Assembly (NCBI GenBank): GCA_945870505.1
Contig: CAMBSN010000012.1
Coordinates: 1 to 47,071, forward strand
Source: Candidatus Kuenenia stuttgartensis
GTDB lineage: Bacteria > Planctomycetota > Planctomycetia > Pirellulales > UBA1268
Direction: 5' to 3'
Length of the DNA: 47,071 bases
In this document: positions 1-47,071 of the stretch, one piece after another
Position numbering within the stretch: the stretch's first letter is position 1
Layout of the letters: each line of letters begins with the position of its first letter
The notes under the pieces: model-generated
Told to the model about the DNA's origin: nothing
Databases searched by the model: none
What the model saw: only the letters and a program-made list of their open reading frames with translations
Made by a program: the position numbers and the translations under genes

Positions 1-357
1 CTCTGCGAAGGACGCAGTAAACGTATCGGAGCCGCTCCCGATCTCGGCTACTGGCTTCGGCTCGGCATCGACCCGATCGAGGCGGTCCGCATCCTGAAGG
101 ACCGCATCCTCACCGTCCAGATGCACGATCTGCACGAACGCGGCCCGAAGGGCCACGACGTGCCCTGGGGCACGGGAGCCGGGAAAACCCGCGAGTTCTT
201 CGAGGAACTCCACCGCCAGGGCATCAAGCCCACCATGATCGGGGTCGAGTATTCGTACGATTGGTTCGAGTCGATGCCCAAACTCGCCGAGAGCATCGAG
301 TTCTTCAACGCCACCACGCTCGATCTCGCTGCCAAACCCGAAGCCAACAATCCATGA
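1..357 (+). CDS. Sugar phosphate isomerase/epimerase (TIM barrel), 5'-truncated by window edge
   Basis: Frame is open from base 1 (LCEGRSKRIGAAPDLGYWLRLGIDPIEAVRILKDRILTVQMHDL...); C-terminal part resembles AP-endonuclease-2/xylose-isomerase-like barrel proteins. Confidence 0.75.
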   Translation, partial: LCEGRSKRIGAAPDLGYWLRLGIDPIEAVRILKDRILTVQMHDLHERGPKGHDVPWGTGAGKTREFFEELHRQGIKPTMIGVEYSYDWFESMPKLAESIEFFNATTLDLAAKPEANNP

Positions 358-1226
358 ATCGCCGTACGTTCGTCGCGCGCACCGTCGCCGCCGGCTTCTC
401 GACTTCCTTGGCAGCGACCGCGGATCAAATCGAGCCCGGCCTTCCCCACTCGACGAAGCTCGGTTGGAGGATCAGCGTCCAGCACTGGACATACCGTCGC
501 GTGCCCCTCTTCGAGGGGCTCGAAATGGCGGCGAAGGTCGGCCTTCGCTGCTTTGAGCCGCGGAGCATTCTCAAGCTCGACGCCCGGCGCCCCGGCGTGA
601 ACGCCGATGAAAACATGCCCGAGGTTGCCCGCAAGGAACTCAAGGCCCGCGCCGATGACCTCGGCATCTCCTTTCCCAGCGTGTTCGCTGATTTCAATGG
701 AAAGCCGGAGCAGGCTCGGAAGATGCTGGAGTTCTGGAAGGGCCTTGGCGTCAGCTACGTTGTTTCCGAACCACCCCCCCGTTCGATCGATATGCTGGAG
801 CCGCTCGTCGCCGAATACGGCATGCAACTCGCCCTCCACAACCATCAGCGCACCAAGTCCGAGTACTGGCACCCGGGCATCGTGCTCGAGCACTCGCAAC
901 ACCGTGGCAAACATATAGGCGCCTGTTGCGACGTCGGCCAATGGACACGCTCCGATCTCAGGCCAGTCGAATGCCTCCGCACGATAGGTCGTGACCGGAT
1001 GATCAGCTTCCACCTCAAGGACGTGCTCACCATGGGAGAACTCGACTGCCGCAACACCGTCATCGGGGAAGGCGCCGCCGACTGCGGAAACTGCCTGAAG
1101 GAAATCCACGCCCTCGGGTACCACGCCCTTGTGACCATCGACTTCGAGAACGACACGCCGCGGCTTCAAGAGGACATGGTAAAGAACATTGCTTTTGTCG
1201 AGGAACAGGCACGGTCACTGACGTGA
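354..1226 (+). CDS. Sugar phosphate isomerase/epimerase with Tat-like leader
   Basis: ATG overlaps the previous stop (ATGA); MNRRTFVARTVAAGFSTSLAA leader, then barrel-like sequence with ALHNH, HIGACCDVGQW, ISFHLKD, VTIDFEND. Confidence 0.8.
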   Translation: MNRRTFVARTVAAGFSTSLAATADQIEPGLPHSTKLGWRISVQHWTYRRVPLFEGLEMAAKVGLRCFEPRSILKLDARRPGVNADENMPEVARKELKARADDLGISFPSVFADFNGKPEQARKMLEFWKGLGVSYVVSEPPPRSIDMLEPLVAEYGMQLALHNHQRTKSEYWHPGIVLEHSQHRGKHIGACCDVGQWTRSDLRPVECLRTIGRDRMISFHLKDVLTMGELDCRNTVIGEGAADCGNCLKEIHALGYHALVTIDFENDTPRLQEDMVKNIAFVEEQARSLT

Positions 1227-1260
1227 TGAGGTGCCGTTCGACCCGTTCACTACCCGCGGC

Positions 1261-1470
1261 GATGTCGATCATGGGCAGCTCGTCGGGCGACTCTTGGACG
1301 GCATCGCGATCGTCGTGCATCTGGACGAGCTCGGCCCAGCCAGCGGGCGAGAGAGGAGGAGGCTCCAGCGGCTCTCCCACATGTGTCAGAATCTTCCGGA
1401 TCGGCCCCGGCTCGGTGATCAACGCGATCAGCCGGATGTCACCGCCACAACTCGGGCATTCGAGCGGAAA
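1261..1470 (-). pseudogene. IS91-type transposase C-terminal remnant
   Basis: Minus-strand frame reads FPLECPSCGGDIRLIALITEPGPIRKILTHVGEPLEPPPLSPAGWAELVQMHDDRDAVQESPDELPMIDI, resembling the CPxCGG...IRLIAFIT...IRKIL tail of IS91-type transposases; no catalytic part present. Confidence 0.65.
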
Positions 1471-1533
1471 TCCTCCCCCACCCGCGATATGAGTTTGGCC
1501 TAGGCAATCCGCGACGTGTCGTGCGAGCGGGCG

Positions 1534-1938
1534 TTATCCCGGAAACCGCCCCTCGGCCATCAGCAGTTCTCGGAGAATGACCGCGTCGGGGTGGTTGATC
1601 GCGAGGCATCGAATGGTAGCTCTTCCCGTCGGCGTGTCACCCACCAGAACAGGCCCGTCCCAGTGGAAATGCTCGTCCCACGAGTCGCGAAGCGGATGAA
1701 AGAGCTGGGCCCTCATCTCGGTCGCTGGATCGACGCTCGCGAGATTCGGGCCCTTAGGGGCGTTGCATCGGAAGCAGCTCAGGCACAGGTTGTCGAGCGT
1801 GGTCACGCCGCCGTGCTGCTGAGCGATTACATGGTCGATCGGGAACGTGAAGAACGGGTCATCGTCTTCGTGAATCCGGCAGTATTCGCACCGTCCACCG
1901 GCCCGGTCCCGGACCTGCGTCCGGAGCCGAGCGTCCAT
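1534..1938 (-). CDS. HNH endonuclease
   Basis: GRCEYCRIHE...FPIDHVIAQQHGG...NLCLSCFRCNAPKGPNL: HNH core with two CxxC pairs. Confidence 0.9.
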   Translation of the reverse strand: MDARLRTQVRDRAGGRCEYCRIHEDDDPFFTFPIDHVIAQQHGGVTTLDNLCLSCFRCNAPKGPNLASVDPATEMRAQLFHPLRDSWDEHFHWDGPVLVGDTPTGRATIRCLAINHPDAVILRELLMAEGRFPG

Positions 1939-2201
1939 CAGGCCGCTCCGTTCTGGCCCAGCATCCGGCGGGCCTTGGCTTGAAGGATCGCGATGAAGGT
2001 GCCGGCCGACACACAGGCTTCGTACTCATCTCGCTCCTCGTCGGTTAGCGTGCCCGCAGTCGACTTGCCGGCCAGAAGTTGCATCCGGCTGTTGGAGTCA
2101 GTGGATGCCCGCAGTTGGACAACTTTCCTGGCCACCTCGGGCGTCATGCAGTCGCCCAGCGGGTCGAGGAGATCAGTGAGCGCTGAATGCACAGTCGCCA
2201 T
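1938..2201 (-). CDS. Hypothetical 87 aa protein upstream of HNH endonuclease
   Basis: Stop/start overlap by 1 nt with the HNH gene, same strand. Confidence 0.7.
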   Translation of the reverse strand: MATVHSALTDLLDPLGDCMTPEVARKVVQLRASTDSNSRMQLLAGKSTAGTLTDEERDEYEACVSAGTFIAILQAKARRMLGQNGAA

Positions 2202-2353
2202 GGCGAGGTCTCGTGGCTTGGGTTGACGGATGCTTTATGCTCCGTCAGTGAGTGTACCGGCGTTCACGTCCCGTGTCAACGCCGGCTTTCGGTTTGATTC
2301 TACCCTGAGACCAACGTTGTCCTGCCGGTTCGTACACTGCCGGCCATGAGCCC

Positions 2354-2485
2354 GCCGTCACCTCGCCGTTTCTGAAAGCGCCAAAGGCGGAGTGGGTCTG
2401 CGTTAACGACCTTTGCTTCGTGATCTTCGATTCGTTCCCAGTGTTGCCGGGGCACGTGCTCGTGATCCCACGGGATGCCGGCGAC
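2354..2485 (+). pseudogene. Possible HIT-family protein N-terminal remnant
   Basis: Frame reads AVTSPFLKAPKAEWVCVNDLCFVIFDSFPVLPGHVLVIPRDAGD, like HIT N-termini (DGFPVSPGHTLVIPKRH); no HxHxH catalytic motif follows. Confidence 0.5.
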
Positions 2486-2544
2486 ATCGGCGACCCGCGC
2501 GGCGGCGTGCGGCATGTGATGCGCAGGTGCCCGCGCCTTTCGGC

Positions 2545-3222
2545 TCACAAGCCTTCGTCGGTGATCGATCCCAGGCCGGACGTCGGCGGGGAGGAATGCC
2601 AGACCGGCCAGTTGTCGGTCGCCCTACGCTCCCCGAGCACACTGCGGTCCACCTCGACCGAGGCCGGCCAGGCGGCGGTGATGTCCTGTGCGGCGTGATA
2701 GAAGTAGTAACCGAAGTCCTTCGTCAGCCGCGGCCCCGGCCGACGGGCCTCGGGACTGTCGGGCTTGAAGGCCCAGACCACGAGCAGAAAGTCGCTTGGC
2801 GCGACGCCGCTCACGTCGCTCTCCCGCCACGGCGCGAAGGAGCATTGCATCAGGGGCGGGCGATTGCGGGCCGCCGTCGCGTTGCCCGCCGCCGTCATCG
2901 GCTGCTGAAGATCAAGGGCCTCGAACAACGGTCTCTCCTCCATGAAGGGCAGGATCTCCCGAGCCCAGCCGCCCGGAAACGTCGGGGTCGGGGCTGGCGG
3001 CAGCGCGCGGGCGGCCTCAATGTACATGCCGAGGGCCAGCGAGAGCTGCCGCTTGTGGTCGCCACATTCGGCCCGCTTCATCCCGGCCCGCACCGACTGG
3101 ATCGCGGGAAACAGCAGCGTGATCATGGTGGCGATGATCGCCAGACACACGAGTAGTTCGACGAGCGATGCCCCGCGTCGCCATGATTGCAGTCGTGCGG
3201 CGAGGTCCACGAGATTCGTCAC
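2545..3222 (-). CDS. Prepilin-like / DUF1559-type protein
   Basis: GASLVELLVCLAIIATMITLLFPAIQSVRAGMKRAECGDHKRQLSLAL: type IV pilin N-methylation-like helix followed by DUF1559-like sequence. Confidence 0.7.
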   Translation of the reverse strand: MTNLVDLAARLQSWRRGASLVELLVCLAIIATMITLLFPAIQSVRAGMKRAECGDHKRQLSLALGMYIEAARALPPAPTPTFPGGWAREILPFMEERPLFEALDLQQPMTAAGNATAARNRPPLMQCSFAPWRESDVSGVAPSDFLLVVWAFKPDSPEARRPGPRLTKDFGYYFYHAAQDITAAWPASVEVDRSVLGERRATDNWPVWHSSPPTSGLGSITDEGL

Positions 3223-3265
3223 CCCGAGTGTGCCTTCGTGATGAGCATGGCCGACTCTGCTTTGT

Positions 3266-3288
3266 CACAGGTTGAAAACCTGTGCTAC
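3266..3288 (+). repeat. Dispersed palindrome CACAGGTTGAAAACCTGTGCTAC (copy)
   Basis: 8-bp perfect arms CACAGGTT/AACCTGTG around GAA, then CTAC. Confidence 0.9.
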
Positions 3289-3312
3289 TCGGGGCAGCCG
3301 GTCATGGACTCA

Positions 3313-3335
3313 CACAGGTTGAAAACCCGTGCTCC
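3313..3335 (+). repeat. Dispersed palindrome copy (cacaggttgaaaacccgtgctcc)
   Basis: Same palindrome with one change in the right arm. Confidence 0.8.
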
Positions 3336-3336
3336 T

Positions 3337-4617
3337 TCAGGCGATGGCCTCGGCGCCGGCCTGGAGCCGCGCGGCGGGCACCGGGAACTGCTCGGCGAGT
3401 TCGGCCACCTCGCGGCGGGTCGTCTCCACCACGCCGGCGTCGTCGGCGTGCTTGAGCGCCCGCAGGATCCACTGGGAGATCCGCTGCATCTCGTCACCGC
3501 CCATGCCGCGGGTGGTGAGCGCCGGCGTACCGAGCCGGATGCCCGAGGGATCCATCGGCTTCCGCTCGTCGTAGGGGATCATGTTCTTGTTGCAGGTGAT
3601 CCCGCAGCGGTCGAGCGTCTGTTCGGCCAGCTTGCCGCCAATGCCCAGGGGCGTGACATCCACGAGCATCAGGTGGTTGTCGGTGCCGCCGCTGACGAGC
3701 CGCACCCCGCCTGAGGCGAGGGCCTCAGCGAGCACCTTCGCATTCGCCACGACCTGTTTCGCATACACCTTGAAGTCGGGCCGCAGCGCCTCGCCGAAGG
3801 CCACCGCCTTGCCGGCGATCACGTGCATCAGCGGGCCACCCTGCTGGCCGGGGAACACCGACCGGTCGAGATCCTTGGCGTGGGCCTCGCGGCACATCGC
3901 GATCCCGCCGCGGGGGCCACGGAGCGTCTTGTGGGTGGTGCTCGTGACAAAATCGGCGACTGGCACGGGGTTGTCGTGAATGCCGGCGGCCACGAGGCCC
4001 GCGATGTGGGCCATGTCCACCAGCAGCTTCGCCCCCACCTCGCGGGCGATCTCCGCGAACGTCCCGTGAGGGATCTCACGGGGATACGCGCTCGCCCCGG
4101 CTATGATCAACTTCGGCTTGTGCTCGCGGGCGAGGCGGGCCACCTGGTCGAAGTCGAGCCGGCAGTCGTCGCGGCGGACGCCGTAGTGGACGAACTTGTA
4201 GAACACGCCCGAGGAGTTGAGCTTCATGCCGTGCGTGAGGTGGCCGCCGTGGGCGAGGTCGAAGGCCAGCACGGTGTCGCCCGGCTGGATCGCGGCGAGA
4301 TACACCGCCGCGTTGGCCTGGCTGCCGGAGTGCGGCTGCACGTTCACGTGCTCGGCCCCGAACAAGCTCTTGAGCCGGTCGCGGGCGATGTCTTCAACCT
4401 TGTCAACGAACTCGCAGCCGCCGTAATACCGCCGGCCGGGGTAGCCCTCGGCATACTTGTTGGTCAGCACGCTGCCCACGGCCTGCGTCACCGCCGGGCT
4501 CGTGAAGTTTTCGCTCGCTATCATTTCGAGGCCTTCCTGCTGCCGGTCTTGCTCGGCAGCGATGGCGGACCAGACCTCGGCATCCTCAAGTTCCACGAAG
4601 TTGGTGGGGGCGTGCAT
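3337..4617 (-). CDS. glyA: Serine hydroxymethyltransferase
   Basis: [12 protein letters not shown]...[20 protein letters not shown]...[13 protein letters not shown]...[14 protein letters not shown]. Confidence 0.97.
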
Positions 4618-4709
4618 CGGGAATCCTCCTTGGGGCAGGCGGGGCGGGCGATCAACTGATTGTGGAAGGGTCGGGAGTGACCGTCAACGAGCCTGGTTAC
4701 CGCCGCAGG

Positions 4710-6557
4710 ATGATTATAAACACGCGGGGCGCCGTGGCGATCGGCCTCTGCATGGCCCTCGCCGGCCAGGCGCTCGCCCAGGTGTCGATCGTCGAGCGGC
4801 TCTCGCTCACGGGCACGGTCGAGGCGGTGACCGGCCCACGGCTCACGATTCGAGACGGCGCGGGCGACCGCCACGAACTCCGCGTCCAGCAGGCGGGCGA
4901 ACAGGGCGTGCCCCTCGCTGACGGCCGCTTGCTTGCGTTTCCGGCCGAGGTGCAGATCACCGGCTCGGTCGATCCCGCGAAGCTCAAGCCGGGGCAGCTC
5001 GTGCGGTTGCGCACGCAGCTTTCGGCCCAGGGTGTGGCCGACGGCGAGGTCGCCGAGATCACCGTCATCGATGCCGCCGACGCGACGATCGGCGTGGCCT
5101 GGCCACAGGGAAAGCCAGAGTCCAAGGCCAAGGCCGACTGCGTGGTCACGGCCGGCGTGCTCCGCGCGAGCCGCACCCGGCTCGCGGTCGAACTACCCGC
5201 CGGCCAACCGTTCACGAAGAAGACGGTGGTGTTCTGCCCACTTGCCAACGACGTGCGCACGACGCTCGAGAGCCGCGACCTCAGGCGTCTCGAACCCGGG
5301 GCAACGATCTCCCGGCTCGAGGCGGTGCGGCTCGACACGGGAGACCTCGTAGCCCAGGCGCTCGTCGCCAAGAATCCCGCCGCGAAGGCCGTGGTCGCCA
5401 CGGGCGACGACGTCCTCGAGAACAAGTACCGCTCGCTCTCCGACGCACCACCGAGCGAACCGCGGCTGGTCCGCTCGCCGCACTTCGCTTTTCTGACCGA
5501 CATCTCCGACCGCGAGTGGGCGGTGATCCGCGACAAGCTCGAACGGATGGTGGGTCTCCTGGAGAAGTTTTTCGGGCGAAAGTCGGTTGGCGTGGTCGAA
5601 GGATTCATCGTTTGCGATCTCGCAGGCTGGCCGCCGGGCCTCCTGAAGGAGCCGATGGGTATCGAAAAGATCCGCCGCCGCGAAGGGGTGTGCTTCAACA
5701 CGTCGCTCGGCCCCAACCGCCGCGCCGAACTCTATTCCTGTGCCGACCACGGTGTGATTCAGCACGAGTGCGTTCATGGTTTCTGCCACGTGACGTTCGG
5801 TTCGACCGGCCCGACGTGGCTCTCCGAGGGCGTCGCCGAGCTCGGCAACCACTGGCGCGACGGCGACACGGCAGTGCAGATCGATCCCCCGGTGATGGCC
5901 TACCTGCAGAACGCGAGCCCGAAGCGGACGCTCGCGGAAATCGCCGGCCCTGGCCGCCAGCCCGCGGGCACATGGCAGGACTACGCCTGGCGCTGGGCCC
6001 TCTGCCACCTCCTCGCCTACAACCCGAACTACGCCGATCGCTTCCGGCCGCTGGCGGTGGCGCTGATGGAGGGACGGCCAGGCGTGTCGTTTGAATCGGT
6101 GTATGGGCCGGTGGCCAGCGAAGTGTCGTTCGAATACGACCAGTTCCTCGCCACCGTGGGCAACGGCTACCGTGCCGATCTCGTCGCCTGGCCGTGGAAG
6201 GCGAGGGCCCGGCCGCTGGCGTCGGGCTCCGATGAAACGACGCGAGTGAAGGCGGCGGCCGGCTGGCAGGCGGCCGGCGTGGCGGTCGAGGCTGGTGCGA
6301 CGTACGCCATCGAGGCGAGCGGAACATGGCGGACGGCGAAGGCGGGCTCGCCCTGCGATGCCGACGGCGAAGCGGGTCACGGCCGGCTCGTGGGCACGGT
6401 GTTTTGCGACTACACGCTCTCGTCGTCCATCCCGCTCGGAGCCACCGCCGAGTTCACGTCGCCGTGCGACGGCCAGCTCTTCCTGCGGTGCGACGACGAC
6501 TGGACGCAGCTGGCCGACAACGACGGCCAGATCGAGGTGACGATCACCCGCCGGTAG
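4710..6557 (+). CDS. Secreted putative gluzincin metalloprotease
   Basis: Signal peptide MIINTRGAVAIGLCMALAGQALA; HExxH (HECVH) followed by TWLSEGVAE; ATG at 4710 preferred over 4662. Confidence 0.7.
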   Translation: MIINTRGAVAIGLCMALAGQALAQVSIVERLSLTGTVEAVTGPRLTIRDGAGDRHELRVQQAGEQGVPLADGRLLAFPAEVQITGSVDPAKLKPGQLVRLRTQLSAQGVADGEVAEITVIDAADATIGVAWPQGKPESKAKADCVVTAGVLRASRTRLAVELPAGQPFTKKTVVFCPLANDVRTTLESRDLRRLEPGATISRLEAVRLDTGDLVAQALVAKNPAAKAVVATGDDVLENKYRSLSDAPPSEPRLVRSPHFAFLTDISDREWAVIRDKLERMVGLLEKFFGRKSVGVVEGFIVCDLAGWPPGLLKEPMGIEKIRRREGVCFNTSLGPNRRAELYSCADHGVIQHECVHGFCHVTFGSTGPTWLSEGVAELGNHWRDGDTAVQIDPPVMAYLQNASPKRTLAEIAGPGRQPAGTWQDYAWRWALCHLLAYNPNYADRFRPLAVALMEGRPGVSFESVYGPVASEVSFEYDQFLATVGNGYRADLVAWPWKARARPLASGSDETTRVKAAAGWQAAGVAVEAGATYAIEASGTWRTAKAGSPCDADGEAGHGRLVGTVFCDYTLSSSIPLGATAEFTSPCDGQLFLRCDDDWTQLADNDGQIEVTITRR

Positions 6558-6586
6558 CGTCGGTTTGCAACCTGCGCGAAAGACAA

Positions 6587-6610
6587 CACAGGTTGGAAAC
6601 CTGTGCTACT
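6587..6610 (+). repeat. Dispersed palindrome copy (cacaggttggaaacctgtgctact)
   Basis: Arms conserved, loop differs (GGA). Confidence 0.9.
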
Positions 6611-6624
6611 CCTCCGCTTCGGCG

Positions 6625-8094
6625 TCACCCCACCGACAGAAGCTTCATATCGAAGACGAGCGTGGAGTTGGCCGGGATGCCCGGCCGCGCCGTTGAGCCA
6701 TAGGCGAGGCTCGCCGGAATGATCGCCGTCAGTCGCTCGCCCACTCTCATCTTCGCAACGATTTCGTCCCAGCCCTTGATCACCTGGCCCTGGCCGAGCG
6801 TGAACGAGAAGGGCGTGTTCTTATCCCGGGAACTGTCGAACTTCGTGCCGTCGAGCAGCCAGCCGGTGTAGTGGGTGGTCACCTTGTCCCCGACCTTCGT
6901 CGCAGCGCCCGTGCCAGGCTTGATCACCCGATACTTGATGCCGGAGAGCGTCGTCTGGAAGTCGTTGTACGACGTCCGTGCGGAAGCGACCCGCAACGGC
7001 CCCTTCACTTTTGCAAACAGGTTCGACCGAATCCCCGACTGGCCCAGGAAGGCAAGCCCTGCTGCACCGCCACCGCCGGAGAGCCCCTGCACCTCCGCGA
7101 AGCCGTCGATCTGCCCGTCGCCGTTGCGATCCACGGGGGCAGTAAACGCGGCCGCCTTCGGAGTCACAGAGCCCGCGAACGCGGCAAAGCTGGCGAGTTT
7201 GGCGTTCGCCGCCGCCGACACCGTGCCGTCGTAGATCTCCGTGCCCGGACCGCCGCCACCGCTGGTCACGATCACGTCATCGATCTGGTTGGCATCGTAG
7301 CGGCCCGCGGCCAGCGACATCCCGCCGACAAGCGCCGGCGTAAACGGCGTGAAGCTGTCGACGTTGCGGGCTGTCGCCCCGGAGAGATCGTAGATCTTGA
7401 CCATCGGCTTCATGCCCGTGCCGCTGGCCACTGCGAGTTCCGCGCGGCCATCGGCCTTCGTGCCATCGACCAGCGAACCATTGACGAAGGTACCGACGTC
7501 GGCAAACGCGAGTGCCGCCCCGCCGAGGGCACCTCCACCGAATGGAACGAACGTCTGGTATGGCGTCTGGGAAATCGAGCCGCCGAACGTCGGCGAGAGG
7601 AACACGCTCACCTCCGAGCCTCGCGACTTCGCCGCGGCGATGTCCTGATGGCCGTCGCCGTTGACCTCGCCTGCCGCAACCGCGATGCCGCCGAAATACG
7701 AGTCGCCAAACGGCCGCAGCCGGAACTCGGGCAGTTCGCGGAGCGTGGTGCTCTCCCCAACGCCATCGATCGTGAACACGCAAATCTCGGCGTGCCGACC
7801 TGGACCCGATCCGACGACGATCTCGTTGCCCGGCCGGCCGTCAACGTTCGCCATAGCCAATCGCGTGCCGCCGCGAAAAGCCTCCTCGAAGGCGAGCGTC
7901 TCGGCGACCACGGCGCCGGTTTCCGCCTCCACGAGCTGGATCAGCGGCCGGCTCCCCGGGCCGATGTCGCTGCCGATCGCCACCATCGAGAGGGCGAACA
8001 CCTGCCGGGGCTCAAGGGCCTCGAGCCTCAGGCGGCTCGTGGCCGCGGCTCGGCGGCGAGCAGACGATCGATCGGACGGACGACGCGCGGCCAT
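6625..8094 (-). CDS. Surface protein with LEPR-like leader, FG-GAP/VCBS-like repeats and C-terminal FKBP peptidyl-prolyl isomerase
   Basis: RLRLEALEPRQVFA leader; repeated GDVNGDGxxD-like blocks; C-term GDKVTTHYTGWLLDGTKFDSSRDKNTPFSFTLGQGQVIKGWDEIVAKMRVGERLTAIIPASLAYG. Confidence 0.85.
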   Translation of the reverse strand: MAARRPSDRSSARRRAAATSRLRLEALEPRQVFALSMVAIGSDIGPGSRPLIQLVEAETGAVVAETLAFEEAFRGGTRLAMANVDGRPGNEIVVGSGPGRHAEICVFTIDGVGESTTLRELPEFRLRPFGDSYFGGIAVAAGEVNGDGHQDIAAAKSRGSEVSVFLSPTFGGSISQTPYQTFVPFGGGALGGAALAFADVGTFVNGSLVDGTKADGRAELAVASGTGMKPMVKIYDLSGATARNVDSFTPFTPALVGGMSLAAGRYDANQIDDVIVTSGGGGPGTEIYDGTVSAAANAKLASFAAFAGSVTPKAAAFTAPVDRNGDGQIDGFAEVQGLSGGGGAAGLAFLGQSGIRSNLFAKVKGPLRVASARTSYNDFQTTLSGIKYRVIKPGTGAATKVGDKVTTHYTGWLLDGTKFDSSRDKNTPFSFTLGQGQVIKGWDEIVAKMRVGERLTAIIPASLAYGSTARPGIPANSTLVFDMKLLSVG

Positions 8095-8211
8095 GAAAAC
8101 ACCAATCAAAGGGGGCGTGCCGACGGTCTGCCGGCCGCGCCGGTGACACCCGTCAGTACGCTTAGGCATAGCCTGCGGTTCGGCTCAGGGCAATTTCCCG
8201 GTGACTGGCCG

Positions 8212-9132
8212 TCATTCCAGCCGCATCGGCTCGGGCATGAACGTCAGCACCGGGATGGCGAGCACCGCCAGGCCGAGGGCCGTCCGCAGCGACCCCAGGG
8301 GCCGGCCGTCGTCGGCGATCGGCGGATGATCGACCCCCATGAGGGTCACCAATACCAGCATCACCACCCAGTTGAACTGCCCCGTTACGATCACCGCCGC
8401 CATCGACGCGAGCAGCACGCCCCGGGCCACCCAGTTGCCGGCCTCGCCAAAGACGGCTCGGCAGACGTGACCGCCGTCGAGTTGGCTCATCGGCATCATG
8501 TTGAGCCCCGTCACGAGCAATCCCACCCAGCCGGCCATGAAGAGCGCATTGGGCGCGACCGCGGCATCGGCGGGCAGGTCGGGCCGCACGAGCGACTGCA
8601 CCCAACGGGCCAGCGGCGGCATCGCGAAGGGCATTTCGGCATCAGGGCCGCCGCCGGTAAAGAGCCCGAGCGCCAACAGCGGCACCGCCACCGCGAGCCC
8701 GGCGAGCGGGCCCGCCACGGCGATGTCGAAGAGCTGCCGGCGATTGGCCCGCGCTCCCTCCATCCCGATCACGGCACCGAGTGTGCCCGTGAGCAGCACC
8801 GGCACCGGGATGAAAAACGGCAGCGTGGCGGGAATGCGGTGGATCCATGCGGCGATGAAGTGGCCCGCCTCGTGGGCCGTGAGCACGGCCATCACGGCAG
8901 CGGCGTAGGCGAGCCCGCGGGGCCAGTGGGCCGCCAGGTCGGGCCCGATCTCGTCGGGGCCCAAGAGCAGCGGCTGCCAGCCGGCCGCGCCGGCCGCGAA
9001 GGTGGTCAGGCACGTCAATAGATAGAGCAGCCCCTGCAACCGAAGCCGCGGCGACGGCCGCGATCGGAGGAGTGTCTCGAGGTCGGGCCCAGGGTGCGAG
9101 TGCGGCGGCTGCATTGTTTGTGTGGATCGCAA
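8212..9132 (-). CDS. M50-family (site-2-protease-like) membrane metalloprotease
   Basis: HEAGHF zinc motif in a hydrophobic helix, NMMPMSQLDGGHV second motif; start may be internal (9114). Confidence 0.88.
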   Translation of the reverse strand: MRSTQTMQPPHSHPGPDLETLLRSRPSPRLRLQGLLYLLTCLTTFAAGAAGWQPLLLGPDEIGPDLAAHWPRGLAYAAAVMAVLTAHEAGHFIAAWIHRIPATLPFFIPVPVLLTGTLGAVIGMEGARANRRQLFDIAVAGPLAGLAVAVPLLALGLFTGGGPDAEMPFAMPPLARWVQSLVRPDLPADAAVAPNALFMAGWVGLLVTGLNMMPMSQLDGGHVCRAVFGEAGNWVARGVLLASMAAVIVTGQFNWVVMLVLVTLMGVDHPPIADDGRPLGSLRTALGLAVLAIPVLTFMPEPMRLE

Positions 9133-9217
9133 GAATACAGGTTTTCGCAGCCTTCTGATAAACTATCGTGTTCGTTTTCACGACCGGTTTCACTCCCGGC
9201 ACCGCCCGAGGTTTTTC

Positions 9218-10933
9218 ATGCGTTCCTGCCTCCGCTTCTCTCTTCGCCGCCGTGCCGCCGTCGCCGGCATTCTCGCCATCGCCTGCTCGGCCGCCGTCCG
9301 CGCCGCCGACAAGCCCGAGGTGATCGCCGTCGTGGCGATCGATCCCTACGCCGACCTCCGCAGCCAGCTCACCTGGGTGGGCGAGCAGGTGGGCAATCCC
9401 ACCCTCGCCGGCTTCGCCGAGTCGTTCATCCTGCTGGCCACGCAGGGCAAGGGTCTCGCCGGCCTCGACGTGAAGCGGCCGATCGGGATCATGATCACAA
9501 CCGAGGGCGGGCCGCTGCCCACGGCCCACGCACTTGTGCCCGTGAAGGACCTCGACAAACTGCTCGGCGCGATCCAGGGCATGAGCGGCCCCGTCGAGGA
9601 GGTCGATGGTGTGCGGCGAATCAGCCCCCCCGGCGCGCCGCCGCTCGAAATCGCAGAGAGAGATGGCTGGGCGATCCTCTCGCAGCCAGGCTCGCCGTGC
9701 GAGATCGACGATCCGCTCACGGTCATCGAGCCGCTGTCGCAAGACTACACGCTGGCGATCGAACTCCACCCCAGCCGGATGCCGGGCGACATGCGAGACC
9801 GGCTCAAGGCGCTGCTCGACGAGGCGTCTCGCAATGCGGCGGCCCAGGGGCAGCCGATGGATGACCGGTTGCTGCGAATGGGCATCGACAAACTCGAGGA
9901 CGTCGAGAAACTGCTCTTCGGCCTGGCCATCGACACCGAGCAGGACGACGTTCACCTCGACATCACCACGGTCCTCAAGGCGGATGCCGCCGCCGTGGCG
10001 TCACTCAAGGACGCCGGCAAGGCTGCCTCCACGATCGCGTCGCCGGCCACGGCCGACGGCAAGCAGGCCGCCCTTCGCGGCCACTATGTTGTGAATGTGC
10101 CCGCCGAGGGCCGGGCGGCGGTGCGGACCGGCCTCGACCAGGCGCTCGAGCAGGCCGACGACGATGCCACCAGCCGCGTCGTCGCCAACCTCGTCCGCGA
10201 TCTCGTGGCCGCGATGCTCGACACTGGCACGATCGACGCCGGGTTCACGGTCGATACGAGCGCCGCCGACAACACGAGCCCGCTACCGTCGGTGACGGTC
10301 GGCATGAAAGTGAAGGATGGCGCCGCCCTGCAGAAGCAGGTCAAGGAACGGCTCGGCAAGGCCGACGCACTGCCGCCACAGGTGAAGGCGGCCTTCGACA
10401 CGGGCAAGGAAGGGGCGGCCACGCTGCACGAGATCACGGTGGACGTGTCGGGCACGCCCGCCGCCGAACGGCTCGGGGATAGCGTGAAGCTCACGCTGGC
10501 CGTCACTCCCGACCACGCCTTTCTCCTCGCCGGCGGCGATGTGAAGAAGCGGCTGGCTGCGGCACTCGCCAGTGGCGGCAAGCCAGTGGCCGAAGCGGCG
10601 CCGTTTGCCGGCATCGATGCCTCGCTCGCCGCCATGGTTGGCTATGCGGCCAAGATGATGAAGGCCTTCAGCCCCGACGACCCGCAGGGCGAGGCACTCG
10701 GAGAGGTCGCCGACCAGGCTTCCAAGAAAGACTCGACGCAGGTGCAGTTCTCGGTGAAGCCGATCGACCGCGGCCTGACGCTCAGGCTCACGGCCGACGC
10801 TGGTGCGATCCAGACGGTCGCCGCGAGCACGGCGATGCAGCAGGAGTCACCGCGGGTTCGCCCGGCGGTGCCGCTACGGCCCGCCCAGCCGCGACCGATC
10901 GAGAAAGACGACACGCCCGCCATCGCCCCCTAA
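9218..10933 (+). CDS. Secreted hypothetical protein
   Basis: Signal peptide MRSCLRFSLRRRAAVAGILAIACSAAVRAAD; long ORF with no recognised domain. Confidence 0.7.
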   Translation: MRSCLRFSLRRRAAVAGILAIACSAAVRAADKPEVIAVVAIDPYADLRSQLTWVGEQVGNPTLAGFAESFILLATQGKGLAGLDVKRPIGIMITTEGGPLPTAHALVPVKDLDKLLGAIQGMSGPVEEVDGVRRISPPGAPPLEIAERDGWAILSQPGSPCEIDDPLTVIEPLSQDYTLAIELHPSRMPGDMRDRLKALLDEASRNAAAQGQPMDDRLLRMGIDKLEDVEKLLFGLAIDTEQDDVHLDITTVLKADAAAVASLKDAGKAASTIASPATADGKQAALRGHYVVNVPAEGRAAVRTGLDQALEQADDDATSRVVANLVRDLVAAMLDTGTIDAGFTVDTSAADNTSPLPSVTVGMKVKDGAALQKQVKERLGKADALPPQVKAAFDTGKEGAATLHEITVDVSGTPAAERLGDSVKLTLAVTPDHAFLLAGGDVKKRLAAALASGGKPVAEAAPFAGIDASLAAMVGYAAKMMKAFSPDDPQGEALGEVADQASKKDSTQVQFSVKPIDRGLTLRLTADAGAIQTVAASTAMQQESPRVRPAVPLRPAQPRPIEKDDTPAIAP

Positions 10934-10960
10934 CCCTCTCTCAACTCCGCTGTCCCTGCC

Positions 10961-12250
10961 ATGATCGCATCGTCTGCCCCCGGGCTCCGCCGCGAGATCG
11001 CCGGCGTGAGTGTTGCCGAACTCGCCGAGCGGTACGGCACGCCGCTCTATGTGTATGACGCGGAGATGATCCGCCGCCGCTGCCGTGATCTCGCGGCCTG
11101 GGACACCGTGCGGTTTGCGCAGAAGGCCTGCTCCAACCTCGCGGTGCTCGACCTCGTCCGCCGCGAGGGCGTGCTCGTGGATGCCGTGAGCACCGGCGAG
11201 ATCCACCGGGCGCTTGCCGCGGGCTACACGCCGCACGCCGCGAAAGTGGCCAGCGCCGACGGCCTGCCACCGGCCCATCCGATCGTCTACACAGCCGACA
11301 TCTTCGACCGCGCGAGCCTCGACGCCGTCGTGAAGCACGGCATCCATGTGAACTGCGGCTCGGCCGACATGATCGAGCAGCTCGCCGAGCGGATGCCGGG
11401 TGCGTCGATCACGCTCCGAGTGAACCCCGGCTTCGGCCATGGCCACAGCCAGAAGACCAACACCGGCGGCGAGGGCTCGAAGCACGGCATCTGGCACGAG
11501 GAGATTCCCGACGTGCTCCGCCGCGCCGAGTGGGCAGGCATGCAGGTGAGCGGCCTCCACATGCACATCGGCAGCGGCACCGACCTCGCACACCTTGCCG
11601 AGGTGGCCGAGGCGCTTGAGCGCGTGGCGATCGAGGTGGGGCGGTCGCTCACCATGGTGAGCGCCGGCGGCGGGCTGCCCGTGCCCTACAAGCCGGGCGA
11701 GGTGCACGCCGACCTCTCTGGCTACTTCACGCTCTGGGACGCCACGCGAAAGCGGCTCGAAGATCGCTTCGGCCACCGCATCCGCCTGGAGATCGAGCCG
11801 GGGCGGTATCTCACCGCCGAGAGCGGCTTCGTGATCACCGAGGTGCGGGCGGTGAAGAAGCAGGGCACGCGGAAGTATCTGCTCGTCGACGCCGGCTTCA
11901 ACACGCTCGCGCGGCCCGTGCTCTACGGCTCCTACCACCCAATGAGTATCTGCCCGCAGGGCGACGACGCGGCCCAGAGGCTCGAAGAGGTGGCGGTGGG
12001 CGGCCCCTTGTGCGAGTCGGGCGACATCTTCACGCAGACTGACGGCGGCTTCGTGGCCACACGGCCGCTGCCCGCGGCCGGCGCGGGCGACCTGCTGGTG
12101 ATCGAGATCGCCGGCGCCTACGGATTCGTGATGGCGAGCAACTACAACTCCAAGCCCCTGCCGGCCGAGGTGCTCGTCGATGGCGGGAGCCACCGCCTCG
12201 TCCGGGCCCGCCAGACGCCCGAAGACCTCGTCCGCGGCGAGTGCGTCTGA
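10961..12250 (+). CDS. lysA: Diaminopimelate decarboxylase
   Basis: YGTPLYVYDAEMIRRR, FAQKACSNLAVL, LRVNPGFGHGHSQKTNTGGEGSKHGI, LHMHIGSGTD, EPGRYLTAESG, GPLCESGDIF, GAYGFVMASNYNSKP. Confidence 0.96.
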   Translation: MIASSAPGLRREIAGVSVAELAERYGTPLYVYDAEMIRRRCRDLAAWDTVRFAQKACSNLAVLDLVRREGVLVDAVSTGEIHRALAAGYTPHAAKVASADGLPPAHPIVYTADIFDRASLDAVVKHGIHVNCGSADMIEQLAERMPGASITLRVNPGFGHGHSQKTNTGGEGSKHGIWHEEIPDVLRRAEWAGMQVSGLHMHIGSGTDLAHLAEVAEALERVAIEVGRSLTMVSAGGGLPVPYKPGEVHADLSGYFTLWDATRKRLEDRFGHRIRLEIEPGRYLTAESGFVITEVRAVKKQGTRKYLLVDAGFNTLARPVLYGSYHPMSICPQGDDAAQRLEEVAVGGPLCESGDIFTQTDGGFVATRPLPAAGAGDLLVIEIAGAYGFVMASNYNSKPLPAEVLVDGGSHRLVRARQTPEDLVRGECV

Positions 12251-12330
12251 ACTCAGTTGGAACCCGCTCTCCGTGGGGAGACGCCTGCGGCCTTACGGCC
12301 GGTCGGAAGGATCGGAGCCCTCGCGTGGTG

Positions 12331-12410
12331 CGCCCGCGGCCTTACGGCCGGTCGGCTTTCTGAACTGTCGTACAAGCCCAACGCCGTGAGGCGTGGGGCG
12401 AACCGCCATC
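12331..12410 (+). repeat. REP-like ~80 bp element, copy 1
   Basis: cgcccgcggccttacggccggtcggctttct...aagcccaacgccgtgaggcgtggggcgaaccgcca; inverted near-copy at 37657-37732. Confidence 0.85.
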
Positions 12411-12528
12411 AGACGCTGCATCCAACGTGATCCGCCCGCGGCCTTACGGCTCAAGCCGAGTTCATGCCGTGCATCCCCTCGCTGGCGCTCGGGGCTTTTT
12501 GGATTCACAAGCGGCGTGCAGCATGCGA

Positions 12529-12660
12529 GGGGCTGCCCGTGCCCCGGGAGCCGGCGTTGCTGACCAGCGCAGCCATGGATGGCGGAGCGCAGTCAGCATC
12601 GAGAGAGCGGAGGCCTGGAGGGCCGTAGCGAACGTCCGGCGACGGGGCACGGGCAGCCCC
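12529..12660. repeat. ~130 bp element with 17-bp perfect terminal inverted repeats, copy 1
   Basis: ggggctgcccgtgcccc (12529-12545) and ggggcacgggcagcccc (12644-12660). Confidence 0.85.
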
Positions 12661-12677
12661 GAAGCGCGCGGATCAGA

Positions 12678-12700
12678 CACAGGTTGAAAACCTGTGCGAC
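12678..12700 (+). repeat. Dispersed palindrome copy
   Basis: cacaggttgaaaacctgtgcgac. Confidence 0.9.
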
Positions 12701-12762
12701 TGAACCGGCCTTGCGGTGACGCCCCCCCTTCGTCATTCTCCGCGGCCCGCCAAGGTCGCCAC

Positions 12763-13458
12763 ATGCTGATCTCACACCACCACAAGTTCGCGTTCGTCCA
12801 CGTGCCCAAGACCGGGGGCTCGAGCGTCGCCTACTCGCTCTGGAAGTTCGCCGACCACACGGGCAACTACTGGGCCAACCGCTGGCTCGCAAAGATCGGC
12901 ATCCACGTCAACCACTACGCGCCCTATCGGCTGCGGAAGTTTCGGCCGCACACGCCGGCCGATGAACTGCGTCGCAACCTGCCCGCCGGGACGTACGAGT
13001 CGCTGTTCACGTTTGCCTTCGTCCGCAACCCATGGGATCTGCTCGTCTCCTACTATCACTTTCTGCGTGACGCTGAAGGGCATTCCAAACACGTCAGCCA
13101 TCGCCGACGCCGCACGGCCCGACTGCCCGACTTCGAGGCCTACGTCCGCTACGAGATCGGCCGCGGCAAAATCTCGCAGACGCGGATGGTGACCGACCGC
13201 CGCGGCCAGGTGATCGTGAACTTCCTCGGCCGCTACGAGTCGCTCGATACCGACTTCGACCACGCCTGCCGCTGCATCGGCATCGACGCCTCCCTGGGGC
13301 AGGCCAACGCGAGCACCCGGGGCGATTACCGCGACTACTACACCGACCGCCTCGCCGCCCTCGTCCGCGACCACTTTGCCGAGGACATCGAGCGGTTTGG
13401 CTACGAGTTCGCCGGCCCCGACGTGGCCGCCGCTCCGCCGTTCTGCCGGGCCGCCTGA
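12763..13458 (+). CDS. Sulfotransferase family protein
   Basis: FVHVPKTGGSSVAYSLW (5'-PSB-like) and FVRNPWDLLVSYYHF (3'-PB-like). Confidence 0.88.
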   Translation: MLISHHHKFAFVHVPKTGGSSVAYSLWKFADHTGNYWANRWLAKIGIHVNHYAPYRLRKFRPHTPADELRRNLPAGTYESLFTFAFVRNPWDLLVSYYHFLRDAEGHSKHVSHRRRRTARLPDFEAYVRYEIGRGKISQTRMVTDRRGQVIVNFLGRYESLDTDFDHACRCIGIDASLGQANASTRGDYRDYYTDRLAALVRDHFAEDIERFGYEFAGPDVAAAPPFCRAA

Positions 13459-13551
13459 CCGGACGGGGTGTGCCGGTTTTGACGGGCCGGGCGTGCCGGC
13501 TACGATGATCTGGCTGCAGGATATCCTTCCGCCCCACCGATTGCTCTCACC

Positions 13552-13947
13552 ATGGCCAAAGCCGGACCCCGCAAAAAGCTCCCGAAGGAACTGGCGGTCA
13601 TCAACGCCGACAACTGCACGGGGTGCGAGTCGTGCCTTGAGGTCTGCCCGGTCGACTGCATCGTGAAGGTGCAGCAGCACGACCAGTTCCACAACCTCCA
13701 GAGCTGGTGCGAGATCGACATCGAGCGGTGCGTGGGCTGCGAGGTCTGCGTGCACATCCCGGGCAAAAAGTCGAATCCCTACGACCTCAAGGTCTGCCCG
13801 TGGGATGCGATCGAGATGGTGCCCACCGAGCAGGTGGCCCAGGTAGTGGCCCAGATCGGCGGGCCGCCCGAGTACGTCGAGCAAAACTGGGACCGGCTCG
13901 TGAACACGGCCCAGCACCTGGCCGAGCTGAAGGTCGCGGCGGGCTGA
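13552..13947 (+). CDS. 4Fe-4S ferredoxin-like protein
   Basis: NCTGCESCLEVCPVDCI and CEIDIERCVGCEVCVHIPGKK...CPWDAI. Confidence 0.88.
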   Translation: MAKAGPRKKLPKELAVINADNCTGCESCLEVCPVDCIVKVQQHDQFHNLQSWCEIDIERCVGCEVCVHIPGKKSNPYDLKVCPWDAIEMVPTEQVAQVVAQIGGPPEYVEQNWDRLVNTAQHLAELKVAAG

Positions 13948-13972
13948 CGCCCGCTGCCCGCGCGCGAAGGTG

Positions 13973-13992
13973 CACAGGTTTTCAAGCTGTGG
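13973..13992 (-). repeat. Degenerate dispersed palindrome copy
   Basis: cacaggttttcaagctgtgg. Confidence 0.65.
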
Positions 13993-14132
13993 CCATCCCG
14001 CCGACGACGCCCCGCCAGCACCATCTCCGCATGCTGGGCTGGCTGACAGCCGGCACGTACGGATGGTTGACGCCCCCTCCGCGTGCCCCCTATAAATGAT
14101 ACATCCGTACACCAGTCTCCCCGGAGGCCGCG

Positions 14133-15269
14133 ATGCCTGCTCTCCCTCCCGTCGTTGACGACGAGTTTCTCGCCCACGTCCGGCTCGCGTGCGTGCCGGG
14201 CATCGGCGGCAGGCTCCGCCGGATGCTGCTCGAGCAGTTTGGCTCACCGCAGGGAGTGTTCGCGGCGAGTCCGCGGGAGATCGCCACGGTGGGCCGCATC
14301 GGACCCAAGCTCGCGGCGTCGATCTCAGCGCTCGCCGACAGCCCGATCGCAGCCGATCTGCTCGCGGAATGCCGCCGCGGTGGCGTGGCCGTGCTGGTCG
14401 AAGGGGACGACGGCTACCCGGCGCTTCTCTCCCGCATCGACGACCCGCCGGGGGTGCTCTTCGTCCGCGGCGAACTCAAGCCCTGCGACGCCCTGGCCGT
14501 GGCCGTCGTCGGCTCGCGCCATCCCTCGCCCTACGGCAAGCGAATCGCCTCGCAACTCGCCGGTGGCCTTGTCCGCGCCGGCTACACCGTGGTGAGCGGC
14601 CTGGCCCGCGGCATCGACGCCGCGGCGCATCGCGGAGCGCTTGACGCCGGCGGCCGCACGATCGCCGTGCTCGGCACCGGCGTGCTCAACATCTATCCCC
14701 CCGAACACGCCGACCTCGCGGCGGAAGTGATCGGCCACGGGGCACTTCTCAGCGAGGCGCCGCCGCTCTCAGAGGGGCATGCCGGGGCATTCCCACAGCG
14801 AAATCGGATCGTCTCAGGGCTCGCGCTCGGCACGATCGTGGTCGAGGCCGCGGAGCGGTCGGGGGCTTTGATCACCGCCCGGCTCGCGGGCGAGCAAGGC
14901 CGCGAAGTATTCGCCGTGCCGGGGCAGGTTGACTGCCGGACGGCCCGGGGCTGCCACCGACTCATCCGCGACGGGGCGAAGCTCGTCGAGAGCGTGGACG
15001 ACGTTCTCGAGGAGCTCGGCCCCCTCTTCGAGGTATCGACCTCGGCCGATGGCCGGGCTGTTCGGTCGCCTGCCGAACTGCAACTGGGCGACGTCGAGCA
15101 GCAGGTGCTCGCCGCAGTCGATGCCTCCGGCAGCCCGTCGTCCGTTGACATCGACGGCATCGTTGCCACCAGCGGCCTTACCGCATCGCAGGTGCTCTCC
15201 ACGATCGGCGTGCTGGAGATGCGACGAATCATCCGTCGGCACCCAGGCAATCGCGTTGGCCGGATGTGA
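14133..15269 (+). CDS. dprA: DNA processing protein DprA
   Basis: AVVGSRHPSPYGKRIA, VSGLARGIDAAAHRGAL, IAVLGTGV, FPQRNRIVSGLA, VVEAAERSGALITARLA. Confidence 0.96.
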   Translation: MPALPPVVDDEFLAHVRLACVPGIGGRLRRMLLEQFGSPQGVFAASPREIATVGRIGPKLAASISALADSPIAADLLAECRRGGVAVLVEGDDGYPALLSRIDDPPGVLFVRGELKPCDALAVAVVGSRHPSPYGKRIASQLAGGLVRAGYTVVSGLARGIDAAAHRGALDAGGRTIAVLGTGVLNIYPPEHADLAAEVIGHGALLSEAPPLSEGHAGAFPQRNRIVSGLALGTIVVEAAERSGALITARLAGEQGREVFAVPGQVDCRTARGCHRLIRDGAKLVESVDDVLEELGPLFEVSTSADGRAVRSPAELQLGDVEQQVLAAVDASGSPSSVDIDGIVATSGLTASQVLSTIGVLEMRRIIRRHPGNRVGRM

Positions 15270-15328
15270 TACCCGGCCGGGAGCAACTCGGCTTCTCGGC
15301 CGGGGCACGGCCGCGTAGAATCCGGTGT

Positions 15329-16454
15329 ATGGATACTGCCCTTCTCAATCGTTCCGCGTCGATCCGGGCCCGCCTGCTTCAGCTACGAGACTCTCTTTGA
15401 CTGGGAAGGACGCAAGCAATCTGCCGCCCGGCTCGAAGGCGCGATGGGTGAGGCCGATTTCTGGAATAACCAGGAAAAAGCTCAGGCCACGGTCGCCGAG
15501 CTGAAGGGCCTCAACTCGGTCCTCAAGCCGCTCGAGGAGGCGCTCGCCGCCGGCAACGACCTGGAGGCCCTCGAGGAGCTCGCCCGCGAGGATGCCTCTC
15601 TCGAGCCTGAACTGGCCATCGAGGCCGACCGCCTCGAGAAACTGGTCGACGCACTGGAGCTCACGTCGCTCCTCTCGGGAGCGCACGACTCTAGCGACGC
15701 CCTCGTCGCGATCCACGCCCGTGACGGTGGCACCGACGCCAACGACTGGGCGGAGATGATGCTGCGGATGTATTCGGCCTGGGCGTCGAAACACGACTAC
15801 ACCATCGAGCTCCTCGATCGCCAGGACGACGCGGTGGCCGGCATCCAGAGCGCCACGGTGGCCATCAGGGGCCCATGGGCCTACGGCTACTTGAAGGGCG
15901 AGACAGGCATCCACCGGCTCGTCCGCATCAGCCCCTTCAACGCGGAAGGGAAGCGGCAAACGAGCTTTGCTGCCGTCGATGTGGCCCCTGAGATCGCCGA
16001 CGACGACACCGAGGTCGAGATCAGAGACGAAGACATCCGGGAGGATGTCTTCCGGGCCAGCGGTGCCGGTGGCCAGCACGTCAACAAGACCTCGAGCGCC
16101 ATCCGGATCACGCACTTCCCCACCGGGATCGTCGTGCAGTGCCAGAGCGAGCGGAGCCAGCACAAGAACCGGGCCACCGCCCTGAAGATGCTCCGGGCCC
16201 GGATCGCCCGCATCCAGGAGGAGAAACGGGAGGCGGAGAAGCACGCCCAGCACCAATCGAAGCCTAAGACCGGGTTTGGCTCGCAGATCCGCAACTACTT
16301 CCTCCACCCCGACCAGCGGGTCAAGGACCAGCGGACCGGCCATTACGTCGGCAACTTCCAGAGCGTGCTCGACGGCAACTTGGACGGGTTTTTCGACTCC
16401 TACCTGAGGTGGAATGCCTCGGGTTCGGCGGCCGCCGCAGACGACGACTCCTAG
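15329..16454 (+). CDS. prfB: Peptide chain release factor 2, with programmed +1 frameshift (join 15329..15397 and 15399..16454)
   Basis: ORF0 [23 protein letters not shown] then CTT TGA C at 15395-15401; +1 frame continues [22 protein letters not shown]...; [16 protein letters not shown] and [15 protein letters not shown]. Confidence 0.95.
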
Positions 16455-16525
16455 CCTTGCTGGACTGTCCGGCGCCGCCGGGCTACATTCGTGACTGTCC
16501 CCCCGCTGGTCCACCAAGGAAATCC

Positions 16526-16747
16526 ATGGCCGAGAAAGAACAGGCTCTCGAGGTCGAGGGCGTCGTGACCCAGGCTCTCGCCAATACCCGGTTTCGGGTG
16601 CAGATCACGGGCGGACACATCGTCAACGCCCACGTGGCCGGCCGTATGCGGAAGAACTTCATCCGCATCGTGCCAGGCGACAAGGTGAAGGTCGAACTCT
16701 CTCCTTACGACCTCACCAAGGGCCGGATCACCTTCCGCGAACGGTAG
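16526..16747 (+). CDS. infA: Translation initiation factor IF-1
   Basis: [65 protein letters not shown]. Confidence 0.97.
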
Positions 16748-16777
16748 GAGGCCTAGCGCCATCCGACGCCAAAGCCT

Positions 16778-19303
16778 TCACGAAGCGGCCGGTGCCTCGC
16801 CGTCGTTCTTCTTGTCGAAGAATTGCATGAGGTCTCCGAAGGTGCGGAGCGGCTCCTTGCCCTCGCGCATCTCCTTGGAGATCTTTGACGGCGGTGCCTT
16901 TGGCTTGGCCACGTAGACCCGCGGCTCAGGCTGCCGTGGCGGGCGATCCTGACGCTGCCCACTCGGCCGCTGCGGCCGTGGAGGCCTGGATGGCTGCCGT
17001 TCCGCGGCCCCGCCCCCCTGCGACCGCTGTTCCGCACTGCGGGCCTTCCGCTCCTTCTGCTCCCGGCGGGCCTCCTCCAGGCGCTCCTGCCGCTCACGCT
17101 CCACAGGCGGGATCATTGTCAGCGACACCCGGCGCCTGGCCTTGTCGAGCTCCAGCACCCAGACCTGCACGATCTGCCCCACGCTCACGAAGTCGTGCGG
17201 ATCGCGGACGTACTGGCTGGAAAGCTGGCTGAGATGGACCAGCCCACTGTCGTGGAGGCCGATGTCAACGAAGGCCCCAAAATCGACGACGTTGAGCACC
17301 GAGCCCATCAGCTCCATGCCCACGGCCAGGTCCTCGAGCTTGAGCACGCCCTTCTTGAAGAAGGGCTTGGGGAGGTCTTCGCGGGGATCGCGGCCAGGTC
17401 GCGTCAGTTGCTCGAGGATGTCCGCCAGGAGCAGCCTGCCCACACCCAGTTCCCGGGCGAGCGACTCGAGATCGACTGCGACGGCCTTCTCCGCGAGCGT
17501 CTCGGCCTGCTGCCGCGTCGCGAGATCGGCCACGCTGCCGCCAAGCCGCTCGAGTACTTTCTCCGCAGCGGGGTAGCTCTCCGGGTGAATCCAGGTCGAG
17601 TCGAAGGGATTCGTACCACCCGGAATCTTGAGGAAGCCCACCGCCTGCACGTAGGCAGCCTCCCCGAAACCGGGCACCTCCAGAAACTGCTGCCGCGACG
17701 TGAACGCGCCGTTTTTGGTCCGCCATTCGTGGAAGTTCTTGGCGGTGGTCTGATTGAACCCCGACACCCGCCGGAGCAGTGCGGGGCTGGCGGTGTTCAC
17801 GTCGACACCCACGTAGTTGACGCAGCTCTCGACGACGTTGTCGAGCGAGGCATGGAGGTGCCGCGCCTTCACGTCGTGCTGGTAGAGCCCAACGCCAATG
17901 TTCGCCGGCTCGATCTTCACAAGTTCGGAGAGCGGATCCTGCAGCCGACGGCCGATCGAGATCGCGCCGCGAATCGAGGCCTCGTGGCCAGGCAGCTCCT
18001 CGCGGCCGAACGGGCTCGTCGAGTAGACGCTCGCCCCAGCCTCGTTGACGATCACGTAGCCCACGTCGAGGTCCTGCAGGTCGCCCGCCACCAGATCGGC
18101 GACGAGGTTCTCCGTCTCACGCGCCGCGGCCCCGTTGCCAATGGCGATCACCGTGCAGGCATGATTCCGCACCAGTTCCACGATCTTGGCGGCCGCCGCT
18201 GTCCGCTTGTCCTGCTTGCCGACGACGTGCAGCACCGCGTGGTCCAGCGGCGTGCCGCACTCGTCGATGACGGCCGCCTTGCAGCCGCTCTTGAAGCCGG
18301 GGTCGAGGGCCAGCACCCGGCGTCCTGGCACCGGCGACTGCAGCAGGAGGTTCCGCAGATTGCGAGCGAACACATGGACCGCGTGCGACTCGCAGACGTC
18401 GGTCATTTCCCGGCGGATCTCCCGCTCGAGACTGGGGAGAATCAGCCGCGCCAGGGCATCGCGGGCACACGCCTTGAGCACGTCGGCGTGCGGATGCCCA
18501 GCGGGCACGAGCAGCTCCTCCGCCACCGCCTGCATCTCGTCGGCCTGCCCCTCGATCCGCACCTTGAGGAGCCGGGCCCGCTCGCCGCGGTTGATCGCCA
18601 GGAGCCGATGGGGCGGTACCCGCTGGATGTGCTCGCCGTAGTCGAAGTAGTCGCGATAGTGCTTCTCCTCCTTGGAGAGGGCCTTGCCTTCGCTCTCCAC
18701 CCGCTGACTCTTCAGGTGCGCCGAGCGGTAGAGGATCTCGCGAAGCCGCTGCCGTAGATCGGCCCGTTCGCTGAACTCGTGGGCGATGATGTGGCCGACG
18801 CCAAGAAGCACATCGGCGGCGGCGGGCACCTGCGCGTCGGCATCGACGAAATCGGCCGCCCGGAGGTCGAGGTTCGCGGCCGCGGGGTCGGCGGCGAGGA
18901 TTTCCCGGGCGAGCGGCTCGAGCTTCCGCTGCCGTGCCACCTCCGCGAGAGAGAGCTTCCGGGGCTTGAAGGGAAGGTAGAGATCTTCGAGCTTCTTGGT
19001 GCTCTCGGCCGCGACGATCCGCGATTCGAGTTCGGGCGTGAGCCGGCCCTGCCCATGGATCGTCCTCAGGATCGTCTGCTTGCGATCCGCGAGTTGCCGG
19101 GCGCGGGCCACAGCCTCGGCGATCAGACGGATCTGCTCCTCGTCCAGACCGCCGGTCTGATCACGGCGATACCGCGTGATGAAGGGGACTGTGTTGCCTG
19201 CGTCAAGCAACTCGACCGTCGACTGCACCGCCGCTACGGGTAGCCCGAGCCGCTGGGCAATCAGTCCCAGATCGATAACAGCAGTGATCGCCGTGGATCC
19301 CAT
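16778..19303 (-). CDS. tex: Tex-family S1 RNA-binding transcription accessory protein
   Basis: VPFITRYRRDQTGGLDEEQI, LALDPGFKSGCKAAVID, VNEAGASVYS, IGVGLYQHDV, VGVDVNTAS, C-term S1 domain GSVLNVVDFGAFVDIGLHDSGLVH. Confidence 0.95.
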   Translation of the reverse strand: MGSTAITAVIDLGLIAQRLGLPVAAVQSTVELLDAGNTVPFITRYRRDQTGGLDEEQIRLIAEAVARARQLADRKQTILRTIHGQGRLTPELESRIVAAESTKKLEDLYLPFKPRKLSLAEVARQRKLEPLAREILAADPAAANLDLRAADFVDADAQVPAAADVLLGVGHIIAHEFSERADLRQRLREILYRSAHLKSQRVESEGKALSKEEKHYRDYFDYGEHIQRVPPHRLLAINRGERARLLKVRIEGQADEMQAVAEELLVPAGHPHADVLKACARDALARLILPSLEREIRREMTDVCESHAVHVFARNLRNLLLQSPVPGRRVLALDPGFKSGCKAAVIDECGTPLDHAVLHVVGKQDKRTAAAAKIVELVRNHACTVIAIGNGAAARETENLVADLVAGDLQDLDVGYVIVNEAGASVYSTSPFGREELPGHEASIRGAISIGRRLQDPLSELVKIEPANIGVGLYQHDVKARHLHASLDNVVESCVNYVGVDVNTASPALLRRVSGFNQTTAKNFHEWRTKNGAFTSRQQFLEVPGFGEAAYVQAVGFLKIPGGTNPFDSTWIHPESYPAAEKVLERLGGSVADLATRQQAETLAEKAVAVDLESLARELGVGRLLLADILEQLTRPGRDPREDLPKPFFKKGVLKLEDLAVGMELMGSVLNVVDFGAFVDIGLHDSGLVHLSQLSSQYVRDPHDFVSVGQIVQVWVLELDKARRRVSLTMIPPVERERQERLEEARREQKERKARSAEQRSQGGGAAERQPSRPPRPQRPSGQRQDRPPRQPEPRVYVAKPKAPPSKISKEMREGKEPLRTFGDLMQFFDKKNDGEAPAAS

Positions 19304-19717
19304 CCCGCTCGCGGCCCAACCACTCGAAGTGGCCGATCCGCGCAACTCTCCTCCGTAATCCCCGTCTCCTGCGCATGCGGGCAGGCGGCAGCGGATCTGG
19401 AACAAGTGAAGAATCTAGGCCGTTCCCCCGACCTGTGTCAAACACTGAAAGCCGGCCACTCCCCGCGGGCCCCCCAGCCTGCCGCGATTCTCCGCCTCAC
19501 CACCACGTTGCCTGCCCTTGACCCTCAGTCTCGAGTTCGCCTATTCCCCGCTCGTCGCGGCGTGTTGGACGCCCGGCGACGGCCCTTTGACCCAGCCCAC
19601 AGATTCCATTGGAGAGGCCTGCAGGATCGTGACGATCACGAAGTGTGGCCCGGTCGTGCCGTCCGCACGACCGTGACCGCCACCATCCACGATAGGCCAG
19701 ACGGAGTTCGCCCCACC

Positions 19718-20992
19718 ATGATTCGCCGCAGCACCGACGCCAACGTCACCGAGACCACCCTTCCCGCCTCGGACCTGCTGCCCTCTGTGCCGCTGCTCGC
19801 CCTCGACCGCCAGTACGACGCCCTCCGCGATCAGATCCGTGAGGCCATCAACCGCGTCTGTGACTCGGGCCGGTTCGTCCTGGGCCCGGACGTCGCCGAA
19901 CTCGAGGCCGAACTCGCCAAGGCCCTCGACGTGCCCCACGTGATCTCGTGTGCCTCCGGGAGCGATGCTCTGCTCCTGGCGCTGATGGCCTTCGGCATCG
20001 GCGCCGGCGACGAGGTGATCGTCCCCAGCTACACCTTCTTCGCGACGGCCAGCGCCGTCACCCGATTGGGCGCCGTTCCGATCTTTGCCGACATCGACCC
20101 CACGACCTATCTCGTCGATCCCCGCGACGTCGAGCGGAAGATCAGCACCCGCACCCGCGCGATCGTGCCGGTCCATCTCTTCGGACGCACCGCCGACATG
20201 GACGCCCTGACCCCGATCGCCGCACGAGCCGGGATACCGATCGTGGAAGACGCGGCCCAGTCGATCCTCTCGACGTGGCACGGTCGCTGCTCCGGTAGCC
20301 TCGGCGACGTTGGCTGCTTCAGCTTCTATCCCACCAAAAACCTCGGTGGCGCCGGCGATGGCGGCTTCCTCACGACCACCCGCGACGACATCGCCAAGTC
20401 GTTGAAGTTGCTTCGTGTCCACGGCATGGAACCGCGCTACTACCACGAGGTGATCGGCATCAACAGTCGCCTCGACTCGATCCAGGCCGCTGTGCTCCGC
20501 GTCAAACTGCCGCATCTCGACACCTGGACGACCGCCCGGCAGGTGAATGCCGCCCGATATCGAGACCTGTTCGCCGAGTACGACTTGGCCAGTCGCGTGG
20601 CCGTGCCGGGCGATGAGCCGCGTGGCCGGCATGTCTGGAACCAGTTCGTGGTCCGCGTGCTTGGCGACGAACGCGACGCCCTGCGGGCGCATCTCGCCAA
20701 GCGGGGCGTAGGCACGGAGATCTACTATCCCGTGCCACTCCACCTGCAGAAGTGCTTCACGCACCTCGGCTGGGCGAAGGGCGACCTGCCGGAAACCGAG
20801 CGGGCCGCGGAGCAGACGATCGCGCTGCCGATTTTCCCTGAACTCGAGGCAGCCGAGCAGCGGACGGTGGTCGCTCGGATCGCCGAGTTCTTCGGCGCAG
20901 AACGAACGGAAACGGCCGCGGCCAAGTCGGCGCTGCCGATGCCCCACGTGCTCCGCCGCGCCGTCGGCAAGGCCGACGACGTGCGCTGCTGA
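19718..20992 (+). CDS. DegT/DnrJ/EryC1/StrS-family PLP aminotransferase
   Basis: GSDALLLALMAFGIGAGDEVIVPSYTFFATASAV...PVHLFGRTADM...VEDAAQSILS...FYPTKNLGGAGDGG. Confidence 0.95.
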   Translation: MIRRSTDANVTETTLPASDLLPSVPLLALDRQYDALRDQIREAINRVCDSGRFVLGPDVAELEAELAKALDVPHVISCASGSDALLLALMAFGIGAGDEVIVPSYTFFATASAVTRLGAVPIFADIDPTTYLVDPRDVERKISTRTRAIVPVHLFGRTADMDALTPIAARAGIPIVEDAAQSILSTWHGRCSGSLGDVGCFSFYPTKNLGGAGDGGFLTTTRDDIAKSLKLLRVHGMEPRYYHEVIGINSRLDSIQAAVLRVKLPHLDTWTTARQVNAARYRDLFAEYDLASRVAVPGDEPRGRHVWNQFVVRVLGDERDALRAHLAKRGVGTEIYYPVPLHLQKCFTHLGWAKGDLPETERAAEQTIALPIFPELEAAEQRTVVARIAEFFGAERTETAAAKSALPMPHVLRRAVGKADDVRC

Positions 20993-21096
20993 GGGCGAGC
21001 GGCCTCTCTTCTTTCCGCGGGCGTGCGGGGCGCCAGGATTGCAGGTAGGATTCCGGGCACCATTCGCCCCTGTCCTCCTCGATCTCTCTATCCGAC

Positions 21097-22236
21097 ATGG
21101 CTACGAAGTCGAAACGCCCCCCAAAGGCCGCTGACAAACTGCCCGTCATCGACCAGAAGACGCTCCGGCTGATCGTTGATCTCGCCGACGAGGTGGCGAC
21201 CGCTGCTGAGAAGAAGCGCGACCCCCACCTCGACATCCCCACCCGCAGCCTTTCGAACGTCCGCTTCAACAAGGCGCGGAAGATCATCGAGATGGGGGGG
21301 CAGTGCAACCGCCGCCAACTCTTCAACCTCTCCCAGGCGAAGAGCTACATGCAGACGCTGCTGGTGGCCACCGGCTGCAAGCAGCTCATCGACCAGCAGA
21401 AGACCACCAGCATCCGAGGTCTCTACTACCTTCTCAAGCACACGATCGAGGGCACCCGCGAGGAGACCTTCGCCACGCAGGAGGAGTGCGACCCGATCAT
21501 CGAGGACCTGGAGGTGACGCTCGAGAGCCTCCGCGAGGAACTCCACGTCTACGCCAGCAACCGTGGCGGCATGGTGGGGCCGATCACCCTGATCGACTCG
21601 GGCGACGAGATCGACTGCTCGCGAATGGGTTCCGGCGGCTACTCGATCCCGTCGATCGTCGAAGCCGACATCGTGAAGTTCAAGTCGTGCGACGCGAAAT
21701 ACATCCTCCACGTCGAGAAGGACACCGTCTGGCGCCGGTTCAACGAAGACAAGTTCTGGCGGAAGCACAACTGCCTCCTCACGCACGGCGGCGGCCAGCC
21801 GCCCCGAGGCGTCCGGCGGATGCTCTATCGGCTCCACAACGAACTCAAACTGCCTGTTTACTGCCTGCTCGACAACGATCCCTGGGGCTACTACATCTAC
21901 TCGGTGCTCAAGCAGGGATCGATCAATCTCGCCTATGAGTCGAAGCGGATGGCCATCCCCGAGGCCCGCTTCCTCGGCATCCGTTCCCGCGACTATCAGC
22001 GGTGCAAGCTTTCCCCGAGCGTGCAGATCCAGCTCAACGACACCGACATCAAGCGAGCCAAGCAGATCGCCGCCTACCCGTGGTTCGCCGGCAAGAAGGC
22101 CTGGCAGAAGGAAATCGAGACCATGCTCACCAACGGCTTCAAGCTGGAGGTCGAGTCGCTGATCTCGAAGGACATCAGCTACGTCACCGACACCTACACG
22201 CCGGAACGCCTAGCGGAAGCCGACTGGCTCGACTGA
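21097..22236 (+). CDS. DNA topoisomerase VI subunit A (Spo11-like)
   Basis: SIRGLYYLLKHT catalytic-Tyr region; TOPRIM-like ILHVEKDTVWRR and PVYCLLDNDPWGYYIYSVLKQGS. Confidence 0.88.
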   Translation: MATKSKRPPKAADKLPVIDQKTLRLIVDLADEVATAAEKKRDPHLDIPTRSLSNVRFNKARKIIEMGGQCNRRQLFNLSQAKSYMQTLLVATGCKQLIDQQKTTSIRGLYYLLKHTIEGTREETFATQEECDPIIEDLEVTLESLREELHVYASNRGGMVGPITLIDSGDEIDCSRMGSGGYSIPSIVEADIVKFKSCDAKYILHVEKDTVWRRFNEDKFWRKHNCLLTHGGGQPPRGVRRMLYRLHNELKLPVYCLLDNDPWGYYIYSVLKQGSINLAYESKRMAIPEARFLGIRSRDYQRCKLSPSVQIQLNDTDIKRAKQIAAYPWFAGKKAWQKEIETMLTNGFKLEVESLISKDISYVTDTYTPERLAEADWLD

Positions 22237-22333
22237 TACTCGCTGCGCTTGATCCTTGAGCGGCGTATCGCCACCGCAGCCGGTATCGCGTGCGAGCGAC
22301 GATGGCCCGTTCCCAATGGGAGCAGAAAACGCA

Positions 22334-22410
22334 CACAGGTTGACAACCTGTGCTACGAGAGGCAGCGAGAATACACACAGGTTGAAAACCTGTGCTACGA
22401 GAGGCAGCGA
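22334..22410 (+). repeat. Two palindrome copies in ~42 bp tandem
   Basis: cacaggttgacaacctgtgctacgagaggcagcgaga / cacaggttgaaaacctgtgctacgagaggcagcga. Confidence 0.9.
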
Positions 22411-22567
22411 GGGGCTGCCCGTGCCCGAGAGCCGGCGTTGCTGGTCGAGCGAAGCCACGACCAATCCGCCTGCGGCGGATCGGTGCCCGGCGAAGCGAGA
22501 GCGGCATCGAGTGAGCCGAGGGCAGGATGCCCGAGGCGAACGTCCGGCGATGGGCATGGGCAGCCCC
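22411..22567. repeat. Terminal-inverted-repeat element, copy 2
   Basis: ggggctgcccgtgccc and gggcatgggcagcccc ends; shares gagccggcgttgctg and gcgaacgtccggcga with copy 1. Confidence 0.8.
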
Positions 22568-22589
22568 GAGCCTCGTGAACGCCTCAGGT

Positions 22590-23531
22590 TCACGTGTGAC
22601 CCGTATGGGTCCCCTTTTTGGCCATGCACGCAATCAGCGCCGCGCCGACCGGCACGACGAGGTCTCCCAGGGCGGCCAGCAGCACCGGAGGCGGCGGTCT
22701 GAGGGCTTCAAGCACGAAGCCGTGAAGGTGTGTGGCGACGGCGGCCCGCCACGGCTCCCCAATGCCCGCGACGCCCCCGCCGAGCACGATCGCATCGGGG
22801 TTGAGAAGCTGCACCGCATGCGAGAGACCGAAGGCGTAGGAGCGGGCGGTTCGGTCCACGATGGCTGCCGCCTCCACATCGCCCGCCGCGATCGCCCGAC
22901 CGAGGCAACGTGCCGAAGGGGGCATTCCAGCCGCAGCCAGCGCCAGCCCTCCGTGTGGATTCGCCTCGACCACAGCCCGCACCTGCCGGTCGAGGCTCCA
23001 GCCCGAGACCACGTCCTCGATGATGGGCCCGTCGATCGCGAGTCGTAGGTGACCGATCTCCATCTCCCCAGGCACGCGGCCGTGATAGATGCGGCCCCCC
23101 ACGACGAGTCCGCCTCCGACGCCGCTCCCCACGTTGGAATAGACCACGGCGTGAAAGCCTCGCGCCGCACCGACAACGGCTTCAGCCAGCGCGGCGGCGT
23201 TGGAATCATTTTCGAGAGTGGTCGGTAGCCCCGTTCGTTCGGCCACCCACGACATGAGTGGAAAGCCGCCCCAGCCCGTGACCTGGTGACTGGTCGCCAC
23301 CGTGCCGTGGACGCGATCAACCGGCCCGCCGAAGCCGATGCCCACCGCTTCCAGCGGCTCGTGCGCCAAAGGCACTGCTTCAGCGACAAGGCGTTCCAAG
23401 ACATTCAGCACGGCGGCGGCAGCGGAGGCAGCGGCGACCGACCCCCGCGCGGTTGCGGACACGACCCCGGTGGCTGACACCACCGCGACTTGGAGTTTTG
23501 TGCCGCCGATCTCAATGCCGAGAAACGCCAT
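22590..23531 (-). CDS. ROK-family sugar kinase-like protein
   Basis: LGIEIGGTKLQVAVV, GIGFGGPVD, LENDSNAAALAEAVVGAARG, SNVGSGVGGGLVVGGRIYHG. Confidence 0.9.
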   Translation of the reverse strand: MAFLGIEIGGTKLQVAVVSATGVVSATARGSVAAASAAAAVLNVLERLVAEAVPLAHEPLEAVGIGFGGPVDRVHGTVATSHQVTGWGGFPLMSWVAERTGLPTTLENDSNAAALAEAVVGAARGFHAVVYSNVGSGVGGGLVVGGRIYHGRVPGEMEIGHLRLAIDGPIIEDVVSGWSLDRQVRAVVEANPHGGLALAAAGMPPSARCLGRAIAAGDVEAAAIVDRTARSYAFGLSHAVQLLNPDAIVLGGGVAGIGEPWRAAVATHLHGFVLEALRPPPPVLLAALGDLVVPVGAALIACMAKKGTHTGHT

Positions 23532-23549
23532 GTCACCCTCGACGCAAGC

Positions 23550-24392
23550 CTACGCTTCCTCGCGGAGCATCGCGGGCGGCTCGTCGAGGTCCTCGAGTTC
23601 CGGCGGGAGCTGGAGTTGTCGCATCGTCTCGTCGGTCTTCCGCATGCCCTCGGCCACCTCGTCCACCCGCTGGGCGATGTCGGTGACGTCGCGCTTCGCC
23701 ACGGAGCTCTCCGCCAGCGCGGCGATTTTGGCCTCGAGCCGCTCGATCTCGGCGGCCACGAGGTCGAGTTTCCGCCGGGCCTCGTCGATGTTGTCGAGTC
23801 GCTCCTGGCTCGTCTTGAGATGATCCTCGAGGGCGGCCCGCATCTGGGCCGAGCCGGTATCGTCCTTGGGTAGCTTCGCCAGCCGCCGCTCCAGGTCGGC
23901 GATCCGCGCCCGGATCGCACCGTCGTCGGTGTGGTCGAGGAAGTCCGAGAGCGTCGAGGCGCCCCAGATCATTCGCAGGTAGCCCCAGAGCAGCCGATCG
24001 AGTGATTCCAGTGCCGTCTTATCAGGTCCGCTTCCATCCGGCCCCCGCATGCTGCCACCAAGCTCCACGAGCTTCAGGCAGTGATCGCGGAGCTGGTCGA
24101 AACGCTTGAGCAGCGCCGGTGGAAGATTCTTGCGGATGCGCTCGTAGGCCTCGCGGGCTCCCAGGGCCTCCGCCGCCCGCCGGGACTTCGCATCCTGAGC
24201 TTCGACGGCGCTACGAAATCGCTCGTTGGCCAGCATGCTCGCGAGGTAGTAGACCTCCCCGGCGAGCACCAGCGGCAGGACGATGCCGGGAAAGCCGCTG
24301 ATGAAGGCCGCCGCCACGCCGCCTCCGAACAGGAGCAAGTTCCACCTCGTGGTGAACGCGGTCTTCAGGTAGGCACCGACGCGGCTAAACAC
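23550..24392 (-). CDS. Membrane protein with long coiled coil
   Basis: GTG start at 24392 (TAGTG overlap with upstream stop): VFSRVGAYLKTAFTTRWNLLLFGGGVAAAFISGFPGIVLPLVLAGEVYYLASML then heptad-like helices; hidden inside ORF 23550..25406. Confidence 0.8.
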   Translation of the reverse strand: MFSRVGAYLKTAFTTRWNLLLFGGGVAAAFISGFPGIVLPLVLAGEVYYLASMLANERFRSAVEAQDAKSRRAAEALGAREAYERIRKNLPPALLKRFDQLRDHCLKLVELGGSMRGPDGSGPDKTALESLDRLLWGYLRMIWGASTLSDFLDHTDDGAIRARIADLERRLAKLPKDDTGSAQMRAALEDHLKTSQERLDNIDEARRKLDLVAAEIERLEAKIAALAESSVAKRDVTDIAQRVDEVAEGMRKTDETMRQLQLPPELEDLDEPPAMLREEA

Positions 24393-25276
24393 TATCGGCT
24401 CGCTCCAGTGGGCCGCTTGGCGGCCGCCTCGACCTGCTCGATCCGGGCGTGCAGGGCGTTGACCTGCTCGTGAAACCACGGCTCCGACTGTACCTCGCGG
24501 GCGGGCGCCGAGGCCGCCGGCAGCCGGATCTCGTCGATAATCCTGCCTGGCGTCGTCGCCATCACGAACACGCGATCCCCAAGATACACCGCCTCCTCGA
24601 CCGAGTGGGTCACGAAGAGCACCGTCGCCTCCACCTCCCGCCAGAGCTTCACGAGCAGATCCTGCATGTCGAGGCGGGTCGCCGGGTCGAGGGCTCCGAA
24701 CGGTTCGTCCATGAGGATGACCCGCGGCCGGAGGATCAGCGTGCGGGCAATCGCCACCCGCTGCCGCATGCCGCCGGAGAGTTCGTGTGGATATTTTCCC
24801 GCGTCGCGCCGCGGGTTGAGCCCGACCTTGGCGATCCACTCGAGCCCGGCCGCTTCCCGCTCCCGGCGTGGGGTGCCGCGGCACTCGAGGCCAAACGCCA
24901 CGTTGTCGAGCACCGTACGGTTGTCGAAGCTCGTGTAGTCCTGAAACACCATCCCACGATCGGCCGCGGGCCCGACGATCGACCGACCGAGCACCGTCAC
25001 GCTGCCACTGGTTGGCGGATGCTGCGGCTCGAGTCCAGCCACAAGCCTGAGCACGGTGCTCTTCCCACAGCCGCTCGGTCCCAGGAACGACGAAATCTCG
25101 CCGTGGCCCACGATGTCGGGAATCGTGAAGCTCACGGAAGAGATCGCCACGTATTCCCGGGGCGTGCCCTCGCCGTAGATCTTGGTGACGTGGCGAAACT
25201 CCACCGCAGGCGGCCGATCGACGGCTGGCGGCACTGATGGGACCGGCAGCGCGGCGGGGGGCGTGGCGTCGCTCAT
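24392..25276 (-). CDS. ABC transporter ATP-binding protein (nitrate/sulfonate/taurine-like)
   Basis: LGPSGCGKSTVLRLVAGL, LSGGMRQRVAIARTL, VILMDEPFGALD, VTHSVEEAVYLGDRV. Confidence 0.95.
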   Translation of the reverse strand: MSDATPPAALPVPSVPPAVDRPPAVEFRHVTKIYGEGTPREYVAISSVSFTIPDIVGHGEISSFLGPSGCGKSTVLRLVAGLEPQHPPTSGSVTVLGRSIVGPAADRGMVFQDYTSFDNRTVLDNVAFGLECRGTPRREREAAGLEWIAKVGLNPRRDAGKYPHELSGGMRQRVAIARTLILRPRVILMDEPFGALDPATRLDMQDLLVKLWREVEATVLFVTHSVEEAVYLGDRVFVMATTPGRIIDEIRLPAASAPAREVQSEPWFHEQVNALHARIEQVEAAAKRPTGASR

Positions 25277-26196
25277 ACTGCCGCCTCCGCTGGGTCCGCC
25301 GCCCCGTGCAGAATCCTGCGGAGCAGTTTCGGGAGAACTCCTCGGCCGCCGTACCGGTGCGGAAAGAGGTCGCACTGCAGCCACCAGAGCAGACGGTCGA
25401 TGGCATAGGCCACCAGCGGAATCACCACGAGCACGATCAGGATCGGCTCCCGCTCGCCCCGCCGCTGCGACACGTTGATCAGATCGCCGAGGCCGCCAGT
25501 GTCGCCTCCGAGCTTCACCACCTCGGCGAGCATGACGTAGCCGAAGGCGATGCCAAACAGCAGTCGCAACGAGTTGAAGATTGCGGGGGCCGCCAGCGGC
25601 ACGAGCACCTTGAGGATGATCTGGAGCCACGAGGCCCCGAGCGTGAGCGCCGTGTCAACGTAGCGCTGCGGAACCTCCAGCACCGCCGCCGTGGTGTCGC
25701 TGACGACAAAGGCGACGCTGGCGATGAACAAAAACATCATCTTCTGAAACTCGCCAATCCCGAAGAAGAAGAACGTCAGCGGAATGAGCGCCGCCACCGG
25801 GATGTTGCGGCCGAAGATCGTGAGCGGGGCGATGAAGGATCGCACCGCCGGGAAGCAGGCGGCCAGCACGCCGAGCGGCACACCCACCAACCCGCTGAGG
25901 CCGAATCCCAGGCACACCCGCCGCAGCGTGACGAGCGTGTTGGCGACGAGCCTCCGCTCGCCAAACACGGCGGGTACTTTCGCCACCGTCTCACCCGGGC
26001 TCGGCAGCGTGGCAGGGCTGATGAACCGGCTCTCTGCTTCGCCCGCCGTCGCCAGAAACCAGACGGCCAACACGCCGGCAATGCAGGTCACACCCCAGAA
26101 GAGCCCCGTGGCCACGGGCACTTCGCCCCGCAGCGGCTTGGCAGGCTCCGCAGTCGGCGGAGCCGGCAACGCCGACGGTGCCGGTGTGCTGGTCAT
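25273..26196 (-). CDS. ABC transporter permease
   Basis: Hydrophobic helices, EAA-like loop ALTLGASWLQIILKVLVPLAAPAIFNSLRL; 4-nt overlap with ATPase gene. Confidence 0.92.
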   Translation of the reverse strand: MTSTPAPSALPAPPTAEPAKPLRGEVPVATGLFWGVTCIAGVLAVWFLATAGEAESRFISPATLPSPGETVAKVPAVFGERRLVANTLVTLRRVCLGFGLSGLVGVPLGVLAACFPAVRSFIAPLTIFGRNIPVAALIPLTFFFFGIGEFQKMMFLFIASVAFVVSDTTAAVLEVPQRYVDTALTLGASWLQIILKVLVPLAAPAIFNSLRLLFGIAFGYVMLAEVVKLGGDTGGLGDLINVSQRRGEREPILIVLVVIPLVAYAIDRLLWWLQCDLFPHRYGGRGVLPKLLRRILHGAADPAEAAV

Positions 26197-27977
26197 TCCT
26201 TTTCCGCGGCGTAGACCTTGATCTCCACGCGACGATTGAGCGCGTGGTTGTCGGGATGGTCATCGTCGGCCGGCCGATCCCAGCCGAGCCCGTCCACGGC
26301 AAACCGGTTGTCGTCAAACTTGAACTTCTCGACGAGGGCATCTTTCACCGCCCGCGCCCGCTCGAGCGAGAGTTCCTTCACCATCGCCGCCGGCACGGCC
26401 CCCCGCATCGACGAGTCGGTATGGCCCTCGACCACGATCCTGGCGTTGCCAAACTGCTTGGCGAGCGCGCCGGCCTCGTCGAGCACGAGGTCAACCCGCG
26501 CGTCATACGGTTCCTCCACGTCCTTGCCGTCGATGCGCCGGATCACTTTCTTCCGCAGTTCCGCCGTGTTGGGGAAGAAGTGGATCACGATCGTGTTGGT
26601 GAGAATTTCTTCGTTCTCGGCGCGAATCTGCTGCACCGTCCTCGGCGGCAGCGATGTCGCATACTCATCCTTCGACTCGGCATACTTCGGCTCCTTGCCG
26701 AGCTTCTGGATCACCGAGAAGTCCATCACCTGGTCGAACGGCACGGGATTGTTGGAGATCGCCCCGATCCTTCGGTAGAGCATGTAGGCCTGCTTCCAGA
26801 TCCGCTCGAAGTTTGCCGGGTTGTTGCGGTTGATGAAGAACTGATAGTTCTCCGCCCAGTTGGTGCTGTGGGCGTCGCCGAGCATGGAGAGCGCGTCGGC
26901 GGCGGGGATCGTGTAGCCGTCGGCCATCAACTGGGCCACCTCCTTGCGGGCGTTCTCCGACTTGAGATCTCCCATCGCATCAAAGATGCCCCGCACGATC
27001 GCCTCGATCTTGTCGGGATGGTCCTTGGCAAAGTCGGCCCGGGCAAACCAGACGTCGGCGATCAGGCGGTTGGCCGTCTGCGTGGTGACCAGCATCCGGT
27101 TGCCCTTCGCGTCGGCGAGGTTGTAGATGTCGGGGGCCCACGACACGCAACCCGCGATGCTCTTGTCGCGATTGAACGCGGCGGCGGCCTCGAAGGCGGT
27201 GCTCACGTAAACCATCTCCACGTCGGCGGGCTGGAGGCCCCCGGCGACGAGCATGTTGAGGGCGAAGAACTGGCTGGGCGAGTTCTGGGCCAGCACGAGT
27301 TTCTTACCGGCGAGATCCCTCACCGTCTTGATCGAGTCACGAACAACGATGCCGTCGCCGCCGTTCGAGAAGTCCACCTGCTGGTAGACGCGGGGCATGA
27401 TCCGGGAGTCCTTGGCGAAGCTGTCCACGAACAGCGGGAGCATGTCGAGCGTGGCCCAGCCGATGTGCACCTCGCCGGCGGCGTAGGCATCGCGCATCTG
27501 CACGGGATCGTCGATCAGCACGAGTTCGAGCTTGAAGGGCTTGCCTCCCGGCGCCTGCCAGACCTTGCCCGGCTTGAAGCCGTTGTTGGCCCGGATGATC
27601 GGCGCCCAGCCCGCCCACACGTTGAGCGCAAACCGCACCGTGTCGTCCTCGAGCGGCTTGTAGGCGCTCACGCCCTTCACGGGCGGCAGCTTCTCGGCCG
27701 GCTTGAATGTGTATTCCTTGACGGTCGTGGGCACCGAGACATCCGGCGCCTCGGTCATGCCTTCGGCACCGGCAGCCCCATCGGCTCCGGCCCCTGTGCC
27801 AGAACCTGCCGGACCGCCGGCACCGCCCCCGGCGGCCATGGGCCGCTGACCTGCGGCGCCCGGCCGACCAAGGCCAAACTGCTCAAGCATCCCGCCCCGC
27901 CAGGCCGCGAGGCCGACGAGACCGAAGATCACGGCCCACACCGCGAGCCAGAAGGGTGCCTTGGGCTGAGTGGACAT
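26193..27977 (-). CDS. Membrane-anchored ABC solute-binding protein fused to C-terminal OmpA domain
   Basis: N-term TM WLAVWAVIFGLVGLAAW; SBP region VRFALNVWAGWAPIIRANN...VHIGWATLDMLPLF; OmpA C-term NARIVVEGHTDSSMRG...LSLERARAVKDALVEKF...VDGLGWDRP...NRRVEIKV. Confidence 0.9.
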   Translation of the reverse strand: MSTQPKAPFWLAVWAVIFGLVGLAAWRGGMLEQFGLGRPGAAGQRPMAAGGGAGGPAGSGTGAGADGAAGAEGMTEAPDVSVPTTVKEYTFKPAEKLPPVKGVSAYKPLEDDTVRFALNVWAGWAPIIRANNGFKPGKVWQAPGGKPFKLELVLIDDPVQMRDAYAAGEVHIGWATLDMLPLFVDSFAKDSRIMPRVYQQVDFSNGGDGIVVRDSIKTVRDLAGKKLVLAQNSPSQFFALNMLVAGGLQPADVEMVYVSTAFEAAAAFNRDKSIAGCVSWAPDIYNLADAKGNRMLVTTQTANRLIADVWFARADFAKDHPDKIEAIVRGIFDAMGDLKSENARKEVAQLMADGYTIPAADALSMLGDAHSTNWAENYQFFINRNNPANFERIWKQAYMLYRRIGAISNNPVPFDQVMDFSVIQKLGKEPKYAESKDEYATSLPPRTVQQIRAENEEILTNTIVIHFFPNTAELRKKVIRRIDGKDVEEPYDARVDLVLDEAGALAKQFGNARIVVEGHTDSSMRGAVPAAMVKELSLERARAVKDALVEKFKFDDNRFAVDGLGWDRPADDDHPDNHALNRRVEIKVYAAEKE

Positions 27978-28043
27978 CGTGCGCCTCTTGGAAAACAGGT
28001 TTGGGGGAAACAGGTTTGGGAATGACCCGCCTGCGGGTGATTG

Positions 28044-28337
28044 TCAGCCGCGGAACTTTGTCTTCGTGCGGGCGTGGCCGGCCATGTGCAGTGCCTGCAT
28101 GAGATCGTAGGCCGTCACTTCGCAAAGCAGCCGCGTGACCTTCTCATGGGCCTCGGGCGACAGGAGCGGCTCGACCTCCTTCATCAGCGACACCACCCGC
28201 TTTTCCTGTTCGTCGAGCTCGCTAGTCTCGATCCGCGCGTCGGCGACCGCATCCAGGAAGGAGTCGAGTTTGCGGGCATACTCCGCGATCAAGGGCGTGT
28301 CGGTCGAATCGTCGAACCAGGGGGTCTTGGCTGCCAT
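28044..28337 (-). CDS. Hypothetical ~97 aa predicted-helical protein
   Basis: MAAKTPWFDDSTDTPLIAEYARKLDSFLDAVADARIETSELDEQEKRVVSLMKEVEPLLSPEAHEKVTRLLCEVTAYDLMQALH; in operon order and strand (ORF start alternative 28346). Confidence 0.75.
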   Translation of the reverse strand: MAAKTPWFDDSTDTPLIAEYARKLDSFLDAVADARIETSELDEQEKRVVSLMKEVEPLLSPEAHEKVTRLLCEVTAYDLMQALHMAGHARTKTKFRG

Positions 28338-28395
28338 GAAATCCACTCCTCGGGTGTACGTGATCTTCGATCCAGAGTTTTCGAAAAAGCGTGCG

Positions 28396-30267
28396 TCAGG
28401 AACCGATCACCTCGCGGATGGCCGCGAGCCGCTCCTGCAGGCGAGACCGGCCGCCCGGCTGCCCAACCTTCACCTTCCAGCGTTCAGGGAGGAACCGCTT
28501 CTCGGTGCATTCAAGCACCGCGGCGATTTCCTGCATCTCCTTTTCGAGCCCCTGCGCCGACGGCATGAAGTCGTCGAGCGCCGCCTTTAGGTCATCTGCA
28601 GAGATCGTGTCGGGAGTAGGGGCTCCGGCGTCGGCGGCCTGCTCCAGGCCCTTCCTGCGGGCGGCCAGCACAACGCTTTCGATGTCGGCGCCGGAGAGGC
28701 CGAGTTCGAGGTCGATCGGCCCGGGCAGGCCGGGGGCGAGCTTCACGTGCGACTTTCGCGCCATCGCTGCAAACATCGCGTCCATCTCGGCCTGGTCGTG
28801 CGGATAGAAGAGCGGAATGTGCACCTCCGCCCTGCCCTGCCGCTTGAGGTCGATGGGCAGCAGGTCGGGGCGGCTCGTAAGCAGCATCCAAACGATCTTG
28901 CCGCGGTACCGCGTGTCGCCCATCTGGCGGGCGATCATCGAGAATACGCGGGCGCTCGTGCCGGAGTCGCCGTCACTCTGGCGGTTGCCGAGCGCCGCGT
29001 CGGCTTCGTCGATCACAACGACAACCGGCCCGAGGCTGCGGAGCACCCCGAGGGCGTGCTCGAGGTTGCCCTCCGTCTCCCCCACGTACTTGCTGCGGAA
29101 GTTCTTGAGGACCACGCACGGAATCCCCACGCTGCCCGCGTAGCACTCAGCGATGAAGCTCTTTCCCGTGCCCACCGGTCCGCAGATCAGGTAGCCCATC
29201 GGCGCGCTCTCGAACTGGCCCCGCTTGATCGCCCGGGCGTCGGCCTCGAGCCGCTGCTTGGCATCCACGTGGCCCGCCACGGCATCGAGCGTGAGCCGGG
29301 GCTGGATGAACTCGATCAGCCCGTGGCACGACCGCTCGATGAGGTCTTTCTTCCGGGCCGTGAACTCGGGCCCGTCGGGAGCATTGCCCTCGCGTGCGGA
29401 GAGCGAGATCACGGCGCGGAGGCTCTCGAGGGTGAGTCCACCCGAAACGGCGGCCACCTGCCTCACGCCCTCCATCTGCTCCGGCTTCACGCCCGCGGCA
29501 GCCGCTGTCGCCAAGGCGAACCGCTCACGATCGCCCGCGTCAGGCATCGGCACCTCGATCGCCGTGATCGCAGGGTTCTGGACGAGCCGAGGATGCACTT
29601 CCGAGATTGTGTCGGCCAGCAGCACCACCGCCACGTTCACGCGTCGGAGCAGCGGGTTGGTCGCCCAGCCGAGCACCCGCACCAGCCGGCTGGCGGCGCT
29701 TCGTGATCCGGCCTCGCCATCGGGCACGAGATACTGGGCGTAGTCGAGTACGACCGCAATCCGCTTCCGCTGTTCGGGCGGGTCGATCAGATTGCGTTCC
29801 AGGATCGCGTCGATGGCCGCCACTGCCTGATCGGGGTCACGAGGCCAGGTGGCGGCGTTGCCAATCCGCTCGGTCAACCACTGGGCCATTGTCCGCAGCC
29901 GATTCGGGTCGGGGCCGGCGAGCGGCCTCAGTCCCTTGCCGACGTCGTAGGCCAGCACAATGTCCCAGCGGCCGAACATCTCCCGGGCCAGAAAGTCGGA
30001 AACCGTCCCCCAGGCGGCCGGATCAGGAGCCGAGCCGGCGGCATTCGGCGCCGCGACCGGCACGAGGTCGCGAACGTTGCCGTGCATCAGGAAGACGCAG
30101 CTCGTCCCGGAGAGATACGAGTCGCCGAGCCGCTCGGCCCAGGCTGGGCACCAGTCGGGCAGCGATCGCGAGCCGCCCAACGCGGCCGATGTGCCAAGCG
30201 AAGTCGATGCCTCGGCCGCTGCCGGCGGGCGAGAGGGTGAAACAGAGGGCGTGGCAGGGCTGGTCAC
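28396..30267 (-). CDS. AAA+ ATPase with degenerate N-terminal module and classical AAA C-terminal domain
   Basis: Walker A GPVGTGKS, pore-loop-like KYVGETEGN, Walker B VVVVIDEADAA, RQGRAE arginine-finger region; N-terminal half has IAVVLDYAQYLVP but no Walker A. Confidence 0.9.
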   Translation of the reverse strand: MTSPATPSVSPSRPPAAAEASTSLGTSAALGGSRSLPDWCPAWAERLGDSYLSGTSCVFLMHGNVRDLVPVAAPNAAGSAPDPAAWGTVSDFLAREMFGRWDIVLAYDVGKGLRPLAGPDPNRLRTMAQWLTERIGNAATWPRDPDQAVAAIDAILERNLIDPPEQRKRIAVVLDYAQYLVPDGEAGSRSAASRLVRVLGWATNPLLRRVNVAVVLLADTISEVHPRLVQNPAITAIEVPMPDAGDRERFALATAAAAGVKPEQMEGVRQVAAVSGGLTLESLRAVISLSAREGNAPDGPEFTARKKDLIERSCHGLIEFIQPRLTLDAVAGHVDAKQRLEADARAIKRGQFESAPMGYLICGPVGTGKSFIAECYAGSVGIPCVVLKNFRSKYVGETEGNLEHALGVLRSLGPVVVVIDEADAALGNRQSDGDSGTSARVFSMIARQMGDTRYRGKIVWMLLTSRPDLLPIDLKRQGRAEVHIPLFYPHDQAEMDAMFAAMARKSHVKLAPGLPGPIDLELGLSGADIESVVLAARRKGLEQAADAGAPTPDTISADDLKAALDDFMPSAQGLEKEMQEIAAVLECTEKRFLPERWKVKVGQPGGRSRLQERLAAIREVIGS

Positions 30268-30295
30268 GTTCGGCTCCCAGAGTTGCGCCGGCAGA

Positions 30296-31045
30296 TCAGG
30301 TAGTCTTCTGCGTCGCCCGCTCGGAGCCGAGTTCCTTGTCGTCGGCCTTCACGCCGGCGGTCTCGGGCGTGACCATGCCCATCGAGATTTCAAACTCGCG
30401 GAGCGCGTTGTCCGCCATCGCCTTCTCGACCGCTTCCTCCTGCTTGATCTCTTGGAGGCCTTCGCCCGACAGATCGGCCGCCACGCGAACTTTGGCGCGG
30501 TTGAGCCCGATCTTGTCCTGAATCACGTCTTCGATTTGGCCGAAGTCGGTGGTGATGTCGAAGTTGAAGCTCGTGGCCAGCTTGGCTAGTTCAGCCTCCG
30601 CGCGGGAGAGCTTCAGTTCGGCGTCGTACTTCTGGATCTTCTGCTTGAGGTCGGCCAACTTCTTGGTGGCGTGCTGGATCTTGGTGACGTTGTTGGTGTA
30701 GGCGGTCTCGTGAAGCTTGAGTTGGGCTTCGTTCTCCGCAAGCTCCTTCTTCGCTTTCTGCAGCTCGAGCGCAAACCTCGAGGCCGTCTCCCGCTCGCCG
30801 ACTTGGAGGTAGGCCTTGATCCGGGCCTCGAGCGCCGCCACGTGCTGCCGGTCGCCATTGACCTGCCGCGTGACCCGCTCCACGAGGGCCCGGTACTGCT
30901 CGAGCCCTTCGCGGCCTTCCTTCATCTGATCGACCGCCTTGTCGTACTCGTACTGGAGTTGGGCGACAGGGTCGGCGGTCCAGAAAAAGTTGGCGATTTT
31001 GTTCATCTGGGCCGCGAGGGACTTCCAGAGCTTGCCGAGGATCAT
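30296..31045 (-). CDS. PspA/IM30 (Vipp1) family protein
   Basis: All-helical/coiled-coil sequence starting MILGKLWKSLAAQMNKIANFFWTADPVAQLQYEYDKAVDQMKEGREGLEQYRALVERVTRQ, like PspA helices 1-2. Confidence 0.85.
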   Translation of the reverse strand: MILGKLWKSLAAQMNKIANFFWTADPVAQLQYEYDKAVDQMKEGREGLEQYRALVERVTRQVNGDRQHVAALEARIKAYLQVGERETASRFALELQKAKKELAENEAQLKLHETAYTNNVTKIQHATKKLADLKQKIQKYDAELKLSRAEAELAKLATSFNFDITTDFGQIEDVIQDKIGLNRAKVRVAADLSGEGLQEIKQEEAVEKAMADNALREFEISMGMVTPETAGVKADDKELGSERATQKTT

Positions 31046-31299
31046 GGGCGGTGACTCCGCACGTGGACGGACGAAGGATGACTGTGTGGGATTCCCGAAA
31101 CGCGGAAAATCCCCGGTCTTTTGTGATACCGCTGGAGGGGGACGCCGTCAATCGGCCCGGCGAATCCAACGGCGTGGACGCCGGCCCAACGACCGCAGCG
31201 ATCGCGGGGCCAGTGGGGGAGTCGCGAATGGCCGAAGTTCGGCAACTGGACTCACCTGCCCCCACGCGTGGAGCCAGTCTCTATCGTTTGGGTAGCCCC

Positions 31300-31707
31300 A
31301 TGTTTTTTCTTCAACGAATGATCTGCGTCGCAGCATTGCTCGCATTCACGGCTGGCTGCCGTGAGGACAGTTTTGATCTGGAGTTCCACATGCCGGTCTT
31401 TGTGAAGCGGATCGAGTTGACTATCAACCAATCCACGGGGCAGGAACCGCGCCGAGTCCGAAGTGGCGTTTATGCGATAACGCTCGACGAGAATGGCAAA
31501 GCAACGCTTCGATCCTCTTGGCCAATAGCTCGATATCACAGGGAGTTCGTTGTGACACCGACCGAACGCCTGCAGATGCCCGCAGGCTATCGGGTGGTCG
31601 ACAGCGGCTGGGATATGAGCACAGTGACAATACGTACGCCGTGGGGCGTCACTTCGCGTTCAAAGCTTGACGGCTCTGTTTTCTGGATGGAGATCGCCAG
31701 GCAATGA
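31300..31707 (+). CDS. Putative lipoprotein
   Basis: MFFLQRMICVAALLAFTAGC lipobox; divergent from PspA operon. Confidence 0.6.
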   Translation: MFFLQRMICVAALLAFTAGCREDSFDLEFHMPVFVKRIELTINQSTGQEPRRVRSGVYAITLDENGKATLRSSWPIARYHREFVVTPTERLQMPAGYRVVDSGWDMSTVTIRTPWGVTSRSKLDGSVFWMEIARQ

Positions 31708-31815
31708 TCAGACACCCGGCCCGCAAGTCGGTCCCCGCTAGGTCCCGATTTGAGGATTTTTGAGGATTCCTGACCGGCTGACGAAACCCTCGATCACGAA
31801 ACCCTTATTTTCTAG

Positions 31816-31890
31816 GGTGGCTAACGGGACTCGAACCCGCGACCCTCGGTACCACAAACCGATGCTCTAACCAACTGAGCTATAGCCACC
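31816..31890 (-). tRNA. tRNA-His (GTG anticodon)
   Basis: Minus strand GTGGCTATAGCTCAGTTGGTTAGAGCATCGGTTTGTGGTACCGAGGGTCGCGGGTTCGAACCCGTTAGCCAC; anticodon loop TTGTGGT; encoded G-1 opposite C73; CCA not encoded. Confidence 0.96.
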
Positions 31891-31988
31891 ATGAGGCCGC
31901 GATTGTAGCAAACGGGCTCACGGTTTCAGGCCCCCTGCCACAACCCGGCCGAAAGTCCCGGCGTTCCCGCACCCGCGGTTCGGCAGCG

Positions 31989-32441
31989 TCACTCCCGGCG
32001 GCGGGAGTCGATCACGATCGTCACCGGGCCGTCGTTGACCAGCGCCACCTGCATGTCGGCGGCAAACACGCCTCGCTCCGGCCGCCTCCCAGCCTGCGAT
32101 TCCACGGCCGCCAGAAACCGTTCGTAGAGCGGCACCGCCTCCTCCGGGCGGGCCGCCTCGATGAAACTCGGCCGGTTGCCCTTCGCCGTCGAGGCGATCA
32201 GGGTGAACTGGCTGATCACGAGCAGGCCGCCGTTCACCTCGGTCACGCTGCGGTTCATCTTCCCGGCCTCATCGGCGAAGATCCGCATCTGCGCCACCTT
32301 GCCCGCGAGCCAATCGGCATCGGACGGTGTGTCGCCCGCCTCCACGCCGACGAGCACGAGCAGCCCCGTCCCGATCCGGCCGACCACGTCGCCGCCGATC
32401 GTCACGCTCGCCTCGCTCACCCGCTGGATCACCGCTCGCAT
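31989..32441 (-). CDS. dtd: D-aminoacyl-tRNA deacylase
   Basis: [33 protein letters not shown]...[23 protein letters not shown]...[21 protein letters not shown]. Confidence 0.97.
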
Positions 32442-32490
32442 GGCGAAAGTGTAGCCGCGCGGCCCGGCACAACGGTGACTGCAAGGCCGC

Positions 32491-32688
32491 TCACGCCGAG
32501 GCTTCGCCCACGCGTGCGGCAATCCTGTCGATCAAGTCGGGGTGAAACCCGATCCCAGCCCGTACCATGCGTGCAGCAGCGTCCCGAAACGAGGGAAGCA
32601 AACCCGCTGCCTTGGCTTTCGCCAACACCCCGAGACTGCCGATGCTCGCCAACGCGATCAGCGGATTAGTGTTCGTGAAGACGGTCAC
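32491..32688 (-). pseudogene. Internally deleted DUF3368 (PIN-like) toxin
   Basis: MTVFTNTNPLIALASIG (N-term) joined to [45 protein letters not shown] (C-term); central catalytic region absent. Confidence 0.7.
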
Positions 32689-32939
32689 AGGAGCGATGTC
32701 TCCCGAGCAAGGTCTTCGGGGGTGTCGGACAAGAGCGTGGCACCCGCCTCCATCGCACGCAGCAGGAACTGCACACGTGGAATCCCCAGCCAGCGCGCTG
32801 CCATTCCTGAAGACAGCCGCCCGTCACGAAACAGCTCAATGGCGGTTTGAACTTTCATCAAGTCGCCAAACTCGGACGGCTCCAGGTGGAGGCCCGCAAG
32901 AATCTCAGGCAGACACTCGACTTCGACGGTTGTTTTCAT
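32685..32939 (-). CDS. UPF0175-family putative antitoxin
   Basis: KVQTAIELFRDGRLSSGMAARWLGIPRVQFLLRAMEAGATLL; overlaps toxin remnant by ATGA. Confidence 0.85.
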   Translation of the reverse strand: MKTTVEVECLPEILAGLHLEPSEFGDLMKVQTAIELFRDGRLSSGMAARWLGIPRVQFLLRAMEAGATLLSDTPEDLARETSLL

Positions 32940-33090
32940 GCCCTGATTATAGTCCGTCACCCTGAGGCAAACTCACCTGTGCCCGGCGGTGGCGGTTTCC
33001 TACCATTCGCGGCGATCGGAGAGCCGGGGCGGCAACCCCATGGCTCAGGCCATCGGGCTTCCTGATCCGCGTCCGTCATGCGAGTGACTC

Positions 33091-33867
33091 ATGAGCAAGC
33101 AGGCACCGACCGTCTCCACCTCGCCGCTCCCTGCCGGCCGCGGCTGCGTGAACGACGTCGCGATCCTCGCGCTTGATATCCCCCTCTTTCCCGTCGATCG
33201 ACTGATGCAGCTCGACGCGGTCGCCGCCGCCCGAAACACGGCTGCCATCCGCATCGGCTGGGCGGCAATCTTCCTCAAGGCCTACGCCCTCGTGGCCCGC
33301 GAGACGCCGCCCCTCCGCAGCTGGCTCGCGGGCAGGTTCCGCCGGCGGCTGGCCATGAGTTCCGAGAGCGTGGCCTCTCTGGCGATCAACCGCGGCGACG
33401 ACGGCGACGATCGGCTGTTCTTCGCGAGGCTCGCCCGGCCCGAAGCCACACCGCTGCCGCTGCTCCAGAAATCGATCGACCGGTTCGTCACGCAGCCCGT
33501 CGAGGAGGTATTCGCACGGCAGCTCGAGCTCGAGGGCGTGCCGGGCTGGCTCCGCCGCACGATTCTCCGCTGGAACATCCGCTCGACGTCGCCCAAGCGG
33601 GTCACGCGAATCGGGACATTCAGCCTCTCGACCCTCGCCGGCTTCTCCGCCACCAACCGGTTCCATCCCACCATCTGCACCACGAGCCTCTCCTACGGCC
33701 CCCTCGACGGCGACGGCCGCTGCCTCGTGACCGTGATCGCCGACCACCGGGTGCTCGATGGCGCGGCGGTGGCGAAGGCTCTGGCGCGGCTGGAGGAGGT
33801 GCTCACCACCGAAATCGTCGCCGAACTCAGGACGGCTCGCCCCGTCCCTGCCGAAGCCGCCGCCTGA
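33091..33867 (+). CDS. Standalone 2-oxoacid dehydrogenase acyltransferase (E2 catalytic domain)-like protein
   Basis: C-term GTFSLSTLAGFSATNRFHPTICTTSLSYGPLDGDGRCLVTVIADHRVLDGAAVAKALARLEEVL, like the E2 DHRxxDG active site; no lipoyl domain. Confidence 0.7.
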   Translation: MSKQAPTVSTSPLPAGRGCVNDVAILALDIPLFPVDRLMQLDAVAAARNTAAIRIGWAAIFLKAYALVARETPPLRSWLAGRFRRRLAMSSESVASLAINRGDDGDDRLFFARLARPEATPLPLLQKSIDRFVTQPVEEVFARQLELEGVPGWLRRTILRWNIRSTSPKRVTRIGTFSLSTLAGFSATNRFHPTICTTSLSYGPLDGDGRCLVTVIADHRVLDGAAVAKALARLEEVLTTEIVAELRTARPVPAEAAA

Positions 33868-35155
33868 TCTCGGCGAGCCGCTCGGCGAGATCCCGCTCCA
33901 GCCCGCGGTCGCTCGGCTCGTAGTAGTCCTTCTCCACGCCGAGGTAATCCTGTGCTGCGATCCCATCGGGGGCGTCGTGGGAATACTCGTAGCCCTGCCC
34001 GTGTCCGAGCCGCTTCGCGCCGGCGTAGTGCTTGTCTTGGAGATGCCGCGGCACGGGGATCACCGCCTGCTCGCGAACGTCGCTGCGGGCCGCAGCAATC
34101 GCCGTCGTGCAGGCGTTGCTCTTGGGCGCAAGCGCCAGATAGATGACCGCCTGTGCGAGCGTGAGCTGGCACTCCGGCAGGCCGACGAACTCGGTCGCCT
34201 GCATCGCCGCCACGGCGATCATCAACGCCCGCGGATCGGCATTGCCCACGTCTTCGCTGGCGAGGATCACGAGCCGCCGCGAGAGAAATCGCACGTCTTC
34301 GCCCCCTTCGAGCATTCGCGCCAGCCAGTAGAGGCCGGCGTCCGCGTCGCTGCCGCGGATGCTCTTGATCAGGGCGCTGGCGCAGTCGTAGTGCGTGTCG
34401 CCCGAATCGTAAGCCACCACCTTCCGCTGCACGCTCTCACGCGCCAGATCAACCGTGAACGTGAGCGGCCGCTCGCCGCTCGAAAGCACGCCCACTTCGA
34501 GCGCGCCGAGCGCCCGCCGGGCGTCGCCATCGGAAGTCTCCACGAGAAACTCTCGCGCCTCGGGCAGAAGCGTGATCTGCTCCCGGCCCAGGCCGTGGTC
34601 GCGGTCGGCCACGGCTCGGTCGAGAATCTCCGCGATGTCGTGCTTTGAGAGGGCTTCCAGTTCGAAGATCCGGCTGCGGCTGACCAGGGCGCTGGTGAGC
34701 GCGAAGAAGGGATTTTGCGTGGTCGCCCCGATCAGCGCGATCACCCCGTTCTCGACGTCGGGGAGGAGCACGTCTTGCTGCGCCTTGTTGAAGCGGTGGA
34801 TCTCGTCGATGAACAAACAGGTCTTCTGGCCGTCATCTTCGAGCCGTCGGCGCGCGGCCTCGAGCACCTCACGAACGTCCTTCACGCCCGACGCGGTCGC
34901 GGAGAGTTCCACGAACCGTCGCTTCGTCTCGTTGGCGATGATCTCGGCGAGCGTCGTCTTCCCCACGCCCGGCGGCCCGTAGAGGATCACCGACCCGAGC
35001 CGGTCGGCCTCGATCAGCCGCCGCAGGAGTTTTCCGGCGCCGACGACGTTGTCCTGCCCCACGTAGTCGGCCAAGCGTCGCGGCCGCATCCGGGCAGCGA
35101 GCGGTGCGGCTCGGGCGACGTTGGCGGCCCGCGATGCGGCGAAGAGGTCGGGCAT
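33827..35155 (-). CDS. rarA: Replication-associated recombination protein A (AAA+)
   Basis: MRPRRLADYVGQDNVVG, ILYGPPGVGKTTLAEIIA, FIDEIHRFNKAQQDVLLPDVENG, IGATTQNPFF, DGDARRALGALE, HYDCASALIKSIRGSDADAGLYWLARML. Confidence 0.97.
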   Translation of the reverse strand: MPDLFAASRAANVARAAPLAARMRPRRLADYVGQDNVVGAGKLLRRLIEADRLGSVILYGPPGVGKTTLAEIIANETKRRFVELSATASGVKDVREVLEAARRRLEDDGQKTCLFIDEIHRFNKAQQDVLLPDVENGVIALIGATTQNPFFALTSALVSRSRIFELEALSKHDIAEILDRAVADRDHGLGREQITLLPEAREFLVETSDGDARRALGALEVGVLSSGERPLTFTVDLARESVQRKVVAYDSGDTHYDCASALIKSIRGSDADAGLYWLARMLEGGEDVRFLSRRLVILASEDVGNADPRALMIAVAAMQATEFVGLPECQLTLAQAVIYLALAPKSNACTTAIAAARSDVREQAVIPVPRHLQDKHYAGAKRLGHGQGYEYSHDAPDGIAAQDYLGVEKDYYEPSDRGLERDLAERLAEIRRRLRQGRGEPS

Positions 35156-35178
35156 GAATGGCCTCGCGGCGCGGGCCG

Positions 35179-35637
35179 TCAGCCGGCCCAGACAAACTCG
35201 ACTGGCACGTCGATGTCGGGATGCAGGCTCTTGTGCACGGGGCAGGTGTGGGCGGCCTGCTCGAGCGTCGTCCGGTGCGGGTGATCCGGCGGCAGCGGGA
35301 TTGTGATTCGGGTGCGAAGCGACGCAATCCGCCGCGGAGGCTCCTTCGTCATCTCCTTCACGGTCTCGACGGTGGCGCCGGCGAGGTCGATGCCGTGCCG
35401 TTCCGCCACGATCCCCATGATCGTCATCATGCACGCGCCCAGGGCCGTTGCCACCAGGTCGGTCGGCGAAAAGCTCTCCCCCTTGCCGTGGTTGTCGACC
35501 GGGGCGTCGGTGACCAGCGTGGTGCCTGACGGGCCGTGGGTGGCGCGGCAGCGGAGGCCGCCTTCGTAGACCGACGCAAGTGTGACCACGGCGATTGTGC
35601 TCCTGAACCGGGAAACGGGGGGCGATGCGAGTCTCAT
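35179..35637 (-). CDS. OsmC-family protein
   Basis: YEGGLRCRATHGPSG...GKGESFSPTDLVATALGACMMTIMGIVAERHGIDL...TCPVHKSL; GTG at 35589 is an alternative start. Confidence 0.9.
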   Translation of the reverse strand: MRLASPPVSRFRSTIAVVTLASVYEGGLRCRATHGPSGTTLVTDAPVDNHGKGESFSPTDLVATALGACMMTIMGIVAERHGIDLAGATVETVKEMTKEPPRRIASLRTRITIPLPPDHPHRTTLEQAAHTCPVHKSLHPDIDVPVEFVWAG

Positions 35638-35703
35638 CCTAACGTCCGGCGAGGCTACGATGGTGGCGGCCATTTCCGGCCTTGCGAGGCACCCGCCGCT
35701 CCG

Positions 35704-37623
35704 ATGGGATTCCGTTCGCTCCAGGCCTGCGTCGACGCCCTGCAGAATGACCGTCAGGCCACAGGCCCGCTGGCCCGGCGGCAGCTCGTCGTCGTCGATC
35801 ACCCCGTCGATCCCCAGCTTGAGATCGCCGAGATCCAGCGGCGGCTGTTCCGCGCCGGCGGACCGGCGATGCTGTTTTCGAAGCCCCGCGGCAGCGACTT
35901 CCCAGTGCTCGTGAATCTCTACGGCACGCGGCAGCGGGTCGAGCGGATCTTCGCCGACACCCTCGATCGAGTGCGGCGGCTCGTGGAACTCAAGCTCGAT
36001 CCCACGGCCGCGCTGCGGAAGCCGGGCCGCTACTGGCGGTCGCCCATCGATGCATTGGCGATGCTCCCGAAGCGGGTCCGTAGTGGTCCGGTGCTCACTC
36101 GCTCGATCCCGCTCTCCCGGCTGCCGCAGGTGGTGTCGTGGCCAGGCGACGGCGGCCCGTTCATCACACTGCCGGCCGTCTACAGCGAGCATCCGGACAC
36201 ACCCGGCACGAAGCACTCGAACCTCGGCATGTACCGGGTGCAGCTCGCCGGCAATGCCTACGAACACGACCGTGAGGCAGGCCTCCACTACCAGCTCCAC
36301 CGCGGCATCGGCGTGCACCACGCCGCCGCTCTCGCAAGGGGCGCACCGCTGAAGGTGGCGATCTTCGTGGGCGGCTCACCGGCCATGGCCGTGTCGGCGG
36401 TAATGCCGCTTCCCGAGGGACTCTCGGAGCTCACGTTCGCCGGCGCGCTGGCCGGCCATCGCATCCCGATGATTCCCCGTCGCGGCGGACCAGCCATCTA
36501 CGCCGACGCCGACTTTGTGATCGAGGGCACGGTGAACCCCGGGGCCACCAAGCCCGAGGGGCCGTTCGGCGACCACCTCGGCTACTACGCCCGGCGGCAC
36601 GAGTTTCCGCTGCTCCGCGTGGATCACGTCTGGCACCGCGAGGGGGCGATCTGGCCGGTCACCGTGGTCGGCCGGCCGCCGCAGGAAGACACACTCTTTG
36701 GCTGGCTGGTCCACGAACTCACCGGCCCCGTGATCCCTACGGTTCTTCCCGGCGTGTCGAGCATTCATGCCGTCGACGCCTCGGGCGTGCATCCGCTCCT
36801 ACTGGCTGTTGGCAGCGAACGCTATCTCCCCTGGAAGCGGTCCGACCGGCCGGCCGAACTGCTCACGCAGGCCTCGGCGATCCTCGGCCAGGGGCAGTTA
36901 TCGCTGGCAAAGTATCTCTTCATCGTCGACGGGAACGAAGCGCCCGGGCTCGATGCCCACGACGTTGAGCCCTTCCTGGCCCACCTGCTCGCCCGAGTCG
37001 ACTGGACCCGCGACTGCCACTTCCACACCGAGACCACGATCGACACGCTCGACTACTCGGGCAGTGGCTTCAACGCTGGTTCCAAACTCGTGGTGGCGGC
37101 GCGGGGGCCGGCGCGTCGCGAACTCACGACCGATCTACCGCCGGGGGTGTCGTTGCCCGATGGCTTCGCCAACCCGCGGGTCTGCCTGCCGGGCGTCGTG
37201 GCGGTCGAGGGCCCACGGATCGAGCCCCGGCCACAGCTCGACGCGCCAAGCGACGCGGCGATCTGGGAATCGGCCCGCACCAGCCCGTGGTCGGCCGACG
37301 TGGAGCGGCTCTGCCACGCCATCGGCCCCGAGCATCCGCTCCGCCGCTTCCCGCTCATCGTCGTCGTCGATGATGCCGGCTTCGCCGCCGCCTCGCTCGC
37401 CAACTGGCTGTGGCTCACGTTCACACGGTCGAATCCCGCGGCCAACGTGCACGGCGTCGAGGCCTTCACTCAGCAGAAGCACTGGGGCTGCCGGGGTCCG
37501 CTCGTGATCGACGCCCGGCTCAAGCCACACCACGCGCCGCCCGTCGAAGAAGATCCGGCGATCACGGCCGCCGTCGACGCGCTGTGCGTTCGCGGCGGCC
37601 CGCTGGAGGGCCTCGGGCTGTAA
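35704..37623 (+). CDS. UbiD-family decarboxylase
   Basis: GTRQRVERIF...LPAVYSEHPDTPGTKHSNLGMYRVQLAG...GLHYQLHRGIGVHH...EGPFGDHLGYYARRHEFPLLRV. Confidence 0.95.
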   Translation: MGFRSLQACVDALQNDRQATGPLARRQLVVVDHPVDPQLEIAEIQRRLFRAGGPAMLFSKPRGSDFPVLVNLYGTRQRVERIFADTLDRVRRLVELKLDPTAALRKPGRYWRSPIDALAMLPKRVRSGPVLTRSIPLSRLPQVVSWPGDGGPFITLPAVYSEHPDTPGTKHSNLGMYRVQLAGNAYEHDREAGLHYQLHRGIGVHHAAALARGAPLKVAIFVGGSPAMAVSAVMPLPEGLSELTFAGALAGHRIPMIPRRGGPAIYADADFVIEGTVNPGATKPEGPFGDHLGYYARRHEFPLLRVDHVWHREGAIWPVTVVGRPPQEDTLFGWLVHELTGPVIPTVLPGVSSIHAVDASGVHPLLLAVGSERYLPWKRSDRPAELLTQASAILGQGQLSLAKYLFIVDGNEAPGLDAHDVEPFLAHLLARVDWTRDCHFHTETTIDTLDYSGSGFNAGSKLVVAARGPARRELTTDLPPGVSLPDGFANPRVCLPGVVAVEGPRIEPRPQLDAPSDAAIWESARTSPWSADVERLCHAIGPEHPLRRFPLIVVVDDAGFAAASLANWLWLTFTRSNPAANVHGVEAFTQQKHWGCRGPLVIDARLKPHHAPPVEEDPAITAAVDALCVRGGPLEGLGL

Positions 37624-37656
37624 GGCCGCGGGCGTCCTCGCTAGGCGCGACGGCTG

Positions 37657-37732
37657 GTGGCGGTTCACCCCACGCCTCACGGCGTTGGGCTTATACGGCC
37701 GAGAAAGCCGACCGGCCGTAAGGCCGCGGGCG
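37657..37732 (-). repeat. REP-like element, copy 2 (inverted relative to 12331-12410)
   Basis: ggtggcggttcaccccacgcctcacggcgttgggcttatacggccgagaaagccgaccggccgtaaggccgcgggcg; reverse complement closely matches copy 1. Confidence 0.85.
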
Positions 37733-37803
37733 TCCCCACACGCAGGGGCCAGCTTCAAGCCGACCGGCCGTAAGGCCGCGGGCAAACCACGCTGGCCGCC
37801 GCG

Positions 37804-38172
37804 TCAGGCGGAGATCGACGCGATCCGAATCTTGGTCGAGATCGACCGATGGCCGGTGCGGCGGCGATAGTTCTTGCGGCGGGCGAACTTCTGCACGTAG
37901 ATCTTCTCGCCCTGCACGAGGCCGACGACCTCGGCCTTCACCGACGCGCCCTTCACCTTTGGCTTGCCGATCGTGAGCTTGCCAGCCTTGCTCACGGCGA
38001 GCACGTCTTCAAACACCACCTCGCTGCCGGCGGGCAGATGGCGGAAGTCGATCTCGAGTTCCTGCCCCGCCATCACGCGGTACTGGCGACCACCGTCGAC
38101 GACGATGGCGTATTCGTGGGCGGCGCCCTCCATAGAGGAAGCAGAATCAGCGGCGGGGGAGGCCTTGGCCAT
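37804..38172 (-). CDS. rplU: 50S ribosomal protein L21
   Basis: YAIVVDGGRQYRVMAGQELEIDFR...VFEDVLAVSKAGKLTIGKPKVKGASVKAEVVG...KIYVQKFARRKNYRRRTGHRS. Confidence 0.95.
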   Translation of the reverse strand: MAKASPAADSASSMEGAAHEYAIVVDGGRQYRVMAGQELEIDFRHLPAGSEVVFEDVLAVSKAGKLTIGKPKVKGASVKAEVVGLVQGEKIYVQKFARRKNYRRRTGHRSISTKIRIASISA

Positions 38173-38330
38173 GGGTGCAGGTCCGTAAAAAGCGTCAAAA
38201 AACTGTCAAACCGAGCCCTGTACGATATCGTCGCCGGCAGGACGGGTCGAGAGGTCAGGTTTCCAGCCGGAAAATCCCGGTGCCCGGGGCTCTGCCGGGC
38301 CATTGTTCCTCGTTCGCCAGCTGGCCTGCC

Positions 38331-39938
38331 GTGACGCCATCCCCCCCACCTCCGTCGCCGTCCCGCGAATCGCTGCTGGCCCGCCTGCGGTCGGCTGACG
38401 TGTTTGACCTGATCGTTGTGGGCGGCGGGGCGACCGGCCTCGGCACCGCCCTCGACGCTGCCGCCCGCGGCTTTTCGACGCTGCTCGTTGAGGCCGAAGA
38501 CTTCGCCAAGGGGACGTCGAGCCGGGCGACGAAGCTCGTCCACGGCGGCGTGCGGTATCTCGCGCAGGGCAACGTGTCGCTCGTCCGGGAGGCGCTTCAT
38601 GAACGAAAGCTGCTCCTCGACAACGCCCCGCACCTCGCCCAGCCCCTTCCCTTCCTCGTGCCGGCCTACGGCGTCGCGGGCCGGTTCTGGGATCTGCCGT
38701 TCTATGGGATCGGCTTGGCGATCTACGAAGCGCTCTCGGGATCCGAGCGGCTCGGCCGCGTGGGCCTGCTCGGTCGCAAGCGGGCCTTGGCCGCCGCGCC
38801 GGGCCTGGAGTCGAAGCGACTCGCCGGCGCAATCCGCTACTGGGACGGCCAGTTCGATGACGCCCGGTTTGCCGTCGCCCTCGCCCGCACGGCGATCGAT
38901 GAAGGCGCGATCGTGCTCAACTACTGCCGCGCGAGGCGGCTGATCATGGAGGGCGGGGGCGTTGCGGGCGTCGGCATCGAAGACCGTGAGACGGGCGAGT
39001 GCTTCGAAGTCCGCGGCCGCTGCGTGATCAATGCCACCGGCGTCTGGGTCGATGCTCTGCGGAAGCTCGACGAGCCTGCGGCGGCCGACCTCGTAGCGCC
39101 CAGTCAGGGCGTGCACCTGGTCGTCGACCGCGACCGGTTTCCGTCATCGAGCGCCATGCTCGTGCCGAAAACGGCCGATGGCCGCGTGCTCTTCGCAGTG
39201 CCGTGGCTCGGGAAGGTGATCCTCGGCACGACCGACACGCCCCGACATGACACACCCCTCGAGCCGCGTCCCTTCGCCGAAGAGATCGACTTCATCCTCA
39301 CGGAGGCTGGCCGCCGGCTCGCCGCGCCTCTCACTCGATCCGACGTCCGTTCGGCTTGGGCCGGCCTGCGGCCGCTCGTGAAGCCCGCTGCAGGTGGGCG
39401 CGACACGAAGCGGATCTCACGGGAGCACACGGTCGAGGTCTCGCCGCACGGGCTGGTGAGCGTCACGGGCGGCAAGTGGACGACCTACCGGGCGATGGCG
39501 GAGAGCGTGCTCGACGCCTGCATGAGCCACGGCTTGCTGCCCAACCGCCCCGCAGGCGTGACGCGGCACCTGCGACTCATCGGGGCGCCGCCGCGCGGCA
39601 CCGCTACGGTCTCCATCACCGAACCGCCGGGCCCGCACCTCTACGGCACCGAAGCGGCCCTTCTCGCCACACTGCCCGGCGCCGAGCGGATGCTGTTGCC
39701 TGGGTTCAGCGAGGCAATGGTCCGCTTTGCGGCCCGACACGAACTCGCCCGCTCCGTGGAAGACGTGCTCGCCCGCCGCTCGCGATGGCTCTTCCTCGAC
39801 GCCCGGCGCGCCGCCGATGCGGCCGAGCCGGTCGGGGCCATCCTCCGCGACGAACTGGGCGAGCGGTTCGATGCCGCCGCGTCGGCAGGCGAGTTCACGC
39901 GGCTCGCGGAGGCGTACCGCATACTACCGCTCCCGTAG
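38331..39938 (+). CDS. glpD: FAD-dependent glycerol-3-phosphate dehydrogenase
   Basis: FDLIVVGGGATGLGTALDAAARGFSTLLVEAEDFAKGTSSRATKLVHGGVRYL; VTGGKWTTYRAMAE; likely GTG start at 38331. Confidence 0.93.
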   Translation: MTPSPPPPSPSRESLLARLRSADVFDLIVVGGGATGLGTALDAAARGFSTLLVEAEDFAKGTSSRATKLVHGGVRYLAQGNVSLVREALHERKLLLDNAPHLAQPLPFLVPAYGVAGRFWDLPFYGIGLAIYEALSGSERLGRVGLLGRKRALAAAPGLESKRLAGAIRYWDGQFDDARFAVALARTAIDEGAIVLNYCRARRLIMEGGGVAGVGIEDRETGECFEVRGRCVINATGVWVDALRKLDEPAAADLVAPSQGVHLVVDRDRFPSSSAMLVPKTADGRVLFAVPWLGKVILGTTDTPRHDTPLEPRPFAEEIDFILTEAGRRLAAPLTRSDVRSAWAGLRPLVKPAAGGRDTKRISREHTVEVSPHGLVSVTGGKWTTYRAMAESVLDACMSHGLLPNRPAGVTRHLRLIGAPPRGTATVSITEPPGPHLYGTEAALLATLPGAERMLLPGFSEAMVRFAARHELARSVEDVLARRSRWLFLDARRAADAAEPVGAILRDELGERFDAAASAGEFTRLAEAYRILPLP

Positions 39939-40110
39939 CACAGGTTTTCAACCTGTGCCGATCTTCTGCGCAGGTTGAAAACCTACGCTACTCACCACCC
40001 CCGGTAGCACAGGTTTTCAACCTGTGCCGATCTTCACCGCAGGTTGCCAACCTGCGGCTACGATTGGCCGATCACTTGCGCCCCGTAGCACAGGTTTTCA
40101 ACCTGTGCCG
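39935..40110. repeat. Array of five palindromic repeat copies
   Basis: Three gtagcacaggttttcaacctgtgccg units alternating with gcgcaggttgaaaacctacgct and ccgcaggttgccaacctgcggctac. Confidence 0.92.
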
Positions 40111-40194
40111 TCCTGTGCCGTCCGCAGCTCGTTTGCACGGGCAGCGCGGGCTTCGGTATCTTCCGACTCCCATCTCGCAGGAGCACGCCCACCC

Positions 40195-41451
40195 ATGATC
40201 CACATCCATCCCTTCGCCGCTCTCCGCCCAACCGCCGCCCATGCCGCCGAGGTCGCCAGCGATCCCTACGACGTGATCTCGACCGAGGAGGCGCGCGAGC
40301 GGGCCGCCGGCAAGCCGCGATCGTTTCTGCACGTGGTTCGCTCCGAAATCGATCTGCCGCCGGAGACCGACTGCCACGCGGCCGCGGTCTACGAACAGGC
40401 CGACCGAAACCTGCAGGCGATGATCGCCGCAGGCTCGCTGCTCCGTGATCCCGAGCCCGGCCTCTATCTCTACCGGCAGATTAGGAACGGTCAGGCCCAG
40501 CTGGGGATCGTGTGCTGCGTCGAGGCGGAACAGTACCGCTCGGAAGACATTCGTAAGCACGAGAAGACACGGCCCGACAAGGAGGACGACCGCACCCGGC
40601 ATCTGCTCGTCACCGCGTGCCATGCCGAGCCGGTGTTTCTCTGCTTTCGCGACCGGCAGCTCGCCGGCAGCACGCTCGCCGCGCGGATGCAGGCCGATCT
40701 GGCGTCTGCCCCGCTCTTCGACTTCGTCGCGGCCGATGGAGTTCAGCACACCGGCTGGAAGGTGCCCGCACCGGCCCCGTATCTCGAGGCGTTTCGCGGG
40801 CTCGACCTGCTCTACATTGCCGACGGCCACCACCGCTCCGCCGGTGCTGAGCGGGCGGCGACGGCGTCGGCGAAGGCGAACCCGCGGCACACCGGCGGCG
40901 AGGAATACGGCCGCTTCCTCGCCGTCGTCTTTCCGCACGACCAACTCCGTATCCTTCCCTACAACCGCGTCGTCAAAGATCTCGCCGGCCTCACGCCCGA
41001 GCAGTTTCTCGAACGGCTCCGGGCCGTTGGCGACATGCGGCCGTCACAGTCGGGCGAACCGGACCACCGGGGCACGGTGCGGGTGTTCGTGAATGGCAGC
41101 TGGTGGTCGCTCGAGTTCCCCGAGGCGTCGATCGACCGGGCCGACCCGATCGCCAGCCTCGACGTCTCGCTCCTCCAAGACCGCGTCCTGGCCCCGATCC
41201 TCGGGATCGGCGATCCCCGAACCGATTCCCGGATCGAGTTCGTGGGCGGCATCCGCGGCTGCGACGAACTAGAACAGCGGGCCGGCCGGGGCGGCGCCGC
41301 TTTTTCCATGCATGCCACGAGCCCCGACGAACTGCTCGCCGTGGCCGACGCGGGCGAGATCATGCCGCCGAAGAGCACCTGGTTTGAGCCCAAGCTCCGC
41401 AGCGGCCTGTTCGTCCACGAGTTCGAACGAATCGCCGGCGCCCGGGTCTGA
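40195..41451 (+). CDS. DUF1015 family protein
   Basis: IHPFAALRPTAAHAAEVASDPYDVIS...FLHVVRSEIDLP...IRKHEKTRPDKEDDRTRHL...YIADGHHRSAGAERAA. Confidence 0.93.
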   Translation: MIHIHPFAALRPTAAHAAEVASDPYDVISTEEARERAAGKPRSFLHVVRSEIDLPPETDCHAAAVYEQADRNLQAMIAAGSLLRDPEPGLYLYRQIRNGQAQLGIVCCVEAEQYRSEDIRKHEKTRPDKEDDRTRHLLVTACHAEPVFLCFRDRQLAGSTLAARMQADLASAPLFDFVAADGVQHTGWKVPAPAPYLEAFRGLDLLYIADGHHRSAGAERAATASAKANPRHTGGEEYGRFLAVVFPHDQLRILPYNRVVKDLAGLTPEQFLERLRAVGDMRPSQSGEPDHRGTVRVFVNGSWWSLEFPEASIDRADPIASLDVSLLQDRVLAPILGIGDPRTDSRIEFVGGIRGCDELEQRAGRGGAAFSMHATSPDELLAVADAGEIMPPKSTWFEPKLRSGLFVHEFERIAGARV

Positions 41452-41491
41452 TCCCGGTTCGTGCAAGCCGAAGGCCGTAAGGCCTCGGGCA

Positions 41492-41586
41492 AAAACGGTG
41501 ACAGCCACCTTTTGTCTGTAGACCCCGGCCTTTGGCCGGGGCCGTGTCGCCTGCGGCGACCGGCAAAAGGTGGCTGTCACCGTTTT
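41492..41586. repeat. 22-bp perfect inverted repeat enclosing two hairpins
   Basis: aaaacggtgacagccacctttt (41492-41513) / aaaaggtggctgtcaccgtttt (41565-41586); inner ccccggcc-ttt-ggccgggg (41523-41541) and gtcgcc-tgc-ggcgac (41546-41560). Confidence 0.95.
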
Positions 41587-41605
41587 CACGCGCGGGCACT
41601 TCCGC

Positions 41606-43207
41606 TTATGGAAACCGCACGCTTCGACCGCTCGAGTCCCAGGCGTCAAACACCAGGTGCTCGGGAGACACGCCGTCCTTGCCGACAACGTGCAGCTGGA
41701 TGTGCGTCCGGTCTTCGAACTGGGTGATCTCCCGCCGCTTGCGGTTGTTGATCCAGGTGGCGACCTCGTCGTGCACCGTGATGTTCAGCCGGGTCACGTC
41801 GTCGCGAGACTCCGAGAGGTGGAGCGTCCGCATCACCTCGATCGCCATGCTCTCGGCCGTCTTCACGGTGCCCGTGCCGGTGCACGTGGGGCAATCGCGG
41901 AAGATGCTCTTGCGGAGCGACGGACGGATTCGCTGCCGCGTCATCTCGATCAGCCCGAAGGGGCTCGTCCGCAGGATCTTCGTGCGGGCCCGGTCGCGTT
42001 TCATCGCCTCGTGGATCGCTTTCTCGACACCGCGGCGGTACTTCTCCTTCCGCATGTCGATGAAGTCGTTGACGATCACGCCGCCGAGGTCGCGAAGCCG
42101 AAGTTGCCGGGCAATCTCCTTGGCCGCGATCAGGTTCATCTGGTAGGCATTTTCCTCAGCGCTCTTCTCGGTGCGGAATGATCCCGAGTTGACGTCGATC
42201 GCCACCAGGGCTTCCGTCTGGTCGATGACGATCGATCCGCCGCCCTTGAGCGGCACTTTCCGCTGATGGATCCGCCCGATCTCCTCCTCCAGGCCGTAGC
42301 GATGGAAGAGCGGCTCCTTGCCCTCGTAGAGTTGCAGCCGCGGGGCGTACTTCGGCATCACGAGTTCCAGAAACTCCTTGGCCCGCTCGTAGGCGGCCGG
42401 CTCGTCGATCAGGATCCGCGCCACGTCCTCCGTGAACATGTCACGGATCGTGCGGATGATCATGTCGCTTTCCTGGTAGATATCGATCGGGGCGGAGTAT
42501 TTCCGCATCCGCTTCACGATGCTCTTCCAGAGCCGCAGGAGGTAGGCCATGTCGCGGGCCATCTCCGACTTCGTCCGCTCGGTGCCAGCCGTGCGGACCA
42601 CGAAGCCCACGCCCTTCGGCGGCTTGAGGTCGAGCATGATGTCGCGGAGCACCCGGCGATCCCGCTCGTCGTCGATCTTCTTGGAAATGCCCACGCGTCC
42701 CAGCGGCGGCATCAGCACGAGGTACCGCCCGGGGATCGAGATGTAGGTCGAGAGGGTCGGCCCCTTCGTGCCGAAGCCCTCCTTGATCACCTGCACGAGC
42801 ACCTCGTCGCCCCGGCGGAGGACATCCTGGACCGGCGGCTTCACTCGCGGCCGGTCGCCGAGCCGCGGCTTCCGTCGGGCCCGCGCCGCCTCATCCCCGC
42901 TGGCCTCGGCCGTCTTGCCGGAGGGATCGACGAGGTCGAATGCCTTGTCGGGATCGAGGCCGCCCTGCCGGTAGTACTGCGGCTCCACGTCGCTGATGTG
43001 AAGGAAGCCGTTGCGGCCCACGCCGAAGTCGACGAACGCCGCCTGGATCGAAGGCTCAATGTTGACGATCCGCCCCTTGTAGATATTACCGACGAGGTTG
43101 TCCTGGCTGGTCCGCTCCACGTAGAGCTCCTCCAGCACCCCGTCTTCCATGATCGCGATCCGGCACTCCTCCGGCTGCGACACGTTGATCAGCATTTCCT
43201 GTTTCAT
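41606..43207 (-). CDS. rng: Ribonuclease G/E family
   Basis: MLINVSQPEECRIAIMEDGVLEELYVER...GNIYKGRIVNIEPSIQAAFVDFGVGRNGFLH...AIDVNSGS...LGGVIVNDFIDM...CPTCTGTG. Confidence 0.95.
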   Translation of the reverse strand: MKQEMLINVSQPEECRIAIMEDGVLEELYVERTSQDNLVGNIYKGRIVNIEPSIQAAFVDFGVGRNGFLHISDVEPQYYRQGGLDPDKAFDLVDPSGKTAEASGDEAARARRKPRLGDRPRVKPPVQDVLRRGDEVLVQVIKEGFGTKGPTLSTYISIPGRYLVLMPPLGRVGISKKIDDERDRRVLRDIMLDLKPPKGVGFVVRTAGTERTKSEMARDMAYLLRLWKSIVKRMRKYSAPIDIYQESDMIIRTIRDMFTEDVARILIDEPAAYERAKEFLELVMPKYAPRLQLYEGKEPLFHRYGLEEEIGRIHQRKVPLKGGGSIVIDQTEALVAIDVNSGSFRTEKSAEENAYQMNLIAAKEIARQLRLRDLGGVIVNDFIDMRKEKYRRGVEKAIHEAMKRDRARTKILRTSPFGLIEMTRQRIRPSLRKSIFRDCPTCTGTGTVKTAESMAIEVMRTLHLSESRDDVTRLNITVHDEVATWINNRKRREITQFEDRTHIQLHVVGKDGVSPEHLVFDAWDSSGRSVRFP

Positions 43208-43252
43208 CGGTTTTCCCTTCTCTGTTCGCCGCCCCGGAAGGGCGGCGGGGCA

Positions 43253-44992
43253 CTAGGCCCCGGTTTGGGCAAGCAGGCGACGCAACTGGTCGCGCAGGTA
43301 GGCCTTCACCTCCTGCGCCCCGTACATCGACAGCGCCTTGTCGGCGACGAGGCGGCAATCGGCGGCCGAAACGCTTCGGCACACCTGCTTCACTTCCGGA
43401 ACGGCGCTCGCCGGCACGCTCAGCTGCCGCAGGCCCAGTCCCAGAAGCAGCTGCGTGAACATCACGCTGCCGCTCATCTGACCACACACATTGGCCGGCA
43501 CGCCGGCCTCCCGCGCCACGTCCAGCGAGCGGCGCAACAGCCGCAGCACCGCTGGATCGCAGGCGTTGTACAAGTCTGCAACCTCCTTGTTGCCCCGGTC
43601 GACCGCCAGCGTGTACTGGATCAGGTCGTTGGTGCCGACCGAGACGAAATCGACCTCCTTGATGAAGGCATCGAGCATCATCACGGCGGCCGGCGTCTCG
43701 ACCATCATCCCCACCGGCATCTTCGGGTTGAATGCGATGCCGTGTTCGGCGAGATCCTCCATCACGTCGGCGAGCACCATCCGGGCCTGCCGCAGCTCGA
43801 CGATCGTGGAGATCAGTGGAAACATCACGCGGACGTCGCCTAGGGCGCTGGCCCGGAGAATCGCCCGCAACTGCGTGCGGAAGACCGGCAGTTGCCGCAG
43901 GGAGAGGCGGATGCTCCGTAGGCCAAGGCAGGGATTCCGCTCCTCCTCGGGCGTCGTCTCGGTGAGCATCTTGTCGGCGCCGAGGTCGAGCGTGCGAATC
44001 ACCACCGGCTTGCCGCCCATCGCGTTGACGACCGAACTGTAGGCCTTGTAGTGATCCTCCTCGGTCGGCTCCCGCCTGCTCGTCAGGTAGAGAAACTCGG
44101 TGCGGTAGAGGCCGATGCCGTCGCAGCCGCGGCTGATGCACTGCTCCACTTCGCTGGGAAACTCGATGTTTCCCATGATCTGGATGCGGACGCCGTCGGT
44201 GGTCTCGGCAGGCAGGTCGCGGAGCCGGTCGAGCCGCGCTGCCACGTGCTTCGCGGCCTCCTCCTCGAGGCGATACTGGGCGATCGTCTCCTCGTCGGGC
44301 TGGAGGATGATCACGCCCTGGTTGCCGTCGAGGATCACCGGCTCGCCGCCAGACACGTCGGCCAGGAACGGGCCCACACCGACGACCGCCGGAATCTCGA
44401 GCCCCTCGGCCACGATCGCGGTGTGGCTGCCCGGCCCGCCGAGTTCGGTGGCGAAGCCCTTCACCAGCCGGCGATCGAGATTCGCGGTCTCGCTCGGCGT
44501 GAGGTTGTGGGCCAGCACCACCACGGGCTGCGAGATCGCCGCGAGCGTTTCCCGCCGCTGGCCCAGCAGGTTTCGCAGGAGGCTTTTCTCCAGGTCGTAG
44601 ATGTCGTGCGCCCGCTGGGCGATATGGTTGTCGAGATTTTGGAAGGCCTTGGCGTAGCGGCGGAGCGTACGGCTCACCGCATATTCCGGCCACCAGTTTC
44701 GGTCGCGAACGGCACTGGTCAGCTCCTCCTGGAGCTTCGGGTCGTGAAGCATCGCCAGATGCGCCTCGAAGATCGCGGCGTACTGGTCGCCCAGTTCAAC
44801 GCGGATGGCGTCGCGATTTCGCTCCACTTCGCCGGTGGTCTCAGCCACAGCCGCGGCCAGGCGGGCAAGCTCCGTGTCAACGGCGCTCCGCTCCACGAAG
44901 CGGCGCGGGATGCGAAAGCCCTCGCTGTCAAGGACGAGCGCCTCGCCGATCGTGACGCCGGGTGAGACGGCGATGCCTTGGAGTTTGAGCAT
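43253..44992 (-). CDS. ptsI: Phosphoenolpyruvate-protein phosphotransferase (PTS EI)
   Basis: GGPGSHTAIVAEGLEIPAVVG, GIGLYRTEFLYL, VIRTLDLGADK, RNPCLGLRSIRLSL, VSVGTNDLIQYTLAVDRGN, VCGQMSG. Confidence 0.97.
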   Translation of the reverse strand: MLKLQGIAVSPGVTIGEALVLDSEGFRIPRRFVERSAVDTELARLAAAVAETTGEVERNRDAIRVELGDQYAAIFEAHLAMLHDPKLQEELTSAVRDRNWWPEYAVSRTLRRYAKAFQNLDNHIAQRAHDIYDLEKSLLRNLLGQRRETLAAISQPVVVLAHNLTPSETANLDRRLVKGFATELGGPGSHTAIVAEGLEIPAVVGVGPFLADVSGGEPVILDGNQGVIILQPDEETIAQYRLEEEAAKHVAARLDRLRDLPAETTDGVRIQIMGNIEFPSEVEQCISRGCDGIGLYRTEFLYLTSRREPTEEDHYKAYSSVVNAMGGKPVVIRTLDLGADKMLTETTPEEERNPCLGLRSIRLSLRQLPVFRTQLRAILRASALGDVRVMFPLISTIVELRQARMVLADVMEDLAEHGIAFNPKMPVGMMVETPAAVMMLDAFIKEVDFVSVGTNDLIQYTLAVDRGNKEVADLYNACDPAVLRLLRRSLDVAREAGVPANVCGQMSGSVMFTQLLLGLGLRQLSVPASAVPEVKQVCRSVSAADCRLVADKALSMYGAQEVKAYLRDQLRRLLAQTGA

Positions 44993-45179
44993 CGGGCGCA
45001 GTCCGCCCGCCGGCAGCGGAGGCCCTCACGGGAGATCGCGCAGCCCGCCAAGGCGGGGGCGATCGACATCCCGGGGTCTCGCGCCTGGCAGTTGGTCGCG
45101 GCTCCTTCGGTGGTTGTGGTCGTGTTGGTTGGACCGCGGCGAACGGGGGCCGTGATCGGCCCCGAACACGTTCTCCGGG

Positions 45180-45524
45180 TCAGGATTCCTGGTCGTTCTC
45201 GTGTTCGTTGAAGCGGCTCTCGAACAGGCTGCCGATGGCATCGAGCGCCTCGCGGGCATCCGGCCCGGTCGCCTCCACCACCAGCCTGGTGCCCGCCTCG
45301 GCGGCGAGCGTGAGAAGTTCGAGAATGCTTTTTCCGTCGGCCCGTTGCGAATCGTTGACGAAGGCGATCCGCGACTGCCACTTCCGCGCCTCGCGGGCGA
45401 GCAGGTCGGCAGGGCGGGCGTGCAGGCCTGCCGCATTCACCACGACGACCTCGCGCGAGACGGTCTCCTCTTGCTGGAGGCCGCCGGCGGCGGCGCGAAC
45501 GGATTCGGGGCTTTCTGCGTTCAT
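45180..45524 (-). CDS. ptsH: HPr phosphocarrier protein
   Basis: VVVNAAGLHARPADLLAREA (His site) and GKSILELLTLAAEAGTRLVVEATG (Ser region). Confidence 0.92.
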   Translation of the reverse strand: MNAESPESVRAAAGGLQQEETVSREVVVVNAAGLHARPADLLAREARKWQSRIAFVNDSQRADGKSILELLTLAAEAGTRLVVEATGPDAREALDAIGSLFESRFNEHENDQES

Positions 45525-45525
45525 G

Positions 45526-46002
45526 TCAGGACACCACGCCGTGGCTGTCCGCCTCTTCGAGCAGATGCTGGATATCGACCGGCTCCTTCGCGGCCTTCAG
45601 CAGCCGGCAGAACGAGTCGTCGCGGAGTTGCCGCGAGATGTTCTCGAGGGCGCGGAGGTGGTCGCCGGGCCGATCGGGAGGCGAGACGAGCAGGAAGAAC
45701 AGTTGCACGGGCTCGCCGTCGAGGCTCTGGAAGTCGATGCCCTGCTGGCTGACGGCCACCGTGCCCACGAGTTTGTTGACACTGGGGTGCTTCGTGTGGG
45801 GTACGGCCACGCCACGGCCGATACCGGTGCTGCCGAGGTCCTCCCGCTTCATGATCGCCTTCACGATCCCCTCGAGGTCGCCGGCGGCGATCTTCCCCGC
45901 ATCGACGAGCGACTGCGACATCTCGCGAATCACGCCCTCCTTGGTGGCGGCGTGAACGTGCGAGCGGACCGCATCGGCGGCGACGAAATCGGAGAACTTC
46001 AT
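45526..46002 (-). CDS. ptsN: PTS EIIA (Ntr/fructose type)
   Basis: GSTGIGRGVAVPHTKHPSVNKLVGTVAVSQQGIDFQSLDGEPVQLFFLLVSP. Confidence 0.92.
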   Translation of the reverse strand: MKFSDFVAADAVRSHVHAATKEGVIREMSQSLVDAGKIAAGDLEGIVKAIMKREDLGSTGIGRGVAVPHTKHPSVNKLVGTVAVSQQGIDFQSLDGEPVQLFFLLVSPPDRPGDHLRALENISRQLRDDSFCRLLKAAKEPVDIQHLLEEADSHGVVS

Positions 46003-46047
46003 GCGTGATGCCGTGTCGGAAGGTGGATGGCGGATGCTGGCCGCGTT

Positions 46048-46368
46048 TCAGGACCGGCGACTCGACTGCACATGTTTGTGGTCGCGAATCTTTTCCTTGT
46101 GCTTGCGGAGCTGCTGCTCCATTTTCTGCACCGCGCCGTCGACGCTCCGCCAGAGCTGGGGGGACGCCTCGTGGCTGACGAGTTCGTGGAAGTGCTCGGA
46201 CGAGGCCACGATCTCCACCGCGGGCAGAGACGAGTTTTGCAGGTCAACCGTCACGCTCAGAGCCGTCAGCCGGTCGAAATACCGCGTCAACCGCGACACC
46301 TTCGACTCGATCTTCGACTGCGAGGCCGGGCTCAGCTGGCCGTGCCGTGCGGAAACTCTGGTCTGCAC
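46048..46368 (-). CDS. hpf: Short ribosome hibernation promoting factor (GTG start)
   Basis: MQTRVSARHGQLSPASQSKIESKVSRLTRYFDRLTALSVTVDLQ...; AGGAG upstream of GTG. Confidence 0.8.
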   Translation of the reverse strand: MQTRVSARHGQLSPASQSKIESKVSRLTRYFDRLTALSVTVDLQNSSLPAVEIVASSEHFHELVSHEASPQLWRSVDGAVQKMEQQLRKHKEKIRDHKHVQSSRRS

Positions 46369-46471
46369 GCAAACGCTCCTCAAGGTTGGAAAAGCAGGAG
46401 CCGGGAGCATATCACCCGCAGTGGCGCCCCAGCAATTCACACTGCGGAAACGTCGTGCAGGGGCGCGAAAC

Positions 46472-47071
46472 TCACTCGTTGCCACGGTCCCGCAGGGCTG
46501 CCGGTGCGGCCGCTGGCGGCTCCCCCCCACGCCTGATCCGCCCCTGCTCGAGCTGCGTCTTCCACCACGCGATGCCATCGTCGCGCAGGGTGTCGGGGCG
46601 ATCCGCGCGATAGGTGGAGCGATGCCGCTCGTCGGGCTGCACGATCTCGACGAGCCTGCGGATCGCAGACCGCCGTACGGCCAGGCTGCCGTCGCCGAGC
46701 GCTCCGACGAGCAGCGCATCGCCGCCGGCGGCGAGTTCGTCGTCGCTGAAGCCGCGGGCGCACGCCATCAGCGTGTCGCCCTTGCCCGGGGGTCCCGCTA
46801 CGCGAAAGGCCTCGGCGAGCGCTGCCGCGGAGTTTTCCCCGCGGGCGAGCGCCAGCGGCACCGCCATCTGCTCGAGCGTGGTCCACTGGGTCTCGTTCAA
46901 GGACAGTGGCCGCTCCGCAGCGAGCAGGGTCACGAGTTCGCGATAGTCGCCGAGTAGCGCGAGAGTCGCCGCCGCGATCATCCGGTTCTCGCTCCGCGGG
47001 TCAGTCGCCAGCCGGCGGAGCGGCCCATCGACGCCCGTCTCCGGACTGGCCGCCAGCGCGTCGGCCAGCGC
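46472..47071 (-). CDS. HEAT-like repeat protein C-terminus, truncated by window edge
   Basis: Frame open to base 47071 (ALADALAASPETGVDGPLRRLATDPRSENRM...); GALGDGSLAVRRSAIRRLVEI helical repeat. Confidence 0.55.
   Translation of the reverse strand, partial: ALADALAASPETGVDGPLRRLATDPRSENRMIAAATLALLGDYRELVTLLAAERPLSLNETQWTTLEQMAVPLALARGENSAAALAEAFRVAGPPGKGDTLMACARGFSDDELAAGGDALLVGALGDGSLAVRRSAIRRLVEIVQPDERHRSTYRADRPDTLRDDGIAWWKTQLEQGRIRRGGEPPAAAPAALRDRGNE

Follow-up and report, generated by a model that had tools for sequence, protein, structure and literature searches.

What is a 95-bp palindrome doing between two convergent genes? In the window, i.e. the whole 47,071-nt stretch of DNA analysed here, the DUF1015 gene (40024–41451, plus strand; PF06245, E = 1.3e-91) and the RNase E/G gene rng (41606–43207, minus strand; PF10150, E = 3.6e-100) converge, as an earlier note on this sequence had described, with ends at 41451 and 41606. 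The palindrome (41492–41586), which has no strand of its own, fills 95 bp of the 154-bp gap between them. Since the Pfam match of the DUF1015 product begins only at residue 61, the real start of that gene is probably near 40195. The earlier note had offered three readings of the palindrome, namely a bidirectional terminator, a mobile REP-like element and a processed RNA. Here, we report that the assembly contains this REPIN-like three-stem unit in at least 17 copies, and that it is very probably a non-autonomous REPIN, or dimer of TIRYT-type repeats, moved in trans by a REP-associated tyrosine transposase (RAYT) via folded single-stranded DNA.

A three-stem palindrome and its dispersed copies

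The left 22-bp arm, AAAACGGTGACAGCCACCTTTT (41492–41513, plus strand), and the right arm, AAAAGGTGGCTGTCACCGTTTT (41565–41586, minus strand), form an inverted repeat in which one is the perfect reverse complement of the other, and an additional G-C pair (41514/41564) brings the arm stem to 23 pairs. Each arm is itself an imperfect REP hairpin, AAAAnGGTGnCAGCCACCnTTT, with the core GGTGACAGCCACC located at 41497–41509 on the plus strand and at 41569–41581 on the minus strand; the left core folds alone into a 4-bp hairpin, or into one of 8 bp if a bulged C is allowed and the A/T flanks take part. Enclosed by the arms are two GC hairpins, with inner stems of 8 and 6 bp, just as the earlier note had read them. 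These are CCCCGGCC-TTT-GGCCGGGG (41523–41541; 8-bp stem) and CCG-T-GTCGCC-TGC-GGCGAC-CGG (41542–41563), whose 6-bp stem (GTCGCC-TGC-GGCGAC, 41546–41560) is lengthened by a further 3 bp (CCG/CGG) past a one-base bulge. Such an arrangement lies far above chance: from base composition, we estimate that a window of this size would contain of the order of 1e-6 perfect inverted repeats of 22 bp with short spacers. On both strands, the fold of a 111-nt stretch reaches about -78.5 kcal/mol (z = -9.5 and -10.2), a stability matched by none of 200 shuffles.

The palindrome is not unique to this site. Genome-wide pattern and model searches recovered 21 exact occurrences of the 20-mer AACGGTGACAGCCACCTTTT at 11 sites of the 3.35-Mb assembly, 10 of these sites being inverted pairs with fixed spacing, and allowing up to 3 mismatches gave 25 forward and 25 reverse matches, against 1 and 1 for a reversed-pattern control. 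The 14 copies that could be aligned end to end share a mean column identity of 97%, and where they differ it is often in the loops of the inner hairpins. An inner 40-bp motif was found at 17 places in the genome, 17 of 17 inside arms, which rules out the interior as an independent repeat. The copy number of the element is thus at least 17, and it is probably higher, since several contigs (C129, C91 and C57) end inside or beside a copy.

A broader search for the core, GGTGnCAGCCACC, gave 59 genomic matches, 44 of which form 22 inverted doublets 45–79 bp apart. These doublets fall into two classes: class A, in which the core continues into CACCAAATCTGGG and which is exemplified by a near-perfect hairpin on contig C132, and class B, with a spacing of about 72 bp and the two-hairpin interior, to which the window copy belongs. 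According to a simple codon-usage gene caller, only 2 of the 22 doublets lie inside predicted genes, compared with 7 of 10 singlets, so for many singlets the match may be fortuitous, arising from coding sequence. Of the two doublets within genes, one probably sits, judging from its position, in a mis-called 5′ end, and the other is in uvrA. The neighbouring genes vary from one copy of the element to the next.

Insertion history and maintained base pairing

In two sister species, G015 and G010, rng and DUF1015 are still convergent and the element is absent from between them: G015, whose RNase E/G is 99% identical, carries other repeats at the junction, and the spacer in G010 is shorter than 50 bp. 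This observation rules out a locus-specific regulator of rng, and the position of the element between rng and DUF1015 is probably incidental. We compared four further loci (C11, C19a, C19b and C10) with the corresponding sites in sister species. For the C11 copy, clean empty sites exist in G015 (88% identity straight through the junction), G014 and G017; for C19a, sister species are likewise without the element, with a junction that itself aligns poorly; C19b gave no information on an empty site, and the flank at C10 is a very abundant, different repeat. The lack of the element in sister species at the rng/DUF1015 junction and at other sites identifies it as an insertion. No target-site duplication was seen in the flanks of the copies, most of which show just a G preceding and a C following the element; the absence of a duplication or of a fixed target is compatible with HUH transposition and gives it no positive support.

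Related copies in sister species keep their pairing through compensatory changes. In a set of 24 class B copies spanning four species, standard pairs fill 98.1% of the base-pair cells. Changes on both sides were found at seven pairs, four of them in the arms, one in inner hairpin 1 (99.0% of cells paired) and two in inner hairpin 2 (98.6%), compared with 0–2 when the partners were slid against each other. Cells changed on both sides number 30, compared with 8.6 in shuffles. At the level of sequence, compensatory pairing of this kind would fit a DNA hairpin and an RNA hairpin equally and cannot distinguish between the two, and the symmetry of the arms could be renewed by copying instead of selection. 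The suggestion that perfect arms reflect either recent origin or strong constraint agrees with our data on both counts, given the near-identical copies within the genome and the covariation of the arms between species.

A putative partner transposase and its repeats across relatives

The genome encodes one Y1_Tnp gene above the Pfam cut-off (PF01797, 42.7 bits versus a cut-off of 23), an intact RAYT of 232 aa on contig C13, located on the minus strand at L031:1180-1878. Its closest match among PDB profiles is the E. coli TnpA-REP (4er8, E = 6.5e-11), and the best NCBIfam model is NF047646 (REP_Tyr_transpos; E = 1.3e-19, 70.5 bits, below the equivalog cut-off of 80), so it is related to, but divergent from, the REP-associated tyrosine transposases of NCBIfam. 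It carries the HUH motif NHWH and the Y motif YVERNP, and H60, H62 and Y122 are invariant in 13 orthologs. The closest named relatives come mostly from Planctomycetaceae MAGs, several of which are lake-derived going by their isolate names.

On both sides, the RAYT gene is flanked by inverted copies of GAAAAAGGTGCCAGCCACCAAATCTGGGTA, a terminal inverted repeat of about 30 bp; around the RAYT in seven relatives, the inverted repeats measure 31–37 bp. These ends have the sequence of class A doublets, such as that on C132. The class B core is identical to them bar one variable base, a C in the RAYT ends and an A in the window arm; core and A-tract are common to both, whereas the adjacent AAATCTGGG is absent from class B. 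The RAYT may recognise class B besides class A.

RAYTs with GGTGCCAGCCACC ends occur in six of the 60 relatives (G000, which is the present assembly, G008, G018, G021, G027 and G030), which hold 59, 56, 59, 16, 29 and 41 cores, respectively. These six genomes have a median of 48.5 cores and the remaining 54 a median of 2 (Mann-Whitney p = 4e-5, with no correction for relatedness). The type of core shifts as well: in G001 the RAYT ends are GGTGACAGTCACC, the core of which occurs eight times in that genome (two of these being the RAYT ends) and 0–2 times per genome elsewhere. Poor fits to the correlation are G004, with 24 cores and no RAYT found in an assembly that is 88% complete and split into about 820 contigs, and G025, with 26 cores and a RAYT of a different terminal type. 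As judged from these genome sequences, both the abundance and the type of the core follow the resident RAYT between species.

By analogy with TnpA-REP biology (PMC6006769, PMC3116915), this RAYT would be the enzyme that moves the element. In the element, a conserved spacer with two more hairpins lies between two inverted REPs, each of them an AAAA...TTTT palindrome around the core GGTGnCAGCCACC. The RAYT would recognise the REP hairpins where DNA is single-stranded, for instance at replication forks, use its catalytic tyrosine (Tyr122) to cut and rejoin them, and copy the doublet in trans to new, mostly intergenic sites. After insertion, the strong hairpin present on both strands may influence the 3′ ends of the rng and DUF1015 transcripts.

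Competing readings, known relatives and other repeats

Because it lies between convergent genes and forms a very stable hairpin on both strands, the window copy might be taken for a bidirectional terminator or 3′-end stabiliser selected for the sake of rng and DUF1015, the more so as the copies on C10, C11, C19b, C61 and C91 also lie between convergent genes. We nevertheless consider such a selected function improbable. A terminator scan returned a single weak site, a 5-bp minus-strand stem (GGTGGCTGTCACC followed by GTTTTTGCCC; one found versus 0.4 expected), and the T tracts measure just 4–5. Moreover, the junctions of G015 and G010 do without the element, further copies sit between co-directional genes, and the genome-wide dispersal of an identical sequence is left unexplained by a local terminator. 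With sister junctions lacking the element and copies in many contexts, termination, as put forward in the earlier note, would be a side effect at most, although it is plausible that the inserted copy could act as a bidirectional 3′-end hairpin.

The compensatory changes between species that preserve the three-stem fold would also be expected of a structured non-coding RNA family, with dispersed copies of a three-way junction selected as RNA. This is the least probable of the readings considered, as hairpins of single-stranded DNA predict compensatory change equally and the copy number follows a transposase. In addition, a promoter-like site was not found in the region, and an Rfam search gave nothing above a gathering threshold (best 32.6 bits versus a gathering score of 110); two microRNA-precursor models that appeared far under threshold were read as hairpin artefacts. 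The idea of a processed RNA linked to the neighbouring RNase G/E likewise finds no support in these searches, nor in the neighbours, which vary by copy. A miniature element (MITE) of an ordinary DDE transposase, unrelated to the RAYT, would account for a small non-coding unit with perfect terminal inverted repeats and a two-hairpin interior, but it should come with a target-site duplication, which the flanks do not show. As the element matches a Y1/HUH transposase gene in its ends, and the number of cores tracks that gene from genome to genome, we regard this reading as very improbable. By contrast, dispersed copies, an interior confined to arms, empty sites and RAYT-linked ends strongly support the mobile REP-like element that the earlier note had listed among its options.

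The RAYT-dependent repeat favoured here closely resembles REPINs as described by Bertels and Rainey (2011; PMC3116915), in which an inverted pair of REPs and a spacer form a long hairpin, doublets outnumber singlets, locations are mainly intergenic, compensatory changes occur, and a single-copy RAYT carries matching repeats; a 'clover' fold is described in the legend to their Figure S11. Here too, multiple and mainly extragenic copies have the doublet as their main unit, and the REP flanks the RAYT with one base differing. Unlike in REPINs, the core GGTGnCAGCCACC comes without the GT[AG]G tag. Since the hairpin in the arm AAAACGGTGACAGCCACCTTTT has neither GTAG nor GTGG at its 5′ foot, the element is not a canonical GTAG REP and can be called a REPIN in the wide sense only. 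Its spacer is conserved in sequence and has two hairpins of its own, whereas that report stresses spacer length and the capacity to form a hairpin, and the copy number is modest (22 doublets).

The TIRtrons and TIRYTs of Di Nocera et al. (2013; PMC3733652) are similar in other respects. They combine a RAYT-like gene within non-GTAG inverted repeats of about 30 bp with terminal repeats that are also scattered through the genome, frequently as dimers, and REPs are reported between convergent or unidirectional genes. In the present genome, class A doublets have the RAYT end sequence, and class B, including the window copy, the core alone. The end sequence differs from those described there, and one dimer class here has a conserved two-hairpin interior; the more distant RAYTs of the order have GGGGACAG-type ends, which resemble the GGGGWSAS motif given there. 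The host lineage does not appear to be named there, and no report of Rhodopirellula palindromes emerged from a literature search. Among transposases, the YVERNP and NHWH motifs are of the TnpA-REP class 2 type (PMC6006769), and the length of 232 aa is close to the median of 238 for subclass 2.1. Placed by motifs only, the RAYT differs from that subclass, for which no REP-like sequences are reported, in having them; subclass 2.6 resembles our case in its atypical structures without GT[AG]G.

The element therefore belongs to a type of miniature mobile element already familiar from bacteria, in a new lineage, and RAYT-linked repeat populations with non-GTAG REPs now reach uncultured, mostly freshwater Planctomycetes. 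We think it unlikely that it represents a separate, RAYT-dependent class of element within Planctomycetes in which the mobile unit is an obligate three-way junction ('clover'); if it did, recognition by the transposase or the replication fork would involve the inner hairpins, which are conserved and covary across species, in contrast to the spacers of classical REPINs, for which length and the capacity to form a hairpin are held to suffice. Genomes in which the repeat core and the terminal repeat of the RAYT shift together provide a compact natural data set for testing which DNA features the RAYT reads and what role spacer structure plays. For annotation, the locus is a warning that a conspicuous palindrome where two genes converge is not necessarily their terminator.

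In uvrA (L025:3-2324, minus strand), a three-stem relative of the element lies in frame in the UvrA linker (L025:1499-1600, corresponding to G000:C7:31898-31999). Matches to the element model occur at the equivalent position in G005 and G015, the uvrA matches in G002, G008, G011 and G012 only flank it, and in G001 the same linker contains that genome's REP variant, GGTGACAGTCACC. REPs within uvrA are reported from other bacteria as well (PMC3733652). The assembly also holds second copies of uvrA (G000:C63:986-3292, 85% identical) and of the RNase E/G gene (G000:C101:2557-4170, 90% identical), and the metagenome bin is possibly contaminated by a relative.

Other repeats accompany the element. 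A second family, GTAGCACAGGTTTTCAACCTGTGC, shares the GTAG foot with canonical REPs and occurs in the window on the plus strand at 39935, 40004 and 40085, directly upstream of or within the 5′ end of the annotated DUF1015 ORF, and on the minus strand at 3288, 6609, 22356 and 22398; a RAYT for this family was not found in the assembly. A third, AAGCCGAAGGCCGTAAGGCCTCGGGC-like repeat is present at window positions 12289, 12338, 37714, 37766 and 41473, the last adjoining the left side of the element (41465–41490), and at L032:590-1560. A second, weaker Y1_Tnp ORF (L032:758-1252, minus strand) lies amid these AAGCCGAAGGCCGTAAGGCCTCGGGC-like copies, so the two may form a second repeat-transposase pair. 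Finally, window segments 12581–12646 and 22489–22554, linked by eye only, may belong with a repeat of about 140 bp that has dozens of copies in several sister genomes, with more than 30 listed in G015.
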